Shown one piece after another: positions 1 through 64,000 of a stretch of 64,000 nucleotides of DNA (its first letter is position 1; every line of letters starts with the position of its first letter). Where the stretch lies: NCBI RefSeq assembly GCF_900100865.1, contig NZ_LT627734.1, forward strand, positions 682,001-746,000, given 5' to 3'. A program made the position numbers and the translations under genes. The notes below the pieces were generated by a model. That model saw only the letters and a program-made list of their open reading frames with translations. It was not told the origin of the DNA and did not search any database. This DNA is from Candidatus Aquiluna sp. UB-MaderosW2red. Its GTDB lineage: Bacteria; Actinomycetota; Actinomycetes; Actinomycetales; Microbacteriaceae.

Positions 1-388
1 TGATGTATTGACCCTCGAGGGTCAGTCCGAAGGGGAATACCTCGAAGCAAATCTCCGGGAGCAAAACAAGCGGTAAGAAGGTACCTGGCATCTGGAAGGC
101 CAAAAGCACTATCCCAATTCTGGTGAGGGCTGGGATTAGAAAAGCGACACCAATAGCAACTTCCCAAAGTCCCAAAAGCGGAACGATGATTTCTGGAGTG
201 AGCCAATAAACCGTGGCCGCAACTAGATCATAAGCGGGGGAAAGGTGCCCAATCATCTTCAGGGCCCCGAACCAAATGAAGGTAATTCCAATTGCGAACC
301 TTAGAAAAGGCACACCAATCTTGGCTGAGAATTCGATAACCATGTTGTCAAATTTGCTGACTAGTTTCGCCAGCGGTGCGGGGATCAT
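1..388 (-). CDS. DoxX-like integral membrane protein, partial (C-terminus off the left edge)
   Basis: An open frame starts at the ATG complementary to 386-388 and runs through the left edge, giving about 129 residues. The protein is very hydrophobic, with roughly four membrane segments, and contains the stretches FAIGITFIWFGALKM and FLPLVLLPEICFEVFP and the end LEGQYI. These resemble DoxX/DUF417-type small membrane proteins; the family call is by recognition only. It lies downstream of a ring-cleaving dioxygenase and a carboxylesterase-like hydrolase on the same strand. In Bacillus the mhqNOP operon likewise pairs a dioxygenase (MhqO) with a DoxX protein (MhqP), so a role in quinone or redox stress is inferred. 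A gap of about 95 bp separates it from the hydrolase gene, so it may have its own promoter. Confidence 0.6.
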   Translation of the reverse strand, partial: MIPAPLAKLVSKFDNMVIEFSAKIGVPFLRFAIGITFIWFGALKMIGHLSPAYDLVAATVYWLTPEIIVPLLGLWEVAIGVAFLIPALTRIGIVLLAFQMPGTFLPLVLLPEICFEVFPFGLTLEGQYI

Positions 389-483
389 TTTGAGTTCCAA
401 ATCTTCTAACAGGACTTTTTGCCCATGTCAGAGCAAAGCTTCACAGGTGCTTTTTTATTCCTGAGAGGCCCATTAAGAGGGTT

Positions 484-1095
484 CTAGAGCATTCCTGCAA
501 TCTGAGTTACGTGGTCGATGGCGATCGAGTGACCGCCGGGGTGGCTGAGCCATAAAACCTTTGCACCGGCCTCAATAAGTTTCCCAACAAGGATTTCGGT
601 GGCCTTTTCCGGTGCATAAGAATCTAGGGTGCCGTTAGCTATGAAAACTTTTTTCCCCGTTAGATCTGGAAACTTGGCGAGCTGTGGCATCGGGTTGGTT
701 GCCCCAAAGGCCACAACCCCGGCTATTGAAGCGGGGTTGGTCAGCAACAACGCCAAAGCGGTGTTGCCTCCGTTGGAGAACCCAACCGCGTAGGCCTTGG
801 AGATGTCTATCGCATACTCTTTTTCCGCTATTTCAAAAAAACTACCGAGTTCTGTGATTGCCTCGGCCAAAGATTCCTGAACAAAACTGCCGTCCGAATT
901 TCGCTCAAAAAAGCGATTCATTCCTTCGGCGGTATTCATGCCCCTGGGGGATAAAAGGGTTGCCTCGGGGCTGAGAAGCTCGCCGAGTTTCATAAGGTCG
1001 TGCTCATCGGCGCCGGTGCCATGAAGAAGAATCAGGACTTTCTCACCACCAGGTTTAAAAACGTGCGGTCTTGTTAGGTCGCTGGGGTTAGCCAT
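484..1095 (-). CDS. alpha/beta hydrolase, phospholipase/carboxylesterase (MhqD-like)
   Basis: This is a 203-residue alpha/beta hydrolase of the phospholipase/carboxylesterase family. Visible features are the oxyanion-type HGTGADEHDL near residue 25, the nucleophile elbow GFSNGG with Ser107, Asp158 in GTLDSYAP, and His189 in PGGHS, so the triad is complete. There is no signal peptide, so it is cytoplasmic. Its ATG overlaps the stop region of the upstream dioxygenase gene by 8 bp, which suggests translational coupling. In Bacillus, MhqE (dioxygenase) and MhqD (hydrolase) are likewise encoded together in the methylhydroquinone and catechol stress response. The substrate here is not known; hydrolysis of a ring-cleavage product is inferred from context. 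Confidence 0.8.
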   Translation of the reverse strand: MANPSDLTRPHVFKPGGEKVLILLHGTGADEHDLMKLGELLSPEATLLSPRGMNTAEGMNRFFERNSDGSFVQESLAEAITELGSFFEIAEKEYAIDISKAYAVGFSNGGNTALALLLTNPASIAGVVAFGATNPMPQLAKFPDLTGKKVFIANGTLDSYAPEKATEILVGKLIEAGAKVLWLSHPGGHSIAIDHVTQIAGML

Positions 1096-2023
1096 CCGTT
1101 AATCCTAATTCCGGAAGCGAAAGGGCTATTTGCTCCCTAGATGGCTCAAGCCATGGGGGCAACTTGAGCTTTTTACCAAGCTCCAAAAGCGGCTCATCGA
1201 TATCAAACCCGGGAGAATCGGTGGCAATCTCGAATAGGACACCGCCTGGTTCGCGGAAATAGATGCTTTTGAAATATTGCCTGTCTAAGACCTCTGTGAC
1301 AGCAATGCCTCGGCTCGATAGTTCCTGACGCCAGGACTCCATTGTTGCTAAGTCCGGGGCCCTGAATGCGACGTGGTGAACTGTGCCACCGGCTTGCAGG
1401 CCGCGTTCCAGGACCCCACCCAGAACTTCAACCTGAGCTCCTGAGCCACCATCACCCATGGTGAAGGTGGCACCCGAATCGGTGTCTTTTTCGTGCGTCA
1501 TGCCCAAATCGGAAACTAACAAACCTGCTGTTGGATCCATGACTCTTTGGCTTAGGGTCACTGAGTGCAAACCCCTGACGGCAAATTCTTGAGGGATTGA
1601 ACCGACCCCATCCCAGCCACTGCGAGTATCCGAATCTGTCGCTACAACCGACAGCTGCATGCCGTCAGAGTCTCGAAAAGTTATCTCCTGTCCGTCATTG
1701 CTGAGAGTGTTTTCTATTTCAAGTTGGGTCAGCCGATCTGACCACCAGCCGATTCCCTCGCGAGGGACGCTGAATGAAGATTTGGTGGTGAGACCGGAGC
1801 CTTCTTTGCCCGGGGTTATGCCGGGCCAGGGGAAAAACGTCATCAGGGTCGAAGGACTTCCTTGGTTATCACCGTAATAAAGATGCCAGATGTGAGGGGC
1901 GTCAAAATTCACGGTTTGCTTTACTAGGCGGAGCCCAAGAACCCTGGAATAAAAAGCCACGTTGAGAGCTGGGTTGCCAGCCAATGCGGTGACGTGGTGG
2001 ATGCCGCTCGGGTTCACAATCAT
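1088..2023 (-). CDS. ring-cleaving dioxygenase of the glyoxalase/VOC superfamily (MhqO/MhqE-like)
   Basis: The 311-residue protein has two VOC half-domains, roughly residues 5-135 and 150-275. It opens with the typical GIHHVTALAGNP (His9/His10) and carries VHHVAFRAPD (around His216) and GGVLFEIATDSPGF (Glu265). These supply the usual metal ligands of extradiol-type dioxygenases. The length matches the MhqO/MhqE group. It is the first gene of a minus-strand set followed by the hydrolase (8-bp overlap) and a DoxX-like gene. The family is associated with detoxification of hydroquinones and catechols; the real substrate is unknown. No MarR-type repressor, which controls the Bacillus genes, is seen beside it. 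Confidence 0.85.
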   Translation of the reverse strand: MIVNPSGIHHVTALAGNPALNVAFYSRVLGLRLVKQTVNFDAPHIWHLYYGDNQGSPSTLMTFFPWPGITPGKEGSGLTTKSSFSVPREGIGWWSDRLTQLEIENTLSNDGQEITFRDSDGMQLSVVATDSDTRSGWDGVGSIPQEFAVRGLHSVTLSQRVMDPTAGLLVSDLGMTHEKDTDSGATFTMGDGGSGAQVEVLGGVLERGLQAGGTVHHVAFRAPDLATMESWRQELSSRGIAVTEVLDRQYFKSIYFREPGGVLFEIATDSPGFDIDEPLLELGKKLKLPPWLEPSREQIALSLPELGLTDG

Positions 2024-2160
2024 TTAATACTTCTTCCTAGCCTTGTCTTACCTAAGGGTTCAAGAGCTCAAAACAGCCATCTATTCCTTTGGCCATTATG
2101 GCGCCGCACAAGTTGCCGAATATGAGGCATTTGCAGGCACTAGCTGGTTAGTCTTAATCC

Positions 2161-2907
2161 GTGCTAACCGCAGGAGTAGATCTAGCCGCAGAGCCCAAGG
2201 GCACCGCCCTTGCCATCATTGACTGGGGCTCAGGCCGAGCCAAATTACTAGGCCTGCAGTTGGGCATTGCTGATGAAGCGATCGTGGATGCTTGCCAAAA
2301 TGTTGACAAAGTCGGTATCGACTGCGCTCTGGGCTGGCCAATTGACTTTATTGAGTTTCTGAAGAGCCACTCCGATTTAGATTCCCCAAATCACGCTGTA
2401 GATGGGGGGATGGATTGGCGCAGGAGATTGTCTTATCGAGAGACCGACAGGGCGGTGCGGGCCAGCTCCGGCCGCTGGCCGTTGAGTGTTGCAACCGACA
2501 GGCTTGGATTGACCGCAATGAGAGCGGCAGGTCTATTGGGCAGGCTTCAAAAAAGCGGAATTCCGATCGATAGATCGGGCTCCGGGGTTGTAGTTGAGGT
2601 TTATCCTGGAGCGGCCCTGAGGCTCTGGGGCTTTGACACCAAGGGCTATCGAGCAACGGAGGAGGCCCGTGAACTTCTGCTGGGCGCCATTCAGCACAAG
2701 ACCCCGTGGCTTGACTTGTCGAACTTTAGGTCTTTAATGCTGGAGTCTTGCGACGCCTTTGATGCTGTTATTGCTGCTTTAGCAACCCGGGCGGCAGCGC
2801 TTGGTTTTTATGAACCACCAAACCCAAGCCAGCTGGATAAGGCCAAGGTAGAAGGCTGGATTGCATTGCCAAACAGGCCCTTGGAGATGCTAATTTCTGG
2901 TGATTAA
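2161..2907 (+). CDS. DUF429 family protein (predicted RNase H-like fold)
   Basis: The 248-residue protein begins with LTAGVDLAAEPKGTALAIIDW and then has VGIDCALGWP, the two acidic beta-strand motifs of DUF429, a family predicted to have an RNase H-like fold. The C-terminal half contains ESCDAFDAVIAALATRAAALG, which carries the conserved Asp pair. The biochemical role of the family is not established. The GTG start is preceded by TAGTCT at 2149-2154 and only six further bases, with no Shine-Dalgarno sequence, so the mRNA is probably leaderless. It is transcribed divergently from the dioxygenase cassette. Confidence 0.7.
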   Translation: MLTAGVDLAAEPKGTALAIIDWGSGRAKLLGLQLGIADEAIVDACQNVDKVGIDCALGWPIDFIEFLKSHSDLDSPNHAVDGGMDWRRRLSYRETDRAVRASSGRWPLSVATDRLGLTAMRAAGLLGRLQKSGIPIDRSGSGVVVEVYPGAALRLWGFDTKGYRATEEARELLLGAIQHKTPWLDLSNFRSLMLESCDAFDAVIAALATRAAALGFYEPPNPSQLDKAKVEGWIALPNRPLEMLISGD

Positions 2908-2928
2908 ACCGGGAGCTATCCAAGTGGC

Positions 2929-3450
2929 CTAAGCGGGCGTGCCAATTGCAGTCAGGATGGCCATGAGCGGCACAACCCTGGTGGGTGGCACTTCATATGT
3001 GCCGCGCTTGGCGGGCGCTAGCCAGCCACTAGAGGTCAGCTCTTTCAGGTGATGGTAGACCTGACCGCTAGTTCCAGCATCTAATTTTTCGACCAATTGT
3101 GCGACGGTGGTTTCACCGGAGAGCACCGCCTGCAGAATCTTTAGACGGACTGGGTGCCCTAAAGCTGCAAGTGCATCGGCTTGTTCTGACCAATCCTTGT
3201 CGAATAGATCCTTCGCCCCAATTCCGTATTGCCACTGGACGGTCCCTCCGGTTGGGAGCTCCACCAATCCCGCGTAGAGGACTGCCCCACCCTCAGGGGA
3301 GCGCACCTGCAATCCCTCGAGGGCCCAAAACGCATCTTCTTCCGATGAAACCTCGGGCGGAGACTTATCTCTGGATTTTTGTCCTTGGAGAGTGAGCATT
3401 GCTTGCTCCAATAAAGCGAGTCTTGATTCAAAATCCGAATTTTCATGCAT
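2929..3450 (-). CDS. ArsR-type winged-helix transcriptional regulator
   Basis: The 173-residue protein has a C-terminal ArsR/HTH_20 winged helix at about residues 85-160. It contains ALGHPVRLKILQAVLSGE, the recognition-helix region GTSGQVYHHLKELTSSGWL and the wing AKRGTYEVPP. The first 80 residues include a short predicted helix and a strand-rich segment of no recognised family. No cluster of metal-binding Cys/His is visible, so it is not an obvious metal sensor. It lies alone, convergent with DUF429 and divergent from the isocitrate lyase-family gene at 3591, which it could control. That link is inference only. Confidence 0.75.
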   Translation of the reverse strand: MHENSDFESRLALLEQAMLTLQGQKSRDKSPPEVSSEEDAFWALEGLQVRSPEGGAVLYAGLVELPTGGTVQWQYGIGAKDLFDKDWSEQADALAALGHPVRLKILQAVLSGETTVAQLVEKLDAGTSGQVYHHLKELTSSGWLAPAKRGTYEVPPTRVVPLMAILTAIGTPA

Positions 3451-3590
3451 AACTACGATTATACGTAATCACATAAGTTATCAGATTAAAGTACTGGATT
3501 AGATCAATTAGGATCTTTTCAATTAGACCCGGAGAGCTGCCTGCGCTATCGAAATTGGCAAAAACCTAGCCGTGGTCTAACCTCAACAAC

Positions 3591-4382
3591 ATGACTAACC
3601 AAGCAAACACTTTAAAAGCCCTTCACGATGCCCCTGAGATTCTGCGTCTAGTTAACGTTTGGGATGCCGTGACCACCAAGGTGGTTGCTGCAAATCCAGC
3701 TTCAAGGGCCATTGCTACCGCCGGCCACAGCATTGCAGCCAGCCATGGATATGCCGATGGTCAAAACATTCCTTTCGATCTTTTGGTTCAGGCGCTAGGC
3801 CGAATAGTCTCGGCAACTTCGTTGCCTGTGACTGCAGACCTAGACGCCGGCTTTGGGGGAGACCCTGAGGATTTTGCCGAGGTTCGAGAAAACGTCAGGC
3901 GCGTGGTGGCTCTTGGGGTAGTTGGTTTAAATGTTGAAGACCGCATGGAGTCGCTTGATAAGTCCAAGGCGCGCATGAGCGCATTGCTTTTGGGAGCTCA
4001 GGACGAGGGCGTGGATTTGGTTTTGAATGCTCGAACCGATGCGGTGCTAAAGCCGGGCAACCTGAGCCCAGATGAGGCTGATAACGAAGCAATTACTCGC
4101 GGCCAGGCTTATTTGGAACTTGGTGCAACCTGTGTATTTGTGCCAGGGGTTTTGGACGCCCAGCGCACCAAAACTCTGGTAGCGGGAATTGGCGTTCGCA
4201 AAATGAGTGTTATCGGCTTGCCTGGTTCCCTAAGCGCAAGCGAGTACGAAGCTTTGGGTGTTGCGAGAATCAGCTATGGGCCAATGACTCAGAATGTAGC
4301 TTTGACCTCGCTCAAGCGCTTGGCAGAATCTCTATACCAAGAAGGTGTTATTCCAATGGACACCGAGAGACTGAATAGCTAG
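3591..4382 (+). CDS. isocitrate lyase/PEP mutase family protein
   Basis: This is a 263-residue TIM-barrel protein of the ICL/PEPM superfamily, the group that includes phosphonopyruvate mutase and 2-methylisocitrate lyase-like enzymes. Visible motifs are VNVWDAVTTKVV, the metal and substrate loop TADLDAGFGGDPEDF near residue 85, GLNVEDR, and NARTDAVL near residue 147. It is much shorter than true isocitrate lyase, and the KKCGH-type catalytic Cys loop is not seen. C-C or C-P bond chemistry on an oxalacetate-like substrate is likely, but the substrate cannot be set. The ATG at 3591 sits seven bases after TAACCT (3578-3583) with no Shine-Dalgarno sequence, which suggests a leaderless start. Confidence 0.8.
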   Translation: MTNQANTLKALHDAPEILRLVNVWDAVTTKVVAANPASRAIATAGHSIAASHGYADGQNIPFDLLVQALGRIVSATSLPVTADLDAGFGGDPEDFAEVRENVRRVVALGVVGLNVEDRMESLDKSKARMSALLLGAQDEGVDLVLNARTDAVLKPGNLSPDEADNEAITRGQAYLELGATCVFVPGVLDAQRTKTLVAGIGVRKMSVIGLPGSLSASEYEALGVARISYGPMTQNVALTSLKRLAESLYQEGVIPMDTERLNS

Positions 4383-4508
4383 CGTCCTAGAACGAACCTG
4401 GAATGGCGAAGGACCTCCTAGAACAGCTGGTCTTGGTCCCAACCGAATCTAAGAGGTCTTTCGCTTTCCCTCAATTTGCGCAAAGTTTGAGAATTTACCC
4501 TCTTGAGT

Positions 4509-5342
4509 TCAGTCGTCTTCTCGGGTCGAGGTCACGGTTAGATTGAGGTCAAGATAAACATCGATCTCCAATAGATTCGCGAGCACCAAGGTCACGGTGT
4601 AGCCGGGCCTTTGATCCCAATCAGATGCCGCAACATCCGTTGCAGCGCCTGAACCGACCGTGCTGATGGCTGCTGCGATTGCTTTATTCACGGAATTTCC
4701 ACTTAGGTTTGTCTGCGGAGCAGGATCGTTGCGGTCATTGGCATCTGGCTCATCGATTGCAGTGACTGTTAGGGCCTCATTCAGACGAACCTCGACTTCA
4801 CCACGACTCGTGTAAACATAGACTTCCCAACCTCGTGAATCACGATCTATCGAAACTGCAGAGCCCCCGCCAGCGGCTTTGACGCCAGCGTCACGAGCCG
4901 CTTCAAACTCCGCAATCGTTCCGGTTCTATCGGGTGAGCGTGAACCCCGATCGTCATTTGATTTGGTTCCAGGCGCAACTTTGCCTGGAGCCGGATTCGC
5001 GGAATCTTCCTCCACGACTTGGTTAGATGCGTCACTATTCGCCATCGAACCATCGGAATTTTCGGCGCTCCTGCCATCTTGCTCAGCGGTGTTGGAATTA
5101 TCAACTGGTGCTTCAGCTGCAAAACTGCGGTCGTTGTCATCTGACCTATCGGCAATCGCGAAGGAGATGATTGATGTTCCAGCAATCAATCCGAGAGTTG
5201 CAGCCGCTACCCCCACTCCAATTGCCAACTTCTTAGGGATTCGAATAAAAGATTCTGCTTTAGTTTCAGGAACTTCAATTGCCTCAGGGGAGGCATTCTT
5301 GGGTGTTTTAGGTGTCTTGGGTGCTGCGTTGTCTTTAGTCAT
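4509..5342 (-). CDS. membrane-anchored PepSY-domain protein
   Basis: From the ATG at 5342 the protein has 277 residues. It has a lysine/proline-rich cytoplasmic tail, one membrane segment (KLAIGVGVAAATLGLIAGTS), a long acidic, Ser/Asn-rich linker, and two PepSY-like repeats at the C-terminus (about 150-205 and 225-275). It therefore faces the outside of the cell. A longer start at 5375 is open, but it would place the start codon inside the three-heptamer direct repeat (5364-5391). At 5342, CAAAAT lies six bases upstream, which fits a leaderless RNA, so 5342 is preferred. It follows the sensor kinase gene and is probably its regulated target or accessory sensor. PepSY domains are linked to protease inhibition and sensing; the ligand is unknown. 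Confidence 0.75.
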   Translation of the reverse strand: MTKDNAAPKTPKTPKNASPEAIEVPETKAESFIRIPKKLAIGVGVAAATLGLIAGTSIISFAIADRSDDNDRSFAAEAPVDNSNTAEQDGRSAENSDGSMANSDASNQVVEEDSANPAPGKVAPGTKSNDDRGSRSPDRTGTIAEFEAARDAGVKAAGGGSAVSIDRDSRGWEVYVYTSRGEVEVRLNEALTVTAIDEPDANDRNDPAPQTNLSGNSVNKAIAAAISTVGSGAATDVAASDWDQRPGYTVTLVLANLLEIDVYLDLNLTVTSTREDD

Positions 5343-5363
5343 GAGATTATTTTGTCTCAGGGA

Positions 5364-5391
5364 TGCTGAAGCCATGCTGAACCTTGCTGAA
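5364..5391 (-). promoter_or_regulatory. putative response-regulator operator: three direct heptamers before the PepSY gene
   Basis: On the minus strand the heptamer TTCAGCA occurs three times (5385-5391, 5375-5381, 5364-5370) with start-to-start spacing of 10 and 11 bp. Inverted GTTCAGC lies at 5397-5403. Direct repeats one helical turn apart are typical of OmpR-family regulator sites, and an OmpR-family gene heads this operon. A CAAAAT box follows just before the ATG at 5342. Binding by the adjacent regulator is inferred. Confidence 0.5.
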
Positions 5392-5419
5392 GGAAAGTTC
5401 AGCTACTCCAGGGAGTTAG

Positions 5420-6751
5420 TTATTTTCGCATGCGAAGCTCTAATCGAGCTCCGCCGAGCGGAGAATCCATTGCCGAGACACTGCCGCCGTGAGCGGCGGC
5501 CGAAGCGGCTACGATTGCGAGCCCCAGACCAGCACCACCGGCCTCGATTGTCCGAGCTTCGTCTAGGCGTGTGAATCTTTCAAAGATCCGGGTGCGGTCT
5601 TTTTCATCAATTCCGACGCCATCGTCATCCACTCTTACCAAGGCTTCGTTTTCAAACGTGACACACGAGAAAGAAATCTTTGAGTGTGCGTGGCGGCGAG
5701 CGTTGTCGGCAAGATTTCTTATCGCTCTGGTGAGTAGAATTCGGTCACCCATTACTCGAACTGCCTCTACTCGTGAGCTATCTATTACTATGTTGCCGAT
5801 GAGTCTTTGTCTTTTTGCTTCTTCGAGAACAATGTCATCAAGGTCTAATTCTTCAAGTTGAAGTTTCTTTTCATCGATTTTTGCAAGGTCGAGCATCGCC
5901 TCGACAAGTTTGGTAAGTCGACTCGACTCGGCATCCACCAATTCGGCTAGTTTGTGCAGGCTGGTGGATTCCGGATGAGCCAGGGCGACTTGTGCGTTTT
6001 GACTTAGGGATGCAATCGGCGAGCGAAGTTCGTGTGAAGCGTCGGATATAAAGCGACGCTGCTCGCGCCCGGCTAGATCTAGACGCTCCAGCATTCGGTT
6101 CATCGTGCGCGCAAGTCTTGAGATCTCGTCGTTGGATTTACTCTGGGAAACTCTTTGAGTGAGGTCTTTAGATTCGATGGCCTCAACTTCTGAGCGGATT
6201 CTCTCAACTGGGCTAAGCGCTCTGCCCACGACAAGCCAAACTAAAACCCCGAGCAGGGCGGTAGCTATTGGCACGCTAATAATCAGTAGCGTGCCAACTG
6301 CACCCTCGAGCAGCACCACGTCTTGGATATCCTGAGCCACGACCACTACGTGGGAGACGCCATCGATATCGATTTCGACGGTTGCGATCATCGCTTGTTC
6401 GCCGTTCCATTGGCCCTCGAGCGCAGCGGCACTCGGAGCTCCAATCGGCAGCGGCAGGGCGTCAACGGCGGATTCGTAGTCGCTTGAAGCAATCAACACA
6501 CCGGCTCGAAACACCTGTACCTCGCCATCATCGAGCTTGGGAGGAGAAATGTTTCCGGAATTTGCGAATTGCTCGGCTATTGTTTCAGCCTGTTGTTGGG
6601 TGGCAAGTCCTTGGGCTGCAATAAGTCTGCTGTTTAAAAGAGAGACGAATCCAGCTGATCCCATAGCTAGCGCAAGAAGAATGATGAGCGCGCTGGCAGC
6701 CGCAATTCTTAATCGAATGCTTGGCTTTCGCCTCAGCGACCTATCAGCCAC
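5420..6751 (-). CDS. sensor histidine kinase, HAMP-HisKA-HATPase
   Basis: This 443-residue classic membrane sensor kinase has a first membrane segment at about residues 15-40, an extracytoplasmic sensor of about 110 residues, a second membrane segment at about 152-176, a HAMP domain, and a HisKA box RRFISDASHELRSPIASL with phospho-acceptor His240. A complete HATPase_c domain follows (DDDGVGIDEKDRTRIFERF and GGAGLGLAIV). Its start overlaps the regulator stop by 8 bp, so the pair is translationally coupled. The layout resembles actinobacterial TrcS/TcrY-type kinases. The signal is unknown; a PepSY gene directly downstream suggests an envelope or metal signal, but this is inference. Confidence 0.9.
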   Translation of the reverse strand: MADRSLRRKPSIRLRIAAASALIILLALAMGSAGFVSLLNSRLIAAQGLATQQQAETIAEQFANSGNISPPKLDDGEVQVFRAGVLIASSDYESAVDALPLPIGAPSAAALEGQWNGEQAMIATVEIDIDGVSHVVVVAQDIQDVVLLEGAVGTLLIISVPIATALLGVLVWLVVGRALSPVERIRSEVEAIESKDLTQRVSQSKSNDEISRLARTMNRMLERLDLAGREQRRFISDASHELRSPIASLSQNAQVALAHPESTSLHKLAELVDAESSRLTKLVEAMLDLAKIDEKKLQLEELDLDDIVLEEAKRQRLIGNIVIDSSRVEAVRVMGDRILLTRAIRNLADNARRHAHSKISFSCVTFENEALVRVDDDGVGIDEKDRTRIFERFTRLDEARTIEAGGAGLGLAIVAASAAAHGGSVSAMDSPLGGARLELRMRK

Positions 6752-7421
6752 CGGTCACCTCAAGTCGATAGCCGGCTCCACGCAGCGTGACGATGGCGTT
6801 TTTGCCAAATGGACGATCAATTTTGTTCCTAAGGTGACCTATGTAGACCTCCACGATGTTCGGATCACCATCAAAATCTTCATCCCAAACCCCTTGCAGA
6901 ACTTGGGTCTTTGAGACAACCACCCCGACGTTTCGGGCGAGATAGGCCAGGACTGAGAATTCTCTGGCGGTGAGTGAAATTTCAACACCCTCCCGCTTTA
7001 CGATCCGGCTAGCCGGGTCAATTCGCAAGTCCCCAAAGCTCAGCACGGTTGGGCGCTTATTGGCTCCTCTTCTCGCAAGAGCTCGGATGCGCGCCACCAG
7101 CACCGCAAAATGCACTGGTTTCACAACATAGTCATCGGCACCAATTTCGAGACCGTCAACCTGGTCCCACTCACCGTCTTTAGCGGTGAGCATCATCACC
7201 GGGGTCCAGTTCTCTTGCTCACGCAAGGTCTTGCAAACCACATAACCATTCATGCCAGGCATCATGACATCCAAGAGAATCACGTCGTAGGTGTTTTCAG
7301 TGGCATACCAAAGGCCGTCTATCCCGTTGCTGGCAACATCAACGGCAAAGCCCTCGGCTTCGAGTCCGCGCTTTATTCCGTCTGCAAGACGGACCTCGTC
7401 ATCAACTATTAGAACGCGCAT
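6744..7421 (-). CDS. OmpR-family response regulator
   Basis: The 225-residue regulator has a receiver domain (acidic pocket DDE near residue 7, phospho-acceptor Asp51 in LLDVMMPG, the Thr of MLTAKD, and Lys of VVKPV) and a C-terminal winged helix (about 130-222, including SLTAREFSVLAYLARN and VVEVYIGHLRNKID-type sequence). It heads the regulator-kinase-PepSY operon and overlaps the kinase gene by 8 bp. On the minus strand CAAAAT lies six bases before the ATG, the same arrangement as at the PepSY gene. The TTCAGCA repeats upstream of the PepSY gene are its most likely binding site. Confidence 0.9.
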   Translation of the reverse strand: MRVLIVDDEVRLADGIKRGLEAEGFAVDVASNGIDGLWYATENTYDVILLDVMMPGMNGYVVCKTLREQENWTPVMMLTAKDGEWDQVDGLEIGADDYVVKPVHFAVLVARIRALARRGANKRPTVLSFGDLRIDPASRIVKREGVEISLTAREFSVLAYLARNVGVVVSKTQVLQGVWDEDFDGDPNIVEVYIGHLRNKIDRPFGKNAIVTLRGAGYRLEVTGG

Positions 7422-7787
7422 GCCTCAATTTTGACATGCACCCGCTAAATATCGTTACCGCGCCAATTTCGCTTTGGATTGTTTGTGGTCTTTTTTTCCA
7501 GGCCTGACCGAAAATACTTGCCAGCTACCAGGATTCCTGAGTGGCTCATGAGAATGCAAGGTGGGAAATCTTCTGCACCTTGTAGTCATTTAAGCTATGT
7601 CAAACGGTGCTTTTAGAAGGGACATAATCGACACCCTCCAACAAATCAATTCTTCTTGCGGTTTCAAATTTGCGTTTTGAATTATTTTTGTCTGGTGGGT
7701 TCTCGAGAGGGTTCTAAGAAAAAATTAGCTAGGCAATCAGCCTTTGAGAAGAACTGTTGGGGCTCTGGCCTCACCCGGCTAGGTAAC
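7422..7787. other. gene-poor stretch of about 365 bp
   Basis: No coding frame here looks real; the short open frames have no Shine-Dalgarno sequence and unlikely composition. The A+T-rich part around 7650-7720 and a small inverted pair CAAGGTG/CACCTTG around 7560-7585 are the only visible structure. It holds the promoter of the response regulator at its left end. Confidence 0.5.
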
Positions 7788-8177
7788 TTACAAAAGCATT
7801 CCCAGCTTGGATCTAACCAGCACCTCGAAGGCGGCAACCTGGCCGGTCGCCGTTTTTAGTTCCTCAGAATCTAGAAACAGCTCAATCGAGCCGTCTGCAT
7901 TTTCCAGCAGAACACATGGCTCTTGACCTAAAGAAGCGGCAAGCTCCTTGTCGCTGCGCTCGTTCATGTGTAAAAGGCGAAATCCAACGCCTAAGCCCGC
8001 TTGCAGCCTCTTTTCAAATTCCTTGAACTCAGCTTTTTTCCTTAGGGGAGAGTGGGTGATGTCACATAGGCTGCACTCCCTCGTGCCAATAAGGTGCCCA
8101 ACCAAATACGACACTTCGCCCAAAAGCCCACCATCGGCCTTATAGACGCCTATTAGTCTTCTGTTAGTTTCGCTCAC
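7788..8177 (-). CDS. uncharacterised protein with a CSLCDITH motif
   Basis: This 129-residue protein of unknown function has the N-terminal pattern LIGVYKADGGLLGEVSYLVG followed by ECSLCDITHSPLRKK. I recognise this as a conserved but uncharacterised family seen in actinobacteria and proteobacteria. The CxxC plus His motif could bind metal or act in redox; this is inference. The rest contains LLHMNERSDKELAASLGQEP and an acidic C-terminal half. No signal peptide or membrane segment is visible. It is monocistronic on the minus strand, upstream of a tRNA-Lys gene on the same strand. Confidence 0.65.
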   Translation of the reverse strand: MSETNRRLIGVYKADGGLLGEVSYLVGHLIGTRECSLCDITHSPLRKKAEFKEFEKRLQAGLGVGFRLLHMNERSDKELAASLGQEPCVLLENADGSIELFLDSEELKTATGQVAAFEVLVRSKLGMLL

Positions 8178-8352
8178 CCAAAGGCCAACACGAGCACAAA
8201 GGTAGCGCTTCCCGAGAACCTTAGGAAGCTCGGAAGGCAGCTTTTGACAGGATTGCCCGCAAGATTATTTCTGCTGGGCTGTAATTAGGCTTCGAATACG
8301 GCAGTCAGGTATTCTTCGGTCCGTCTGAAGGGTTCGGTTTGAAAATTAAGAG

Positions 8353-8426
8353 TAGGCCCCGTCGGATTCGAACCGACGACCCACGGATTAAAAGTCCGTT
8401 GCTCTAACCAACTGAGCTAGAGGCCC
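8353..8426 (-). tRNA. tRNA-Lys (UUU)
   Basis: The minus strand folds into a full cloverleaf. The acceptor strand GGGCCTC pairs with GGGGCCT (with G-U pairs), the D-arm reads AGCTCAGTTGGTTAGAGC, the anticodon loop is CTTTTAA with anticodon UUU between ACGGA and TCCGT, and the T-arm is GTCGG-TTCGAAT-CCGAC. The discriminator base is A. The CCA end is not encoded. Confidence 0.95.
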
Positions 8427-8452
8427 CTGCAGCTTAGAAGTGTAACAGTGGA

Positions 8453-9289
8453 TTAGCTGAGGATGTCCTTTGTGGTGAATCTTGAGTAAGCCAAGGCACC
8501 AAAAACTGCAATGTATCCAAGTTGCAGTAGACCGTTCGAGGCAAATGAACCGAGCTCAATTGGTTGGCGCAAAAGGTCTGCAAAATCCAACCAGTAGTGG
8601 GTGAATAGCCACTCGTGCAACCATGACACCTGAGGCAGGTTGTCTAGAATCTGGCTTACTCCGGTGAGCACCACAGTCGCCGCCATGGCTCCCACTGGAA
8701 CGGTTGTCAGAGTCGAGATAAACAAGCCGATGGCCAAAATTCCGGTCATCGACATCGCGGTGTAGATGGCGACCAGAGCCATGCGCCAGATTGATTCACT
8801 AAGACTAATCACGTCTCCTGATAAAAGCGTCACCGGTCCCACCGGAAACAGAATGCTTCCGATAATTGCCCCGGCAATCATCAAGGTGAAGGTGGCGGCT
8901 ATGGCAAAAACTACGGTGCCAAGATACTTGACCACTAAAAGGCGCAAGCGCCCAACTGGCGCAATCAAGAGGTATCTCAAGGTGCCAAGACTGGCTTCAC
9001 CGGCGATAGTGTCACCCGCCACCACTGCAACAGTGAGTGGCAAAAACAATGGCAGAGCCAAAAGAGTTGCGGTAAAGCCGGTGAATAGACCGTTTTGAGT
9101 CACTCGATCTAGAAACGGCGGGCCTTCACCTGGAGCCAGTTGCTCGCTGGTAAGAGCTACGGCAATCGCCAAAAGAATGGGTATTAGTGCGACTGCGGCC
9201 AACATTGCCCAGGTGCGGCGACGAGTAAACATGACTCGTAACTCCGAGCGCATTAGCGATAGACCTAGGGCTTTAGCGAACAACTTCAA
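8453..9289 (-). CDS. ABC-2 type exporter permease
   Basis: The 278-residue membrane protein has about six membrane segments, starting with TWAMLAAVALIPILLAIAVAL, then LLALPLFLPLTVAVVAGD and GEASLGTLRYLLIAPVGR, the loop typical of ABC-2 permeases. It is the last gene of a three-gene minus-strand operon. Its ATG overlaps the end of the ATPase gene by 17 bp, with an internal Met at residue 13 as an alternative start. It probably forms an exporter with the ATPase encoded just upstream. The substrate is unknown; the LolA-like protein at the head of the operon hints at a lipid or hydrophobic ligand. Confidence 0.85.
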   Translation of the reverse strand: MKLFAKALGLSLMRSELRVMFTRRRTWAMLAAVALIPILLAIAVALTSEQLAPGEGPPFLDRVTQNGLFTGFTATLLALPLFLPLTVAVVAGDTIAGEASLGTLRYLLIAPVGRLRLLVVKYLGTVVFAIAATFTLMIAGAIIGSILFPVGPVTLLSGDVISLSESIWRMALVAIYTAMSMTGILAIGLFISTLTTVPVGAMAATVVLTGVSQILDNLPQVSWLHEWLFTHYWLDFADLLRQPIELGSFASNGLLQLGYIAVFGALAYSRFTTKDILS

Positions 9290-10217
9290 ACCCCTCTCCG
9301 GTTAGATTTACAAATAGCTCTTCGAGACTTGGCTGTTCTAGGCGAATTTCAGTCACCATAAATTTGGCTTTGACGAGTTTCTGGTTCAGCTTTGCAACAT
9401 CGAAATTGGTTTCCACCGGAGCGATGATCTGGTCGGCTTTGAGCGAGAGTTTCGAGATGCCTTCGTTTTTTAGCATGGCGACAGCGTCATCGAGCCTGTC
9501 GGTTTTTAGAACTAATCGAGTTTGAGTCTTGCTGCGAAGTTCTTCGATGCTTCCTTGAGCCACAATCTTCCCAGCGGTCATAACCGCCAGGTGGTCGCAA
9601 AGTTGCTCAATTTCGCTCAAAAGGTGGCTCGAAACAAAAATTGTGATGCCCTCTTTTGCTAGGGACCGAATTAGGTTTCTAACTTCTCTGGTGCCCTGTG
9701 GATCTAGGCCATTGGTTGGCTCGTCCAGAATAAGCATCTTGCGTGGTTTTAGTAGGGCATTGGCGAGCCCTAGACGCTGTTTCATACCAAGTGAATAGGC
9801 GTGGACCTTCTTCTTGGAAGCATTGGTCAGGCCCACCCGCTCAAGAGCTGCCTCAACTCGTGCTTTTCTAGTTTTTGGGTCAGAGAATTTATCGGCAGAG
9901 TCGATGCGAATCAGGTTGTTACGGCCGGACATGTATGGGTAAAAGGCTGGCCCTTCGACCAGCGCACCCACCATCGGAAGTGTTTGTTGGAGTTTGGCTG
10001 GAATCGGATTACCCAATACCTCAATTTCACCGCTAGAAGCATCGGCGAGCCCTAAAAGCATTCGGATTGTGGTGGTTTTCCCAGACCCGTTAGGGCCTAG
10101 GAAACCAAACACCGATCCAAGCGGCACGGATAAATCAATACCTGCAACCGCTTGTTGAGAGCCGAACTGCTTTACTAGCGACTTGGTCGAAATTGCTAGC
10201 TGATTTTCATCGATCAC
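9273..10217 (-). CDS. ABC exporter ATP-binding protein
   Basis: This 314-residue ATPase has Walker A GPNGSGKTT near residue 40, signature YSLGMKQRLGLANAL, and Walker B MLILDEPTNGLDPQG. It has a C-terminal extension of about 90 residues (from LRSKTQTRLVLK) as in drug- and bacitracin-type exporter ATPases. It sits between a LolA-like exported protein (3-bp gap) and the ABC-2 permease (17-bp overlap), so the three are co-transcribed. The N-terminal order and length are normal for the family. Confidence 0.9.
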   Translation of the reverse strand: MIDENQLAISTKSLVKQFGSQQAVAGIDLSVPLGSVFGFLGPNGSGKTTTIRMLLGLADASSGEIEVLGNPIPAKLQQTLPMVGALVEGPAFYPYMSGRNNLIRIDSADKFSDPKTRKARVEAALERVGLTNASKKKVHAYSLGMKQRLGLANALLKPRKMLILDEPTNGLDPQGTREVRNLIRSLAKEGITIFVSSHLLSEIEQLCDHLAVMTAGKIVAQGSIEELRSKTQTRLVLKTDRLDDAVAMLKNEGISKLSLKADQIIAPVETNFDVAKLNQKLVKAKFMVTEIRLEQPSLEELFVNLTGEGFEVVR

Positions 10218-10220
10218 GAA

Positions 10221-11462
10221 TTAGTTTTGAGAAACGGAAACTAGGTAATCAACTGTTACCGCCCCGGCATAAACCTCACCGGAATCCAAGATCAAAACAT
10301 TTAGCAATGGAGTGGAGAACACTTTGCCACCCGGGACGGTTTCAAACATGTCGCCGAAGAGCTCAGTGCCCATCAGCTCCATTGGGACATCCTGTGGCAT
10401 GGCCGGAAGATAAATAACACTGGTCCAGTCCTCACCGATGATTTTTGGCTGTGGGTTATTGGCATACTCTGCCTCAAGCTGGGCCTTCAAATCATTTAGG
10501 TCGGCTTCGGTTACTGGGTTCTCCATCTTGGGAAGCTCTGGTACTACCAAATCCTCGATAGTGGTTCCTGACGGTGGGGTGAAATCGAACAGGGAGTCAT
10601 CCACCGAAGCGAAGCTGATTGATTCAAAGCCCACTGAGATGGCAACCGCGTCCTGCTCCTTCGAGAAGACCTCTGCCTTGAGCGGCATGCCGTTTTCAGC
10701 ATCAATAGAGATGACAGCCTTGGAAACCAATGACTCCTGAGCCTTTGGCTCAATGATCAGTTCATATGCCCCGCGACCAGCAACCATTTTGTCGGTACCA
10801 ACTGTGACGGTGGTCGCCTCGGTTACCTGAGCCATGATGTAGTCGGCCACTGCTGCCGGGGAGCTAATGTCTAGCGCGATGGAGGCTGCATAGTCGTTGA
10901 CTTGTGCTTCCAGCTCGGAAAGTTTCCCTTCAAGTTCCACACTCGCGGCCTGATCTACTTCGTAGTCAAATTGGGTATTCATCGCGGTTGCGGTCTTGGC
11001 GTCATAAATCCAAAGCTCTTTGCCATTTAGGATCAAATCGCGCTGCGACATTGGGTCAAGAATCTGGACCCTAAGCTGATCTTCTCCACCTACGTAAACC
11101 CGCATCTTGTGGGTTCCGGCGATTAGCTCAAGAGCCTGAGTCAAAGTGTTTGACTCAATAATTTGTGGAACGAAGTCTGCCATTTCGGGTGGCATCTTCT
11201 CTTCCATCTTCGCAACCATTTCTTCATTCATCATGGAGCTGAAATCGAGAGCCGGGAGGCCGAGGTCGGTTGTCTTGAGAACTGTGCCCGAAAACTCCAA
11301 TGTGGAGTTCGACTCCATGTTGGATTCCATCAGAAGCATTAGCTCCTGCGGGGTGACGTCTGGAAGGTCAATGGCGTTGGCTTGCATCGGTATCGCAACC
11401 ACTCCAAGAGCGATGATGGCCGGTGCTAAAGCGGCGGGAATCCAGCGGCTTGTCTTCTTCAT
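10221..11462 (-). CDS. exported LolA/RseB-like protein at the head of an ABC exporter operon
   Basis: The 413-residue protein begins with a positively charged tip and a hydrophobic segment WIPAALAPAIIALGVVAIPM followed by AxA-type QANA, a Sec signal peptide. The mature part has the layout of the LolA/MucB-RseB superfamily: an N-terminal helix, then strands such as LEFSGTVLKTTDLGLP, LRVQILDPMSQRDLIL, GKELWIYD, and a second half with AVISIDAENGMPLKAEVF and DDSLFDFTPPSG. A further 100 C-terminal residues have no recognised family. LolA-type folds bind acyl chains. In a bacterium without a classical outer membrane the ligand is open; the exporter genes downstream suggest that it hands over or senses an exported hydrophobic compound. 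Confidence 0.7.
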   Translation of the reverse strand: MKKTSRWIPAALAPAIIALGVVAIPMQANAIDLPDVTPQELMLLMESNMESNSTLEFSGTVLKTTDLGLPALDFSSMMNEEMVAKMEEKMPPEMADFVPQIIESNTLTQALELIAGTHKMRVYVGGEDQLRVQILDPMSQRDLILNGKELWIYDAKTATAMNTQFDYEVDQAASVELEGKLSELEAQVNDYAASIALDISSPAAVADYIMAQVTEATTVTVGTDKMVAGRGAYELIIEPKAQESLVSKAVISIDAENGMPLKAEVFSKEQDAVAISVGFESISFASVDDSLFDFTPPSGTTIEDLVVPELPKMENPVTEADLNDLKAQLEAEYANNPQPKIIGEDWTSVIYLPAMPQDVPMELMGTELFGDMFETVPGGKVFSTPLLNVLILDSGEVYAGAVTVDYLVSVSQN

Positions 11463-11524
11463 GAACTACTCCCTTGATATCTTCTATAAATCTATGTTCT
11501 AGAACTGCAAAAACGCTGAATGTG

Positions 11525-11556
11525 TTCCCCCGCTGACAAAACATTCAGCGGGGGAA
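11525..11556 (-). terminator. strong hairpin downstream of the saccharopine dehydrogenase-like gene
   Basis: A 12-bp perfect stem (11525-11536 with 11545-11556) around an 8-nt loop lies just after the stop at 11565 on the minus strand. It contains runs of five C and five G. No long U-tract follows at once, so it is a terminator-like or RNA-stabilising hairpin. Confidence 0.6.
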
Positions 11557-11564
11557 GCAAATTA

Positions 11565-12845
11565 CTAGCGAATCAAGGCCGGGTTTTTTGGGTCCCTGTC
11601 GTCGATGCCCCAGTGCTGACCGTAATCTCCCGCCAGCAGGTCTAAAAATGGCTTAGCGTCGAATTCTTCTGGACCCATGACGCCCTGGCCGTCCCAGACT
11701 CCGGTCGCCAATAACTCAAGAGCGATAACAGGCACCATCGCGGTCTGCCAAACCACAGCTTGGGACTGGTAGTTGGCATTGGTCCATTCGGTATCGGCCA
11801 CGTGATACAGGTAGCTGGCCTTGTCCTCACCCGCTAGCCCCTTACCGGTGACCAAGGTTCCCGCACAAGTCTTACCGGTCATCCGGTCAGCCAGTGAGGC
11901 TGGGTCCGGAAGCACGGCTGCCACAAGATCGCGAGGGGCAACCATGGCCTTGCCGTCTTGGGTGCGCACGGCAACTGGTGAAATGCCATCAAGGCCGAGA
12001 TTGTGCAGGGTCTTTAGAATTCCGATGAATTCTTCACCCAGGCCGTATTTAAAAGTAACTTTTTTGGCATCCATCGTGCGCGGAAGCATGTTGACCTCCT
12101 CGTGCTCCACGTTCACACACTCAACCGGGCCAATTCCACCTGGGAACTCAAAGAATCCCGGCTCGCTAAATGGTTCGGTGGTATACCAGCCCTTGTCTTT
12201 TTCCCAAATCAATGGCGGGTTCAAGCACTCTTCAATGACAGTCCAGATTGAGAATGAAGGGGCAAATATTTCCTCCCCAGCATCGTTTGTGACAACCAGG
12301 TTGCCACCGTCGATGATTGAAATCTCATCCACCTCAGAGAATAAGTGGTCCGCGGCATAGCGGGCAAATATGTTCGAAATGCCCGGTTCTGCCCCAGTTC
12401 CAATCAGCGCGAGTTTGCCAATTGCTTCAAACTCTTTGGCTTTGTCATATTGCCAATCACCGAGCTTTTCACCAGGTTGGTTGAAGGGATCTGTTTTATG
12501 AGCATGGCTGAGGCTCATTGCCATGTCCATGTAGTTGGCCTTGGCATCGATAGCACCTTGGAAAACGCTCTGCACGAATTTTGGCTCAACCGCATTCATG
12601 ACGTGGGTGATGGCATACTCGGTTATTTTCGCAGCAACATTTTCGGGTTTGGATGCATCAATTTGAGTCGCCTCAAAAAGCTGCGCCACCTCAGATTTAT
12701 GATTTGTTTTTACCCAGTCCACGCTTTTTTGGGCGCGATTCAGGTCGTAGTCCGCGACCACTATTTTTTCAAAGAAATTACGATTAGCGGCAATCTTGAC
12801 GATAGCATCGCCAACACCACCTGCCCCAATTAGCAAGATACGCAT
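11565..12845 (-). CDS. saccharopine dehydrogenase family protein
   Basis: The start is set at the ATG at 12845 because the protein then begins MRILLIGAGGVGDAIVKIA, the N-terminal Rossmann motif of the family; a TTG 24 codons upstream would only add a non-conserved tail. The 426-residue protein contains ADYDLNRAQKS, IGTGAEPGISNIFARYA near residue 140, and a C-terminal domain rich in Gly/Trp. It belongs to the saccharopine dehydrogenase/carboxynorspermidine synthase superfamily of NAD(P)-dependent oxidoreductases. Whether it acts in lysine, polyamine or another pathway cannot be told. It is monocistronic, with a strong hairpin after its stop. Confidence 0.8.
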   Translation of the reverse strand: MRILLIGAGGVGDAIVKIAANRNFFEKIVVADYDLNRAQKSVDWVKTNHKSEVAQLFEATQIDASKPENVAAKITEYAITHVMNAVEPKFVQSVFQGAIDAKANYMDMAMSLSHAHKTDPFNQPGEKLGDWQYDKAKEFEAIGKLALIGTGAEPGISNIFARYAADHLFSEVDEISIIDGGNLVVTNDAGEEIFAPSFSIWTVIEECLNPPLIWEKDKGWYTTEPFSEPGFFEFPGGIGPVECVNVEHEEVNMLPRTMDAKKVTFKYGLGEEFIGILKTLHNLGLDGISPVAVRTQDGKAMVAPRDLVAAVLPDPASLADRMTGKTCAGTLVTGKGLAGEDKASYLYHVADTEWTNANYQSQAVVWQTAMVPVIALELLATGVWDGQGVMGPEEFDAKPFLDLLAGDYGQHWGIDDRDPKNPALIR

Positions 12846-12997
12846 TGATTTCACAACCGAACTTTGACCGATTTGTAAATGGGCCCAGTCCTTGCCCTTA
12901 TTCACTAATAGGCGCAAACCATGTGGTGCTGCATTGCAACCGCGCCTTCATTGAGCGAACTTTTCTTATTATGCCCGAGGTTGGAAGGATTCGCTAG

Positions 12998-13792
12998 CTA
13001 ACCAAGCTGGCGAATAGGAATCACCAGTTGGGTTTTGCCAATTGGATCTTCGAGCACCCGGGCCAAAATATTGAATGCTCTCGCAAGGTTATTAGGAGTG
13101 ATGACCTCCTTGGGCTCACCCTGGGCAATCACGTGTCCGTCTTTTAGAATCACCACCGTGTCGGCAAAGCGAGCTGCCAAGTTCAGATCGTGAATCACGG
13201 CGATGATCGTCATGGAGCGCTCGCGCTTCAAGGAAGACAAAAGGTTGATTACCTGCAACTGGTGGCTGTAATCCAGTGAATTGGTAGGCTCATCAAGCAA
13301 CAAGACCTCTGGGTTCTTGACCAGGGCCGCCGCAATAACGGCCACCTGGCGAAACCCACTGGAGAGTTCGCCTATCTTCTGATCTGCCTTTTCGCTCAAG
13401 CCCGTTCTCTCCAAAAGCAAATCAATCTCTTGTTTGAGTCTTGGCGAGACTCGAGAAATGCCATTGGCAGCCATCGCAGATCTGGCAACCAAATCGAAAA
13501 CCGTTTCGGTTCTTTTGGCTACGGGGATTGTGCCAAGCAGCCCGACCTTATTTTCAAGCTGACCCTTGGTTAGCGAAGTTATTGCTAGGCCATCTAATAA
13601 AACGGCCCCGGAGCTTGATTTGATCTTGCGTGCCAAGGCCTTGAGCAGCGAGCTCTTGCCGGCGCCATTGGCGCCAATAATTGCAGTGACAGAGCCGGCC
13701 TTAAAGTTCAAGTCGATGTTGTGAATAACCTCATCGGCTGAGTAGCCAGCGCTGAGCGCCTGGGCGGCTATTTTGCTCTCGGCATCAAACAT
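12998..13792 (-). CDS. ABC ATPase of the iron-siderophore/heme/B12 type (FecE-like)
   Basis: The 264-residue ATPase has Walker A GANGAGKSSL near residue 40, signature LSSGFRQVAVIAAAL and Walker B EVLLLDEPTNSLDYSHQ, followed by the H-loop IIAVIHDLN. The order DLNLAARFADTVVILKDG is typical of FecE/BtuD importers. The signature has LSSGF instead of LSGGQ, a modest deviation. No matching FecCD permease or binding protein is encoded nearby, so its partners must lie elsewhere or it serves several importers. It lies 9 bp downstream of glpK on the same strand. Confidence 0.8.
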   Translation of the reverse strand: MFDAESKIAAQALSAGYSADEVIHNIDLNFKAGSVTAIIGANGAGKSSLLKALARKIKSSSGAVLLDGLAITSLTKGQLENKVGLLGTIPVAKRTETVFDLVARSAMAANGISRVSPRLKQEIDLLLERTGLSEKADQKIGELSSGFRQVAVIAAALVKNPEVLLLDEPTNSLDYSHQLQVINLLSSLKRERSMTIIAVIHDLNLAARFADTVVILKDGHVIAQGEPKEVITPNNLARAFNILARVLEDPIGKTQLVIPIRQLG

Positions 13793-13801
13793 GCCTTAAT
13801 C

Positions 13802-15277
13802 TTAGTTTTGGCTAAAGCTCGAGGTGGCTAAAACAGCTCGCTCCCAATTTTCAAAGTCCTGTTGCCGGTCGGTTTTGGGCTTAAATTTAGTCTTTGGGGG
13901 GTTCAGGTTTTTGAGTTCCCTAAGCGATTTCCAGATCCCCATCCCCAGCCCGGCCATTAGGGCAGCCCCCAGACCGGTCGATTCGAGCTTTTCTGCTCGC
14001 ACAACCTCGGACTTCAGCACGTCTGCCTGAATCTGCAGTAACAGATCATTTGCCGCCGCTCCACCATCAACCCAGAGGGACTGAATTGGATGGCCGGAGT
14101 CAAGCGCCATCGCGGTTACTACTGAGTTGATCTGAAACGCAATTGCCTCGAGCGTGGCATAAGCGATGTTGGCGTCTGTTGTGCCACGGGTGATTCCCAT
14201 CAGGCTGCCTCGGATATCCGCATTCCAAAAAGGAGCCCCCAGACCGGTTAGTGCTGGGACAAAATAAATCCCTTGACTGCCGGAAACCGATTTGGCTAGC
14301 TCTTCGACTCCGGCCGCGTCCGCAATAATCTTGAGACCATCCCTAAGCCACTGAACTGCGGCCCCTGCGACAAACACCGACCCTTCTAGTGCATAGGTTT
14401 TTTCGCCCTTCGAGGAAAGCCAGGCAACTGTTGAAATTAGCCCGTGGGTGCTGTGGAAAATTTCGCTCCCGGTGTTGGAGAGAATAAATGCCCCGGTGCC
14501 ATAGGTGGCCTTCGAGTCGCCCTTCTGAAAACCGGTTTGGCCAAATAGAGCGGCTTGCTGATCGCCTGCGATGCCCGTGATTGGTAACCGCAAGCCCAGA
14601 AAAGCGCTGGGCTCGGAGAACCCCAGCTGCCCCCAGCTCGAGACGATTTTGGGCAGTGCCTCAAGCGGTACACCAAACACTTCCAAAAGTTTTGGATCCC
14701 ATTCGCAAGTCTCAAGTGCCATGAGCTGGGTCCTGGAGGCATTCGAAGCATCGGTTATATGCAGCTCTCCGTTTGAGATGCGAGCTGCAAGGTAGCTATC
14801 TACTGTCCCCAGTGCAAGTTCGCCAGACACAACCTTCTCCCAAACCTTCGGAAGATTCCTTTTCCACCACAAAAACTTGCTGGATGTGAAATAGGGATCA
14901 ATGTTGAGTCCGGTGCGCTTTCTAATCCAATCGCCGCGATTGAGTTTTTGGAGTTCGGAATTCATATCCGAAGTCCGTCGGTCCTGCCAAACAATCGCAC
15001 GGGTCGGGCTCTTGAGGGTCTTTCGATTCCAAACCACCGCCGTTTCGCGCTGATTGGTGATGCCGATGCAGCTAGGCGCCCCATGGCCTTGAGCCAAAGC
15101 CTTCCCGCAGGCCTTTAAAGTTGCCTGCCAAATTTCCTCGGGTTCGTGTTCAACCCAGCCGGGTTTTGGAAAGTGCTGCTCGAATTCGCAGTAGCCGCGG
15201 GCAAGAATCTCTCCCGATTCAGAAACCACTAGAGCGGTGACTCCTGTGGTGCCAGCGTCGATAGACAAAATCGTCAT
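13802..15277 (-). CDS. glpK: glycerol kinase
   Basis: This FGGY-family kinase phosphorylates glycerol to sn-glycerol 3-phosphate. The ATG at 15277 is chosen over an in-frame ATG 14 codons upstream because AGGGAGGAA lies at ideal distance and the protein then starts MTILSIDAGTTGVTALVV, the conserved phosphate-1 motif. It has 491 residues. Family marks include GITNQRETAVVWNRKT, AIVWQDRRT, GTVDSYLAARI, ITGIAGDQQAALFGQ and WVDGGAAANDLL near residue 400. It is divergent from glpD across about 65 bp, so glycerol uptake products are phosphorylated and then oxidised by the neighbour. No glpF is seen. Confidence 0.95.
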   Translation of the reverse strand: MTILSIDAGTTGVTALVVSESGEILARGYCEFEQHFPKPGWVEHEPEEIWQATLKACGKALAQGHGAPSCIGITNQRETAVVWNRKTLKSPTRAIVWQDRRTSDMNSELQKLNRGDWIRKRTGLNIDPYFTSSKFLWWKRNLPKVWEKVVSGELALGTVDSYLAARISNGELHITDASNASRTQLMALETCEWDPKLLEVFGVPLEALPKIVSSWGQLGFSEPSAFLGLRLPITGIAGDQQAALFGQTGFQKGDSKATYGTGAFILSNTGSEIFHSTHGLISTVAWLSSKGEKTYALEGSVFVAGAAVQWLRDGLKIIADAAGVEELAKSVSGSQGIYFVPALTGLGAPFWNADIRGSLMGITRGTTDANIAYATLEAIAFQINSVVTAMALDSGHPIQSLWVDGGAAANDLLLQIQADVLKSEVVRAEKLESTGLGAALMAGLGMGIWKSLRELKNLNPPKTKFKPKTDRQQDFENWERAVLATSSFSQN

Positions 15278-15329
15278 CAATTTCCTCCCTAAATCAGCCA
15301 TATATTCCACCATACCCATTTAGCTGGCT

Positions 15330-15335
15330 TATGAT
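15330..15335 (+). promoter_or_regulatory. -10 box of a probable leaderless glpD promoter
   Basis: TATGAT lies six bases upstream of the GTG start at 15342, and no Shine-Dalgarno sequence is present. That spacing puts the transcription start at the start codon. A clear -35 box is not seen. Confidence 0.55.
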
Positions 15336-15341
15336 TTTGTT

Positions 15342-16874
15342 GTGAGTGTGCAAAAAGAAACAAATTCACGCAAAATCGAAGATAGCAGTGATTTTGACGT
15401 TGCGATTATCGGAGCCGGCATCAACGGTGCGGTGGCCGCCGCTGCGCTGAGCGCATCGGGCCTCAAGGTGCTTCTAATTGATAAGGGCGATTTCGCCGGA
15501 TTCACCTCTCAAGAATCCAGCAATCTGGTTTGGGGAGGCATTAAGTATCTCCAAAGCTACGAATTCTGGCTGGTGTTCAAGCTTTCCTTGGCGAGAAATC
15601 GACTTATGCGAAGCTACCCGAACCAGATAAAAGAGATTGGCTTTTTGGCCTCCATCGGACCGACGGCTCCCTTTGGGCGGGTGCTTGGCACTTTTGGAAC
15701 TTTGTTTTACTGGGGCATTGGCCTCTTCGGCACCCAATCACCGCGGAGCTACTCTGCAAAAAGAGCGAAAGAGCTCGAGCCCAACTTGATCAAAGGCCGC
15801 AAGGCGGTGAAGTATTTTGATGCGCAGTTACCCGACAACGATTCTCGATTTGTTTACGATTTTATTCGTAACGCCAAGGCCAAGGGTGCTTCTGCAAGGA
15901 ACTACACCGAGCTCAAAGGTGCCGAATTCGTGGGTGGTCAATGGCAACTCTCGCTTATCAGCGGAGAGAAGCCAGAAAACGTCACAGCCAAAGCGGTGGT
16001 GAATTCAGCCGGGCCTTTTTCCGGCAACGTTTCCGAGTTGCTGGGATCTAAGACCAAGGCTTCGCTAGTTTTTTCAAAAGGTATCCACCTAATTCTGAAT
16101 CGCAGAATAGCCAAAGATGATCAGGTATTGGCTTTCTGGGACGAGCAGGAGCGCTTGTTTTACGTTCTGCCGATGGGGGATCGCTCAATGGTTGGCACCA
16201 CTGACACCAGGGTGGATTCGCCAGAAACTGAGGTGACTCAGGAGGATCGCGATTTTGTGATTCGTCAGATAAACGCCCAGCTCGAGCTAGAAGTTCCAAT
16301 CAGTTACGACCAAGTTATATCAGAACGCTGCGGTGTCAGGCCACTGGTTGTTGAATCTAAATCCGATGAGGCGGTCACCGATTGGCATCAATTATCAAGA
16401 AAACACATTCTTGAAATCGATCGAAATCAAAACGTCGTTACGATTTTGGGGGGCAAGCTCACCGACTGCCTCAACATCGGGCAGGAGACTATTGCCGAGA
16501 TTCGCAAACTCGGCCTGCACGCACATAATCCCGGCCGCTGGTTCGGCGAGGGTGACCAGGCTCGAAAACAAGAATTCTTCGCGGTGATAAGTGCACAGGT
16601 TAAAGACTCGGCCGCAGCGACTCGTATTGCGGAGGGTTTATGGCGCAGGCAAGGTGCTAAGGCCTTCGAAATCATTGTCGGAAAATCAGTCACCGAGATA
16701 ATCCCAGGCATCGGGGTCACCGAAGCCGAGATTCGACACGTTGCCAATCACGAGGACGTGCGGGTAAGAGAAGATCTGCTGCGTCGCAGGCTCCCAATTT
16801 CGATGACTCGCTCGCCGCAGGAGCTGGCATCGAATAAAGAGCTAGAAAAACTACTCGTGGAGCTTGGGCTCTAG
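15342..16874 (+). CDS. glpD: glycerol-3-phosphate dehydrogenase, FAD-dependent
   Basis: The 510-residue flavoprotein oxidises glycerol 3-phosphate to dihydroxyacetone phosphate and passes electrons to quinone at the membrane. The dinucleotide fold DVAIIGAGINGAVAAAALS lies at residues 19-37, followed by the GlpD marks SQESSNLVWGGIKYLQ near 63, GPTAPFGR, LPMGDRSMVGTTDT near 284, GVRPLV, and GGKLTDCLNIG near 371. The C-terminal DAO domain is present. It starts with GTG at 15342, divergent from glpK, and its last 24 bp overlap the 3' end of the convergent transporter gene. Confidence 0.95.
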   Translation: MSVQKETNSRKIEDSSDFDVAIIGAGINGAVAAAALSASGLKVLLIDKGDFAGFTSQESSNLVWGGIKYLQSYEFWLVFKLSLARNRLMRSYPNQIKEIGFLASIGPTAPFGRVLGTFGTLFYWGIGLFGTQSPRSYSAKRAKELEPNLIKGRKAVKYFDAQLPDNDSRFVYDFIRNAKAKGASARNYTELKGAEFVGGQWQLSLISGEKPENVTAKAVVNSAGPFSGNVSELLGSKTKASLVFSKGIHLILNRRIAKDDQVLAFWDEQERLFYVLPMGDRSMVGTTDTRVDSPETEVTQEDRDFVIRQINAQLELEVPISYDQVISERCGVRPLVVESKSDEAVTDWHQLSRKHILEIDRNQNVVTILGGKLTDCLNIGQETIAEIRKLGLHAHNPGRWFGEGDQARKQEFFAVISAQVKDSAAATRIAEGLWRRQGAKAFEIIVGKSVTEIIPGIGVTEAEIRHVANHEDVRVREDLLRRRLPISMTRSPQELASNKELEKLLVELGL

Positions 16875-17738
16875 CAATATCTGATTCTTTTTACTTGGCC
16901 ATTCGACTATTAGCATTGCGGTCAGCAGTAAAGAACCGCCAATCAGCATTGCCCAGGTGGCAACTTCTTGCCCCACCACAACCGCAATCACGGCGCTGAA
17001 GACCACCTCACTTGTTATCAAAAGCGCCACTCGGGCCGGGTCTAAAAACCCTTGGGCCCAGGTCTGCACCCAAAACGCTAGCACCGAGGAAAAGATCGCC
17101 GTGAAAAGCACCGCGAACCACACTCCGGCGTTTGGTGGCCCTTGATAGCCGTCGGCAAGCGCGAAGCCCCAGCAGATGATTGCCACGGCCGTCAGTTGCA
17201 GCATCGTGAAGCGATACGAATCACGCCCCTTGCCATGCTTACTCAAAAGCAGAATATGGATGGCGTATAAAAACGCGCAACCAATCAACCAAAGCTGACC
17301 GGTTTGAAACTCGACGTCATTGGCCGCTCCGGAAAGAACCCCAATTCCGATTAGTGCAAGAATCGCTCCCAATCCAACCCGAAGGTTTATTTTTTGCTTG
17401 AGAAATAGCCAAGCCAGAATCGGAGTCAGGATTACGTAGAGACCGGTGAGAAAGCCGCTGGTTGATGCGGACGTTAGATCAAGACCAATAGTTTGGGTAA
17501 TGAATCCGAACGCCAGAACCACGCCGATTGCTAGGCCGTATTTGATGTCTCCCGCCTGGAAATTTAGAGCCAATTTAGGCCTGATTGCAATCATTACCAT
17601 CGCGGCAATAGAAAATCTGACGGCCAAAAAATCCAAATATGGTTGCTGAGCAATTGCGTCTTTCATTAAGACAAAGGAGGCGCCCCATGCAAACCCGACA
17701 CCTAGAAGTGCAAATGCCGCCAGGCGTGTTTTAGTCAT
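16851..17738 (-). CDS. EamA/DMT-superfamily transporter
   Basis: The 295-residue protein has ten predicted membrane segments in two EamA repeats. The first opens with FALLGVGFAWGASFVLMKDAI and contains SASTSGFLTGLYVILTPILA, and the second contains VLFTAIFSSVLAFWVQTWAQ. This is the RhaT/YdcZ-type drug/metabolite exporter fold. The substrate cannot be told. It is convergent with glpD (24-bp overlap) and lies 9 bp downstream of the SDR/DUF2867 gene, so the two may be co-transcribed. Confidence 0.85.
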   Translation of the reverse strand: MTKTRLAAFALLGVGFAWGASFVLMKDAIAQQPYLDFLAVRFSIAAMVMIAIRPKLALNFQAGDIKYGLAIGVVLAFGFITQTIGLDLTSASTSGFLTGLYVILTPILAWLFLKQKINLRVGLGAILALIGIGVLSGAANDVEFQTGQLWLIGCAFLYAIHILLLSKHGKGRDSYRFTMLQLTAVAIICWGFALADGYQGPPNAGVWFAVLFTAIFSSVLAFWVQTWAQGFLDPARVALLITSEVVFSAVIAVVVGQEVATWAMLIGGSLLLTAMLIVEWPSKKNQILLEPKLHE

Positions 17739-17747
17739 CCGAGAAGT

Positions 17748-19298
17748 TTAGCTAGCGCTGACCTTCTGAGCATCTGACTCAATCACTTTGGTGGCACTTG
17801 GCCCCGCTACCTTTTTGGCCATGGAGGGAAAAACGAAGCCGTGCATGAACGAGACGCTCCACCAGTAGGCATGACCAAAAAGCCCCTGTGGGTGATAATA
17901 AGCCTGCTGCACCAGCAGAGTCTCGTTGTTGGGTTGCTCGTAGAGTCGAAATTCCAGCCAGGCCAAACCGGGTAGCTTCATCTCGGCACGCAACCTTAGA
18001 AGGTGGGGCCGTTGAAGCTCTTCCACCCTCCAAAAATCGAGTGCTTCACCTTCCATTAGGGTATTCGGGTCCCTTCTTCCGCGCCTCAGACCAACCCCAC
18101 CAATCATGCGGTCCATTAGACCCCGAAACTCCCAAGCCCAGGTCGCAGTCGAGTAGCCGTTCACGCCACCAATTGATTCAACCCTTGCCCAAACAACGTC
18201 GATTGGGTCAGTGGAGTGGTACTGCCTTTTATCAACATAGAGCGAGCCTCCGGCCCAGGCTGGGTCGGTCGGTAGGGGTTCGGATGGGGTTCCCGGCACC
18301 GAGGCATTGCTCCAGCGAGTCTCAACATCCAGGTCTTTCACCCGAGTAAGGGCCAGCGACACCGAAGTCTTGAAATCAGTTAGCCCGGATTCTGCGGGTG
18401 GAATTAGCTCTCGAATATCGTTGTCCCTGGCCACTACATCGTGTTTCAGGGATGCCACGAGCCGCTTAGCCAATGTCACTGGGACCGGGGTAACCAAACC
18501 GATCCAACCAGAGGCCAGTTTCGGAGTTAGTACTGGAAGAGGAATAATAATTCTTCTCGAGAGCCCTGCAACAGCGGCATACTGCTGCATCATCTCGAGA
18601 TATGTGAAGACCTCGGGCCCTCCAATATCAAAATCCCGATTGATTTTCGGGTCCAAAGTCGCAGAGCCAACCAGGTAGCGCAGAACGTCTCTAATCGCGA
18701 TGGGCTGAATCTTATTGAGAAGCCACTTTGGCGTCACCATGAAGGGCAGTCGCTCGGTCAGGTGCCGAAGCATCTCAAATGATGCTGACCCAGAACCGAT
18801 TACAACTCCAGCCCTAAGTTCAATGGTGGGCACTCCCGAGTTGCGAAGAATTTCGCCAGTTTTCGCCCTGGAGGACATGTGCGCAGAGAGTTGGTCATCG
18901 TTGGAGATCATGCCGCCCAGATAAACGATTCTTTTGACGTTGTTGGCTTTGGCGGCTTTACCAAAGAACTCGGCAAGCTCAGCTTCTTTTGCTTCAAAGT
19001 TCTTTTCGATCATCAGGGCGTGCAGAAGGTAATAAGCCAAATCGATGTTTTTCAGCGCCAAGGAAATCTTTTCGGGGTCCGCTGCATCTCCCTCGATAAC
19101 CTCGACCTGGTCTTTCCACGGGTAATCCTGCAGCTTTTGGGCGTTGCGGACTAGGACTCTCACCTGATAACCGTGAGCCAGAAGTTCTCGGATCAGTCGG
19201 CCGCCGATATATCCGGTGGCGCCAGTAACCAGTACTTTGGCGAGCTTTCCTGATTTACCCTTGAGCTCGGGAAGATCTGCGGTTACCTGCTCAATCAT
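17748..19298 (-). CDS. NAD(P)-binding SDR protein fused to DUF2867
   Basis: The 516-residue protein has two parts. Residues 20-330 are an atypical NAD(P)-binding fold (VLVTGATGYIGGRLIRELL, with ELRAGVVIGSGSASFEMLRHL). Residues 345-505 are a DUF2867/SRPBCC-like lipid-binding domain (DPAWAGGSLYVDKRQYHSTD and WWSVSFMHGFVFPSMAKKV). This fusion is common in actinobacteria and cyanobacteria and is predicted to act on a lipid or quinone-like ligand; its reaction is not established. It is followed after 9 bp by the EamA transporter gene. Confidence 0.85.
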   Translation of the reverse strand: MIEQVTADLPELKGKSGKLAKVLVTGATGYIGGRLIRELLAHGYQVRVLVRNAQKLQDYPWKDQVEVIEGDAADPEKISLALKNIDLAYYLLHALMIEKNFEAKEAELAEFFGKAAKANNVKRIVYLGGMISNDDQLSAHMSSRAKTGEILRNSGVPTIELRAGVVIGSGSASFEMLRHLTERLPFMVTPKWLLNKIQPIAIRDVLRYLVGSATLDPKINRDFDIGGPEVFTYLEMMQQYAAVAGLSRRIIIPLPVLTPKLASGWIGLVTPVPVTLAKRLVASLKHDVVARDNDIRELIPPAESGLTDFKTSVSLALTRVKDLDVETRWSNASVPGTPSEPLPTDPAWAGGSLYVDKRQYHSTDPIDVVWARVESIGGVNGYSTATWAWEFRGLMDRMIGGVGLRRGRRDPNTLMEGEALDFWRVEELQRPHLLRLRAEMKLPGLAWLEFRLYEQPNNETLLVQQAYYHPQGLFGHAYWWSVSFMHGFVFPSMAKKVAGPSATKVIESDAQKVSAS

Positions 19299-19332
19299 TT
19301 CTGCTCCAGCCCGTTTGGTTTATCTCTAGTCT

Positions 19333-20112
19333 CTAACCAAATCGGCCAGAAACATAATCCTCCGTTTGCTGCTCAGAAGGGTTTGAAAAGATTTTGTCCG
19401 TGCGATCATATTCAATCAGCTTGCCGGGCATTCCAGTGCCTGCAATATTGAAAAATGCTGTCATGTCGGAGATTCTTGATGCTTGTTGCATATTGTGAGT
19501 CACAATTACAACCGTGAAACGCTCTTTTAGTTCAACAGCCAGGTCTTCAATTGCGGCCGTTGAGATCGGGTCCAGGGCGCTAGTTGGCTCATCCATCAAA
19601 ATTACAACCGGCTCCACCGCGATTGCTCTTGCGATGCAAAGTCGTTGCTGCTGACCACCTGATAGACCAGATCCTGGCTTATCGAGTCGGTCCTTCACCT
19701 CATTCCAAAGATTTGCACCAACCAGAGATTTCTCCGTCAGCTCTTCGGCTTCACTCTTGGTCATTTTAGAGTTGTTGAGCTTATAGCCCGATAAAACGTT
19801 GTCTCGAATCGACATGGTTGGGAAAGGGTTCGGGCGCTGAAAGACCATGCCAACCTGTCTTCTGACTCGCACCGGGTCTACTCCCGGGCCATAGACATCC
19901 TCACCATCCATCAAAAGCTGGCCTTCAACCCGAGCACCGGGAATGACCTCGTGCATTCGGTTCAGGGTCCTTATCAAAGTGGACTTACCGCAACCAGACG
20001 GGCCGATAAAGGCGGTGATGGCGCGCGGCTGAATCACCATGTTCACATCTGCAACCGCCAGAAAGCTGGAGTAGTAGACGTTGATATCTTTCAGTTCGAT
20101 TCTTTTTGACAT
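19333..20112 (-). CDS. pstB: phosphate ABC transporter ATP-binding protein
   Basis: This 259-residue ATPase energises high-affinity phosphate import. Walker [20 protein letters not shown], the PstB-specific [16 protein letters not shown], signature [16 protein letters not shown] and Walker [17 protein letters not shown] are all intact. It is the last gene of pstSCAB, 7 bp after pstA. Confidence 0.97.
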
Positions 20113-20119
20113 TGGTTAT

Positions 20120-21184
20120 TTATCCCTTCGGGGCAAAGAATTTAGAGACTAGGCGAGCCGCCAGATTCAGCAGCATGACAATTAGCATCAGCGTAAGCGC
20201 ACCGGCCCAAGCGCGGTCTAGATAGGCCTGGGTGTCAACACCCTGGTTGGCATAAGAGGTGAACACGAAAACTGGCAGAGTTGCCATACGCTCATCGAAG
20301 GGGTTGTAGTTCATCGATGCGGTGAATCCGGCAATCAACAAAAGCGGAGCGGTCTCACCGATCACGCGGGCGATTGCGATCATGATGCCGGTGGCGATGC
20401 CAGCAAGTGCGGTGGGCAGAACGACCTTCAAAATCGTGAGCCACTTTGGCACACCCAGTGCGTAGGCGGCCTCGCGAAGTTCATTTGGAACAATCTTTAG
20501 CATCTCTTCAGTTGCTCGAATAACAACCGGAGTCATCAACACGCTCAACGCAATCGCGCCACCCAGACCCATTCGAACCCCGGGTCCAAAAAAGATTACA
20601 AAGAGGGCGTAGGCGAACAGCCCAGCAACAATTGACGGCACCCCGGTCATCACATCAACAAAAAAAGTGACAGCTTTGGCCAAGCGGCCCCGACCATATT
20701 CGATGAGGTAAATGGCGGCCATGATGCCAAGCGGCACCGAGAATAAAGTTGCCAAACCGGTTATTTCCAAGGTCCCGACAATGGCGTGAAGCGCACCGCC
20801 ACCTTCTCCAACAACATTGCGCATCGACATTGTGAAAAAGTCGATGTCAAAGCGTGCTGCACCTTTGGAGATCACCGTATAAGCCAGGGAAACAAGCGGA
20901 ACCACCGCAATTCCAAAAGCCGATGAAACCATAACCGTAACGAAGCGGTCTTTTGCTTTACGCCTACCCTCAACCGAATAAGACACCAGGTATAGGGCCA
21001 AGGCGAAAAGGACCAGGCCGATTAGCGCAACAGCCAACAGATTGATTTCACCGTCTACCCCATCGGCCCGGACTGCTGAGAATGTGAAAGAGGCTAAAAA
21101 GCACAACAGAAAAATCAGCGAGCTAACGAATCCGGGAAGATCCTTGGTGCCCTGGAGGCTCGATTTGACTGAAAGTGTGGTCAC
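20120..21184 (-). CDS. pstA: phosphate ABC transporter permease
   Basis: The 354-residue permease has the usual six-helix binding-protein-dependent core in the second part (VGTLEITGLATLFSVPLGIM, MTGVPSIVAGLFAYALFV, the EAA loop ELREAAYALGVPKWLTILKV). It also has an N-terminal extension with two further membrane segments (FVSSLIFLLCFLASFTFSAV and INLLAVALIGLVLFALALYL). The start touches the pstC stop (1-bp overlap), so the two permeases are translated in coupling. Confidence 0.95.
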   Translation of the reverse strand: MTTLSVKSSLQGTKDLPGFVSSLIFLLCFLASFTFSAVRADGVDGEINLLAVALIGLVLFALALYLVSYSVEGRRKAKDRFVTVMVSSAFGIAVVPLVSLAYTVISKGAARFDIDFFTMSMRNVVGEGGGALHAIVGTLEITGLATLFSVPLGIMAAIYLIEYGRGRLAKAVTFFVDVMTGVPSIVAGLFAYALFVIFFGPGVRMGLGGAIALSVLMTPVVIRATEEMLKIVPNELREAAYALGVPKWLTILKVVLPTALAGIATGIMIAIARVIGETAPLLLIAGFTASMNYNPFDERMATLPVFVFTSYANQGVDTQAYLDRAWAGALTLMLIVMLLNLAARLVSKFFAPKG

Positions 21185-22122
21185 TAGTTGGCCCCCGAGA
21201 ATTCTTTGCGGGAGTTGATAACCCAGCGTGCAAACATGTTGACCACCATTGTGATGGCAAAAAGCATCAGGCCGGTTGCAACCAAAAGGTTCACATAATT
21301 GCCGCCAGCTTCAGGGAACTGGAGTGCAATGTTTGCTGCAATGGTGTTCGGGTTTGAAGAAGTTAAGACCGCAAAACTCACAATCGCCGATGGGGAGAGC
21401 ACCATGGCCACCGCCATGGTTTCCCCCAGAGCTCGGCCTAGCCCCAACATCGCTGCTGAAATAATGCCGGGCCTGCCAAATGGCAATACGGCCATCTTTA
21501 TCATTTCCCAGCGAGTTGCCCCCAAGGCGAGCGCCGCCTCCTCGTGAAGTCTTGGAGTCTGCAGAAATACCTCTCGAATAAGCGCTGCCATGATCGGCAG
21601 TACCATGATCGCCAGCACTATACCGACCGTGAGCATGGTGCGACCGGTGGCCGAAACTTGGCCTGCAAAAAAGGGTATCCAGCCCAAATTATCGTTTAGC
21701 CAAATAAAGCTCGGGGTGAGAAACGGTGCCAAAACTAAAATCCCCCAGAGGCCATAGACCACCGAGGGGATTGCTGCCAATAGGTCAATTGCGTAACCCA
21801 AGGTTTGAGCGAATCTGCGATTGGCAAAGTGAGAGATGTAAAGAGCGATGCCAATCGCTAACGGTGTAGCGATCAATAGTGCAATTGTGGAGGCGAAAAC
21901 AGTTCCGAACACAAAGGGTGCAACATATACAAAAAAGCCGCCTTCTGCGGCGGGAATATCTGCTCCGGTAAAAGCCGGCACCGACTGGGCCACTAGGAAA
22001 GCGGCGACCAGCGCGAGGGTAGCCAAGATGCTCACACCGGCTGCCAGGGCGGCGTTCGAAAAGACTATATCGCCCATTCTGCGCACGGGCTTATTGGCCT
22101 GGCTTGGCTTTAGTTGAGTCAT
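21184..22122 (-). CDS. pstC: phosphate ABC transporter permease
   Basis: The 312-residue permease has six membrane helices and the EAA-type loop EEAALALGATRWEMIKMAVLP near residue 190. It shows the PstC marks FVYVAPFVFGTVFAS and LLAAIPSVVYGLWGI. It is the first gene after the pstS-pstC intergenic hairpin and overlaps pstA by one base. Confidence 0.95.
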   Translation of the reverse strand: MTQLKPSQANKPVRRMGDIVFSNAALAAGVSILATLALVAAFLVAQSVPAFTGADIPAAEGGFFVYVAPFVFGTVFASTIALLIATPLAIGIALYISHFANRRFAQTLGYAIDLLAAIPSVVYGLWGILVLAPFLTPSFIWLNDNLGWIPFFAGQVSATGRTMLTVGIVLAIMVLPIMAALIREVFLQTPRLHEEAALALGATRWEMIKMAVLPFGRPGIISAAMLGLGRALGETMAVAMVLSPSAIVSFAVLTSSNPNTIAANIALQFPEAGGNYVNLLVATGLMLFAITMVVNMFARWVINSRKEFSGAN

Positions 22123-22161
22123 TAGTAAAAGGTCTTTCGCTTAGCTCTTATAAACATAATG

Positions 22162-22199
22162 AACAGAACCCGGTTCGAAGGCTCGAACCGGGTTCTGTT
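22162..22199 (-). terminator. 17-bp perfect hairpin between pstS and pstC
   Basis: Arms 22162-22178 and 22183-22199 pair perfectly over 17 bp around the four-base loop 22179-22182. It lies in the 91-bp gap between the pstS stop and the pstC start. No long U-run follows on the minus strand, so it likely works as a partial terminator or 3' stabiliser that keeps PstS more abundant than the membrane subunits. Confidence 0.75.
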
Positions 22200-22213
22200 T
22201 ACCAATTGTTTGC

Positions 22214-23314
22214 TTACTTGATTAGATCCACAATCGCTTGAGCACGCTCACGAAGTGACTGCGAAATGGGTGCGTTTCCAGCTGACGCCGCGGCCTTATT
22301 CTGACCCTCTTCTGAAATCAAGAACGTCGCCCAGGCCTTTGCAAGGATTGCCATGTCGTTATCCACGTAGTCATTGCAGCCCATTAGGTATGAAACTAGA
22401 ACGATTGGGTAGACACCGGCAGCGGTGGTGTTGCGGTCAATCTTCACCGCGAGGTCGTAATCTGCACGTCCTTCAACTAGGGGTGATGCGTCCACAACAG
22501 CGGCTGCTGCTTCGGCTGAGTAACCGACGAACTCATCGCCAACTTTGATCGCCACGATGCCCAGTTCGCCTGCGCGCGAGGCGTCGGCGTAGCCAATGGT
22601 CCCATTTCCGCCCGACACTGCTGAAACAACTCCCGAGGTGCCCTGAGCTCCTTCGCCGCCGAACTCACTCGGCCAAGCCTCGATTGCTCCGACACTCCAA
22701 ACATCGGGAGCCACTGCAAAAAGGTAATCGGTGAAGTTTTTCGAGGTGCCCGACTCATCCGAGCGGTGTACCGCAGTGATGGCAAGTTCTGGAAGCGATA
22801 CTCCTGGGTTTGAGGCCTGGATTGCCTGATCATTCCACATTGTGATCTGACCTGAGAAAATTCCTGCAACAGTCGCACCATCGAGATTCAGATTGCTTAT
22901 GCCATCAAGGTTGAAGATGACCGCAATGGGGGAAATCCAAACTGGGAACTCCCATGCCACGGTGCCGGGCTCGCAGGAAGGAAACTCACCAGCCAGTTCT
23001 TCTTCTTTGAAGTAGCTGTCGCTACCTGTGAAGAAGGTTGCACCGGATTGGAACTGGGCACGACCGGTACCCGACCCGGTTGGGTCGTAGTTCACCGTTA
23101 CGCCCGGGTTTTCAATCTGAAAAGCCGCGATCCAGGCATTCATCCCGGCGGCCATAGAGGAGGCGCCTGAACCGTTCAGGGTTCCCTCCAGCATTGCTGC
23201 AGCGGTTGAGTCCGGGTTCTGAGTTTGGGCGGGAGTGTCTTCGTTAGCAGCGCAGCCTGAAAGCACTAGTGCTCCGACCGCAAAAACTGCAAAAACTGAA
23301 ATTTTCTTTAGCAT
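22214..23314 (-). CDS. pstS: phosphate-binding lipoprotein
   Basis: The 366-residue periplasmic-type binding protein is anchored by lipid at Cys21 of LVLSGC. Phosphate-binding segments are visible: GSGASSMAAGMNAWIAAF near 48, DPTGSGTGRAQFQSG near 77, VHRSDESGTSKNFTDYL near 185, and YADASRAGEL. A Shine-Dalgarno-like AGAGG precedes the ATG. It heads the pst operon, with PHO-box-like repeats just upstream, and probably answers to RegX3 under phosphate limitation. Confidence 0.95.
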   Translation of the reverse strand: MLKKISVFAVFAVGALVLSGCAANEDTPAQTQNPDSTAAAMLEGTLNGSGASSMAAGMNAWIAAFQIENPGVTVNYDPTGSGTGRAQFQSGATFFTGSDSYFKEEELAGEFPSCEPGTVAWEFPVWISPIAVIFNLDGISNLNLDGATVAGIFSGQITMWNDQAIQASNPGVSLPELAITAVHRSDESGTSKNFTDYLFAVAPDVWSVGAIEAWPSEFGGEGAQGTSGVVSAVSGGNGTIGYADASRAGELGIVAIKVGDEFVGYSAEAAAAVVDASPLVEGRADYDLAVKIDRNTTAAGVYPIVLVSYLMGCNDYVDNDMAILAKAWATFLISEEGQNKAAASAGNAPISQSLRERAQAIVDLIK

Positions 23315-23364
23315 CGATTACCTCTTCTTTTATTTAGCTGGCAGAAGAAAAACTAATCAGTGAG

Positions 23365-23404
23365 AACCAACTCGAGTCAACCAGAAGGTTAATAACGAGT
23401 GAAC
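23365..23404 (-). promoter_or_regulatory. PHO-box-like direct repeats upstream of pstS
   Basis: On the minus strand, GTTCAC (23399-23404), ATTAAC (23388-23393) and GTTGAC (23376-23381), then a weaker GGTTCTC-like unit near 23363-23370, recur every 11-12 bp. Direct repeats of a GTTCAC type with 11-bp pitch are the PHO-box form in actinobacteria. The site begins at the end of the preceding gene and leaves about 60 bp to the pstS ATG. RegX3 binding is inferred. Confidence 0.5.
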
Positions 23405-24342
23405 TATCTCGATAGCCCAGACTCCAGCGAGACGTATTCGGTGGAGAGGACACGGGGCTTTTTATCGAGTGAGAGCCGCAACACGATGAAGTCGGCTGGC
23501 TGCAAGGTCTTGGCCGCTTCGATTTGCTGTTTGAGAGAACCGACGGCGTGGTCGGAAATGGCTTTTAAGACGTGCGGCAAGGCTGGGCGATGAGTGCAAA
23601 CTAGAGCGTTCTTGGAATCTGCAAATAGGTCTTCGATTACGTTCGAGGTGGACTTGGGGTTTTTCGCACTGCCATATTCGGATAGTTGGGAGCGCTCCAC
23701 CAGCACTCTTTTTCTTGAATCAACAAAAGGCATCACGGTGTCGCGACAGCGTTTCCAAGGGCTCGAAACTACCCGCTTGGGGCCATAGGCAGATAAAAGC
23801 GGAACCAACCGCTTGGCCTGAGCGGAGCCTTCTCGTAATAAGGGCCGCTTGACTTCCTCACCGGTCCAATCCGCCCGGGGGGTTGCTATTGCATGCCGAA
23901 GCACTATCAAACCCCGAGTCTCAAGTTCGTTCGCCGCTTTGAGTGCAATTACTTTTTCCAGCAGGTCTTTATCGTGCTGATAGCTGAGTTGCTCGAGGGC
24001 CTTCTGAGCTGGCAGCCAGCGAACTTCTGCAATTTCGTCATTCGGTGAAAATTTAGATTTGTTTAGAGCCTTTTGGGGCACCTTGGAAACCCAGTAGTGC
24101 ACCTCTTTATCTTGACCGGTTGAGAGCGGGTAGTTAACTACCGCTAGTTTTCGACCGAGTCTGATCTTGATCCCGGTCTCTTCTTCGACCTCACGCACCG
24201 CAGTTTCTGGAAGCAACTCTCCGGGATCCTGCTTGCCTTTGGCAAAGGCCCAGTCGTCATATTTTTCACGGTAGACCACTGCTATCTCTAGGTCTGTTTC
24301 GCCAGGCTTCCAGAGAACCACTCCCGCCGCATAAACGGTCAT
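23404..24342 (-). CDS. NUDIX hydrolase fused to a histidine phosphatase (MutT1-like)
   Basis: The 312-residue protein has an N-terminal Nudix domain (residues 1-135) with a full Nudix box from Gly36 to Ile58 ([20 protein letters not shown]) and a C-terminal RHG/SixA-like phosphatase domain opening with [17 protein letters not shown]. This is the mycobacterial MutT1 layout, which cleans 8-oxo-(d)GTP and hydrolyses diadenosine polyphosphates. Its start overlaps the ppk stop by 4 bp (ATGA), so it is co-translated with polyphosphate kinase, as in several actinobacteria. Confidence 0.88.
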
Positions 24343-26453
24343 ACGCTGCGTTTTTTCAATAATGTTCTGGCCATAATCTCGTTTTGCATATCTTTTAGTG
24401 GTTCACCATCTTTTGATTTGGTTTGTCTTAGCCATTGCCCGGAAGATTCTAGTTTCCAGTGTGCAACCTCACCACCCATGCCTAAATCAAATAGCTCTCG
24501 AAGTCGAAGAAGTTGATCATCCTGCACAATTTTTACCAGAGTCTCGACTCTGCGATCGAGGTTTCGGTGCATCATGTCCGCGCTGCCGATGAAGACATCG
24601 CGGTCACCGCCATTTTCAAAAGAAAAGATTCGGGAGTGCTCCAAGTAGCGACCAAGCACTGAGTGAACCGAGACGCTCTCGCTGAGTCCCTTGACACCCG
24701 GTTTTAGGGCGCACATTCCCCGAACCAAGATATCTACCTTCACACCAGCCATCGAAGCGCGGTAGAGCTCATCGATAATCTGCTCATCCACCAGGGAGTT
24801 CATTTTGAATTTAATCTCCGCGGGTCTTCCGGCTCGTTGGTGCTCAATTTCCCGGTGAATTCGGCTGGTGAGGCCCTCGCGAACACCCACCGGGGAGATC
24901 AACATGGTTTGGTAATCGGTGTCGGCGCCATAGCCCGAGAGCTGGTTGAATAATTTGGAGAGGTCTTCTCCCACGCCCGGGCGTGCGGTCAATAGCCCGA
25001 GGTCTTCGTAATAACGCGCAGTTTTTGGATTGTAGTTTCCGGTGCCAATGTGGCAATAGCGCTTGAGCGTCTTACCTTCTTGTCGAATCACCAGCGACAA
25101 CTTGCAGTGCGTCTTTAGGCCTACGATTCCGTAAACCACGTGAACCCCGGCGGCCTCAAGCTTTCTGGCCCAACCGATGTTATTTTGCTCATCAAAACGG
25201 GCCTTAATCTCAACCAGGGCCAGCACCTGCTTGCCCGCTTCGGCGGCGTCAATTAGAGCATCGACAATTGGTGAGTCGCCGCTGGTTCGGTAGAGGGTTT
25301 GCTTGATCGCAAGGACCTGAGGGTCGGCAGCCGCTTGCTCTAAGAATGCCTGAACGCTAGTTGCAAATGACTCATAAGGGTGATGAACCAAGACCTCACG
25401 TTCGCGAAGGGCTGCAAAGATGTCAGCCGCCTCATCCTCATCCGCTTCTAAATGGCGATTAGTGGTGATGGCATGGGGTTCGAAAAGCAATTCGGGACGA
25501 GACAAAAAGGCGAAGGCACTCAATGCCCTGAGGTCAAGCGGCTCTGGCAGGTGCAGGACCTCACCTTCTTGAATACCCAGCTCGCGCTGCAATAAGCTCA
25601 GCACCTTCTGATCAATATCCTCGGCTACCTCGAGACGAACCGGAGGGCCAAAGCGGCGGCGCAAGAGCTCTTTTTCGAGCTGGACCAAAAGGTTTTCACC
25701 CTCGTCCTCATCTACCTCGAGGTCTTCGTTTCTGGTGACGCGAAATATGTGGTGCTCAAGTACCTCCATGCCGGGGAAGAGCTCGGATAAAAATTCACCC
25801 ATCACATCTTCCAGGGGAACAAAACGCTGAGCCACGGAACCCGGCACCGAGACAAACCTCGGCAGGAGTGGGGGTACCTTTACGCGGGCGAAGTGCTCCT
25901 TAGAGTTATTTGGGTTTTTTAACACCACCGCAAGGTTGAGGGACAAACCCGAAATATAAGGAAACGGGTGTGCCGGGTCAACGGCGAGTGGAGTGAGCAC
26001 TGGGAAAACCTGGGAGCTGAAGTATTCGTGCAGGTCCTTTTTTTCGCCATCGGTCAGTGTGGACCAGTGCACAATTTGGATACCGTGTTGGGTAAGTTCC
26101 GGTCCAATTTGGTTGGCAAATAAGTTAGCGTGCCTGGTTTGAAGCTCCTTGGTGGCCTCTGAGATTTGATTCAGAACCCCTTGCGGGCTCAACCCGGAGG
26201 CGGATTGAACGGCTATCCCGGTGGCGATTCTTCTCTTTAGAGAAGCCACGCGAACCATAAAGAATTCGTCTAGGTTGGACGCAAATATAGACAAAAAGTG
26301 AACTCGTTCTAGGAGTGGGATGCTGGAATCCTCAGCCATCTCTAAAACTCGTCTATTGAAATCTAGCCAACTTAGCTCGCGGTCTAAAAACCGATCCGCG
26401 GGCAAATCGGGCTGCGAGTCGGGGAGGAAAATGACCGTGGTTTCTTCAGACAT
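24339..26453 (-). CDS. ppk: polyphosphate kinase
   Basis: The 704-residue PPK1 reversibly builds polyphosphate from ATP. The N-terminal marks are [19 protein letters not shown] and [14 protein letters not shown]. The catalytic domain has [13 protein letters not shown] near 385, His449 in [10 protein letters not shown] (the position of the phospho-His) and [19 protein letters not shown] near 466. All four PPK1 domains fit the length. It overlaps the MutT1-like gene by 4 bp and follows the GlnR-like gene after about 40 bp, so the three form one minus-strand unit. Confidence 0.97.
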
Positions 26454-26495
26454 GTGTCAATGATGACACTTCTGGGTGACCAATAGGTGAACTTT

Positions 26496-27158
26496 CTAAT
26501 CCTTGTGGTTTCCCTCTGGACTCAGGAGATAACCGACATTTCGCACGGTCCCAATCAGCCCCTCGAATTCTCCCAGCTTGGCTCTGAGCCTTCGAATGTG
26601 AACATCAACTGTTCTAGTGCCTCCGAAGTAGTCGTATCCCCAAACCTCGCTCAAAAGCTGCTCGCGTGAAAAGACTCGGTCCGGGTTTTCGTTGAGGTGT
26701 CGTAAAAGCTCGAACTCCTTAAAGGTCAAATCTAGCGTGCGCCCATTGACCTTGGCCGTGTAGCTGAGCTCATCAATAACCAAACCGGTCCGGCCCTGGT
26801 TGTCCGCTTTTTGCACCTGGTGGGCATCGAGTAGAAGCCTGATTCTGGCTGCTAGTTCAGAGATAGAAGCCTCGACCATTACAAAATCTCGCAGCCCCCA
26901 ATCGCTGCTGATGGCCGCCAAGGCGGCCTCATTGACCAATAAGAGAATTGGCCGATGCCAACCCGCCGCGCTGAGAATGCGTGCCATCGACTTCGCGCCG
27001 CTGAGATCGTCTCGGCAATCAAGCAGTGTGATGTCATGCCTTGGCACTGAAGACAAAGCCTGAGGGTCAAACCCGATGCCCACCACCTGATGGCCCAAAA
27101 TTTCCAGAGTGGGCAGTGGGTTGCCGTTGGCAGCAGAGATGGTCAGAATAATTGCCAT
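26496..27158 (-). CDS. glnR: GlnR-like winged-helix regulator
   Basis: The ATG at 27158 is chosen because GGAGGG lies seven bases upstream; a start 15 codons earlier lacks this. The 220-residue protein has a receiver-like N-terminus with a degenerate acidic pocket (LLDCRDD, Asp47) and a wHTH domain (about 130-210) with the GlnR-type sequence LDLTFKEFELLRHL, VWGYDYFGGTRTVDVHIRR and GTVRNVGYLL. GlnR is the actinobacterial nitrogen regulator that works without classical phosphorylation. It lies upstream of ppk and the MutT1-like gene. The symbol rests on similarity alone; another orphan OmpR-type regulator remains possible. Confidence 0.7.
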   Translation of the reverse strand: MAIILTISAANGNPLPTLEILGHQVVGIGFDPQALSSVPRHDITLLDCRDDLSGAKSMARILSAAGWHRPILLLVNEAALAAISSDWGLRDFVMVEASISELAARIRLLLDAHQVQKADNQGRTGLVIDELSYTAKVNGRTLDLTFKEFELLRHLNENPDRVFSREQLLSEVWGYDYFGGTRTVDVHIRRLRAKLGEFEGLIGTVRNVGYLLSPEGNHKD

Positions 27159-27223
27159 TTTTATGCCCTCCGCTTGCAAAAATGATAGTCCTGATTCGGC
27201 CACAATTGGCTAGAGTTCCTAAG

Positions 27224-27478
27224 GTGAGTAAGCAGTGGTTTCAAATAATATTGATCTGGGCAGTGGTTCTAACGCTGGGTATCGGATCGCTTTTGGTTTT
27301 AGATGGTGACGCTGTCTACACCGCCTTTGCAACCTTGGCGGCTGGATCAATTGCCCTGGTGAGCATTGAGCACCTGATTTCAGCCAAGGCTAAGGACACC
27401 GTGCGCCAACAGGTTTACGTTGCTGCCGGGAGCTTCGCAATTCTTTCGATTCTCACGCTTTTTACTTTGCTGAGTTAG
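27224..27478 (+). CDS. small membrane protein of unknown function
   Basis: The protein of 84 residues starts at GTG 27224 (VSKQWFQIILIWA) and has three predicted membrane segments (LIWAVVLTLGIGSLLVL, TAFATLAAGSIALVSIEHLI, VYVAAGSFAILSILTLFTLL). TAGAGT at 27211-27216 ends seven bases before the GTG and no Shine-Dalgarno sequence is present, so a leaderless RNA is likely. It is divergent from glnR and followed by a 36-residue membrane ORF. I do not recognise a family. Confidence 0.65.
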   Translation: MSKQWFQIILIWAVVLTLGIGSLLVLDGDAVYTAFATLAAGSIALVSIEHLISAKAKDTVRQQVYVAAGSFAILSILTLFTLLS

Positions 27479-27487
27479 ACTTAGACC

Positions 27488-27598
27488 ATGCTTTTAGCGA
27501 TCGAAATATTCTTTACTGGCCTGTTGGTGCTGGCATCTCTAGCAATTGCAGGAATTGCTGGTTTAGTAGTAGTCAAGCTCTTCAAGGGGCAAAAGTAG
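27488..27598 (+). CDS. 36-residue single-membrane-segment protein
   Basis: An ATG at 27488 opens a 36-codon frame made almost wholly of one membrane helix (FFTGLLVLASLAIAGIAGLV) and ending in a basic tail. TAGACT (27476-27481) sits six bases before the ATG, the leaderless pattern seen at neighbouring genes. Its stop directly abuts the TTG start of the nitrobindin-like gene, and the AAGGGG near its end could serve as that gene's ribosome site. It could be a real small membrane protein or a leader peptide that couples translation of the next gene. Confidence 0.5.
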   Translation: MLLAIEIFFTGLLVLASLAIAGIAGLVVVKLFKGQK

Positions 27599-28195
27599 TT
27601 GTTCCTCATCCCGGAGAACTTGCCGATTGAACTAACCCCATTTACTTTTTTACTCGGCAATTGGTCTGGCACTGGAATTGTTAGTTACCCGGTCGGTAGC
27701 GGACCCGCGATTGAAATCGAGTTCTCTCAGGATATGAGCTTTACCCCACATCCCAACGGCCGGCTGGAATACAGCTCCGAAGCTAGAGACCAGGCCGGCA
27801 GGCTGATCACCCAAGAGCGTGGTTATTGGATGCTCTCAAGACCTGGCAACCAAGCCGACGCAGGCCCGGGCCTTATCCCAGGAAATGGCGAACCTTCAAT
27901 CTCGGTGCGTGAGGATCTCGAGCTGTGGCGAAATGCCGATAAGGGCTTTGATATCGAGGCTTTGATAATTCATCCCAGTGGAATTTCGGAACTTTATTTC
28001 GGCCACATCAAGGGCGCACGGGTTGATATCGCAACCGATGCTGTGATGCGCTCGCCAAACGCAAAGGAATACTCCGCTGGCAAGCGGATGTTTGGACTGG
28101 TAGACAGCGCGCTTTTATGGGCTTGGGATATGGCGGCTCTGGGCTCACCACTTAAATCCCACGCCTCGGCAAGATTGGTTCGCAATGACAAGTAG
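27599..28195 (+). CDS. nitrobindin-like heme-binding beta-barrel protein (FABP/DUF1794)
   Basis: The 198-residue protein has FLLGNWSGTGIVSYPVG near residue 17, matching the nitrobindin signature GxWxGxGxxxYP, and a ten-stranded barrel length with IHPSGISELYFGHIKGAR, the part that places the proximal His region. Nitrobindins bind ferric heme and can isomerise peroxynitrite. The TTG start is supported by AAGGGG nine bases upstream inside the preceding small ORF; no ATG is available until residue 46. The end overlaps the YgfZ-like gene by 11 bp. Confidence 0.8.
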   Translation: MFLIPENLPIELTPFTFLLGNWSGTGIVSYPVGSGPAIEIEFSQDMSFTPHPNGRLEYSSEARDQAGRLITQERGYWMLSRPGNQADAGPGLIPGNGEPSISVREDLELWRNADKGFDIEALIIHPSGISELYFGHIKGARVDIATDAVMRSPNAKEYSAGKRMFGLVDSALLWAWDMAALGSPLKSHASARLVRNDK

Positions 28196-29165
28196 TTCTT
28201 TTGGTAACCCTCTGGTTCAGCAGCGATCGCTCCTGAAAGGTTTGGCATTTGTCGAACTTGAGGACCAAGCGGTTTTGGAAATTGCTGGCCCAGATGCAAA
28301 ATCCTGGTTGCACGCCCTGACTTCGCAAAACATTCTCAACCTCAAAACTGGTGAATCAACAGAATCATTATTGCTGGATCCGCAGGGGCACGTGGAGCAG
28401 CAACTCAAGGTAATAGCCACGGAAGCTGGGCTCTTGCTGATATTACCAAAATCAAAACTTGCAGATTTTCAAGCTTGGTTGCAGAAGATGAAGTTTCGCA
28501 CCAAGGTCGAAATCAGTACCCGCGATGACCTTAGGGTCATTGCCTCCTTTGCTGCATTAGAACAAGCGCTTTATAGCTGGGTAGATCATTTTTCGGCGGG
28601 CTCGCCCGGCGGAGTCAGATACGCCGAATCGGCAAGGGCTTTTGATTACCAAGAGCACCTAGTGGGCCTTGATCAAAGAATCGACTTAGAACCGGCAAGC
28701 CCGATGGCCCTAGAGGGATTGAGAATTGCCGCCGGTCGGCCGGCGATTAATGACATCGACGAAAGGGCGCTGCCGCACGAATTCGATTGGTTAGCCAGCG
28801 CGGTCCACATGTCTAAAGGTTGCTATCGCGGCCAAGAGTCGGTGGCAAAGATTCATAATATCGGCCACCCTCCAAGAAGGTTAATAATTTTGAACTTGGA
28901 AGAGGGAGACATTTTGTCGCAGCAGGGAGATGAAGTCTTCTACCAGGACAAGTTGGTTGGCAAGGTCCGGGCGGCTGCCCTGCACTATGAAGCCGGGTCA
29001 GTAGCCCTAGCGCTGGTAAATAGAAATACGCCCTATTTAGACCTGATGGTCCAAACCGTTAGCGGTCGCTACGCGGCGACTCAAGAGGTTTTGGTTCCTT
29101 TCGATGCGGGCAAGGCCGCCAACCTTCCAAGGCCATCGGCATTTAAGCTCAGCGGCAAAAAATGA
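28185..29165 (+). CDS. ygfZ: folate-binding YgfZ/GcvT-like protein
   Basis: This 326-residue member of the YgfZ/CAF17 group helps iron-sulfur cluster proteins in a tetrahydrofolate-dependent way. The diagnostic motif KGCYRGQESVAKIHNIG near residue 209 carries the conserved Cys and Gln-Glu. The N-terminal part has GPDAKSWLHALTSQNILNL, typical of the GcvT fold. It overlaps the nitrobindin-like gene by 11 bp and shares ATGA with the next gene, so the set 27488-30229 is probably one operon. Confidence 0.9.
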   Translation: MTSSSFGNPLVQQRSLLKGLAFVELEDQAVLEIAGPDAKSWLHALTSQNILNLKTGESTESLLLDPQGHVEQQLKVIATEAGLLLILPKSKLADFQAWLQKMKFRTKVEISTRDDLRVIASFAALEQALYSWVDHFSAGSPGGVRYAESARAFDYQEHLVGLDQRIDLEPASPMALEGLRIAAGRPAINDIDERALPHEFDWLASAVHMSKGCYRGQESVAKIHNIGHPPRRLIILNLEEGDILSQQGDEVFYQDKLVGKVRAAALHYEAGSVALALVNRNTPYLDLMVQTVSGRYAATQEVLVPFDAGKAANLPRPSAFKLSGKK

Positions 29166-30229
29166 ACCGCTTTGTGATCCGGTTCTCTTTTTCGAGAGTC
29201 CGGGATTCACTTTGGAGCATTGGTCAGATTGTTTTGGCAGCCCTCACCGCCTACCTAATAGCAAGATATGGTCTTGGTCACCCCGTGCCATTGTTGGCGG
29301 TCACCGTCACGATTTCCTCTCTTGGATTTAATCGGGACTCGAGGCCCAGGCAGGTGCTCTCGACAGCAATTGCGATGTTTAGTGGCGTGTTGCTGAGCGA
29401 GTCACTGCTCATAACGCTTGGCTCCGGGGCCATCCAGCTTGCAATCGCCATCGCTTTGGCGATGATGCTTGCAAGACTCTTCACCTCCAACCCCGCCTTC
29501 ACAATTACCGTGGCCCTGCAGGCAGTTTTGGTGCAGCTTTTAGAGACTCCAGCCACCGGTGTCTATTCCAGGGCGATGGATGGGCTTATTGGGGGAGCGG
29601 TGGCACTAATTTTTACAGCCCTGCTGCCAAGAAACCCAATTAAGTTGGCAAAAGCCGACTCCAAGGCGCTATTTGAGGTTTTTAAAAAGACACTGTCGGC
29701 ACTGCACTCGGTTTTATTAAAGCCTGATGTTGCGGTGGCCCATAGCGCACTCGAGGAAATTCGTAAAACCCAACCGCTAGTGGATAATTGGCAAGCCACG
29801 CTTCACAGCGCGCAGGCCATTGCGCGAATATCCCCATTTTATCGTTGGGCAAAAGCTGAAATTTCAGAGCAACAGGAAGTTGCCGAGGGGATGGATCTTG
29901 CCACCAGAAACCTTCGGGTGCTGGCTCGAAGAATCGATTATTTAATCAAGGACGGCAAGTCAAGGCCCCAGTTGGCAGAGCTGCTGGGGAAAATAATGAT
30001 TGCGGTGGATCTTCTGGAGCAAACTTCCGATGATTTTTCGGTTACCCAAAAAGCTAGAAAGTATCTTCGAAAACTCGCAAAAGAGCTAGCCATTGAAAGC
30101 TATTCACCGCCCCTACCCCAGAGTGAGATTGCAGTTTTGATGCAGATTCGGCCGCTTTATGTTGACCTGGTAATTGCCGCAGGTGTCGAGCCTGAGGCGG
30201 CCAGGAATCTATTACCCAAGGTTGACTAA
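29162..30229 (+). CDS. FUSC/aromatic-acid-exporter-like membrane protein
   Basis: The 355-residue protein has a hydrophobic N-terminal half of five or six membrane segments (IVLAALTAYLIARYGLGHPV and AIAIALAMMLARLFTSNPAF among them) and a helical cytoplasmic half with heptad-like LARRIDYLIK and LEQTSDDFSVTQKARKYLRK. This layout is that of the FUSC/ArAE group, often predicted to export aromatic acids or to anchor envelope factors. It overlaps the YgfZ-like gene by 4 bp. The substrate is unknown. Confidence 0.75.
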   Translation: MNRFVIRFSFSRVRDSLWSIGQIVLAALTAYLIARYGLGHPVPLLAVTVTISSLGFNRDSRPRQVLSTAIAMFSGVLLSESLLITLGSGAIQLAIAIALAMMLARLFTSNPAFTITVALQAVLVQLLETPATGVYSRAMDGLIGGAVALIFTALLPRNPIKLAKADSKALFEVFKKTLSALHSVLLKPDVAVAHSALEEIRKTQPLVDNWQATLHSAQAIARISPFYRWAKAEISEQQEVAEGMDLATRNLRVLARRIDYLIKDGKSRPQLAELLGKIMIAVDLLEQTSDDFSVTQKARKYLRKLAKELAIESYSPPLPQSEIAVLMQIRPLYVDLVIAAGVEPEAARNLLPKVD

Positions 30230-30239
30230 GCTTTGGTAA

Positions 30240-30986
30240 ATGACTTATAACCTGATTTTGCTTAGGCATGGCAATAGCGTTTGGAACCAAAAAAACATCT
30301 TTACCGGCTGGGTTGATGTTGATCTAAGCGATCAGGGCCGGCAAGAGGCAAAACGTGCGGGTGAACTCTTGCAGGCCTCGGGCCTAAGGCCAGACGTGCT
30401 TTACACCTCCATGCTAAAAAGGGCTATCAACACCGCCCACATTGCCCTTGATCAAATGGATCGCAACTGGATTCCCACTATAAGATCATGGCGCCTAAAC
30501 GAGCGACACTACGGTTCCCTGCAGGGTTTAGACAAGGCCCAGACGCTCAAGGAGTATGGTCCGGAACAGTTCCAAATTTGGCGTCGTAGCTTTGATGTCG
30601 CCCCTCCGAAAATTTCGGATGATAGTGAGTTCTCGCAGGCGCACGATGAAAGATACCAAGGCCTAAAGGAGCAGCTGCCCCGGACTGAGTGCCTAAAGGA
30701 TGTTTTGGCAAGGATGATGCCATTTTGGGACTCAGATATTGTTCCGAGTCTCAAACAAGACAAGACCGTCTTAGTAGCAGCCCACGGTAACTCGCTCAGG
30801 GCTTTGGTAAAAGAGCTTGATGGCATTGGTGACAAAGACATTGCCGAACTCAATATCCCAACTGGGATTCCGCTTCTTTATCGCTTAGCGAAAGACTTGA
30901 AGCCTCTGGTAAGTGGTGGCGAATATCTAGATCCTGAAGCCGCCAGGGCTGGTGCTAAGGCTGTTGCGAATCAGGGCAATAAATAG
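30240..30986 (+). CDS. gpmA: 2,3-bisphosphoglycerate-dependent phosphoglycerate mutase
   Basis: This 248-residue histidine phosphatase-fold enzyme interconverts 3- and 2-phosphoglycerate in glycolysis. [20 protein letters not shown] near residue 9 holds the phospho-His, [25 protein letters not shown] and [17 protein letters not shown] supply the other active-site groups. The dPGM insert (around 110-145) is present, so it is GpmA rather than a SixA or CobC phosphatase. It ends next to the convergent phoU. Confidence 0.95.
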
Positions 30987-31634
30987 TTAAATATCGGTCC
31001 ACTCGCCAGTTTGCAAAAAGCTGACCTTTGCGGAAATGTCTACAACGTGATCCGCGAAGCGCTCGAAGTATCTCGAGGCTAGGGTGACATCCACCGTGAA
31101 CATGGCGTTCTCCTGCCAGGCCTTATCTAGCACCACCTCAAAAACCTTGCGGTGTAGCCGGTCCACCGACTCGTCCTGGGCTTGGATTTCCCGCGCTAAA
31201 TCCAGATCGGTGTTCCCAATGAGTTTGACCACCTTGGTGACCAACTCGAGATCTAGCCGTGCCATATCCTCGAAGGTCTGCCGCAGTGACTCTGGAACCG
31301 CACTGCCTGGGAAGCGATAGCGAGCGATGGCTGCGATGTGGGAGGCAAGAGAACCCATTCGCTCTAAGGACGCACTCATGCGAAGCGCTGAGACTAGGAT
31401 TCTGAGGTCTCTGGCTACCGGGGATTGTGTGGCCAAAACTCTGATGACTAGCTCGTCAAGGTCCAGAGCGCGCTCTTCGTTTGCTTCGCTCAGCGCCAAA
31501 GCCTCGTCGGCCAAACTCACATCCGAATTGAGAAAGGCTCTTGAGCCCTTGTCCATTATTGTTTTTGCGCCCTCGGCTAGTTCAACTAGTCGGGCTTGAA
31601 CTTCTAGTAATTCTTGCTGGAATACTGCGCGCAT
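30987..31634 (-). CDS. phoU: phosphate signalling protein PhoU
   Basis: The 215-residue all-helical protein has two PhoU repeats (about 10-100 and 115-205), with the metal-site motif EANEERALDLDELVIRVLAT in the first and DESVDRLHRKVFEVVL in the second. PhoU links the Pst transporter to the sensor kinase and damps phosphate signalling. It is divergent from senX3-regX3 across a 173-bp region, the usual place in actinobacteria. Confidence 0.95.
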   Translation of the reverse strand: MRAVFQQELLEVQARLVELAEGAKTIMDKGSRAFLNSDVSLADEALALSEANEERALDLDELVIRVLATQSPVARDLRILVSALRMSASLERMGSLASHIAAIARYRFPGSAVPESLRQTFEDMARLDLELVTKVVKLIGNTDLDLAREIQAQDESVDRLHRKVFEVVLDKAWQENAMFTVDVTLASRYFERFADHVVDISAKVSFLQTGEWTDI

Positions 31635-31807
31635 TTGAGCCCTCGTCTTTCACTGCCTTTGGTGCATTTTGGCTTCCAAAAGCAAACATCGTATTAATTT
31701 GTACCAAATCGCTAGCAAACTCTTTTTGGCTAAGCACTAAAGACTCCTAGTGTAGTTGTCGAACCATTCGCCTAGAATTTAGGCAATCCGCGAGGTGAAA
31801 GAGTTTT

Positions 31808-32866
31808 GTGAAGCTGGTTAGCAAGCGCAAAAAAGCGAAAGCAGAAGCCGCCGAGGTGAATGCCTTCGAAAAAGTTGCCTCTCAAATTGTTGATGTTATG
31901 GCTTCGGCAGGGGTGGTTTTGGATGTTTATAACTCAGCCCTCACGTCCTCACCAGGCGCCCTGCAACTCGGTTTGGTGCAAAATCGAAGACTGGTCCATC
32001 AAGAATTGGTCGAGCTGGTTCAAGAGGCCAGGCAGGGATTTGGCACCTTTCAAGCTGAGGTGCGGCTAGAAACTGGTCTGAGAAAACAGGAGCTTTGGGT
32101 TCACGCCAGAGCCGCTCGATTCGGCGAAAATTACGTCATGCTTCTGGTGGATGATCGCACCGAATCAAAAAAACTTGAGGAGACCAGGCGGGACTTTGTC
32201 GCCAACGTTTCCCACGAGCTCAAGACGCCGGTGGGCGCTATTGGGCTTTTGGCTGAGGCGATTGCTTCCTCTAGTGATGACTCTCAGATGGTTCAAAAAT
32301 TCGCGAACTCAATGCGGGTCGAATCCGAGCGGCTTGGGCATTTGGTAAAGGATCTGATTGAACTCTCTCGGGTCCAAGTCGCGAACATCACAAAAGAGGG
32401 CAAAATAATCAGTCTCCAAAAGGTGGTCACCGAGGCGGTCAGACGTAACGTCAACTTGGCGCAACAGCACCAAATCAAACTTTCCGCCAGCGCCAAGACT
32501 CCTGTTCAGTTGTTTGGAGATTTTGAGATGCTCGTTACTGCAATTAGAAACTTGATTGAAAACGCGATACTTTATTCGAATCCGGGTGGGCACGTTGGGG
32601 TCGGAGTCAGGATTGCCGACGGAGTCGCGGAGATCTCCGTGACGGATTCGGGAATCGGGATTCCAGAAGCCGAACAGTCTCGAATCTTTGAAAGGTTCTA
32701 CAGAGTCGACCCATCTCGCTCCAGAGAAACAGGAGGAACGGGTCTAGGTCTGGCCATTGTCAAACACGCGGCGAGTAACCACTTGGGTGAAGTAAAGATA
32801 TTTTCAAAGGCTGGGATTGGCTCCACCTTCACTCTTAGATTACCGATGGAGCAAAAGGATGACTAA
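31808..32866 (+). CDS. senX3: SenX3-like phosphate sensor kinase lacking N-terminal membrane segments
   Basis: The 352-residue kinase has a PAS-like domain (about 25-120), HisKA RRDFVANVSHELKTPVGAIG with His136, and HATPase_c (VTDSGIGIPEAEQSRIFERF and GGTGLGLAIVKHAA). The GTG start is preceded by GAGGTGA at workable distance, and an in-frame TGA at 31796 blocks any longer form. Unlike typical SenX3 proteins, the N-terminus is a short basic tail (VSKRKKAKAEAAE) with no membrane helix, so the protein seems cytosolic. It is followed at once by regX3 and divergent from phoU, which supports the name. It probably reads Pst flux through PhoU. Confidence 0.85.
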   Translation: MKLVSKRKKAKAEAAEVNAFEKVASQIVDVMASAGVVLDVYNSALTSSPGALQLGLVQNRRLVHQELVELVQEARQGFGTFQAEVRLETGLRKQELWVHARAARFGENYVMLLVDDRTESKKLEETRRDFVANVSHELKTPVGAIGLLAEAIASSSDDSQMVQKFANSMRVESERLGHLVKDLIELSRVQVANITKEGKIISLQKVVTEAVRRNVNLAQQHQIKLSASAKTPVQLFGDFEMLVTAIRNLIENAILYSNPGGHVGVGVRIADGVAEISVTDSGIGIPEAEQSRIFERFYRVDPSRSRETGGTGLGLAIVKHAASNHLGEVKIFSKAGIGSTFTLRLPMEQKDD

Positions 32867-33547
32867 GTGACCAAAATACTCGTAGTGGAGGACGAAGTGA
32901 ATCTTCGAGAGCCACTGGTTTACCTATTAAAAAAAGAGGGATACGAGGTCATTGAGGCGGCCGATGGGATAGCCGCACTTGAGATATTCAGATTCCAAGG
33001 GGCGGATCTTGTGTTACTGGATGTCATGTTGCCTGGGCTCTCAGGAAGCCAGGTTTGCCAAGCAATCAGGGGCGAAAGCCAAGTTCCCATCATCATGCTT
33101 ACAGCTAAAGATTCTGAAATAGACAAGGTTGTGGGGCTTGAGATCGGGGCTGACGACTATGTAACTAAGCCTTATTCGACAAGAGAGCTTTTGGCCAGAA
33201 TGAAGGCTGTTCTCAGGCGAGGAACGGATTCCAAACCAAGCGAGTCGGGTTTCCTGGAGGCGGGTCCGGTGTCAATGGACCTAATTAGCCACGTAGTGAA
33301 AGTGAATGATCAGAAGGTTTCCATGCCCCTCAAAGAATTTGAGCTACTGGAGTTGCTGATGGAAAATGTCAACCGGGTGCTAACCAGGGCTCAAATTATT
33401 GACCGGGTTTGGGGATCTAACTATTTTGGAGACACTAAGACCCTCGATGTGCATGTGAAAAGAATCAGGTCCAAGATTGAAGCGGATCCCGCCAACCCAA
33501 AACACCTGGTTACCGTGCGCGGTTTGGGCTATAAATTCGAGATTTAG
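32867..33547 (+). CDS. regX3: phosphate response regulator RegX3
   Basis: The 226-residue OmpR-type regulator has an intact receiver (EDE near residue 8, phospho-acceptor Asp52 in LLDVMLPG, MLTAKDSE, TKPY) and a wHTH (about 130-225; SMPLKEFELLELLMENVN and FGDTKTLDVHVKRIRSKIE). It starts with GTG directly after the senX3 stop. It should act at the pst operon, where PHO-box-like repeats are seen, and at other phosphate genes. Confidence 0.92.
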   Translation: MTKILVVEDEVNLREPLVYLLKKEGYEVIEAADGIAALEIFRFQGADLVLLDVMLPGLSGSQVCQAIRGESQVPIIMLTAKDSEIDKVVGLEIGADDYVTKPYSTRELLARMKAVLRRGTDSKPSESGFLEAGPVSMDLISHVVKVNDQKVSMPLKEFELLELLMENVNRVLTRAQIIDRVWGSNYFGDTKTLDVHVKRIRSKIEADPANPKHLVTVRGLGYKFEI

Positions 33548-34017
33548 TAGAGCGCGTCGTAGAAGATGCGGTACTCCTCGAGACTGCCATCCATGATTGG
33601 AACCTGAAGGGTTATCGGATCGCCACCACCGGAGAGAAATAGCGAGTGGAGTTGACCGGGAGACTCGCTGATTGGGACAGCCAAAGGGTTGGTGCCGTTA
33701 TATCCAAGGTCAAATTTGGAATTTGCAGCGACATCGAAGCTAACTTCGAGACGCTCACCAGCTGAATTCAGAATCTGAATGGTTCCGGTTATGGGCTCCA
33801 TTGTCGAATTTACAAAAGAACCGATGAGCACGGCTTTTTCACCTTCGCCCTTTATGAACAGCAAATTCCTAGCCTTCAGATCCTGAACGTCAACAATCAC
33901 ACCGTCGGATGGAGAGTATGGCTTGAGCGATTCAACGTCACGTTGAAAAGAACAACCTGATAAAACCACCGTAGTTAGGGCGACAGCGATAAGGGCGATG
34001 ATTTTCTTGATTTTCAA
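33544..34017 (-). CDS. lipoprotein, LpqE-like
   Basis: The 157-residue exported lipoprotein has lipobox VVLSGC (Cys22). The mature part contains QDLKARNLLFIKGEGEKAVLIGSFVN followed by an immunoglobulin-like beta region. I recognise this as a small actinobacterial lipoprotein group that includes LpqE-type proteins, but its function is unknown. It lies between convergent regX3 (4-bp overlap of the ends) and divergent carD. Confidence 0.65.
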   Translation of the reverse strand: MKIKKIIALIAVALTTVVLSGCSFQRDVESLKPYSPSDGVIVDVQDLKARNLLFIKGEGEKAVLIGSFVNSTMEPITGTIQILNSAGERLEVSFDVAANSKFDLGYNGTNPLAVPISESPGQLHSLFLSGGGDPITLQVPIMDGSLEEYRIFYDALY

Positions 34018-34109
34018 GGGTCCTCCAGAGGGCCGATTCTTCCCAATTCTATCCTAGGTAATCAGGGAGAACTGTGGTAAAATCAAGGTTTTGAAGCTGA
34101 AAGAAGTCT

Positions 34110-34592
34110 ATGAAGTTTGCAGTTGGCGAAACAGTCGTTTATCCCCACCACGGTGCAGCAGAGATTATTGAAGTCTCCGAAAAGACGATTCGCGGCGAGA
34201 CCCAGACCTACCTGAAGCTCAGAGTGGCCCAAGGGGATCTTATAATTCAGGTGCCATCGGCGAATGTTGAGATGGTTGGAGTGCGGGACGTCATCGACAA
34301 AAAAGGTGTCAAGCAGGTCTTCGATGTGCTTCGCGCAGAGTTCGTCGAAGAACCAACCAACTGGTCAAGGCGTTATAAGGCGAACCTTGAAAAGCTGGCC
34401 TCTGGTGACGTAGTGAAGGTCTCCGAAGTGGTCCGAGATCTTTGGAGAAGAGACCAAGACCGCGGTTTGTCCGCAGGAGAAAAGCGCATGCTCGCCAAGG
34501 CGCGGCAGATTTTAATCTCCGAGCTAGCGCTTGCTCGCAAGGTGGATGAGGAAAAAGCTTCGGCTGAACTGGACAAGGTTCTGGCTAGCTAA
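34110..34592 (+). CDS. carD: CarD-family RNA polymerase-binding regulator
   Basis: The 160-residue protein has an N-terminal RNA-polymerase-interacting Tudor-like domain (residues 1-55, beginning [20 protein letters not shown]) and a C-terminal helical DNA-binding domain (about 65-155, with [20 protein letters not shown] and [19 protein letters not shown]). CarD stabilises the open complex at sigma-A promoters. It heads the run carD-ispDF-cysS-rlmB, 3 bp before ispDF, as in other actinobacteria. Confidence 0.95.
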
Positions 34593-34595
34593 AAA

Positions 34596-35714
34596 ATGGA
34601 AATTTCTGTCGTTTTAGTGGCAGCGGGGCGCGGAGCAAGGCTCGCAGCTGGCGTTCCAAAGGCAATCGCCACAGTTGCCGGGATCACGCTTTTAGAGCTC
34701 TCCCTCATGAGAATTGCGAAATTTGCTCCAGCACAGGTAATCGTGGTAGCACCGGCTGATCGAATTGCCGAATTTGATCGTATTTGCAAAAAATTTATGG
34801 TCAATGTCGAGGTTATTGCTGGTGGCCTAACAAGGCAGCAATCTGTTGCTAGTGGGCTTTCGCTGGTCACTCAAGAAAACGTCTTAGTGCACGATGCAGC
34901 CAGAGCATTTGCTCCTGAAGCAGTATTCGAGCGAGTCGCGCTCGCCCTTGTCGACGCGGAGTCCGTGGTGCCAGTGACTCACATCCCAGATACTGTGAAA
35001 AGAACTTCCGCGGGCTGGGTAACTGAAACTATTGACCGCAGCGAACTCAGGCTGTCCCAGACTCCGCAGGGTTTTCGAGTTGCAACCCTTCGTGATGCGC
35101 TCAGTAAAACCGAAGGTGATTTCACAGACGAAGCGGCCCTGCTTGAAAGCTTTGGGATCAAGACCAAAACCGTATTGGGTGATGAGCTGTGCTTTAAAAT
35201 AACCACTCCCGCAGATCTGGATCGAGCTCGTTCAACATTCGCGAATGTGCGTTCTGGAGTCGGAGTCGACGCTCACGCCTTCGGCGAAGTCGGTGAGCTC
35301 TCGCTGGGGCTGGTGAAATTTCCCGAGCTACCGGGACTGGCGGGTCATTCGGATGGAGATTCGGTCTCCCATGCGATTGTCGATGCATTGTTATCGGCGG
35401 CAGCTCTTGGGGACATCGGGTCCAACTTTGGGACCAGTCGGAGCGAGTACTCAGGTGCTTCTGGCGAGGTGTTTCTAAAAGAGACAATCAGGTTATTGGA
35501 AGCAGCAAATTACGAGCCAGTAAACGTTTCAGTGCAGGTCGTTGCCGATAAACCGCGACTTGCAGAGCGCAGGCATGAATTGGAGGCGGCGCTCAGTGAG
35601 GTCATTGGAGCCCCGGTATCGGTGCTTGCTACCACCACCGATGGTTTGGGCTTTTTAGCTGATGCCAGGGGCATTGCAGCAGTAGCGACCGCCCTTATTA
35701 GAGTGCGGGATTAG
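34596..35714 (+). CDS. ispDF: bifunctional IspD/IspF of the MEP isoprenoid pathway
   Basis: The 372-residue fusion has an IspD cytidylyltransferase at residues 1-205 (VVLVAAGRGARLAAGVPKAI, VHDAARAFAPEAVF) and an IspF cyclodiphosphate synthase at 210-372 (GVGVDAHAFGEVGEL with the metal-binding Asp/His, GLAGHSDGDSVSHAIVDALL, and TTTDGLGFLADARGIA). It makes CDP-methylerythritol and then methylerythritol 2,4-cyclodiphosphate. In many actinobacteria ispD and ispF are separate genes; here they are one frame. It is in the carD-cysS operon. Confidence 0.93.
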   Translation: MEISVVLVAAGRGARLAAGVPKAIATVAGITLLELSLMRIAKFAPAQVIVVAPADRIAEFDRICKKFMVNVEVIAGGLTRQQSVASGLSLVTQENVLVHDAARAFAPEAVFERVALALVDAESVVPVTHIPDTVKRTSAGWVTETIDRSELRLSQTPQGFRVATLRDALSKTEGDFTDEAALLESFGIKTKTVLGDELCFKITTPADLDRARSTFANVRSGVGVDAHAFGEVGELSLGLVKFPELPGLAGHSDGDSVSHAIVDALLSAAALGDIGSNFGTSRSEYSGASGEVFLKETIRLLEAANYEPVNVSVQVVADKPRLAERRHELEAALSEVIGAPVSVLATTTDGLGFLADARGIAAVATALIRVRD

Positions 35715-35723
35715 GCTCAGAAT

Positions 35724-37121
35724 ATGAAGCTATACGACACTAAGGCTCGGCGTCTAATGGCTTTTGAGCCAGTCACCGAGGGGGAAGTGTCAATTTATGT
35801 CTGCGGGCCGACAGTGCAGTCCGAGCCGCACATCGGTCACCTCAGATCGGCTTTGGTTTACGACCTATTCACTCGCTGGTTCGAAGCTAACGGCAAAAAA
35901 GTCACGCTAATTCGTAACGTCACAGATATTGATGACAAGGTGCTAGAAAAAGCGCAGGAGACCAAGACACCCTGGTGGCAGCTAGCCCACACCAACGAAC
36001 TTCTATTTGCCAGCGATTACCGCAAGCTAATGATCAGAGACCCAAGCTATGAGCCAAGGGCAACTGGGCATATCCCCCAGATGCTAAGTCTGATTTCATT
36101 ATTGATTGAGCGCGGTCATGCCTATCAGGCACTGGATGGGTCAGGCAGCGTTTATTTTGATGTGCGGAGCTTACCGAGCTATGGCTCCTTGACGAATCAG
36201 CCAATCGATGAGATTGAAGTTGAGGGCATCGGCTCTGGTAAGAAACAACCTCAGGATTTTGCGCTCTGGAAAGCGGCAAAAAAAACCGAGCCCGACACCG
36301 CCAAGTGGGATTCTGATTATGGCCCCGGAAGACCTGGTTGGCATATCGAATGCTCGGCCATGGCCACCCATTATCTAGGCGCCCAGTTTGATATTCACGG
36401 CGGTGGTTTAGATCTTCGTTTCCCACACCACGAAAATGAGTTAGCTCAATCAAGCGCCGCGGGGCATGGGTTTGCGAAGTACTGGGTCCACAACGGGCTC
36501 GTGAACATTGCCGGGCAGAAGATGTCAAAGTCCTTGAATAACTCGGTTTATTCGAAAGAGCTATTCTCATTAGCCGAGCCTCAGGTAGTGCGCTATTACC
36601 TAATGAGCGCTCACTATCGTTCAGTTTTGGATTTTGCGCCAGAGGTTTTAGAGGAGGCAAAGACTGCGCTGGAGCGAATCTACGGCTTCCTAGAGCGTGC
36701 CGAGCGTGAACTTGAGTTGACCAGGTTCCAAGAGCTCGAGCTGGAAATTAATCTTCCCGAAGATTTTGTGTCGGAGATGAACGAGGACCTCAATATCCCA
36801 GCGGCGCTCGCGGTTATTCACGAGGCAGTTCGCTCGGGCAACACCCACCTCGATGAGCAGCGGCTTAGCGAGGCGAGCCAACAACGCTCCCAGCTTTATA
36901 AGATGCTCGAGATCATTGGCCTTGCGCCGAACCAGTGGCTGGTCGGGAGCTCCCTAGAGCACCAGGCACTTGATCTCTTGATCAAAGCGCTGATTGCTGA
37001 GCGCAATGCAGCAAGGGAAGCGAAGGACTATGCTCGTGCCGACGCTATTCGCGATTCACTAATTCAAGCTGGCATCGAGTTATCAGATGCATCAAACCAA
37101 ACACACTGGAGTCTTAGCTGA
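35724..37121 (+). CDS. cysS: cysteinyl-tRNA synthetase
   Basis: This 465-residue class I synthetase has the zinc and HIGH region CGPTVQSEPHIGHLRS near residue 28, KMSKSLNN near 271, and the zinc-site motif GPGRPGWHIECSAMA. The DALR-type C-terminal domain (about 340-465) is complete. It shares its last base with the start of the rRNA methyltransferase gene. Confidence 0.96.
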   Translation: MKLYDTKARRLMAFEPVTEGEVSIYVCGPTVQSEPHIGHLRSALVYDLFTRWFEANGKKVTLIRNVTDIDDKVLEKAQETKTPWWQLAHTNELLFASDYRKLMIRDPSYEPRATGHIPQMLSLISLLIERGHAYQALDGSGSVYFDVRSLPSYGSLTNQPIDEIEVEGIGSGKKQPQDFALWKAAKKTEPDTAKWDSDYGPGRPGWHIECSAMATHYLGAQFDIHGGGLDLRFPHHENELAQSSAAGHGFAKYWVHNGLVNIAGQKMSKSLNNSVYSKELFSLAEPQVVRYYLMSAHYRSVLDFAPEVLEEAKTALERIYGFLERAERELELTRFQELELEINLPEDFVSEMNEDLNIPAALAVIHEAVRSGNTHLDEQRLSEASQQRSQLYKMLEIIGLAPNQWLVGSSLEHQALDLLIKALIAERNAAREAKDYARADAIRDSLIQAGIELSDASNQTHWSLS

Positions 37122-38098
37122 TGTCAAAACCTGGAAGGCCTGGAGCCGCCAAGGGTAAAAAGGGAGCCCCAAAGGGCTCTGGCGGTAAGAACCGTCAGTC
37201 GCTAGAGGGTCGTGGACCAACCCCGAAGGCTGAAGACCGCCCCTACCATAAGGCCTATCGCTCAAACATGACACCCAAGGCAAAAGTTGCGCCCAAACAA
37301 GTGAAACGCGGAGAGTTTGTCGCGGGCAGATCGGGAATGGGAGCAAGGGCAATTTCTGGAGAAATTCTCTCGGGTCGGAACTCGGTATCAGAAGCCCTCA
37401 AGGCCAAGATTCCGGCAACCGCATTGTTTATCGCCCAGGGCATTGACATGGATGACCGGGTTCGTAACGCAATCGCGATTGCCACCAACCGCAACATTGC
37501 AGTGAATGAAGTGACTCGCCAAGAAGTAGAGCGAATGACTGGTGGGGATAGCGTTCATCAAGGCATCGCACTCCAGGTTCCGCCTTACGACTATAAGCAC
37601 CCGATGGATCTGGTCGATAGAGCACTTTCCCTGGGGCAAGTGCCCCTTCTGGTGGCGCTAGATGGTGTTACAGACCCTAGAAACCTAGGAGCAATAATTC
37701 GATCGGTGGCGGCCTTTGGTGCTCATGGTGTCGTACTGCCGCAGCGTCGAAGTGTTGGGGTCACTGCGGCAGCTTGGCGCACATCAGCCGGAGCCGCGGC
37801 AAGAATACCAGTTGCACTAGCTTCGAATCTAAATCAGGCCATCAAAGAGTATAAGCAGCGCGGCCTCTTTGTTATTGGGCTCGACGGTGATGGTGAGGTT
37901 TCTATGCCAGAGTTCACTTTGGCCGACCAGCCAATTCTTTTGGTGGTTGGGTCTGAAGGTAAAGGGCTCTCTCGATTGGTTCAGGAAAACTGCGATCAAG
38001 TAGTTTCGATTCCAATCGGAGGCGCAACAGAGTCTTTGAATGCCGGGATTGCTGCCAGTGTGGCGCTTTACCAAATCTCTACCATGCGCGCAAAGTAG
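37121..38098 (+). CDS. rlmB: 23S rRNA Gm2251 2'-O-methyltransferase, TrmH family
   Basis: The 325-residue SPOUT methyltransferase has a long basic, Gly/Lys-rich N-terminus (about 1-75), an L30e-like substrate-binding domain, and a SpoU domain with LVALDGVTDPRNLGAIIRS, ILLVVGSEGKGLSRL and IPIGGATESLNAGIAASVALY. The three knot motifs are intact. It belongs to the carD-ispDF-cysS cluster, and its ATG overlaps the cysS stop. Confidence 0.92.
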   Translation: MSKPGRPGAAKGKKGAPKGSGGKNRQSLEGRGPTPKAEDRPYHKAYRSNMTPKAKVAPKQVKRGEFVAGRSGMGARAISGEILSGRNSVSEALKAKIPATALFIAQGIDMDDRVRNAIAIATNRNIAVNEVTRQEVERMTGGDSVHQGIALQVPPYDYKHPMDLVDRALSLGQVPLLVALDGVTDPRNLGAIIRSVAAFGAHGVVLPQRRSVGVTAAAWRTSAGAAARIPVALASNLNQAIKEYKQRGLFVIGLDGDGEVSMPEFTLADQPILLVVGSEGKGLSRLVQENCDQVVSIPIGGATESLNAGIAASVALYQISTMRAK

Positions 38099-38100
38099 AG

Positions 38101-39414
38101 CTAGACCTTATCTCTCCAGTCGCCTTCTTCATCGTCTTCTGACACAACAATCAAACCCGATGGAACCGGTTCAGCAAGCGTGATGGCCTCAGTGGTCTGC
38201 GCTCCCCCCAGCAGGGATTCTTCGTCCGGCCTATTTGAGAGCACCTCTGAGACGTAGCTTCTAACCGCATCCACCATGGGGACATCGCGGCCGGCATTTT
38301 CTGAGGCATACCAGCGGTGTTCCAGGACTTCATGAAATACCTCTGCTGGCTCAAGTTTTCCGGTGTATTGCAGCGGCACAGCTTTGATAACAGGCTCAAA
38401 AACATCGCTTAGCCATTCGTGAGCCAATACCTCTTCGTCTGCTCCGCTTCGAGCGTGAGAAAGCCGATACTCATCGATATCGTTCAGCAGTCGTCTGGCC
38501 TGGTTCTCTTCAACATCTAGACCAGTAAGTAGTAGGAGCCTTCTCGCGTGGTGACCGGCGTCAACAACCTTTGGTTGAATCCTCACGGTCGCTCCATCGG
38601 GGCTCTGGTCCATTGTGAGTTCCTCGATATCGAAACCCAGATCATTAAGTTGTTGCACTCGCCTGGAGATTCTCCAGCGCTCAGAGGCGAGGATGGTTTG
38701 GGTTTCGGTGAGCTCTTTCCAAAGCTCGTGGTACTTATCGACTATTCGCTGGCTAATTTTGCCAGGGTCAATTTCAACCGCTTTTCCAGAGGCCATCAGA
38801 TCCATCAACTCTCCGGCAATATTTATTCTCGCAATTTCGAGATCGTTTTCGCGCTGGCCGTTTGAGAGTCGCGAGTCGTAGAGCTGCCCTGTTTCGGCAT
38901 CAACCAAATAGGCGGCGAACTTCCCCGCGTCCCTTCTAAAAAGGGTATTGGAGAGCGAGACATCACCCCAAAAAAAGCCCACCAGGTGAAGTCGAACCAA
39001 TAAAAGCGCCAAGGCGTCGACCAGTCTTTTGGCCGTTTGTTCCCTGAGGCCCTGTGACCACATTGCCCGATAAGGCAGTGAGAATTTTAAATGCCTTGTG
39101 ATCAAGACAGCTGGCAACTCTTCGTCATTTTCATCGGTTCGGTTATTGATTATGGCGAAAGCTTCAACGCAAGGGATATCCAATTTCTCCAGCTTGCGCA
39201 GCATGTCATATTCGCGTTTAGCCAGATCGAACAGGGTTTCCTTAATCGCTACCACGTGGTCTCCCAGGTGAGCAAAGCGAACCGTGTGTCGGGAAAGTCC
39301 CTTAGGAAGTGCCGCAATGTTTTCCCTGGGCCAATCCTCCAAAGGCAAATGCCACGGCAGATCCAGCAGTGCTGGCTCAGCCGTGGCAGCCGTGATGTTG
39401 AGTTGTGAGGACAT
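38101..39414 (-). CDS. DUF4032 protein (lipopolysaccharide kinase-like)
   Basis: The 437-residue protein has a kinase-like N-terminal half (GDHVVAIKETLFDLAKREYD, and LHLVGFFWGDVSLSNTLFRR with an HxD-like GDVSLSN catalytic loop, then YLVDAETG as a DFG-like motif). A DUF4032 domain follows in the second half. The family is restricted mainly to actinobacteria; its substrate is not known. It is 2 bp upstream of the sugar-ABC ATPase gene stop on the same strand, and convergent with rlmB. Confidence 0.8.
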   Translation of the reverse strand: MSSQLNITAATAEPALLDLPWHLPLEDWPRENIAALPKGLSRHTVRFAHLGDHVVAIKETLFDLAKREYDMLRKLEKLDIPCVEAFAIINNRTDENDEELPAVLITRHLKFSLPYRAMWSQGLREQTAKRLVDALALLLVRLHLVGFFWGDVSLSNTLFRRDAGKFAAYLVDAETGQLYDSRLSNGQRENDLEIARINIAGELMDLMASGKAVEIDPGKISQRIVDKYHELWKELTETQTILASERWRISRRVQQLNDLGFDIEELTMDQSPDGATVRIQPKVVDAGHHARRLLLLTGLDVEENQARRLLNDIDEYRLSHARSGADEEVLAHEWLSDVFEPVIKAVPLQYTGKLEPAEVFHEVLEHRWYASENAGRDVPMVDAVRSYVSEVLSNRPDEESLLGGAQTTEAITLAEPVPSGLIVVSEDDEEGDWRDKV

Positions 39415-39416
39415 GC

Positions 39417-40493
39417 CTAGTTGAGGCGCAAGCCACTTTCGACATCGAATAGGTGAACTGCTTCTGAATCGGAGGCAGTTAGGTGAATCTTGTCACCGGC
39501 CATTGGGTGGTCGATTGCGTGAACCCGAATAACCACATTCTGCTCGGCACCATCAAGCTGTGCTCGACCGTATAAAAAGCCGTCAGAACCGAGTTCTTCT
39601 ACAACATCAACCTCAACTGCGAGGCCGTGTTCTGAGACGGTTAGCTTCTCTGGTCGAATACCAACCGTGACTCTCGAGCCAGATGCCTTCGCGAGAATAT
39701 CCTTCGAAATTGGGAGAACTGCATCGCCGAACTTGACTCCACCTTCCACAATCTCAAGCTGCACGAGGTTCATGGCCGGTGAGCCAATAAAGCCAGCAAC
39801 GAAAACATTGAGTGGGCGGTCATAAAGATTACGAGGGGTGTCCACCTGCTGCAGGAGGCCATCTTTGAGCACAGCCACCCGGTCGCCCATGGTCATGGCT
39901 TCTACCTGGTCGTGGGTTACGTAAACGGTTGTCACACCGAGACGACGCTGCAAGGAGGCAATCTGGGTGCGAGTCTGAACCCTGAGCTTGGCGTCCAGGT
40001 TTGATAGCGGCTCATCCATCAGGAACACCTGTGGCTTACGAACAATCGCGCGACCCATGGCCACGCGTTGACGCTGACCACCGGAAAGAGCCTTTGGCTT
40101 GCGGTTTAGGTATGGCTCTAGATCTAGAAGCTTGGCCGCGTCCAGAACGCGCTCTGCGCGTTCTTCTTTGCTAACTCCAGCAATCTTCAGGGCGAATCCC
40201 ATGTTCTCGGCAACGGTCATGTGCGGGTACAGAGCGTAGTTTTGGAAGACCATCGCGATGTCGCGATCTTTTGGTGGAACATCAGTTACTTCGCGGTCAC
40301 CGATGTAGATGCCGCCGCCGTTTACCTCTTCGAGCCCTGCAAGCATGCGAAGCGAGGTGGATTTTCCGCAACCAGATGGGCCGACCAAAACCAAGAACTC
40401 GCCGTCCTTGACCTCTAGGTTGAGCTTGTCAACCGCGGGCTTGGTGCCACCGGGGTAGATTCTGGTTGCGTCTCTAAATGATACTGATGCCAT
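39417..40493 (-). CDS. multiple-sugar ABC transporter ATPase (MsmK/UgpC type)
   Basis: From the ATG at 40493, with GGAG upstream (an ATG 24 codons earlier has no such site and adds a non-conserved tail), the ATPase has 358 residues. It has Walker [10 protein letters not shown], signature LSGGQRQRVAMGRAIV, Walker B VFLMDEPLSNLDAKLR, and a C-terminal OB/TOBE domain (VTVGIRPEKL). Such ATPases energise several sugar importers in actinobacteria and are often encoded alone. No permease is nearby. Confidence 0.9.
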   Translation of the reverse strand: MASVSFRDATRIYPGGTKPAVDKLNLEVKDGEFLVLVGPSGCGKSTSLRMLAGLEEVNGGGIYIGDREVTDVPPKDRDIAMVFQNYALYPHMTVAENMGFALKIAGVSKEERAERVLDAAKLLDLEPYLNRKPKALSGGQRQRVAMGRAIVRKPQVFLMDEPLSNLDAKLRVQTRTQIASLQRRLGVTTVYVTHDQVEAMTMGDRVAVLKDGLLQQVDTPRNLYDRPLNVFVAGFIGSPAMNLVQLEIVEGGVKFGDAVLPISKDILAKASGSRVTVGIRPEKLTVSEHGLAVEVDVVEELGSDGFLYGRAQLDGAEQNVVIRVHAIDHPMAGDKIHLTASDSEAVHLFDVESGLRLN

Positions 40494-40635
40494 TTTTTGC
40501 TCCTTCACCGGCAGGTACGTGCCGAACGATCCGTTGTGTAGGTATCTGACAATTGTCAGTTCCATAAGTATCGCACCCGAATTAGAATGAGGGGACCTTG
40601 TAACAAAGCTGAGACCAAATGAATAAGGAAATCAA

Positions 40636-41484
40636 ATGACCTCCAACCAAAAGCCAACGCGTTCAGAGCAGCGCGAAGAAGCCAGGGCAAGGGCCAAAGC
40701 GCAACGCGAGCTGAATGCTAAAAAGGAAAAACGCACCAAGTTATTGGTGCAGCTCTCGGTGGTTGTGGTAGCACTGGGCATCGTCGGGGGTGTTGGCGCG
40801 GTAATCGCGATTGATTCAGCCAATCAGGCCGATGCGCCGGTTGTTGGCGAAATTCCCGCCAACCTAACCGCTTTAGGCGGTCTGAAGGTTGGTATTGGGC
40901 TGCAAGCTTTTACCTTAGACAAGACCCCGACTCCAGATTCCACTGACCCAATTCCTGAAATCGTGATGTATGTGGACTACCAGTGCCCGGTTTGCCAGGC
41001 GTTTGATGTCCCCAACGAAGCCCAACTGCGCTCTTGGGTTGACACTGGTGTAGCTACCCTTGAGATTCGCCCAATCTCCTTTTTGGACCGCGCTTCTTTG
41101 AACGCCTACTCCTCGAGGGCAACCAATGCCTCAATGTGCATTGCAAATTTTGAGCCAGATTCCTTCTTTGATTACCACGGCATCCTGATGAATAACCAGC
41201 CCGCTGAGCAGACCGAAGGGGCAACGGACGACGAGCTGTTTGCTTTTGCGCAGGATGCCGGTGCTGGAACCGAAGAGGTTAAGGGTTGCATCCAGGCCAA
41301 GAGTTTTGGAGACTATATTGAGCAGCACACTCAAAAGGTCTTAAATAATCCGCAAGACGGCATCAGTGTCTCGGGAACCCCCACCATCTTGGTCAACGGC
41401 AAGCAGTACACCTGGGCAACCGGTGAAGAGCTTGTGAGTCCTGAGAACTTCGCTCAATTCGTTCAGTCGGCTTCAGCTGAATAG
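40636..41484 (+). CDS. membrane-anchored DsbA-like thioredoxin-fold protein
   Basis: The 282-residue protein has a highly charged cytoplasmic N-terminus (about 1-35), a membrane segment (LLVQLSVVVVALGIVGGVGAV) and an extracellular DsbA fold with active site CPVC (Cys117/Cys120, DYQCPVCQAF) and the cis-Pro loop GTPTILVNGKQY. It probably oxidises or isomerises exported protein thiols. It is transcribed alone, with ATG preceded by GGAAATCA-like purine sequence. Confidence 0.87.
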   Translation: MTSNQKPTRSEQREEARARAKAQRELNAKKEKRTKLLVQLSVVVVALGIVGGVGAVIAIDSANQADAPVVGEIPANLTALGGLKVGIGLQAFTLDKTPTPDSTDPIPEIVMYVDYQCPVCQAFDVPNEAQLRSWVDTGVATLEIRPISFLDRASLNAYSSRATNASMCIANFEPDSFFDYHGILMNNQPAEQTEGATDDELFAFAQDAGAGTEEVKGCIQAKSFGDYIEQHTQKVLNNPQDGISVSGTPTILVNGKQYTWATGEELVSPENFAQFVQSASAE

Positions 41485-41958
41485 CTAGCCTTCGACCTTC
41501 ATGGTTACGGCTAGCTGATTGTTATTTTCATTTCCTATTGCATCTATCAGGAGTGCCTCCCAGGTGCAATTGGTGTTTCGCATACCCTTCGGTAAAAAGC
41601 CAGTGCCTTCAAAGTTCAAGTCCGTGAGCTTCCCAACCCATCTGCCAGTCCAACTCGGTGAGCCGGGCAAAATTGCAAAGCTCGCGAACTTGGCTGAAGC
41701 GCCTTTAATTCCAAGATGGATAATCATTCTTTTTTCGCCATTGTCCATGCAAATAAGATCTGCCTGCTCCAAGTCGCGATCATCACTGATTGAGCCTGAG
41801 AAGCTAAAGACCTGATCGGCGCCTGAAATATCGAACTCAGTTTGGGAGACCTGAAACTCGCTAATAACAGGGGGAGTCGAATCGTTTTGGTAGATGAAAT
41901 AAGCGACACCGGCGGCGATTGCCAAAGATGTATAAACCTGCCAAGACCTAATCTTCAA
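41485..41958 (-). CDS. exported or membrane-anchored protein of unknown function
   Basis: The 157-residue protein starts with a short basic tip and one hydrophobic segment (VYTSLAIAAGVAYFIY), then a beta-rich extracellular part (VISEFQVSQTEFDISGADQ, SFSGSISDDRDLEQADLIC) with two cysteines that could form a disulfide. The strand pattern is like a bacterial Ig-like domain. No family recognised. It converges on the DsbA-like gene with no gap, so it may be one of its clients; this is only a guess from position. Confidence 0.6.
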   Translation of the reverse strand: MKIRSWQVYTSLAIAAGVAYFIYQNDSTPPVISEFQVSQTEFDISGADQVFSFSGSISDDRDLEQADLICMDNGEKRMIIHLGIKGASAKFASFAILPGSPSWTGRWVGKLTDLNFEGTGFLPKGMRNTNCTWEALLIDAIGNENNNQLAVTMKVEG

Positions 41959-42078
41959 TTTGCTCCTAAGTGTGCCCCAAGGCTACCTGCCCGTGGGGGC
42001 CATGTTCGCTAAAAGTGATGACCCCTAGCGCTAGGTTGAGCCAATAAAAGTTAGGTAACCAAAATAAGGAGGCTAGGC

Positions 42079-42385
42079 ATGGAATTTCAGTTTAGGGGTG
42101 GAGCTACAACCTATTGGGGTACAGCACTTTTGGGAGCGCTAATCACAATTTTATCCCTCGGCTTTTTGTACCCATTTGCACTTGTGCTGAATGAGCGCTG
42201 GCGAGCCAAGCACTCATTCATTGGGGGGCGTCAGCTTGAATTCTCTGGTTCTGCTTTTGGCTTATTGGGTCGGTGGATTCTTTGGTTAGTACTTATTTGT
42301 TGTGACTCTTGGAATCTACTCGTTTTGGGTAATTCCAAGACTGCAGAAATGGAAGTGGGAGTTCACAAACTTTGCTACCAAGTAG
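42079..42385 (+). pseudogene. DUF898-family membrane protein broken by a 1-base frameshift
   Basis: The gene starts at ATG 42079 after AGGAGG and reads well to about residue 73 (MEFQFRGGATTYWGTALLGA, AKHSFIGGRQLEFSGSAFG), all matching the small actinobacterial DUF898 (YjgN-like) membrane family. After ATT at 42295 the frame goes wrong (LICCDSWNLLVLGN). In the next frame, from 42302, the family's expected end appears: VTLGIYSFWVIPRLQKWKWE up to a TAG at 42383-42385. Removing one base in ATTTG (42295-42299) restores a 101-residue protein. As read, a chimeric 108-residue product ending at 42405 would be made. It may be a real mutation, a sequencing error or a programmed shift. Confidence 0.8.
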
Positions 42386-42476
42386 GTTTTTTGTACCTAG
42401 GGTAAAAATCCCTCAACTACAGCGGTAAACTCTCAAACTTGCTTCAAAATTGGCGGCTCGAGCTTTTTTTACTTAG

Positions 42477-43892
<1,416 letters not shown>

Positions 43893-43994
43893 CCAAAGGT
43901 CAGCTTCACAATTAGCGTTAGGGGCTTCATTTTGAGAACCACTTTGTGCTTTAGGGCCCGAAGTTCTTGGGGCTTGAGGCGATAGGAGGGGTGA

Positions 43995-44600
43995 ATGATT
44001 GAGTCATGCCTTGAGTGCGGGACGAGTAAAAAGCCAGCGGTTTGGTTTTGCGTGAACTGCAATGCTCTAAAGGATCTCTCGGGTGAGATGGCCGACCTTG
44101 ATTCCAGCGAGTGTCAAGCAGCCGAACCGACAGTCGCTTGCACAGAGTGCGGGAGCCATGTTTTTGAAGAATCCGAATCCTTCTGTCCAGCTTGCGAGTC
44201 TTTACAAGGCAGAAATCAAGCGAATTCTTACCACGCAAATTCAGGTGCCGAGCTCACTAACCAGGCTGATGCCAGACCCTCACCTCGAAAGGGCGTCAAA
44301 AAGACCCTCATAGTTCTGGGAACACTGCTCTCAATTTTCTCGCTCATTCTTGGGTCTACTCTCTCAGTGGGATTTGGCGGCAGCCCGGTGGACAACGATA
44401 GGGCTTGTGTTTATTTCTCTGACGGCTACCAGCTAGCCAAGTCGGAAAATGGTTCTGCCGATAGCATGGGCGCCTGGCGAGCAGCGGCAAGGGATGGGGC
44501 AAGCTTTGCCACCGGCCAGCTCGCATTTGAATTGCAAAGGTTTGCGGCCGGTTCAGATGATGGGGAAGCCATCGCGAGTATCACGCGGCTTTGTCGTTAG
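43995..44600 (+). CDS. double zinc-ribbon membrane protein
   Basis: The 201-residue protein starts after AGGAGGGG at ATG 43995. It has two zinc ribbons at the N-terminus (CLECG...CVNC and CTECG...CPAC, residues 5-75), a Lys-rich linker, one membrane segment (TLIVLGTLLSIFSLILGST), and an extracellular helical C-terminus ending CR. I do not recognise a named family. It lies just outside the integrated element, whose cargo holds two more zinc-ribbon membrane proteins of similar layout. Confidence 0.65.
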   Translation: MIESCLECGTSKKPAVWFCVNCNALKDLSGEMADLDSSECQAAEPTVACTECGSHVFEESESFCPACESLQGRNQANSYHANSGAELTNQADARPSPRKGVKKTLIVLGTLLSIFSLILGSTLSVGFGGSPVDNDRACVYFSDGYQLAKSENGSADSMGAWRAAARDGASFATGQLAFELQRFAAGSDDGEAIASITRLCR

Positions 44601-44707
44601 GGTTCAATGGTTTTAGGGTGAGAGGCTAGTAGCTACCTATCTGAATGCTGAAGTTCAGCCTGGCTTGTTGAGCTGATAGGCTTCCGAGCGTAACAAAGGG
44701 GATTTGT

Positions 44708-44773
44708 CCCCAGGCCGACTTGGCGCAATGGTAGCGCACCACTCTTGTAAAGTGGGGGTTACGGGTTCAAGTC
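44708..44773 (+). repeat. attL: left copy of the 66-bp direct repeat
   Basis: Identical to 53236-53301, from CCCCAG before the tRNA through CAAGTC in the T-loop. Crossover happened somewhere inside this stretch. The identity stops at 44774, where the T-arm 3' strand should follow. Confidence 0.9.
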
Positions 44774-44820
44774 ACACTCACTTCGTATCGCGTATTGCTG
44801 CGCAATCCCGCGTCGGCTCT
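44714..44820 (+). pseudogene. interrupted tRNA-Thr(UGU) copy at attL
   Basis: The first 60 nt match the intact tRNA-Thr exactly, including the TGT anticodon. Then 33 nt (44774-44806) intervene, containing a hairpin (ATTGC-TGC-GCAAT, with CGCG on each side). After this comes CCCGCGTCGGCTCT, nearly the normal 3' end (CCCGTAGTCGGCTCT). The fold would have a giant T-loop, so the gene is almost surely dead. A good promoter (TTGAGC, 17 nt, TAACAA around 44668-44696) lies upstream and is presumably the original host promoter. Confidence 0.75.
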
Positions 44821-44882
44821 GGGGTGTAGCAACTACTTGGTTGTAGGGGCTTTTTATGGATAGCCCAGGCAAGTCTTGAATT

Positions 44883-44900
44883 GGTAGCAGCTGGTAGCAG
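44883..44900 (+). repeat. left arm-type site (GGTAGCAG x2)
   Basis: GGTAGCAG occurs twice with a 10-bp pitch (18 bp in all) between attL and the integrase gene. The same 18 bp recur in the same orientation at 53040-53057. Paired copies spaced by one helical turn at both ends fit arm-type integrase binding sites. Confidence 0.7.
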
Positions 44901-44958
44901 AAACAGTATTTAGCGGGCTATTTACAGCAGTGTCCCCTCCAAATAACGGAGGAAAAAG

Positions 44959-46101
44959 ATGTCACAGATTACTAGGCGTAAAGCAACCGTATTCCCCTAT
45001 CGGGGCAAGTGGCGGGTGCAGTATGTGGACACTTTTGGGAGACAGCGCACCCAAACCGCGGAAACTCGTAAAGATGCTTACCTGCAGCTAGCTGAAATAG
45101 AAGGCCAGGTTCGTAAAGGGTTTCTAAACCTCACCCCAGAACAGATACCTAGCCTTGGTCAGTATCTGGACTACTGGCTGCAAAAGCGCGAACAAGAACT
45201 AAATCCAACAACCCATTGGTGCTACCAGTCTCACGTTGCCAATAATTTGAAGCCGCTGATGGGAAATTTGCGGCTAGATAGTGTTTCAGCCAGACAAATC
45301 CAGGACCTTTATAGCTACCTGTTAGAGGAGCGAGGGTTCAAAAGCGGCACAGTAAGGAAAGTGCACTCTATTTTGAGCTCAGCCTTCAAATTAGCCTTGA
45401 AACAAGGGCTAATTACCTATTCGCCACTTGCTGGCGTTTCCCAGCCAAAGTTTGAACAAAAGCAAATAGAAGTCTTCACAAAACAGGAGATGGAATGCCT
45501 CCTCAGGCATGCCTCTCAGAAGCCTTCAAAGCCCCATCTGAGGTGGTTACTCGCGCTTCGCTATGGATTGCGACAAGGGGAGGTTTTAGGTCTTAAGTTT
45601 GGCGATTTTGACCTTATTTCTAGGACTGTAAAAATCAACCGAACTGTCAATTCATTGCCTGGCAAAGGAGTGGTTGAACTGCCCCCAAAATCTAAGCACT
45701 CTCAAAGGACCATCCCGCTTGACGCGAAGGTAATTCAGCTAATTAGTCAAATACAAGACGGCAGCGGGTTTGTGTTTACTGCAGAAGATGGCTCAGCTTT
45801 GGAAGCAACAGTTGACCAGCGGCGATGGCGAGCATTATTGGTTGAATCTGGAGTTCGGCACCTGCCACTGCATTCAGCCAGGCACTCCGTTGCCACTCAT
45901 TTAGTTAATGGGGGAGTAAACCCTCGGATTGTGCAATTGCTGCTAGGGCATTCATCAGCTGCCTACACTCTGGCTACCTATGTCCACCCAAATACCCTAG
46001 ATATTGCTCACGCTCTGGGAATTGATAGCCCTGGTGTGGAAATACCAATGCTGTTAGCTGACAATAAGAGCGACATACGCCCGCCCAAGGGTGGAAATTG
46101 A
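44959..46101 (+). CDS. int: tyrosine recombinase/integrase of the element
   Basis: The 380-residue integrase has an N-terminal AP2-like arm-binding domain (residues 1-60, FPYRGKWRVQYVDTFGRQRT), a SAM-like core-binding domain (about 65-155), and the catalytic domain. All catalytic residues are visible: Arg205 (GLRQGEVLGL), Lys246 (KSKHSQRTIPL), His305 and Arg308 (LHSARHSVATHL), His331 (LLGHSS) and Tyr341 (ATYVHP). ATG follows GGAGG with good spacing. The gene lies 185 bp inside attL and reads into the element, the usual place for tRNA-targeting integrases. Confidence 0.95.
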   Translation: MSQITRRKATVFPYRGKWRVQYVDTFGRQRTQTAETRKDAYLQLAEIEGQVRKGFLNLTPEQIPSLGQYLDYWLQKREQELNPTTHWCYQSHVANNLKPLMGNLRLDSVSARQIQDLYSYLLEERGFKSGTVRKVHSILSSAFKLALKQGLITYSPLAGVSQPKFEQKQIEVFTKQEMECLLRHASQKPSKPHLRWLLALRYGLRQGEVLGLKFGDFDLISRTVKINRTVNSLPGKGVVELPPKSKHSQRTIPLDAKVIQLISQIQDGSGFVFTAEDGSALEATVDQRRWRALLVESGVRHLPLHSARHSVATHLVNGGVNPRIVQLLLGHSSAAYTLATYVHPNTLDIAHALGIDSPGVEIPMLLADNKSDIRPPKGGN

Positions 46102-46398
46102 TGCTCAGAGTCTACTAATAGCGCTGATTATTGAGGAAGGGCATAGGTGGCCTAGTAGCCGTTAACCGCAAAACCTAGGGGCCGATAAGGGGGTGCCACA
46201 CGCTGTTAGTAGATAAGAGAGGAGGCAGTAGCCAAGGCTCTGTCAAGGACAATTTTGGGCATAAGCAACTAGCGCTTGAGACGCCAGCCTTCACTTGATG
46301 CGCCTTGAGTAAAGCGACGCACTTTCAATGCATTGCGTGCATCAAAGGTCTCAGCTGGCTATGCTTTTGGTAAAGTTTTTTGGGGGCGGGGGGAGTAC
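46102..46398. other. about 300 bp without a gene after the integrase
   Basis: No credible coding frame is seen. The stretch has several short stop-rich segments and a purine-rich run (46380-46396) that is the ribosome site of the next gene. A segment GGCCGATAAGGGGGTGCC near 46180 resembles TGCCGATAAGCG near 53194 at the right end, but the match is short. Confidence 0.4.
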
Positions 46399-47772
46399 GT
46401 GAAAAACTGTATTGCATGCGACGAAGAAATTAAAAGCGCTGCGCTCCTGTGCAAGCACTGTGGGACGAAGCAGGACGACCCTAGCTACCTAGTTGCGGCT
46501 CAACCAGCTTTAGAAGAAGAAAACCAACCCAACAATCTTCAGTCAGTCAATGCTGATGAAGCGTCTGTGGGCCATGACCGTAAAGCTGAATCACCAACCA
46601 CAAATGATTCGCTTGATTTTTTCTGCCCAGATTGCCTCACGTGGCAATCTAAGTCCTGGAAATACTGTGATAACTGCGGCAATCTTATTTACGTTTCAAG
46701 CGTCCCCATTCCCGCTGCAAAAGACAATTCGGGTGATGATTCCTTACCTAGATTGGGCGAGGTTGGACCTTCAAGGTTTCCAAAGCGGCATCGCAAGGCG
46801 GGCTTGACAGTACTAGGGGTGATTGTTCTCATTGCCATAAGCGTCGCTGTTCTAAATCCATTCGGGCTACTTATCGCGGGCAGCGAGAATGCAGCTACCA
46901 ATGACGACGCTACCAAGACCAATTCTGAAGCGTCCTACGAGCTTTCGCCAGAGGAGATGCAAGCGGTCGCAGAAGAAAACAGCGAGCTTATTGATAGGGT
47001 GCTGAAATCCGCAATTGTCAAAATTACGGGTGACTATGTTGCTGGCGAGGGCTGTGCCGATGTTTGCTCGCGCATTTCTGTCAAGCTTGAATTTCGGTCG
47101 GATGAACTATACGAATTAAACAAGCTTTTTCTCGGGGGTCAATTCTCAGTTGTGGATTCCAGCGATAAAAGGGTGTTGCTTGAAGCGCCGATTCTTTCGC
47201 TGTCCACACTAAAAATCTTTGAAGAAGTTACCTTGGAGTCTTTTTATCTTCCTGGCGCTAATCTTGCCGCAAATATTCATATTGGCCCCTCCGATGAAAG
47301 AGACATTGATGCTTTTCTCAGCGCTAGTGCTCTCAGCATTAATGAGTTTGCTTTTTTGCAAGATTCGTCTTTGAGATTGGACAGTAGCAACAAGCTGCCA
47401 AGGTTGGCCAAGTTGGTGAGCAGTCTCATAACTAGTGGAATCTGTGAAAATTCAACCATTGAGGTTTATGAGAGTGAGACTTGGTGCACGGGTGACTTGG
47501 GTGGAGAATCCTACACGCTCATAGTCGCAAATACAGGGGAGAGTATTACTGGCCAAATTGCTTATGCGGCTGACTCGCCTGAGCAACTTGTGTTTGTGGG
47601 AAGCGGCTGGTCTTTCATAGCAGGGGGAATGACTTTATCTCCCAGAATTTTGTACGAAGTTGAAAAGATGGGAACCTTCGTGGTCTTGGGTGGACTATCC
47701 CTCTGCCCTGCACTCGGGGCGACTGAAGATATGCCGATGGAGACATGCTTTACGCATGCGATGAGCAATTAG
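46399..47772 (+). CDS. zinc-ribbon membrane protein with large extracellular part
   Basis: The start is set at GTG 46399, after a strong GGGGGAG, because the first zinc ribbon then begins at once (NCIACDEEIKSAALLCKHCG); an ATG at 46333 has no such site. The 457-residue protein has a second ribbon (CPDCLTWQSKSWKYCDNCG, about 80-100), a membrane segment (GLTVLGVIVLIAISVAVLN, about 135-155), then about 300 extracellular residues with four or more cysteines (GEGCADVCSR, GICENSTIE, ETWCTGDLG). The topology, cytosolic zinc ribbon, single helix, large outer domain, recalls TcaA-type sensors, but I cannot assign a family. It is element cargo. Confidence 0.65.
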   Translation: MKNCIACDEEIKSAALLCKHCGTKQDDPSYLVAAQPALEEENQPNNLQSVNADEASVGHDRKAESPTTNDSLDFFCPDCLTWQSKSWKYCDNCGNLIYVSSVPIPAAKDNSGDDSLPRLGEVGPSRFPKRHRKAGLTVLGVIVLIAISVAVLNPFGLLIAGSENAATNDDATKTNSEASYELSPEEMQAVAEENSELIDRVLKSAIVKITGDYVAGEGCADVCSRISVKLEFRSDELYELNKLFLGGQFSVVDSSDKRVLLEAPILSLSTLKIFEEVTLESFYLPGANLAANIHIGPSDERDIDAFLSASALSINEFAFLQDSSLRLDSSNKLPRLAKLVSSLITSGICENSTIEVYESETWCTGDLGGESYTLIVANTGESITGQIAYAADSPEQLVFVGSGWSFIAGGMTLSPRILYEVEKMGTFVVLGGLSLCPALGATEDMPMETCFTHAMSN

Positions 47773-47790
47773 GGCGAGGACTGGGGGCAC

Positions 47791-48243
47791 ATGATGAGGT
47801 GTGAATTTTGCAATTCACCTGCAAGTGAAGCTGCACGTTACTGCAGAGATTGCGGCGCCTCTCTTCGTGATGCAAAGAGAGCATCTGCCATCAAAGCTGC
47901 TTCCCCAATAAAAGCGAGCAATACGTCGTCTGCGAGCCTTGCAGGTAAGTCACCCTCGTTCTGGATTTCAATTTTAGGCTTCGGCGCAATCCTAGTGATT
48001 TTGGCAGGTGGTCTTATGAGTAACGACAGCGGCGGGAATGGCGGCAGTCAAGCGCCGACGTCTGCCTTCTACGACGCAGGTTACAATTTTGGTCGCAATA
48101 ATATTGGTAGAAATACGGACCGACAAAGTGCCTACAATCAATGCAATGGTATGGCCAACACGGTGAAATTCAACAATCCAAGTGCAACAAATTCAGAGCT
48201 AACAGATTGGGTCAGGGGCTGCATGGCCTACGTGGCGAACTAG
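47791..48243 (+). CDS. small zinc-ribbon membrane protein
   Basis: The 150-residue protein has one zinc ribbon (CEFCNSPASEAARYCRDCG, residues 4-23), a Ser/Ala/Lys linker, one membrane segment (FWISILGFGAILVILAGGLM) and an outer tail with YDAGYNFGRNNIGRNT and two cysteines (CNGMANT, GCMAYVAN). Tails of the type YxxGYxFG...C...GC occur in several uncharacterised actinobacterial membrane proteins. It follows the larger zinc-ribbon gene by 18 bp and is probably co-transcribed. ATG is preceded by GGGGG. Confidence 0.65.
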   Translation: MMRCEFCNSPASEAARYCRDCGASLRDAKRASAIKAASPIKASNTSSASLAGKSPSFWISILGFGAILVILAGGLMSNDSGGNGGSQAPTSAFYDAGYNFGRNNIGRNTDRQSAYNQCNGMANTVKFNNPSATNSELTDWVRGCMAYVAN

Positions 48244-48669
48244 TAACATTGACACAAAAGTGAAACGAAAAAATTGCAATAAAGCCTGCCAATAATTTGA
48301 CCCTTGCCCCATGATTCTCTTTGGCCATCCAGTTATGAAAACTTTCTGTGTTGTTTGCGAGCTGCGGTAGGTAGAAGTGGTAGCTCATGCACTAGTGGTT
48401 ACTCATTGGCCTAATAGGTGTGCTTAAGAGGCTGAAATCGCCAGTAGCGAACAGGCTGTGTCTCGGGCGTTTCTTCTCAGGGTGCCTGGCAGTATAGGAG
48501 TATCCCTTCAAGGGCAGTGGAGTAGTAAGAGTAGTTGCCTTGCAGGCTTGTGGGAATGGCACTGAAGACCGTCTAAGCCAGTGACGGATGGGTGTGCAAA
48601 GTCGGCCTAGAGAATCTGGGGCATCAGCCAGCCCTATGAAGTCGTCGCAAATCAATTCAAAGCGTTGCT
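48244..48669. other. non-coding stretch upstream of the replication gene
   Basis: No convincing coding frame is present. Short open frames on both strands overlap one another and lack ribosome sites. The region directly precedes the rolling-circle Rep gene, where such elements often keep their double-strand origin, but I cannot point to a nick site. An inverted pair GGAGTATCCCTTCAAGGG-like sequence lies near 48495-48515. Confidence 0.4.
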
Positions 48670-49626
48670 TTGGGTGGTTTGCGGCACTCAAAGCACCAGT
48701 TCCTAAGGTGCGACAAATTGACACGTTCTTCCAGCGAATCAAAAGCGGGCAAAGAGCAAAAGAGTATTTACTTATCTACTTCCACTTCTCCTACCTCCAA
48801 TGCTGCACTAGCAAAAAAAGAGATAGAGAGTCTCAGAATTGCTATGTGTTCCTTTACTTCTATTAGGGGAGTGACTAGTTGCGGTATGAAACTCCTTCTC
48901 GTCAAGGTATCTCTCGGTAAACGCGAAGTTGTTGAAGTAACTGACCATTGCAAGAACAAGCATGTTTGTCCATCATGCATGAATTACCAGTACTGGAAAT
49001 TCGGAAAGCGACTTGGGGTAGCAATTGGTTCTTGGCTTGACCTTGGAGGGGCAGTCTTCACGCAGACACTAACTCTTCCCAACAGAAACAAGAAACTCAT
49101 TTATAAGCACGAAGACCTAGCACGAGTATGGACAGCGATGGGGAAGACAAAGAGGTACTCCTCCCTCAAACGAAAATCCGGCATGAAACAGAGCTTGAGG
49201 GTTCTGGAGGATGTTCTTGGCATCAAATATTCATTTCCCCACTTCCATTTGACTTGGTTTTTTCAAGAGCGGCTACAAATCCAGGAAATGGAGGCTTTTT
49301 CCAGAGAAGTTGCCCAGCTTTGGCAGCTTTCGGCCGATAAATGCGGAGTTCGTGGAGTTCAATCAGTGCAACAGTGGTCAGGCCCTATACAGAGTTCAAT
49401 AACTGGATACTGCAACTACCTTTTCAAGCACGGGTACTTTGACCTGAATTTCCAACCCAAGGACCCAGGTAATTCAAATAGGGGGCTAAAGCCACTTGAC
49501 TACCTAAGGGTTCTAGTGGCCACTGGGGATTATGAGATGCTCAAGACTTGGTTAGATTACGAACAGGCGACCTCGCATCGCCACAGAATCCAGCCATCAA
49601 AAGGATTCCAATGGGGGAAAGAATAG
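48670..49626 (+). CDS. rolling-circle replication initiator (Rep_1-like, HUH)
   Basis: The frame encodes up to 318 residues. It shows the cysteine pattern of pIJ101/pUB110-type Rep proteins: SCG (Cys71), then HCKNKHVCPSC (Cys94, Cys100, Cys103). The HUH-type metal motif is FPHFHLTWF (His191 and His193), and GYCNYLFKHG (Tyr247/Tyr250) is the probable nicking tyrosine region. The true start is unclear; the first 58 residues look non-conserved and an ATG at 48844 would still keep Cys71. Such proteins nick one strand and start rolling-circle replication. Here the gene sits in an element with an integrase, so the element probably replicates when excised. Confidence 0.8.
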   Translation: MGGLRHSKHQFLRCDKLTRSSSESKAGKEQKSIYLSTSTSPTSNAALAKKEIESLRIAMCSFTSIRGVTSCGMKLLLVKVSLGKREVVEVTDHCKNKHVCPSCMNYQYWKFGKRLGVAIGSWLDLGGAVFTQTLTLPNRNKKLIYKHEDLARVWTAMGKTKRYSSLKRKSGMKQSLRVLEDVLGIKYSFPHFHLTWFFQERLQIQEMEAFSREVAQLWQLSADKCGVRGVQSVQQWSGPIQSSITGYCNYLFKHGYFDLNFQPKDPGNSNRGLKPLDYLRVLVATGDYEMLKTWLDYEQATSHRHRIQPSKGFQWGKE

Positions 49627-49924
49627 CCACTCACTGACCGTCACCTTTCTTCCGTGGACAACAGCCTCAAGGTAAAACTGTTGAAAATAGCCTCTTGAGA
49701 TATCCGATACCTGCTCTCCACATGGGATGCCCAAACTACTCAAGTCATGTCAGCAAAATTAGTGGCGGCTTTGCACCGCCAGGCGATTAACTATTGTGGC
49801 CAGATTCGGGAAAAGTGCTGGCCCAGCCTGCAATCAGCCGCTACTGATTGCGGGCACTCTGTCAATTGCCAAAGTTGTCATTCTCTGGCTTCTGTATTAC
49901 GATCTAACAATTGATTGGGGAATC
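49627..49924. other. about 300 bp without a gene after the replication gene
   Basis: A small hairpin lies at 49763-49781 (TGGCGG/CCGCCA around CTTTGCA). There is no following U-tract. An open frame runs through the right half in frame with the next gene but lacks a ribosome site. The hairpin could belong to a replication origin; nothing else supports this. Confidence 0.4.
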
Positions 49925-50758
49925 ATGAAAAAACTGGCAGTTTTATTAGTTGCTGCATTATTTTTGGCTGGCTGTACAGACCAAGGAAGCGATGGCTCTT
50001 CTCCATCTGCTTCTCAAAATGCGAATGCCGAAAGCCCCGAGAGTACCCCAGCTCCCAGCTCAAGCCAACAACTGGACCAACCCGAACCTGAAACCGAAGT
50101 ATTTGACAGCTTAGGTGCAGCAAATGTGGTCCTTGATAGCTTGAATGCCAACAGCAGCTTTACCTGGGGCGCACAAGGAGAAGATGACTACGAAGGCGCT
50201 CCAGTCCTAATCGCCACGCCTGAAGGGGTCTTTTCAGAAGCTAAAGAGGGGTGCATAGTTCTTGCCTGGGACTCGGTTGATTATGACTATCAGGAACGTC
50301 TCGCCCTCTGGGAGGGCACAACCGACTTACCTGGGCAAGCAGTTTGGATGGGAGCTTCAGAAGGTCTACTCGTTGAACTTCGTGCTTTCAGCCCCGAGGC
50401 TGAGTGTTATTTAGATGCCAAGGAGGCTCTGGGTTGGGACCCTGAACTTAGTCCTAGTTTTATTTTTCCAGAAGCAATTTCTGATGGGGGTTCCTCCCAG
50501 CAAAACAACACTCAGCCGACACCTGAGATGGTGAAGATGCCAAACCTGATTAATTCCACTGAGTACGACGCCACGACGTGGCTGCGGAACAACGGTTATA
50601 AATTTAGCGTTTCAGCCAACTATGGATTTAATCCTAAGCTCTCACTTTGCATTGGCGGTAAGGGGCTCGTGACTGGCCAAACGCCAAGAGCAGGTTCTGA
50701 GGTTAAGAACCAAGCTGGAACAAGCGTGAGGTTGAATGTTGATTGCGAGTGGCGCTAG
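49925..50758 (+). CDS. lipoprotein with C-terminal PASTA-like domain
   Basis: The ATG at 49925 follows TGGGGAATC and gives a 277-residue lipoprotein with lipobox LFLAGC (Cys17). A Ser/Pro/Gln linker follows (about 20-60), then a middle domain with two cysteines (EGCIVLAWD and ECYLDAKEAL). The last 75 residues are PASTA-like: VKMPNLINSTEYDATTWLRN, then GLVTGQTPRAGSEV and VRLNVDC. PASTA domains bind peptidoglycan or beta-lactams. This is element cargo and is probably cell-surface; its purpose is unknown. Confidence 0.7.
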   Translation: MKKLAVLLVAALFLAGCTDQGSDGSSPSASQNANAESPESTPAPSSSQQLDQPEPETEVFDSLGAANVVLDSLNANSSFTWGAQGEDDYEGAPVLIATPEGVFSEAKEGCIVLAWDSVDYDYQERLALWEGTTDLPGQAVWMGASEGLLVELRAFSPEAECYLDAKEALGWDPELSPSFIFPEAISDGGSSQQNNTQPTPEMVKMPNLINSTEYDATTWLRNNGYKFSVSANYGFNPKLSLCIGGKGLVTGQTPRAGSEVKNQAGTSVRLNVDCEWR

Positions 50759-50807
50759 GGGGCTCGGCAGAACAGTGTTAGACCATGGCAAAGGAAAGGC
50801 TGAGTGA

Positions 50808-51260
50808 ATGGCAATAAAAAAGAAATACGAAGACCTGATAACCGTTGGTGGGCCTGCAAGTTCCAACTTGGAAAATTCAATTCTCACCCTTAACAAGGCT
50901 GGATTCAAAAAAGTCTCACAGAGGGCCCCTCTAATGAGAGTGACTGGGGACTGGAAACCGATGATTGGGACCTTACATGGTGACATCACCCTTGACTTCG
51001 CAGAGTTAGAGGGCAACACCAAAATCACCATCACTGTGGTGGCTGCTGTAGACAATGCTTATGCACTCATCAGTAGCCCTGGAGAACGGATAAAGAATAA
51101 ATTCCTTGAGGAGTTTGGGAAAATTTCACTGGAGCCTAGTTCTCAGGTAAAACCAGACGTTACTGCAAGGTTGGCCGAATTGGAAGAGCTTAGAACTAAT
51201 GGCGTAATTTCAGATGAAGAGTACTCTCAGGCCCGAATCAACATAATTTCTCGCAATTAA
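50808..51260 (+). CDS. SHOCT-domain protein
   Basis: The 150-residue cytosolic protein has a beta-rich N-terminal domain (TGDWKPMIGTLHGDITLDFA and ITITVVAAVDNAYALISSPG) and a C-terminal SHOCT motif (RLAELEELRTNGVISDEEYS). SHOCT is a short oligomerisation-type tail found in many unrelated proteins. The function is unknown. It is cargo of the element, 49 bp after the PASTA lipoprotein. Confidence 0.7.
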   Translation: MAIKKKYEDLITVGGPASSNLENSILTLNKAGFKKVSQRAPLMRVTGDWKPMIGTLHGDITLDFAELEGNTKITITVVAAVDNAYALISSPGERIKNKFLEEFGKISLEPSSQVKPDVTARLAELEELRTNGVISDEEYSQARINIISRN

Positions 51261-51435
51261 AGGTTTTAGCCTTTTCTGTAAATTCGGGCGAGACCAAGCC
51301 TTTTCCGACTTGCGAAGCGAACAGTTCAGTAAGGAAATTTGCAAACGTCTTTAGTGACTGATGCACTCTAAAAAAAGCTTTGAATAACTGAGCCGCTTTA
51401 GCGATGCATTCAGAACAGCGTTGAGCTCTTCTTCA

Positions 51436-52404
51436 TTAGCCCAGGTCAGATTCATCAATCAGGAATGTGACCGAGCTTCCGAAGAAGTCGTGCTTATAGG
51501 TGAACTCGTAGAATGAGAGGGCTGGGACGTCAAAGGCGACTTCTCCTCTTAGCTTTGAGCCTGCGGGGATGGAACCATCAAGGTCACCTTTCACATCGGC
51601 AAAGTAACCAACGCTGTACTGATAAAGGTCTGAGCCTTTAAGGTCAAAACTAGCTAGCGATGAGACACTTGCTTCCTCATCGGAAGTGTTCTCAATTGTC
51701 ATGTCCAGAATTAAGTAAAAGTCATTATCAGGTCCGCTGAACGAGTCCTCCTCGGAGGACCTAACCGAGTTGAGCGTGATGGTAAAGCCAGGTCCTTCAG
51801 CAGTATCCCCGACTCCCAACCCCACGCTTGAGTTGCTCTCTTCTGGGGCAGCTGACGAGGCTATATTCAGGTCGGATGCGGCAATTCGGAAAGTAATTGA
51901 ATCTGCGAATAAGTCATGAGAGTAGAGAAGAGAGTAGAACTCTAATTCGGGCACATCAAATGCTATTTCCCCTCGCAATTTTGACCCTGGTGCAATTTCG
52001 CCTTCAAGCCCACCTTTGGTGTCTGCGAAATAATCTTGGTCATACATGTAGTCGTCAGAACCTTGAAGCTCAAAACCGAAGATGCTACTGACGCTGTGTG
52101 AGTCATTGCCCGTGTTCTCAATAGTCATGTCAATTAGGAGAATGAAGTCATTGTCTGGCTCTGAAAATCCTGACTCTACTGTCGTGCGAACAGAGTTGAT
52201 TATTACCGTGTGGTCGCTGGCCACGTAAAGCTCCCCAACTGCCCAAGGTCCATTGCCCTGGGAGGTTGATTCTTGTTGACTACTTGATTCACTGGCGGCA
52301 CTATTGGCTGCATCCTCAGGCTCATTTGCCCCCGATTCGCTGGAGACCACGCAACCTGACAGAGTCAGGAGCATCGCGGCTCCAAGTGCTAGATATTTCC
52401 CCAA
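51436..52404 (-). CDS. lipoprotein with tandem DUF4352-like domains
   Basis: The 322-residue lipoprotein has lipobox LTLSGC (Cys18), an acidic Ser/Glu/Asn linker, then two DUF4352-like (telokin-like) beta domains. The halves are clear paralogs: GFSEPDNDFILLIDMTIENT against SFSGPDNDFYLILDMTIENT, and PGSKLRGEIAFDVPELEFYS against PAGSKLRGEVAFDVPALSFY. The protein arose by internal duplication. DUF4352 lipoproteins are common on actinobacterial and firmicute surfaces and their ligands are largely unknown. It is the only cargo gene on the minus strand, between convergent and divergent neighbours. Confidence 0.75.
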   Translation of the reverse strand: MGKYLALGAAMLLTLSGCVVSSESGANEPEDAANSAASESSSQQESTSQGNGPWAVGELYVASDHTVIINSVRTTVESGFSEPDNDFILLIDMTIENTGNDSHSVSSIFGFELQGSDDYMYDQDYFADTKGGLEGEIAPGSKLRGEIAFDVPELEFYSLLYSHDLFADSITFRIAASDLNIASSAAPEESNSSVGLGVGDTAEGPGFTITLNSVRSSEEDSFSGPDNDFYLILDMTIENTSDEEASVSSLASFDLKGSDLYQYSVGYFADVKGDLDGSIPAGSKLRGEVAFDVPALSFYEFTYKHDFFGSSVTFLIDESDLG

Positions 52405-52501
52405 TTGATTCTCCCCCTTGTTTTATCAATTACCGTTAATATACAAACGGGGGGCCACGAGGTCAACCAGAGCAATTAAACATTTAGGGGGCTTCAAAAT
52501 T

Positions 52502-52858
52502 ATGAAGACAAGACCAATTATTTCTGTAATCACAATGCTGCTTGGCTTGGGATATGCGATTCTAGTTACTACCTCAACAGGCTCAGCATTTGGCGACGCT
52601 GCAGCTGAAGGTGATGCCGAGGCAATCGGAGCAGGTCTGGGCGTTGCACTGCTGTTGCCACACATCCTGTTGACATGGCTTGCGGTAGTTTTCAACATAC
52701 TGGGCTACTTCACCAGAGTTCCTGGGTTCACATTGACTGCAGCCATTATTTACACAGTTGCAGCTTTCCTGGGCTTCTTCAACATCATTTTCCTCATCCC
52801 AATCGTGATTCTTGCCTTCATCTCTTGGGTGCAAGAGAAAAAGCGCAAAACTTCATAG
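52502..52858 (+). CDS. small membrane protein with three helices
   Basis: The ATG at 52502, after AGGGGG, gives 118 residues with three or four membrane segments (ISVITMLLGLGYAILV, GVALLLPHILLTWLAVVFNI, FTLTAAIIYTVAAFLGFF, and FLIPIVILAFISWV) and a basic tail KKRKTS. I do not recognise a family. A rho-independent terminator follows at once, so it is the last cargo gene. It is divergent from the DUF4352 lipoprotein. Confidence 0.65.
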   Translation: MKTRPIISVITMLLGLGYAILVTTSTGSAFGDAAAEGDAEAIGAGLGVALLLPHILLTWLAVVFNILGYFTRVPGFTLTAAIIYTVAAFLGFFNIIFLIPIVILAFISWVQEKKRKTS

Positions 52859-52867
52859 AGTTGAGAC

Positions 52868-52902
52868 AAAGCGGGCTTGGCATACAGCTGAGCCCGCTTT
52901 TT
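52868..52902 (+). terminator. rho-independent terminator after the last cargo gene
   Basis: Arms 52868-52877 (AAAGCGGGCT) and 52891-52900 (AGCCCGCTTT) form a 10-bp stem, followed by a short run of T. Confidence 0.85.
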
Positions 52903-53235
52903 CATGCCCACAACTTTTTCCATTTATCAATTCTGTTGGTATCGCAGACTGGGGGCGACCCAGGAGTCCTGCTCACCCCTTTTTGAGCGGGCTACCCCTA
53001 AAACGCCCCTGCAGCCAGGCTGCTTTGTCTTCAAATTGTGGTAGCAGCTGGTAGCAGGGTTTGTCTTTGGGGTGCATTAATGTAGAAGGTAACAACTAAA
53101 CATGGGGACACTGCACGCGGCGCTCGCTGCGACGTAAGAGGGGGTCATAGGGGGAGAATCCCCCTAAATCCAAGGGAAATGCTTACAACTAGGTGCCGAT
53201 AAGCGATTATCCATTAGGCTATGGCGGGGCTAAAA
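52903..53235. other. right-end recombination region of the element
   Basis: About 330 bp hold no gene. The stretch contains the right arm-type double repeat (53040-53057), the inverted GGGGACACTGC (53104-53114) that matches 44927-44937 on the other strand, and a weak promoter-like pair (TTACAA at 53184, TTATCC at 53207) before the intact tRNA. The 53126-53165 part is rich in runs of G and C. Confidence 0.6.
53040..53057 (+). repeat. right arm-type site (GGTAGCAG x2)
   Basis: Identical to 44883-44900 and in the same orientation. Lies about 180 bp inside the right att copy. Confidence 0.7.
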
Positions 53236-53301
53236 CCCCAGGCCGACTTGGCGCAATGGTAGCGCACCACTCTTGTAAAGTGGGGGTTACGGGTTCAAGT
53301 C
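53236..53301 (+). repeat. attR: right copy of the 66-bp direct repeat
   Basis: Identical to 44708-44773. It continues into the normal T-arm 3' strand and acceptor stem, so this side keeps the working tRNA. Confidence 0.9.
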
Positions 53302-53313
53302 CCGTAGTCGGCT
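53242..53313 (+). tRNA. tRNA-Thr (UGU), intact copy at attR
   Basis: A full cloverleaf is seen. Acceptor GCCGACT pairs with AGTCGGC, the D-arm is present, the anticodon loop CTTGTAA has anticodon UGU between CCACT and AGTGG, and the T-arm is ACGGG-TTCAAGT-CCCGT. Discriminator base U; CCA is not encoded. Its 5' part and upstream region come from the element side of the crossover, so the element may supply its promoter. Confidence 0.93.
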
Positions 53314-53314
53314 C

Positions 53315-53635
53315 TTATTTAGAAATCGATTTAGTTTCACGAGCTGGCTGAGCCAGCTGAACTACCAAGATAATCCAACCCACTACTGGAACCAGTAGCC
53401 AAAAAAAGTTACCCATTCCTTTGCCGGCGTCGCGCAGCCTTCTTGCAGAAGCGGCGGCCAGGGGAATAATGGTGATTATTGCGAGGAAATTAGAAAGCCC
53501 GCCCGAGATAACTCCCAGCGCAGCCGATGCAACCGTCAGGGCTAGAAAAAAATACCAATAGTCAGCTCGAGTGGTCTTTCCTGTAAATGTCGAGAATTGG
53601 GCAAATGCCAGCTTGGTCGCAGTCCAGAGTTCCAT
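53315..53635 (-). CDS. DUF805 membrane protein
   Basis: This 106-residue protein begins with the family sequence TATKLAFAQFSTFTGKTTRADYW and has three membrane segments and a conserved ARRLRDAGKGMGNFFWLLVP. DUF805 proteins are small inner-membrane proteins of unknown role. Its stop lies two bases from the 3' end of tRNA-Thr and converges on it. It is outside the mobile element and divergent from aspA. Confidence 0.85.
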   Translation of the reverse strand: MELWTATKLAFAQFSTFTGKTTRADYWYFFLALTVASAALGVISGGLSNFLAIITIIPLAAASARRLRDAGKGMGNFFWLLVPVVGWIILVVQLAQPARETKSISK

Positions 53636-53679
53636 GCTTAGGAGACTACCGTGTCGAAGTTAGGAGGATACTTATAGGC

Positions 53680-55077
53680 ATGACGGCAACGAGGCTCGAA
53701 AAAGACCTGCTCGGCGAACGAGAAATCCCATTTGAGGTTTACTGGGGAGTGCACACCCTAAGAGCGGTTGAGAATTTCCCGATCAGCGGGGTATCAATTG
53801 GGCACTACCGCTCTTTTGTTAGGGCGCTGGGCTTTGTGAAAGAAGCTTCGGCGACGGCCAACTTAAAGCTTGGCGCGCTGACTCCCGAGATAGCAGCCCA
53901 CATCATCGCTGCATCCAAAGAGGTGCAGGAGGGGTTATTGGATTCTGAGTTCGTGGTTGATGCCATCCAGGGCGGAGCCGGCACATCAACGAACATGAAT
54001 GCCAATGAGGTGATTGCGAACCGAGCACTTGAAATGGCGGGGCATAAAAAAGGTGACTATAAATTCATAGATCCCCTAAACCATGTGAATGCCTCCCAGT
54101 CCACAAACGACGTTTATCCAACCGCCATCAAGGTCTCTCTGATTATTGAGATCCTTGCTCTGATTGATGAAGTTGAAGCCCTAAGGGGAGCAATAAATAT
54201 CAAATCAAAAGAGTTTTCCGAAGTCATCAAGATGGGTAGAACCCAGTTGCAAGATGCCGTGCCAATGACTCTGGGTCAAGAATTCGCCGCATGGTCACAG
54301 ACGCTTTACGAAGATCAGGGCAGACTCCGCGAGATGATTCCACTGCTTAGTGAAATCAACTTAGGTGGAACAGCTATCGGAACTCAGCTGAACACTCCCG
54401 AAGGTTACGCGCAGGTGGTGTGCGCCGTTCTGAGCGAGGTTTGTGATCACGAATTCACGGTTGCCGAAAACCTGATCGAAGCGACCAGCGACACCGGGGT
54501 GTTTGTGTCCACTTCCAGCACTCTCAAGCGCTTAGCTTCAAAGCTCTCAAAGATTTCGAACGACCTCAGGCTGCTTTCTTCTGGACCGAGGGCTGGCTTC
54601 GGGGAGATCAACCTGCCTGCCAGGCAGGCAGGTTCCTCGATGATGCCCGGCAAGGTGAACCCGGTCATGCCCGAGGTTATGAATCAGATCGCTTTCACGG
54701 TAATTGGCAATGACCTGACCGTCACCATGGCGGCTGAATCTGGGCAATTGCAGCTAAATGCCTTTGAACCGATTATTGCCAGGGCCTTGATGATGAGCAT
54801 TGTTTATCTCAGGCGTGGCTGCAAGGTTCTGGGGGAGTATTGCATCGAAGGAATCACCGCTAACACTGAATATCTCAGGCACACCGTTGAAAATTCAATT
54901 GGGCTGGTGACGGCGCTCGCGCCGAGATTGGGTTATGAAAATGCTTCGGCCATCGCCAAGCACGCCCAAAAAACCGGCCAGTCAGTCAAGCAGGCCGCCA
55001 TGGAATTGGGTCTAATGACTGAAGCCGAGTTTGATGCCCTATTAGGAGATGTGAAGAAGCTCACCGGGCAGAGCTAA
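53680..55077 (+). CDS. aspA: aspartate ammonia-lyase
   Basis: The start at 53680 gives 465 residues, the usual length, beginning MTATRLEKDLLGEREIP; an earlier start at 53587 would add 31 non-conserved residues and overlap the divergent DUF805 gene. Family marks are GAGTSTNMNANEVIANRA, PLNHVNASQSTNDVYPTA, GRTQLQDAVPMTLGQEF, and the lyase signature GSSMMPGKVNPVMPE near residue 320. It deaminates aspartate to fumarate. Fumarase shares this superfamily, but the signature and EIPFEVYWGVHTLRA favour AspA. The 3' end overlaps the convergent DUF554 gene by 4 bp. Confidence 0.93.
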   Translation: MTATRLEKDLLGEREIPFEVYWGVHTLRAVENFPISGVSIGHYRSFVRALGFVKEASATANLKLGALTPEIAAHIIAASKEVQEGLLDSEFVVDAIQGGAGTSTNMNANEVIANRALEMAGHKKGDYKFIDPLNHVNASQSTNDVYPTAIKVSLIIEILALIDEVEALRGAINIKSKEFSEVIKMGRTQLQDAVPMTLGQEFAAWSQTLYEDQGRLREMIPLLSEINLGGTAIGTQLNTPEGYAQVVCAVLSEVCDHEFTVAENLIEATSDTGVFVSTSSTLKRLASKLSKISNDLRLLSSGPRAGFGEINLPARQAGSSMMPGKVNPVMPEVMNQIAFTVIGNDLTVTMAAESGQLQLNAFEPIIARALMMSIVYLRRGCKVLGEYCIEGITANTEYLRHTVENSIGLVTALAPRLGYENASAIAKHAQKTGQSVKQAAMELGLMTEAEFDALLGDVKKLTGQS

Positions 55078-55805
55078 AGAATCACTCCGACCAAAACCGT
55101 AAGCAGTGGGGCAAACAAAAGTGCTGGAAGCAAATCTGCCACGCTCACCATTCTGATCTGCATGAGTCGCAACGCTGTTCCAAGGAGCAGAACCCCACCT
55201 GTGGCAGTAATCGATGCGATGACCGCATCCGACATCACGGCGCCAGCGCCAAGAGCGGCCAGTGTTAGAAGACCCTGCCACAGCCCAACCGGAATGAAGG
55301 AGAACGCGACTCCCCACCCCAGGGCCGCCGCAAAGGCGATTGCCGTGAAACCGTCAAGAGTAGATTTCAGAGCCAGGACTTCAATGCCCTGACCGAGTCC
55401 GTCTTGCAAGCTGCCCAATACCGCCATCGGTCCAATGGTGAATAGTAGAGAAGAATTAACAAAGCCCTCAATGAAGCGTTCTTTGTCTTTTGATTCACCC
55501 CTCGAGGTTTTGTGCTGAAGCCAGCTGCCAAATTCGGATAACCGCTCTTCTATTTTCAGAAGCGATCCGAAAACTCCCCCCATTAGTAGTGCACCCAAAA
55601 CAACCAGGAGCGTCCCAGAGGTTCCAACGGTTTGGGTAAAAGCTTCATCTTGCAAGGCCGAAAGGTTTAGGGCGCCGATTACTAAAACTACCAATCCCAT
55701 GGCATCGGTCAGGGTTCTAGACATCTTTTGAGGCAACCGATGGCCCAAAAGCACTCCCAGCCCAGAACCCACAAGGATTGCAAAAATATTAATTACTGTT
55801 CCCAA
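55074..55805 (-). CDS. DUF554 membrane protein
   Basis: The 243-residue protein has six or seven membrane segments and starts MGTVINIFAILVGSGLGVLL, the conserved DUF554 opening, followed by GLVVLVIGALNL and LKSTLDGFTAIAFAAALGWG. DUF554 (YdfK) is a family of predicted membrane proteins of unknown transport or other role. It is convergent with aspA (4-bp overlap). Confidence 0.9.
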   Translation of the reverse strand: MGTVINIFAILVGSGLGVLLGHRLPQKMSRTLTDAMGLVVLVIGALNLSALQDEAFTQTVGTSGTLLVVLGALLMGGVFGSLLKIEERLSEFGSWLQHKTSRGESKDKERFIEGFVNSSLLFTIGPMAVLGSLQDGLGQGIEVLALKSTLDGFTAIAFAAALGWGVAFSFIPVGLWQGLLTLAALGAGAVMSDAVIASITATGGVLLLGTALRLMQIRMVSVADLLPALLFAPLLTVLVGVIL

Positions 55806-55863
55806 AGCCTGGCCACCTGCGATTCTTATTTCTGGGCTCAGGCAAAGCTTAGTGAGCTGCTAA

Positions 55864-56280
55864 TCAGGCCTTGGGTTTAAAGATGATGCTCACTGAGTTG
55901 ATGCAGTAGCGATCTCCGGTTGGAGTTTGCGGGGCATCATCAAACACGTGCCCTAGGTGCGATCCACAGTTTGAGCATCGAACTTCGGTGCGGCTCATGC
56001 CGTGGGCCTTGTCCTCGATGTATTCGATCGCAGCGTTGTCTTGCGGCTTGTAGAAACTCGGCCAGCCGCAGTGCGAGTCAAATTTGGTGTCTGCAACAAA
56101 TAAGAAGGCATCGCAACCGCGACAGTGGTAACTACCCTCACGTTCTTCTTTTAGGAGCTCACCGGTGTACGCGCGCTCAGTGCCCGCCATCCTAAGTACG
56201 TGATATTCGAACTCTGAAAGCTCAGTTTTCCACTGCTCATCGGTTTTATAGACTTGGTATTTAAATTCGTTTTCAGCCAT
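55864..56280 (-). CDS. msrB: peptide-methionine (R)-S-oxide reductase
   Basis: The 138-residue enzyme repairs methionine-R-sulfoxide in proteins. Two CxxC pairs (CRGCDAF and CSNCGSHLGHVF) bind zinc, and the catalytic Cys is in GDRYCINSVSI. The start at 56280 (MAENEFKYQV) is chosen over one nine codons upstream by comparison with the family. It is divergent from cspA. Confidence 0.95.
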   Translation of the reverse strand: MAENEFKYQVYKTDEQWKTELSEFEYHVLRMAGTERAYTGELLKEEREGSYHCRGCDAFLFVADTKFDSHCGWPSFYKPQDNAAIEYIEDKAHGMSRTEVRCSNCGSHLGHVFDDAPQTPTGDRYCINSVSIIFKPKA

Positions 56281-56404
56281 ATCTGTTTTATAACCCTTCG
56301 ATAACACATTTCATGCCCGTCGATAAGACTATCTTTTTGAGCTGTTAGAGCGTAAACTTTTCTTCGTCGAGTAAGAACAAAGGTTTTTCTTGATGCATTC
56401 GTGA

Positions 56405-56422
56405 GTTACGCGAGTGCGTAAC
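56405..56422 (+). promoter_or_regulatory. hairpin in the cspA leader
   Basis: GTTACGC and GCGTAAC form a perfect 7-bp stem around GAGT, ending six bases before the AGGAG ribosome site. It could affect cold-shock translation of cspA. Only the pairing is observed. Confidence 0.5.
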
Positions 56423-56440
56423 GAGCATCAGGAGCAATAC

Positions 56441-56641
56441 ATGGCACAGGGAACCGTAAAGTGGTTTAACTCTGAAAAGGGTTTCGGATTCATCACACAG
56501 GACGGCGGACCGGACGTTTTCGTTCACTTCTCCGCTATCACAACTGATGGGTACCGCGAGCTAAAAGAAAACCAGCGCGTCGAATTCGACGTAAAGAGCG
56601 GCGACAAAGGCCCACAGGCCGAGAACGTCGTACCTCTATAA
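56441..56641 (+). CDS. cspA: cold-shock protein
   Basis: The 66-residue OB-fold protein begins [18 protein letters not shown], with RNP1 (KGFGFI) and RNP2 (VFVHFS) motifs intact. It binds single-stranded RNA and DNA. AGGAG lies eight bases before the ATG, so an upstream in-frame ATG is not used. A 5' leader hairpin and a 3' terminator-like hairpin bracket it. The symbol stands for the family; no cold induction is shown. Confidence 0.93.
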
Positions 56642-56660
56642 AGCTAGTTCTCAAACTAAA

Positions 56661-56695
56661 CGAAGGCCGATGCGCTTATTGCGTATCGGCCTTCG
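56661..56695 (+). terminator. hairpin terminator after cspA
   Basis: Arms 56661-56675 and 56681-56695 pair over 15 bp (one G-U) around the loop TTATT. There is no strong U-run after it. Confidence 0.7.
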
Positions 56696-56729
56696 CTTGC
56701 ACTCGGGGGCTTAGAGTGGCAAAATGTAG

Positions 56730-56756
56730 TTAGCACTCTACACACGTGAGTGCTAA
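56730..56756 (+). promoter_or_regulatory. CIRCE operator (HrcA site) upstream of groEL
   Basis: TTAGCACTC and GAGTGCTAA are separated by nine bases, a perfect CIRCE consensus, 34 bp before the groEL ATG. It means HrcA represses this gene until heat or misfolded protein stress. Confidence 0.95.
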
Positions 56757-58409
<1,653 letters not shown>

Positions 58410-58422
58410 AGAGTTCAAACCA

Positions 58423-58456
58423 AAAAAACAGGAGGGCGAAAGCCCTCCTGTTTTTT
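58423..58456 (+). terminator. strong rho-independent terminator after groEL
   Basis: Arms of 15 bp (58423-58437 and 58442-58456) surround GAAA, with A-run and T-run ends. It is symmetrical enough to stop the convergent WXG100 gene as well. Confidence 0.95.
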
Positions 58457-58460
58457 GTCT

Positions 58461-58748
58461 TTAAAGGAAAAGTCGCTGGTTGGCCTGTTCAATTTCGGAA
58501 TATTGCCCGGCCGCTACAGCCAGAGCCTGGCCTATTTGCCCCAGCTGGGCCTCTACCGAGTCGGAGGTAATCTTCCAGCGCTGAACTAAGTCCTGGAAGC
58601 TCATGGCCGCCTGGCCCTGCCAGGTGTCGTTGAGCGAGTGGAGTTGGCCTTGTAGGCCATGAATTTCGCCTTGCAGGCGTGCGATAGTTGCTTGGATGGC
58701 GCCATTGGCCGCCAGTACTCGTTCTGAATCTACTGAGAAATAAGTCAT
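58461..58748 (-). CDS. orphan WXG100 (ESAT-6-like) protein
   Basis: The 95-residue helical hairpin protein has the WQG motif (NDTWQGQAAMSF) at its centre, flanked by two long helices, and fits the WXG100 family secreted by ESX/type VII systems. No EccC/EssC ATPase, LXG toxin or partner is encoded nearby. Its secretion thus depends on a locus elsewhere or it is non-secreted. It shares its terminator with groEL. Confidence 0.85.
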   Translation of the reverse strand: MTYFSVDSERVLAANGAIQATIARLQGEIHGLQGQLHSLNDTWQGQAAMSFQDLVQRWKITSDSVEAQLGQIGQALAVAAGQYSEIEQANQRLFL

Positions 58749-58805
58749 GGCAACAGTTTCAGGGTTGAGGTTCTCATTGCGTTTGTGAAAATGCGAAACT
58801 GTGGA

Positions 58806-60266
58806 TTAGGCCTTGGTTATTGAAGCTGTGGAGGGGAGTTCAAAATTAAAGGTTGCTCCGCCACCTGGAGTCTCGGAAACCCAAATTTTACCCTGGTGGT
58901 TCATCACGATGGCGCTTGCGATTGCCAGGCCAAGCCCTGAGCCTCCGGTGTCTCGATTGCGTGAGTTGTCGACCCTGTAGAAACGATCAAAGATTTTTTC
59001 TCGAAGCGGTTCAGGGATTCCTTCACCATGATCAATTACCTGCACCAGAACTTTGTCCTTGCTTGCACTTAGGCGTATCGCAACCTCGGAGTTTTTTGGA
59101 GCAAAGCGAGCAGCGTTTGCAACTAGGTTGGTTAATACCTGCTTGATTCGATCGGCGTCGATCTGGATTTCAATGAGTTGCTCATTGGTCTCAAATGCAA
59201 ATTTCACATCTGGGTTGGCCACCGATGCATCTTTGACTACCTGTTTTGCAAGCACTACTAACTCGTGGCGCTCCTTGTTTAATGAGCCAAGCTCATCTAA
59301 TCGAGTGAGGGTGAGTAGGCTCTCGACCAATCCGCTCATGCGGATGGCCTCGGACTCGATTCGCTGCATGGCCTCGGCAACATCCTTGGGTTTTTTTATT
59401 GCACCCATGCGATAGAGCTCAGCATATCCGCGCACCGTGACAAGGGGGGTTCTCAGCTCATGACTCGCATCAGAGACAAAGCGGCGCATTTGATTCAAAG
59501 TCTTATCTTTTCCAGAAACAGCGCTCTCAATGCTATCTAGCATGCTGTTTAGTGCCCCGTTGAGCCTGCCAATTTCGGTCTTGCCGTGTCTTTCTACCAG
59601 TCTGGAATTGAACTTTCCAGCCTTTACGGCAGAAGCTGTGCGCTCAACTTCTTTTAGCGGCCTGAGGGCCGAGTTTATGGTCAACCAGATGCTAAGGCCA
59701 GAGACCACCAGCAGGAAGATTCCAAATCTTGCGCCAATCACCCCGTATTGCGCAATGATTTGGCGATTCGAGCTCGTGGGTAAGGCAACTACTACCGAAC
59801 CGTTGGCACGAGTCAGGGGAATGGCGACCATGCGCCAGTGAGAATCTAGCCCCCCTTCCACTTGTACTTCTACGTCAAACGGGGTTGCTTCTGTTTCAAC
59901 TACCGCGTCGAGCGCTAGAAAAGAGAAATTGGGCACGGTTCTGCCACCACCGGAGGCAGAGACCAGGCCTAAGAATTGATTACCCTCGGCATCCAATATG
60001 GCAATGTAATAATCGCTCGGCAATGAGGGTAGTGCGAGGTCCCCGGAGCTGACTCTTTGCTCAAGTTGGAGGGGGTTTTCGCTTCTAAGGGAGTTGGCGG
60101 TGGAAAGTAGGAGTGCATCGGTTGTTTGTTGAAGATATGTGGATAAAAGCGCTACGGTTCCCGCACTCGACACGGTTAGCAGAAGCCCAATCAAGCTCAC
60201 CGCTAGAGCGGTGAGCTTGGATCGGAGCGAAATGCGCTCCCATATCGCGAGCATCTTGGGTTTCAA
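58806..60266 (-). CDS. sensor histidine kinase, MprB/TcrY-like
   Basis: The 486-residue kinase has membrane segments at about 18-42 and 178-200, a sensor loop of about 130 residues between them, HAMP, HisKA RRFVSDASHELRTPLVTVRG with His269, and HATPase_c (VIDHGEGIPEPLREKIFDRF, GGSGLGLAIASAIV). It follows its regulator gene by 3 bp. The signal is unknown. Confidence 0.92.
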   Translation of the reverse strand: MKPKMLAIWERISLRSKLTALAVSLIGLLLTVSSAGTVALLSTYLQQTTDALLLSTANSLRSENPLQLEQRVSSGDLALPSLPSDYYIAILDAEGNQFLGLVSASGGGRTVPNFSFLALDAVVETEATPFDVEVQVEGGLDSHWRMVAIPLTRANGSVVVALPTSSNRQIIAQYGVIGARFGIFLLVVSGLSIWLTINSALRPLKEVERTASAVKAGKFNSRLVERHGKTEIGRLNGALNSMLDSIESAVSGKDKTLNQMRRFVSDASHELRTPLVTVRGYAELYRMGAIKKPKDVAEAMQRIESEAIRMSGLVESLLTLTRLDELGSLNKERHELVVLAKQVVKDASVANPDVKFAFETNEQLIEIQIDADRIKQVLTNLVANAARFAPKNSEVAIRLSASKDKVLVQVIDHGEGIPEPLREKIFDRFYRVDNSRNRDTGGSGLGLAIASAIVMNHQGKIWVSETPGGGATFNFELPSTASITKA

Positions 60267-60269
60267 GTT

Positions 60270-60962
60270 TTAGCCTTTGGGGCCTTTCAATAAGTAGCCA
60301 ACACCGCGCTTAGTGACAATTAGTGGTTCTTGACTTAGCGGGTCCAGCTTCTTTCTCAGATAAGAAACATAGCTCTCTACGATACCCATTTCCCCGTTGA
60401 AGTCATACTCCCAAACGTGATCGAGAATCTGCGCCTTGGTGAGCACTCGATTCGGGTTGGAGGCCAGATATCTTAAGAGTTGGTATTCGGTGGGGGATAG
60501 GTCGACAACTTGGCCTGCGACTGAAACCTCGTGAGCGTCCTCGTTAATTTCTAGTTCGCCCACGCGAATCAACGAGTCGCTATCATCGCCTTTTCCAGTT
60601 CGCCGCATGATTGCCGAAATTCTCGCCATAATTTCATCGAGACTGAAAGGCTTTGTAACGTAGTCGTCGCCCCCCACTGTGAGCCCGGTGACCTTGTCCT
60701 CGGTGTCGTCGCGGGCAGTCAAAAACAATATCGGAGTCTCGATCCCCATTCCACGAATTTTTTTGGTGACTCCAAAACCCGAAATGTCAGGAAGCATCAC
60801 ATCGAGTAGCACAATGTCTGGCTGGGTCTCGATAATTTTGTTTATTGCATCCGTGCCGTTGGGGGCAGTGAGAACTGTGTGTCCGGCAAAGCGCAAGCTT
60901 GCCGAGAGAAGGTCACGAATGTTTGGCTCATCATCAACTACTAACACTTTTAAGGATTCCAT
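60270..60962 (-). CDS. OmpR-family response regulator
   Basis: The 230-residue regulator has an intact receiver (DDE near 10, phospho-acceptor Asp54 in VLLDVMLPD, FLTARDD, KPFS) and a wHTH (about 130-228; LSPTEYQLLRYLASNPN and IVESYVSYLRKKLD). It forms a two-gene operon with the kinase that follows. It resembles MprA/TcrX-type actinobacterial regulators. No target site was identified here. Confidence 0.93.
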   Translation of the reverse strand: MESLKVLVVDDEPNIRDLLSASLRFAGHTVLTAPNGTDAINKIIETQPDIVLLDVMLPDISGFGVTKKIRGMGIETPILFLTARDDTEDKVTGLTVGGDDYVTKPFSLDEIMARISAIMRRTGKGDDSDSLIRVGELEINEDAHEVSVAGQVVDLSPTEYQLLRYLASNPNRVLTKAQILDHVWEYDFNGEMGIVESYVSYLRKKLDPLSQEPLIVTKRGVGYLLKGPKG

Positions 60963-61011
60963 AGGTCAATCCTGCGCCTCTTAGCTGTAAGTAGTCTGTG
61001 AAATAGCTGTA

Positions 61012-62640
61012 TCAGATGTCTTCGCTGTCCAATATCTCGTAGCTGTAGCCCTGTTCAGCCAAAAAGCGCTGCCGGTTCTGGGCGAAGTCTTGCTCGACCG
61101 TGTCGCGAGCAACAACCGTGTAGAAGGCGGCGGAACGGCCATCAGCCTTGGGCCTCAAAAGCCTTCCAAGTCGCTGCGCCTCCTCCTGCCGAGATCCAAA
61201 AGCTCCAGAGATCTGAATGGCAACCGATGCCTCGGGTAGGTCAATCGAGAAGTTTGCAACCTTGGAGACCACAAGTGTATTTAGCTCACCCGAACGAAAC
61301 TTATTAAATAATGCTTCGCGCTCGTCAACCGGAGTTGCTCCCGTGAGCTTAGGAATATTCAGTGCCTCGGAAACCGTATCAATTTGATCCAGGTACTGGC
61401 CGATAATCAGAGTCGGCTCGCCCTTGTGCTTTGCTAAAAGCTCTTTGATGATTGCCAGTTTCTGAGGAGAGGTGGCAGCAATTCTAAATCGCGACTCTTG
61501 ATCCGCGATGGCATATTCCATACGTTCTTCATCGGGCAGGCTAACTCGAACCTCATAGCAATTCGCAGGCGCAATATAGCCTTGCGCCTCAATTTCCTTC
61601 CAGGGAGCGTCGAAGCGCTTTGGCCCAATCAGCGAGAAGACGTCTGACTCTCGGCCATCCTCGCGAACCAGTGTCGCGGTGAGGCCGAGTCGACGCCTTG
61701 CTTGCAAGTCAGCGGTCATTTTGAAAATGGGAGCCGGCAAGAGGTGCACTTCGTCATAGATGACCAAACCCCAGTCTCGGGCGTTCAGTAATTCCAGGTG
61801 GGTAAATTCGCCTTTTCGCTTTGTAGTGAGGATTTGGTAGGTGGCGATAGTTACCGCTGCTAGGTTTTTATGGGCCCCGGAATATTCGGCAACATCTTCT
61901 TGCTCGAGTGAAGTTCTTGCCAAAAGCTCGTCGCGCCACTGTCTTGCGGAAACCGTGTTGGTCACCAGAATCAGGGTATTAGTCCCAGCCGAAGCCATTG
62001 CCGCTGCACCAACCAGGGTCTTTCCCGCCCCACAGGGCAAAACCACAACCCCCGAACCGCCCAGGTCAAATTTCTCCACGGCTTGGATTTGATAATCGCG
62101 CAAGTGCCAGGAGTCTTGTTTTAGTTTGATCTCGTGCGGGGTTCCCGGGGTGTAGCCGGCATTGTCCTCGGCTGGCCAGCCGAGCTTCAAGAGCTCTTGC
62201 TTAAGTTGACCACGGGCCCAGTCTCTTACTCTGAAACCACCCTCAACTTCGCCCTCTAGAAGATTTGCAATTCTTCGATTCGATGAAACTTCGGCCAGAA
62301 TGGATCTGGAATCGCTTTTTAGAATCAGGCCGATTGCATCCCTAGAGATGAGTAGCTTTCCAAAGCGCGCTATCGTCTCCTCAATTTCTTTGGAGACACC
62401 CTGAGGCACGGGGTATTTCGACCATTTATTTAAAGAACTAAGGATGAAATCCGCATCATGACCGGCTGCTCGAGCATTCCAGAGCCCAAGCTTTGTGATG
62501 CGATAGGTGTGAATGTGCTCTGGCGCGCGTTCCAGCTCGGCAAAGATCGCGAGCTCGTGACGAGCTTCATTGGCATCTTGGTGGTCGGTTTCAAGAAGTA
62601 CCGTGCGGTCGGATTGAATAATCAGAGGCCCCAAAGACAT
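61012..62640 (-). CDS. XPB/Ssl2-type superfamily 2 DNA helicase
   Basis: This 542-residue ATP-dependent 3'-5' helicase belongs to the bacterial XPB group (as M. tuberculosis Rv0861c). An N-terminal damage-recognition-like domain (about 1-160) precedes the Q-motif region DYQIQAV, Walker A LPCGAGKTLVG (201-211), DEVH (296-299), the XPB-specific RED motif in LVREDGRE near 328, and motif VI RLGRLLRPK. The thumb region seems present. It follows the helicase-associated protein gene by 9 bp on the same strand, as in mycobacteria. A role in DNA repair is inferred from homologs. Confidence 0.92.
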   Translation of the reverse strand: MSLGPLIIQSDRTVLLETDHQDANEARHELAIFAELERAPEHIHTYRITKLGLWNARAAGHDADFILSSLNKWSKYPVPQGVSKEIEETIARFGKLLISRDAIGLILKSDSRSILAEVSSNRRIANLLEGEVEGGFRVRDWARGQLKQELLKLGWPAEDNAGYTPGTPHEIKLKQDSWHLRDYQIQAVEKFDLGGSGVVVLPCGAGKTLVGAAAMASAGTNTLILVTNTVSARQWRDELLARTSLEQEDVAEYSGAHKNLAAVTIATYQILTTKRKGEFTHLELLNARDWGLVIYDEVHLLPAPIFKMTADLQARRRLGLTATLVREDGRESDVFSLIGPKRFDAPWKEIEAQGYIAPANCYEVRVSLPDEERMEYAIADQESRFRIAATSPQKLAIIKELLAKHKGEPTLIIGQYLDQIDTVSEALNIPKLTGATPVDEREALFNKFRSGELNTLVVSKVANFSIDLPEASVAIQISGAFGSRQEEAQRLGRLLRPKADGRSAAFYTVVARDTVEQDFAQNRQRFLAEQGYSYEILDSEDI

Positions 62641-62649
62641 CCCTATATC

Positions 62650-64000
62650 CTAACTGAGCCAGACCGCTTTGATTCTTGCCATCGGAAGGGTCAGCTCAGC
62701 CTCTTTTTCTAGGTCCCTACCTCTGATCCGGTTGCCGGCTATTCCAAGCGGTTCAATCTCAAACTCCTTCAGCTGTCCATCCGGCAACTCGACTCTTAGG
62801 GTCACTTTGAGTTTATTTTTTAGTGCAAAGTGCAATTGCCGAGTCATGTCCTCTTGCGCTGGCTCCTGAGATTCACCGGAAAGTAGCAACTCTGCCTGCT
62901 GATTGGCTGCAGCTTGATCTATCAGCACGGGTTCGGTATCAATTCTTTCCCTGGGGGAGATTACCTGACCTGATTCATCAACCATCACCGCGGCATAACC
63001 GGCCGCCCGCAAATTAAAGTAAATGAGTTGACTTTGGAACCTAGAGCCGAGCTGATTTTTAGCGGTGGGCTTGAGTTGCAACGGGGCCAGTGAAGATTCG
63101 TTGGATATTTGCATAAGCAAGATTTCGTCATCGGATTCGATTATCGTGCCAAGCGCCGAACCTAAGACCGTGAGCTCACGGAACCTTGATTCTGATTCGG
63201 CTAATAGATACTGAACCGGCTGTGGCAATTCGTGGTTGCTGTGGCTGGCAAGAAATTCGCGAATCTCGGTGACACTCATTCCGACCTCTAGGGCATGCGA
63301 AATACTTAGGGCGCTGAGTCGGAAACGGCAGGCCAAACCCAAGTCTTCGGATTCGGTGAACACGTCTAAGGTTCGGTGCAGGCTTGGGGTAATTGGCCCG
63401 GGTGATGTGATGCTCAAATCGGATTGAACTATTAGTTTGGATACCGGCTCTGGCAACATTTCGGACACCAACTTAGCCGCTTTTGGAATTGAGGTTTGGG
63501 CGGCGAGCAGAAGTTTTGTCGGAGCACCTTGATCAATCAGGCCGATTAGTGAGCCGAATGCCAGCAGCTTCACATCGGCTATCGGCCGAAGCGGAAAAGC
63601 GGCTTGCAACTGCTCAATTAGGTCTTCGTCAGTTAGCTCGATAGCCGGAAGGTCCATGATGCTCTCGGCAAGTAGCTCCCAGCGTTTAGGGTGATCGGCC
63701 GATAGCCAAGCGTGCCCTTTATCAGTTGCCACCCAACGCTCAGCATGCGACCGAACCAGTCCGGCGTGCATTGCAAACTGGAAAATCTTTTGCACACGAT
63801 TGGCGGCCATTTTCACCGTGAGGCCTAACTCTTTGGCATCTTGGGCCTTGATTCCGGATCGAACCAAACCAAGCCAGTGTCGCTCGCAGGCAAATAGCGA
63901 TTCGGTGATTGTCAGCAGGGTTTCATGAATTACTAGGGAGTCGCCCGGTTCCGAGAGGTGCTTATGGGTTGGGGTTGCAAGCTCCGGCATCAGCGCCCCA
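62650..64000 (-). CDS. helicase-associated protein (Rv0862c-like), partial
   Basis: The frame stays open to the right edge, beyond the ATG at 63990, so the 446 residues seen are only the C-terminal part of a protein that is usually 700-800 residues long in mycobacteria. It has winged-helix-like segments (GLTVKMAANRVQKIFQFAMH) and a C-terminal beta part (LRVELPDGQLKEFEIEPLGI). It lies directly upstream of the XPB helicase and is probably its partner. Homologs carry a helicase-C-like domain without clear ATPase motifs; no Walker motif is visible in this portion. Confidence 0.8.
   Translation of the reverse strand, partial: GALMPELATPTHKHLSEPGDSLVIHETLLTITESLFACERHWLGLVRSGIKAQDAKELGLTVKMAANRVQKIFQFAMHAGLVRSHAERWVATDKGHAWLSADHPKRWELLAESIMDLPAIELTDEDLIEQLQAAFPLRPIADVKLLAFGSLIGLIDQGAPTKLLLAAQTSIPKAAKLVSEMLPEPVSKLIVQSDLSITSPGPITPSLHRTLDVFTESEDLGLACRFRLSALSISHALEVGMSVTEIREFLASHSNHELPQPVQYLLAESESRFRELTVLGSALGTIIESDDEILLMQISNESSLAPLQLKPTAKNQLGSRFQSQLIYFNLRAAGYAAVMVDESGQVISPRERIDTEPVLIDQAAANQQAELLLSGESQEPAQEDMTRQLHFALKNKLKVTLRVELPDGQLKEFEIEPLGIAGNRIRGRDLEKEAELTLPMARIKAVWLS

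Follow-up and report, generated by a model that had tools for sequence, protein, structure and literature searches.

The DNA analysed here, hereafter the window, is a 64,000-nt stretch (C1:682001-746000; coordinates below are window positions) of the 1.66-Mb genome of the freshwater-type actinobacterium Candidatus Aquiluna sp. UB-MaderosW2red (W, or G000 among the genomes compared). Two copies of a tRNA-Thr gene lie on its + strand. The right copy (53242-53314) is an intact tRNA-Thr(UGU) recognized by ARAGORN and Rfam, and it is the single UGU isoacceptor found among the 42 tRNAs of the genome. The left copy (44714-44820) begins with 60 nt (44714-44773) that are 100% identical to 53242-53301; together with 6 nt upstream they form a 66-nt identity block (44708-44773, + strand, 100% to 53236-53301) that covers tRNA nt 1-60 and ends in the T-loop. 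A 33-nt insertion follows the T-loop, ACACTCACTTCGTATCGCGTATTGCTGCGCAAT (44774-44806, + strand), and is itself followed by a 14-nt tail resembling a tRNA 3' end, CCCGCGTCGGCTCT (44807-44820, + strand). A sequence-only reading of the locus had described this arrangement as a full-length copy split in its T-arm, and its coordinates and letters proved correct. Within the insertion is the hairpin ATTGC-TGC-GCAAT (44794-44806), the stem of which is lengthened by CGCG at 44789-44792 and CGCG at 44809-44812 to 9 bp, interrupted by a 1x2 internal loop. After the shared C, the intact gene reads CCGTAGTCGGCTCT, which the tail matches at 11 of 14 ungapped positions, nine of them consecutive (GTCGGCTCT); in its T-stem portion the tail is altered, reading CGC where the intact gene has GTA.

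Between the two copies lies an element of 8.5 kb. A tyrosine integrase gene (int) of 380 aa (44959-46101, + strand; PF00589, 4.5e-24) adjoins the identity block, starting 138 nt downstream of the left copy on the same strand. The direct repeat TGGTAGCAGCTGGTAGCAG occurs near both element ends (44882-44900 and 53039-53057, both + strand) and probably marks integrase arm sites; allowing up to 2 mismatches, it is present exactly twice in W, twice in G015 (Candidatus Aquiluna IMCC13023, one of the closest relatives of W) and once in G017, as would be expected of the arm-type sites of an attP. The cargo includes genes for two zinc-ribbon proteins (46333-48243, + strand; 46333-47772 and 47791-48243), which were not found at the G015 locus. 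The gene at 48670-49626 (+ strand) probably encodes a rolling-circle replication initiator, with HFHLT and YCNYLFK motifs recognizable by eye; no Pfam family recognizes its product, which is matched by the uncharacterised PHROG phrog_11698. An actinobacterial tyrosine integrase at a tRNA gene and a putative rolling-circle Rep recall the AICEs, a group of integrated plasmids of actinomycetes that includes pSAM2. We do not assign the element to this group, as a Pfam scan of ten proteins revealed no FtsK/SpoIIIE-type transfer protein; the reversed tRNA configuration and the sizes of 8.5 and about 6 kb also set the W and G015 elements apart from AICEs.

Upstream of the element, genes for a DUF898 protein, a Glu/Leu dehydrogenase and a zinc-ribbon protein occupy 41489-44600, between a 282-aa gene and the tRNA-Thr. 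This interval seems to represent a second block of cargo at this hot spot, because its counterpart in the element-free genome G011 is only about 570 nt long. An msiK RNA motif (RF01747, 60.2 bits) lies on the - strand at 40494-40550.

Origin and conservation of the split 3' end

The tail of the left copy is homologous to the 3' end of tRNA-Thr, because the element's own target tRNA fits it best of 42 and the element in G015 carries the same 47 nt (insertion plus tail). Compared with the 3' ends of the 42 host tRNAs, the 47-nt block scored 21 against tRNA-Thr(TGT) and at most 16 against each of the other 41, ruling out another tRNA as the source. That the resemblance arose by chance has next to no probability. 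Of 187-nt pieces drawn at random from the window, 0.27% hold an equally good 9-nt run, a weaker test that uses the window alone and counts only that run, whereas the spaced pattern TCCCGN{0,3}GTCGGCTC has just two matches in the 1.66-Mb genome, namely the left-copy tail and the intact gene. The sequence-only reading had made its case depend on conservation of these 14 nt in related elements, and all 14 are kept in the one other element known, that of G015. We therefore rejected chance similarity on the genome-wide pattern count, the conservation in G015 and the comparison of 42 tRNAs. Homology of the tail in turn supports the proposal that the ancestor of the attachment half-site was a complete tRNA-Thr gene with its 3' end and not a 5' fragment alone.

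Among 400 genomes of the family and 23 of the genus, G015 is the only relative with a close integrase (89% amino acid identity) and the 47-nt segment. IMG/VR, phage and plasmid records and the 400 family genomes yielded no further family members, and in GTDB contigs the sole close relative is NZ_AJKR01000001.1, which is G015 itself. Its element, of about 6.2 kb, sits at the same tRNA-Thr in the same arrangement with different cargo. The 47-nt segment is identical at 46 of 47 positions (32 of 33 in the insertion), the one change falling in the hairpin loop, and conservation falls off at the end of the tRNA-like 3' end: the next 138 nt align with 104/141 identities (74%) and the start of int with 117/142 (82%). 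The contrast between the 47 nt and the next 138 has a Fisher p of 1e-4, and for the tail alone p=0.018. The segment thus accompanies the same integrase from one species to another, in agreement with the earlier suggestion that it is attachment-site DNA of the element. With two complete elements known, this conservation amounts to one comparison, and recombination of att blocks could mimic selection on the 47 nt.

What the 47 nt do is a separate matter from how they arose. They could be a neutral relic of the whole captured tRNA-Thr gene, the left 3' half having become redundant and the 33 nt and tail decaying without function; such a relic would leave the attL anatomy set out below unchanged and would differ in the role of the 47 nt alone. 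The T-arm broken by the insertion, the altered T-stem part of the tail, the folding energies equal to those of shuffles and the restriction of the comparison to two elements all agree with neutral decay, although 46 of 47 positions kept across two species, next to DNA at 74% and an int start at 82%, do not, and we regard this view as a credible but unlikely one.

The opposite possibility is that the left copy makes a functional RNA. As a tRNA it appears to be dead by two programs: ARAGORN calls no tRNA there, and the Rfam tRNA model scores it at 27.7 bits over positions 8-63 only, below the 29-bit cut-off and against 71.9 bits for the right copy. The sequence-only reading had raised the idea of a decoy RNA, which found no positive support, the folding energy of the left copy being equal to that of shuffles. 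Nor did the insertion hairpin turn out to be an energetically exceptional RNA, with z scores (-1.2 and -0.7) that match shuffles. No intrinsic terminator was found in the left copy on the + strand. It is nevertheless conceivable that the host promoter drives a tRNA-like RNA with a 6-bp acceptor, intact D and anticodon arms and an enlarged T-arm that acts as a decoy for, or a regulator of, such proteins as threonyl-tRNA synthetase or the enzymes that process tRNAs. Conservation ending at the tRNA-like 3' end, six of seven acceptor pairs kept and a host promoter retained upstream would suit such an RNA. Against it, folding z scores are -0.7 and -1.4, the acceptor stem is dropped by the Rfam tRNA model and the sole change between the elements, sitting in a loop, tests no pair; we consider it improbable. 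Because the 47 nt are conserved yet lack support as a decoy RNA, their role would lie either in DNA, as an attachment site, or in RNA, as an int leader, and we infer that they are conserved att/int-leader DNA, part of attP and/or a leader of int transcribed from the tRNA promoter. As a repeat elsewhere, the 33-nt hairpin gave weak matches in G019 and G013 inside a glucose-6-phosphate isomerase-like gene, which we took as chance.

Proposed promoter exchange and integration

The two copies are preceded by different upstream regions. That of the left copy (44640-44707, + strand) is of the host's own type, with GAG-CTGATAGGCTTCC resembling the upstream region of element-free G011. That of the right copy (53147-53241, + strand) is borne by the element, with 96% identity to the G015 element, and belongs to a type shared by G015, G012, G017, G016 and G001. 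The 130 bp at the right end of W are 98% identical to G012, though core genes between the species are near 70% (DNA). In G011, a single tRNA-Thr lies between the same neighbours behind a promoter of the W left type (upstream homology is short) and is continuous with the right flank of W (53239-53636, 70%). Together, the promoter types and the continuity of the right flank imply that the left junction consists of host promoter, tRNA 5' part and element, and the right junction of element promoter, tRNA 5' part and host 3' end, so that the 5' part of the intact gene comes from the element side, while host DNA supplies its 3' end and the flank beyond.

We conclude, with a probability of roughly three in four, that 44714-44820 is the attL of an 8.5-kb tRNA-Thr(UGU)-targeting element whose attP holds a nearly whole but split tRNA-Thr gene. 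The junction anatomy, the distinction between host and element promoters and the 47-nt conservation in two species are read directly from the sequences; the reaction itself can be reconstructed as follows. In the excised circle, attP would consist of the element promoter, tRNA 1-60, the 33-nt hairpin insert and the 14-nt tRNA 3' end. Recombination inside the shared 66 bp would place the insert and tail behind the host promoter and tRNA 1-60, giving a dead tRNA copy that runs into int, and would put the host 3' end after the element promoter and the 5' part of the tRNA, giving a working gene.

The crossover evidently lies within or at the edge of 44708-44773, and sequence by itself places it no more narrowly than somewhere in this 66-bp block. 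It would most likely occur at the T-loop, where TTCAAGT and the ACGGG/CCCGT arms on either side would suit inverted core sites flanking a 7-bp overlap. At tRNA position 7 and a D-loop indel, both W copies carry W-type bases despite the G015-type right promoter; since a single crossover in the T-loop would not yield W-type bases in both copies, the model has to add gene conversion or a previous cycle in a host resembling W. Capture by the element also appears to have extended beyond the gene to about 95 bp of the host sequence that precedes it, because the native upstream regions of G001 and G016 align with the element right end, starting at about 53147. The sequence-only reading had the insertion arise later than the descent from a whole tRNA gene; this order of events found no support, as the search turned up no member of the family with an unbroken attP.

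A different route to the same pair of copies is the tRNA-dependent lysogeny of some mycobacteriophages, in which integration proceeds through a core of roughly 10 bp and the phage carries a separate tRNA (PMC10865867). Applied here, a short core would have destroyed the host tRNA and a complete element-borne tRNA would substitute for it. The two cases are alike in that integration inactivates a copy of the host tRNA, with element DNA contributing to its supply. In W, the dead left copy, the promoter that the element brings to the working gene and the 9-nt GTCGGCTCT match found at both ends would fit this route. However, the shared block is 66 bp long and would rebuild an intact tRNA at the right junction rather than leaving a separate element tRNA, and the working gene passes into host flank, beyond which no second 3' fragment follows. 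If GTCGGCTCT were the crossover site, the insert would moreover be host DNA, yet the insert is common to elements in two species, and we consider this route very improbable.

A repeat joining the element ends

The two ends of the element also share an inverted repeat, with a left arm GCAGTGTCCCC (44927-44937, + strand) complementary to a right arm GGGGACACTGC (53104-53114, + strand). The left arm abuts a hairpin, CCTCC-AAATAAC-GGAGG (44936-44952, + strand; also in G015), that covers the ribosome-binding site of int. The counterpart in G015 is 13 nt long (L023 7470-7482 and 13322-13334, right-end AGGAAGTTCTGCA), against 11 nt in W; its letters differ with complementarity kept, and cross-pairs between W and G015 reach only 6 and 8 nt. 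Shuffles reached 11 nt in 0.1% of cases (W) and 10 nt in 0.23% (G015). Letters that change while complementarity is maintained point to a repeat that acts by base pairing, not protein recognition.

We tentatively propose, as a speculative and rather doubtful extension of the main reading, that the split-tRNA attP serves as the leader of int and that the element carries an RNA switch sensing whether it is circular. The right-end sequence would share a transcript with its nearby complement at the int ribosome-binding site in the circle alone, and its pairing there would open the hairpin that conceals this site. In the predicted circle-junction RNA, the repeat pairs at 0.94 and 0.86, and the concealing hairpin weakens from 0.96 to 0.63 in W and from 0.97 to 0.43 in G015. 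Such a switch would need another promoter, because the tRNA promoter lies downstream of the right repeat arm.

In ICEKp1, int is transcribed from a tRNA promoter ahead of it, with attenuating leader stem-loops and state-dependent promoter switching (PMC13023037). The W element is similar in that int follows a tRNA promoter in the same orientation and has leader stem-loops; unlike in ICEKp1, where the int-adjacent tRNA stays functional, the int-adjacent tRNA in W is a dead copy.

Known systems and traces in related genomes

The 5'-fragment configuration is already known and is rare, a 5' tDNA fragment having been recorded in 159 of 3919 islands by Islander (PMC4383910). The W locus has the features of these islands: an intact tRNA gene and a displaced 5' fragment with the island between them, a tyrosine integrase gene between tRNA and fragment, the fragment upstream in the same orientation, lengths (8.5 kb, and about 6.2 kb in G015) within 2-200 kb and an uninterrupted site in element-free G011, where upstream homology is short. 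It differs from them in that the displaced copy adds the tRNA 3' end beyond a conserved 33-nt hairpin insert, and this 3' end after the insert implies that attP holds nearly the whole gene plus promoter. In the literature searched, we found no counterpart of an attP that holds a whole but split gene together with a conserved hairpin insert.

Bacterial tRNA genes keep their original promoter after integration with very few exceptions, according to a review that describes the pTN3-like archaeal integrases, with attB in the 5' half of the tRNA, as the other case (PMC8371274). As with these integrases, the rebuilt tRNA in W would be expressed from an element-side promoter, which is seldom seen in bacteria (PMC8371274). 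The W element differs in being bacterial, in having an intact int unsplit by attP and in a promoter that resembles a captured tRNA promoter, not an integrase promoter. Nearly all tRNA-targeting elements rebuild the 3' end and leave the promoter untouched, whereas this element supplies its own promoter to what is apparently the sole host tRNA-Thr(UGU) gene and leaves the original host promoter driving a dead copy ahead of int. If this is true, losing the element in any way other than clean excision could deprive the host of an essential tRNA, thereby tying the host to the element.

Right ends of the same family, lacking an integrase, lie upstream of tRNA-Thr in G017 (two, at L025 7728-7812 and 8090-8342) and in G012 (L026 7918-8047). 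They are possible scars of lost elements whose promoter stayed on the tRNA, and the presence of the same right end at this position in other species of the genus suggests that promoter swaps may leave lasting marks. In G001 (L024 11749-13402), two intact tRNA-Thr genes stand about 1.5 kb apart, and the DNA between them is made up of stretches of a G022-type right flank (170 nt) and a G022-type left flank (1.2 kb) in circularly permuted order, the left-flank portion carrying a cysteine-synthase-like gene.

Follow-up and report, generated by a model that had tools for sequence, protein, structure and literature searches.

A tyrosine-integrase island that appears to have replaced the promoter side of the only tRNA-Thr(UGU) gene in a Candidatus Aquiluna genome

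Introduction

Most tDNA islands carry the 3' end of the tRNA gene and leave the host promoter in place. The locus considered here raises the question of what happens on the other side of such a gene. In the 64,000-nt stretch of Candidatus Aquiluna sp. UB-MaderosW2red that was analysed (the window), an ~8.5-kb tyrosine-integrase island is bounded by a dead 5' copy of tRNA-Thr(UGU) at 44708-44773 and by the intact tRNA-Thr(UGU) gene at 53242-53314. Which part of the gene came with the island, and whose promoter does the working copy use? From the comparisons below, the working copy appears to have exchanged its own promoter for one that came with the island, the insertion having taken the rarer direction. 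In two species of the genus, a single-copy and probably essential tRNA would thus seem to have come under foreign control.

Geometry of the island

The two ends share an exact direct repeat of 66 nt (44708-44773 and 53236-53301, start-to-start spacing 8528), the longest among the four repeat families reported in the window. ARAGORN called the intact tRNA-Thr(UGU) at 53242-53314, left the left copy uncalled, and found no tRNA gene between the two island ends; the Rfam tRNA model gave the left copy 27.7 bits, below the cut-off of 29, and its folding was nothing unusual (z -0.72). Joining the flanks in silico yielded an intact tRNA from the host flanks (attB) and none from the element ends (attP). 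The integrase ORF begins 185 nt past the broken left copy on the same strand and is one whole ORF outside the repeat, and the intact call lies at the far end, which agrees with the original prediction that the intact tRNA stands away from the integrase. By the spacing and orientation criteria of the Islander classes, as given in PMC4383910, this is the arrangement of a 5'-fragment tDNA island, namely an intact tDNA with a same-strand 5' fragment upstream, 2-200 kb apart, and a tyrosine integrase gene within the interval. The features are as follows, where G000 is the genome of the window, the other G numbers are relatives and P_el is the upstream block of the intact copy.

44601-44713, + strand: probable native upstream region of tRNA-Thr(UGU), with a -10-like TAGGCT at 44677-44682 (CTGATAGGCTTCC match to the G010 leader)
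44708-44773, + strand: attL, dead left 5' copy of tRNA-Thr(UGU), identical to 53236-53301 (repeat search, ARAGORN, Rfam)
44773-44806, + strand: 34-nt interruption between the T-loop and the 3' T-stem strand of the left copy (sequence; nearly the same in G014)
44807-44820, + strand: degenerate tRNA 3' end borne by the element, CCCGCGTCGGCTCT (sequence; same in G014)
44882-44900, + strand: arm-type-like tandem repeat TGGTAGCAG N TGGTAGCAG, left end (genome-wide pattern search)
44959-46101, + strand: tyrosine recombinase (integrase), 380 aa (Pfam PF00589, Phage_integrase, E 4.5e-24)
46333-52858, no strand assigned: cargo, seven ORFs scanned (Pfam only)
53039-53057, + strand: arm-type-like tandem repeat, right end (genome-wide pattern search)
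53147-53241, + strand: P_el, putative element-borne upstream/promoter block, with a -10-like TAGGCT at 53215-53220 (matches in G014 and G011; not in G010)
53236-53301, + strand: attR core, the 66-nt repeat, with the crossover tentatively placed near the T-loop end at 53294-53300 (repeat search; crossover place from reasoning)
53242-53314, + strand: intact tRNA-Thr(UGU), the genome's only one (ARAGORN, Rfam)
53302-53314, + strand: 3' part of the tRNA outside the repeat, host side (DUF805 and fumarase-family genes next)

The tRNA-Thr(UGU) gene is one of 42 tRNA genes in the genome, in which the Thr anticodons UGU, GGU and CGU have one gene each. No tRNA other than the UGU one is known to read ACA codons, which make up 37 of the 5434 codons in the 11 window ORFs taken as genes, so that the gene, being single-copy, is probably essential.

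The DUF805 and fumarase-family genes 3' of the intact tRNA are found near the same tRNA in several relatives too; directly 3' of the tRNA stands a fatty acid desaturase gene in IMCC13023 (L033:10546-11634) and the DUF805 gene in the window (53315-53635). On the other side, the interval 41485-44600 between a thioredoxin-like gene (40636-41484) and attL holds a glutamate dehydrogenase gene (42486-43892) and a small zinc-ribbon-like protein (43995-44600). Since the thioredoxin-like gene lies much closer to the tRNA in several relatives, a further insertion may account for this ~3.2 kb. The zinc-ribbon protein just outside attL and that of the island are weakly similar (E 0.016). Among the seven cargo ORFs, two had Pfam matches above the cut-off (PASTA; DUF4352/DUF5067), three had weaker ones just below it (double-zinc-ribbon or SHOCT) and two were matchless; none of the matches was to a conjugation or virion family.

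A simple truncation at nt 60 does not describe the left copy. After TTCAAGT, 34 foreign nt (44773-44806) are followed by CCCGCGTCGGCTCT (44807-44820), which resembles the 3' end of the tRNA itself, CCCGTAGTCGGCTCT. The chance of meeting the 9-mer of this 3' remnant within 45 nt is about 1.7e-4 by a simple estimate. To judge from these letters, the island carries pieces from both ends of the tRNA gene, of which the 5' piece alone is in good order.

A sister element in a second species

At E<=1e-60 the integrase was found in two of 398 family genomes, G000 and Candidatus Aquiluna sp. IMCC13023 (G014), both with the interrupted left copy, and at E<=1e-40 the 396 order genomes gave one match besides G000, in G549 at 34% identity. 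Tyrosine recombinase matches at E<=1e-10 occur in 15 of the 22 genus genomes, none more than 32% identical apart from G000's own and that of G014; the nearest match in G015 and in G016 is at 27%, and G011 has none at this threshold, which is the sense in which these three are said below to be without this integrase. In a scan of genome contigs, IMCC13023 was the one close relative, beside four distant ones at 26-38%. In viral contigs no integrase relative was confirmed and the left-junction DNA pattern gave 0 matches; all matches in phage and plasmid collections were below 60% identity.

The integrase of IMCC13023 is identical to that of the window at 319 of 358 residues (89%). Its island, of 6.2 kb, has the dead copy next to the integrase and, at the opposite end, the intact tRNA; the left copy is interrupted by nearly identical 34 nt and followed by an identical 3' remnant, and the right copy is intact. 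The cargo is different, comprising a trypsin-like protein and two ORFs without Pfam match. Because the sister element repeats the geometry, this is taken to be a property of the element and not an accident of one genome.

The tRNA 5' sequence differs between the species and agrees within each. Both copies in G000 have T7, a short D-loop and G at -1; both in G014 have C7, a longer D-loop and A at -1. Position 7 pairs with position 66 in the host part (T-A in G000, C-G in G014), and hence a working copy requires a matching 5' part. The agreement may go back to donors that had the same tRNA as the host of each island, or the copies may have become alike later. As both copies are identical in each species, the tRNA 5' part is not assignable to the element by its letters.

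Origin of the DNA upstream of the intact copy

The origin of the right end was examined with the last 257 nt before the intact tRNA as query against the 22 genus genomes, five of which gave matches: G000 itself, G014 (87% over 251 nt at the right copy, 97% over 94 nt at the left copy), G011 (98% over 130 nt), G016 (75% over 251 nt) and G015 (96% over 71 nt). P_el is absent from G010. For comparison, the neighbouring thioredoxin-like host gene is 68-70% identical between G000 and G014, G011, G016 and G015; with 98% taken as 127/130, the binomial chance at 0.70 is 2e-16. Since identities of 87-98% stand against 68-70% in the neighbouring host gene, the window's right-end DNA is taken to have moved between species, the excess over the host-gene identity being small for the G016 right end alone.

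Further evidence lies in a short repeat. TGGTAGCAG occurs four times in the window against 0.30 expected, as two tandem pairs, one near each island end. The exact pair TGGTAGCAGNTGGTAGCAG has two sites in the 1.66-Mb G000 genome, both at island ends (reversed control 0), and two in G014, likewise both at island ends. With two mismatches allowed, the 22 genus genomes gave five matches, all at the tRNA-Thr(UGU) locus (two in G000, two in G014, one in G016); the G016 pair has two mismatches and counts by its location only, because the reversed control at that laxity gives three matches in the 22 genomes. These tandem repeats look like integrase arm-binding sites. The earlier attribution of the upstream region and the 5' 60 nt of the intact tRNA to the element is accordingly upheld for the upstream region, by the sister element in G014, the identity of 87-98% and the arm-like repeats, and would follow from geometry for the 60 nt, the two copies being identical.

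The DNA before the dead copy is of another kind. CTGATAGGCTTCC, a 13-nt exact match around TAGGCT, is common to the leader of G010 (score 28, 0 of 1000 shuffles), a relative without this island, and because of this likeness the upstream region of the dead copy is probably native. It has no match to the element block beyond TAGGCT, nor matches in the relatives like those of the right end. The original prediction had placed the native promoter at TTGAGC (44668-44673) and TAACAA (44691-44696), 17 nt apart; the letters are there, and as a sigma-70 pair they agree with the consensus at 7 of 12 positions; a sigma-70 scan requiring 9/12 gave no promoter at either copy. TAGGCT at 44677-44682 is the better supported candidate for the -10 element than TAACAA.

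In P_el, TAGGCT starts 27 nt before the intact tRNA gene. It occurs in one of the 41 other tRNA upstreams of the genome, which rules it out as a general tRNA -10 element there. The looser TA[AG]nnT was found within -45..-1 in 21 of 21 tRNA-Thr(UGU) upstreams, a raw count without chance control, the 21 rows being G000 and G014 with two copies each, 15 further genus genomes, G033 of another genus and contig C19 of G010; of the 22 genus genomes, G006, G009, G013 and G019 stand outside this comparison as they gave no close tRNA-Thr(UGU) match. Both leaders have a GGGG-N6-CCCC hairpin just before the tRNA, at 44698-44711 and 53226-53239 (GGGGATTTGTCCCC and GGGGCTAAAACCCC), in sequences otherwise unlike.

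Traces of the island in relatives

The relatives compared for an empty site were all of other species. Relatives among these have no island at this tRNA, and G010 has a native-like leader. In a tree of the neighbouring gene, G010 is sister to the clade of G011, G014, G015 and G016 (support 100/99 and 100/100; midpoint root).

P_el persists in three relatives without this integrase. G011 has a near-copy of 53111-53241 upstream of its tRNA and, ahead of P_el, further right-end DNA with a single arm unit; upstream of this remnant, a 29-nt stretch matches the integrase gene (0 of 200 shuffles as good, against the left end of either element). G016 holds 250 nt of the right end with a degenerate arm pair, and G015 retains 71 nt. 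The integrase search in their gaps was not above chance, with 73 and 123 of 200 shuffles as good for G016 and 10 and 190 of 200 for G015. It had been proposed that an empty site whose upstream DNA equals 53100-53240 would mark the right flank as host DNA. Taken literally, G011 presents such DNA (98% over 130 nt) and G016 a weaker version (75%); as both carry the element right end, and G011 also a shred of the integrase gene, they are read as decayed occupied sites and not as empty ones. The three genomes, G015 included, are read as sites where the island decayed and its promoter block stayed.

Outside this clade, the leader of G001, CTATGGCGGGGTTAATCCC (L043), resembles P_el over 23 nt at nearly the same offset (score 26, 0 of 1000 shuffles), with no match to other right-end DNA; it is possibly a source of P_el or an old leftover.

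Two side observations concern these loci. G011 and G016 (L036, L037) have ~600 nt in common between the thioredoxin-like gene and the element remnant, which by eye resemble a reverse-strand lipoprotein gene; in G014 and G015 the gap is short and lacks them. In G010 (L034, L035), contig C19 has a full tRNA-Thr(UGU) and contig C53 begins with 52 nt of a second copy; the desaturase-like sequences that follow the two are different (77% identity over 312 nt), the cause being either a mixed assembly or a real duplication; contig C53, which starts inside the tRNA copy, was used in the locus and desaturase comparisons and kept outside the upstream rows and the DNA search database.

Proposed mechanism and alternative histories

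It is very probable that an island whose attP holds P_el and the first ~60 nt of the tRNA replaced the promoter side of the host tRNA-Thr(UGU) gene. On the strength of the comparisons above, three points can be regarded as established: the geometry, its recurrence in a second species and, for the species of the window, that the upstream DNA is of foreign origin. In the proposed course of events, attP would bring P_el together with roughly 60 nt from the 5' end of tRNA-Thr(UGU), and the integrase would join this to the host gene by recombination, probably in or beside the T-loop. The resulting attL would retain the host promoter and the host 5' part, run on into island DNA and be dead; in attR, P_el and the 5' part from the island would be followed by the last ~13 nt of the host gene, giving the sole working gene, presumably transcribed from P_el. 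Reading the promoter directions from the order of the parts, P_el in the excised circle would face through the broken tRNA into int, and after integration the host's old tRNA promoter would face int. When the island decays, P_el would have to stay, the single tRNA depending on it, which would explain G011, G016 and G015.

One end of the repeat is at the T-loop, the other 6 nt ahead of the gene. A crossover near the T-loop is suggested by the former end, by the differences TTCAAGT/TTCAACT/TTCGAGT and by analogy with 3'-rebuilding islands, in which the repeat runs from the crossover to the gene end.

A broader reading, put forward tentatively and held to be somewhat less probable than not, is that a cassette of promoter plus 5' tRNA trades promoters at each integration, the tRNA receiving the island's and int the host's, and is unlosable on decay, so that repeated integration permanently rewrites the control of an essential tRNA in the genus. 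Its leftovers, on the same tentative footing, would be the P_el blocks of G011, G016 and G015 and the one ahead of the dead copy of G014.

That block in G014, where the left copy is already preceded by P_el, could also mean that P_el is native to its clade. P_el would then be the tRNA-Thr promoter of G011, G014, G015 and G016, captured there and carried to the window's species. This is unlikely, and it is a variant on the origin of P_el under which the island still replaces the 5' side in G000. All four clade members do have P_el, G014 before both copies, and the leader of G001 resembles it over 23 nt at almost the same offset; the sister genome G010, however, has a different leader, like the left upstream region of G000, P_el is contiguous with element right-end DNA in G011 (single arm unit) and in G016 (degenerate arm pair), and G011 has an integrase-like shred. 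The two-ended remnant at the left copy allows a different history, rather doubtful though slightly more probable than a native P_el, in which the element first rebuilt the 3' end beside int as usual, the 34-nt interruption then destroyed that end, and the right copy could replace it since a whole tRNA with a promoter was already present on attP. Such a past would leave the degenerate 3' end with GTCGGCTCT beside int, as seen in both elements, and int 3' of the tRNA fragment, which is the usual arrangement. The 3' remnant is just 14 nt, however, and no element with an uninterrupted 3' end was found, the two integrase-bearing genomes among the 398 of the family (E<=1e-60) both having the interruption. 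As an account of how the present state arose, this history is compatible with the replacement of the promoter side by the island.

A last reading, in which the right flank belongs to the ordinary host DNA and the left copy arose by segmental duplication or is a tRNA fragment of unrelated origin, is highly improbable. Such an origin would suit G011, which has nearly the same upstream DNA (98% over 130 nt) without a complete element, but it conflicts with the integrase, with the arm-like repeats at both ends, with the same structure in a second species and with an identity far exceeding that of the neighbouring host gene. Replacement of the promoter side by the island remains the preferred reading and is the one compared with known systems below.

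Relation to known integration systems

The island belongs to a class that is known and rare. Of the 3919 islands in Islander, 3760 have a 3' tDNA fragment and 159 a 5' one (PMC4383910), which bears out the premise that most tRNA islands rebuild the 3' end. Islands of the 5' class as described there are alike in having an intact tRNA at one end, a displaced 5' fragment upstream in the same orientation and the integrase between; measured against that class description, the present island adds the ~95-nt upstream block, the degenerate 3' end and the persistence of the block in relatives without the integrase. The lasting of an element promoter after loss of the island and the double-ended tRNA remnant may be new; a literature search by titles and abstract openings returned nothing on this island or on lasting replacement of a tRNA promoter, which is weak evidence. 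Traces of the island seem to outlast the island itself, and the cost of 5' integration and the rarity of the class are testable in small genomes.

Among archaeal systems, pTN3-like integrases are described as using the 5' half of the tRNA gene, with the rebuilt tRNA expressed from the integrase promoter, and as seldom met in bacteria (PMC8371274); pTN3 of Thermococcus has its int disrupted, and the tRNA that it rebuilds is cut off from the original promoter (PMC5495485). The separation of a rebuilt tRNA from its original promoter is common to those elements (PMC8371274, PMC5495485) and the present one, in which the att site lies in the tRNA 5' part by geometry and the tRNA is parted from its original promoter by sequence comparison. 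In contrast to pTN3, where integration disrupts int, int is whole here.

Streptococcal ICEs inserting at the 5' end of protein genes (rbgA, ebfC) include some that, much as proposed here, replace the upstream region of the target, promoter included (PMC4701971); these target protein genes, whereas the present island targets a single-copy tRNA gene. In the tRNA-dependent lysogeny of mycobacteriophages, a separate phage tRNA takes the place of the host tRNA, which is not rebuilt (PMC10865867). As reported there, an element sits in a single-copy actinobacterial tRNA gene and the host then depends on element DNA, as would hold here. The present element differs in that ARAGORN found no separate same-isotype tRNA gene on it; the phages have a short common core, while here the core is of 66 nt and the tRNA is rebuilt at attR.
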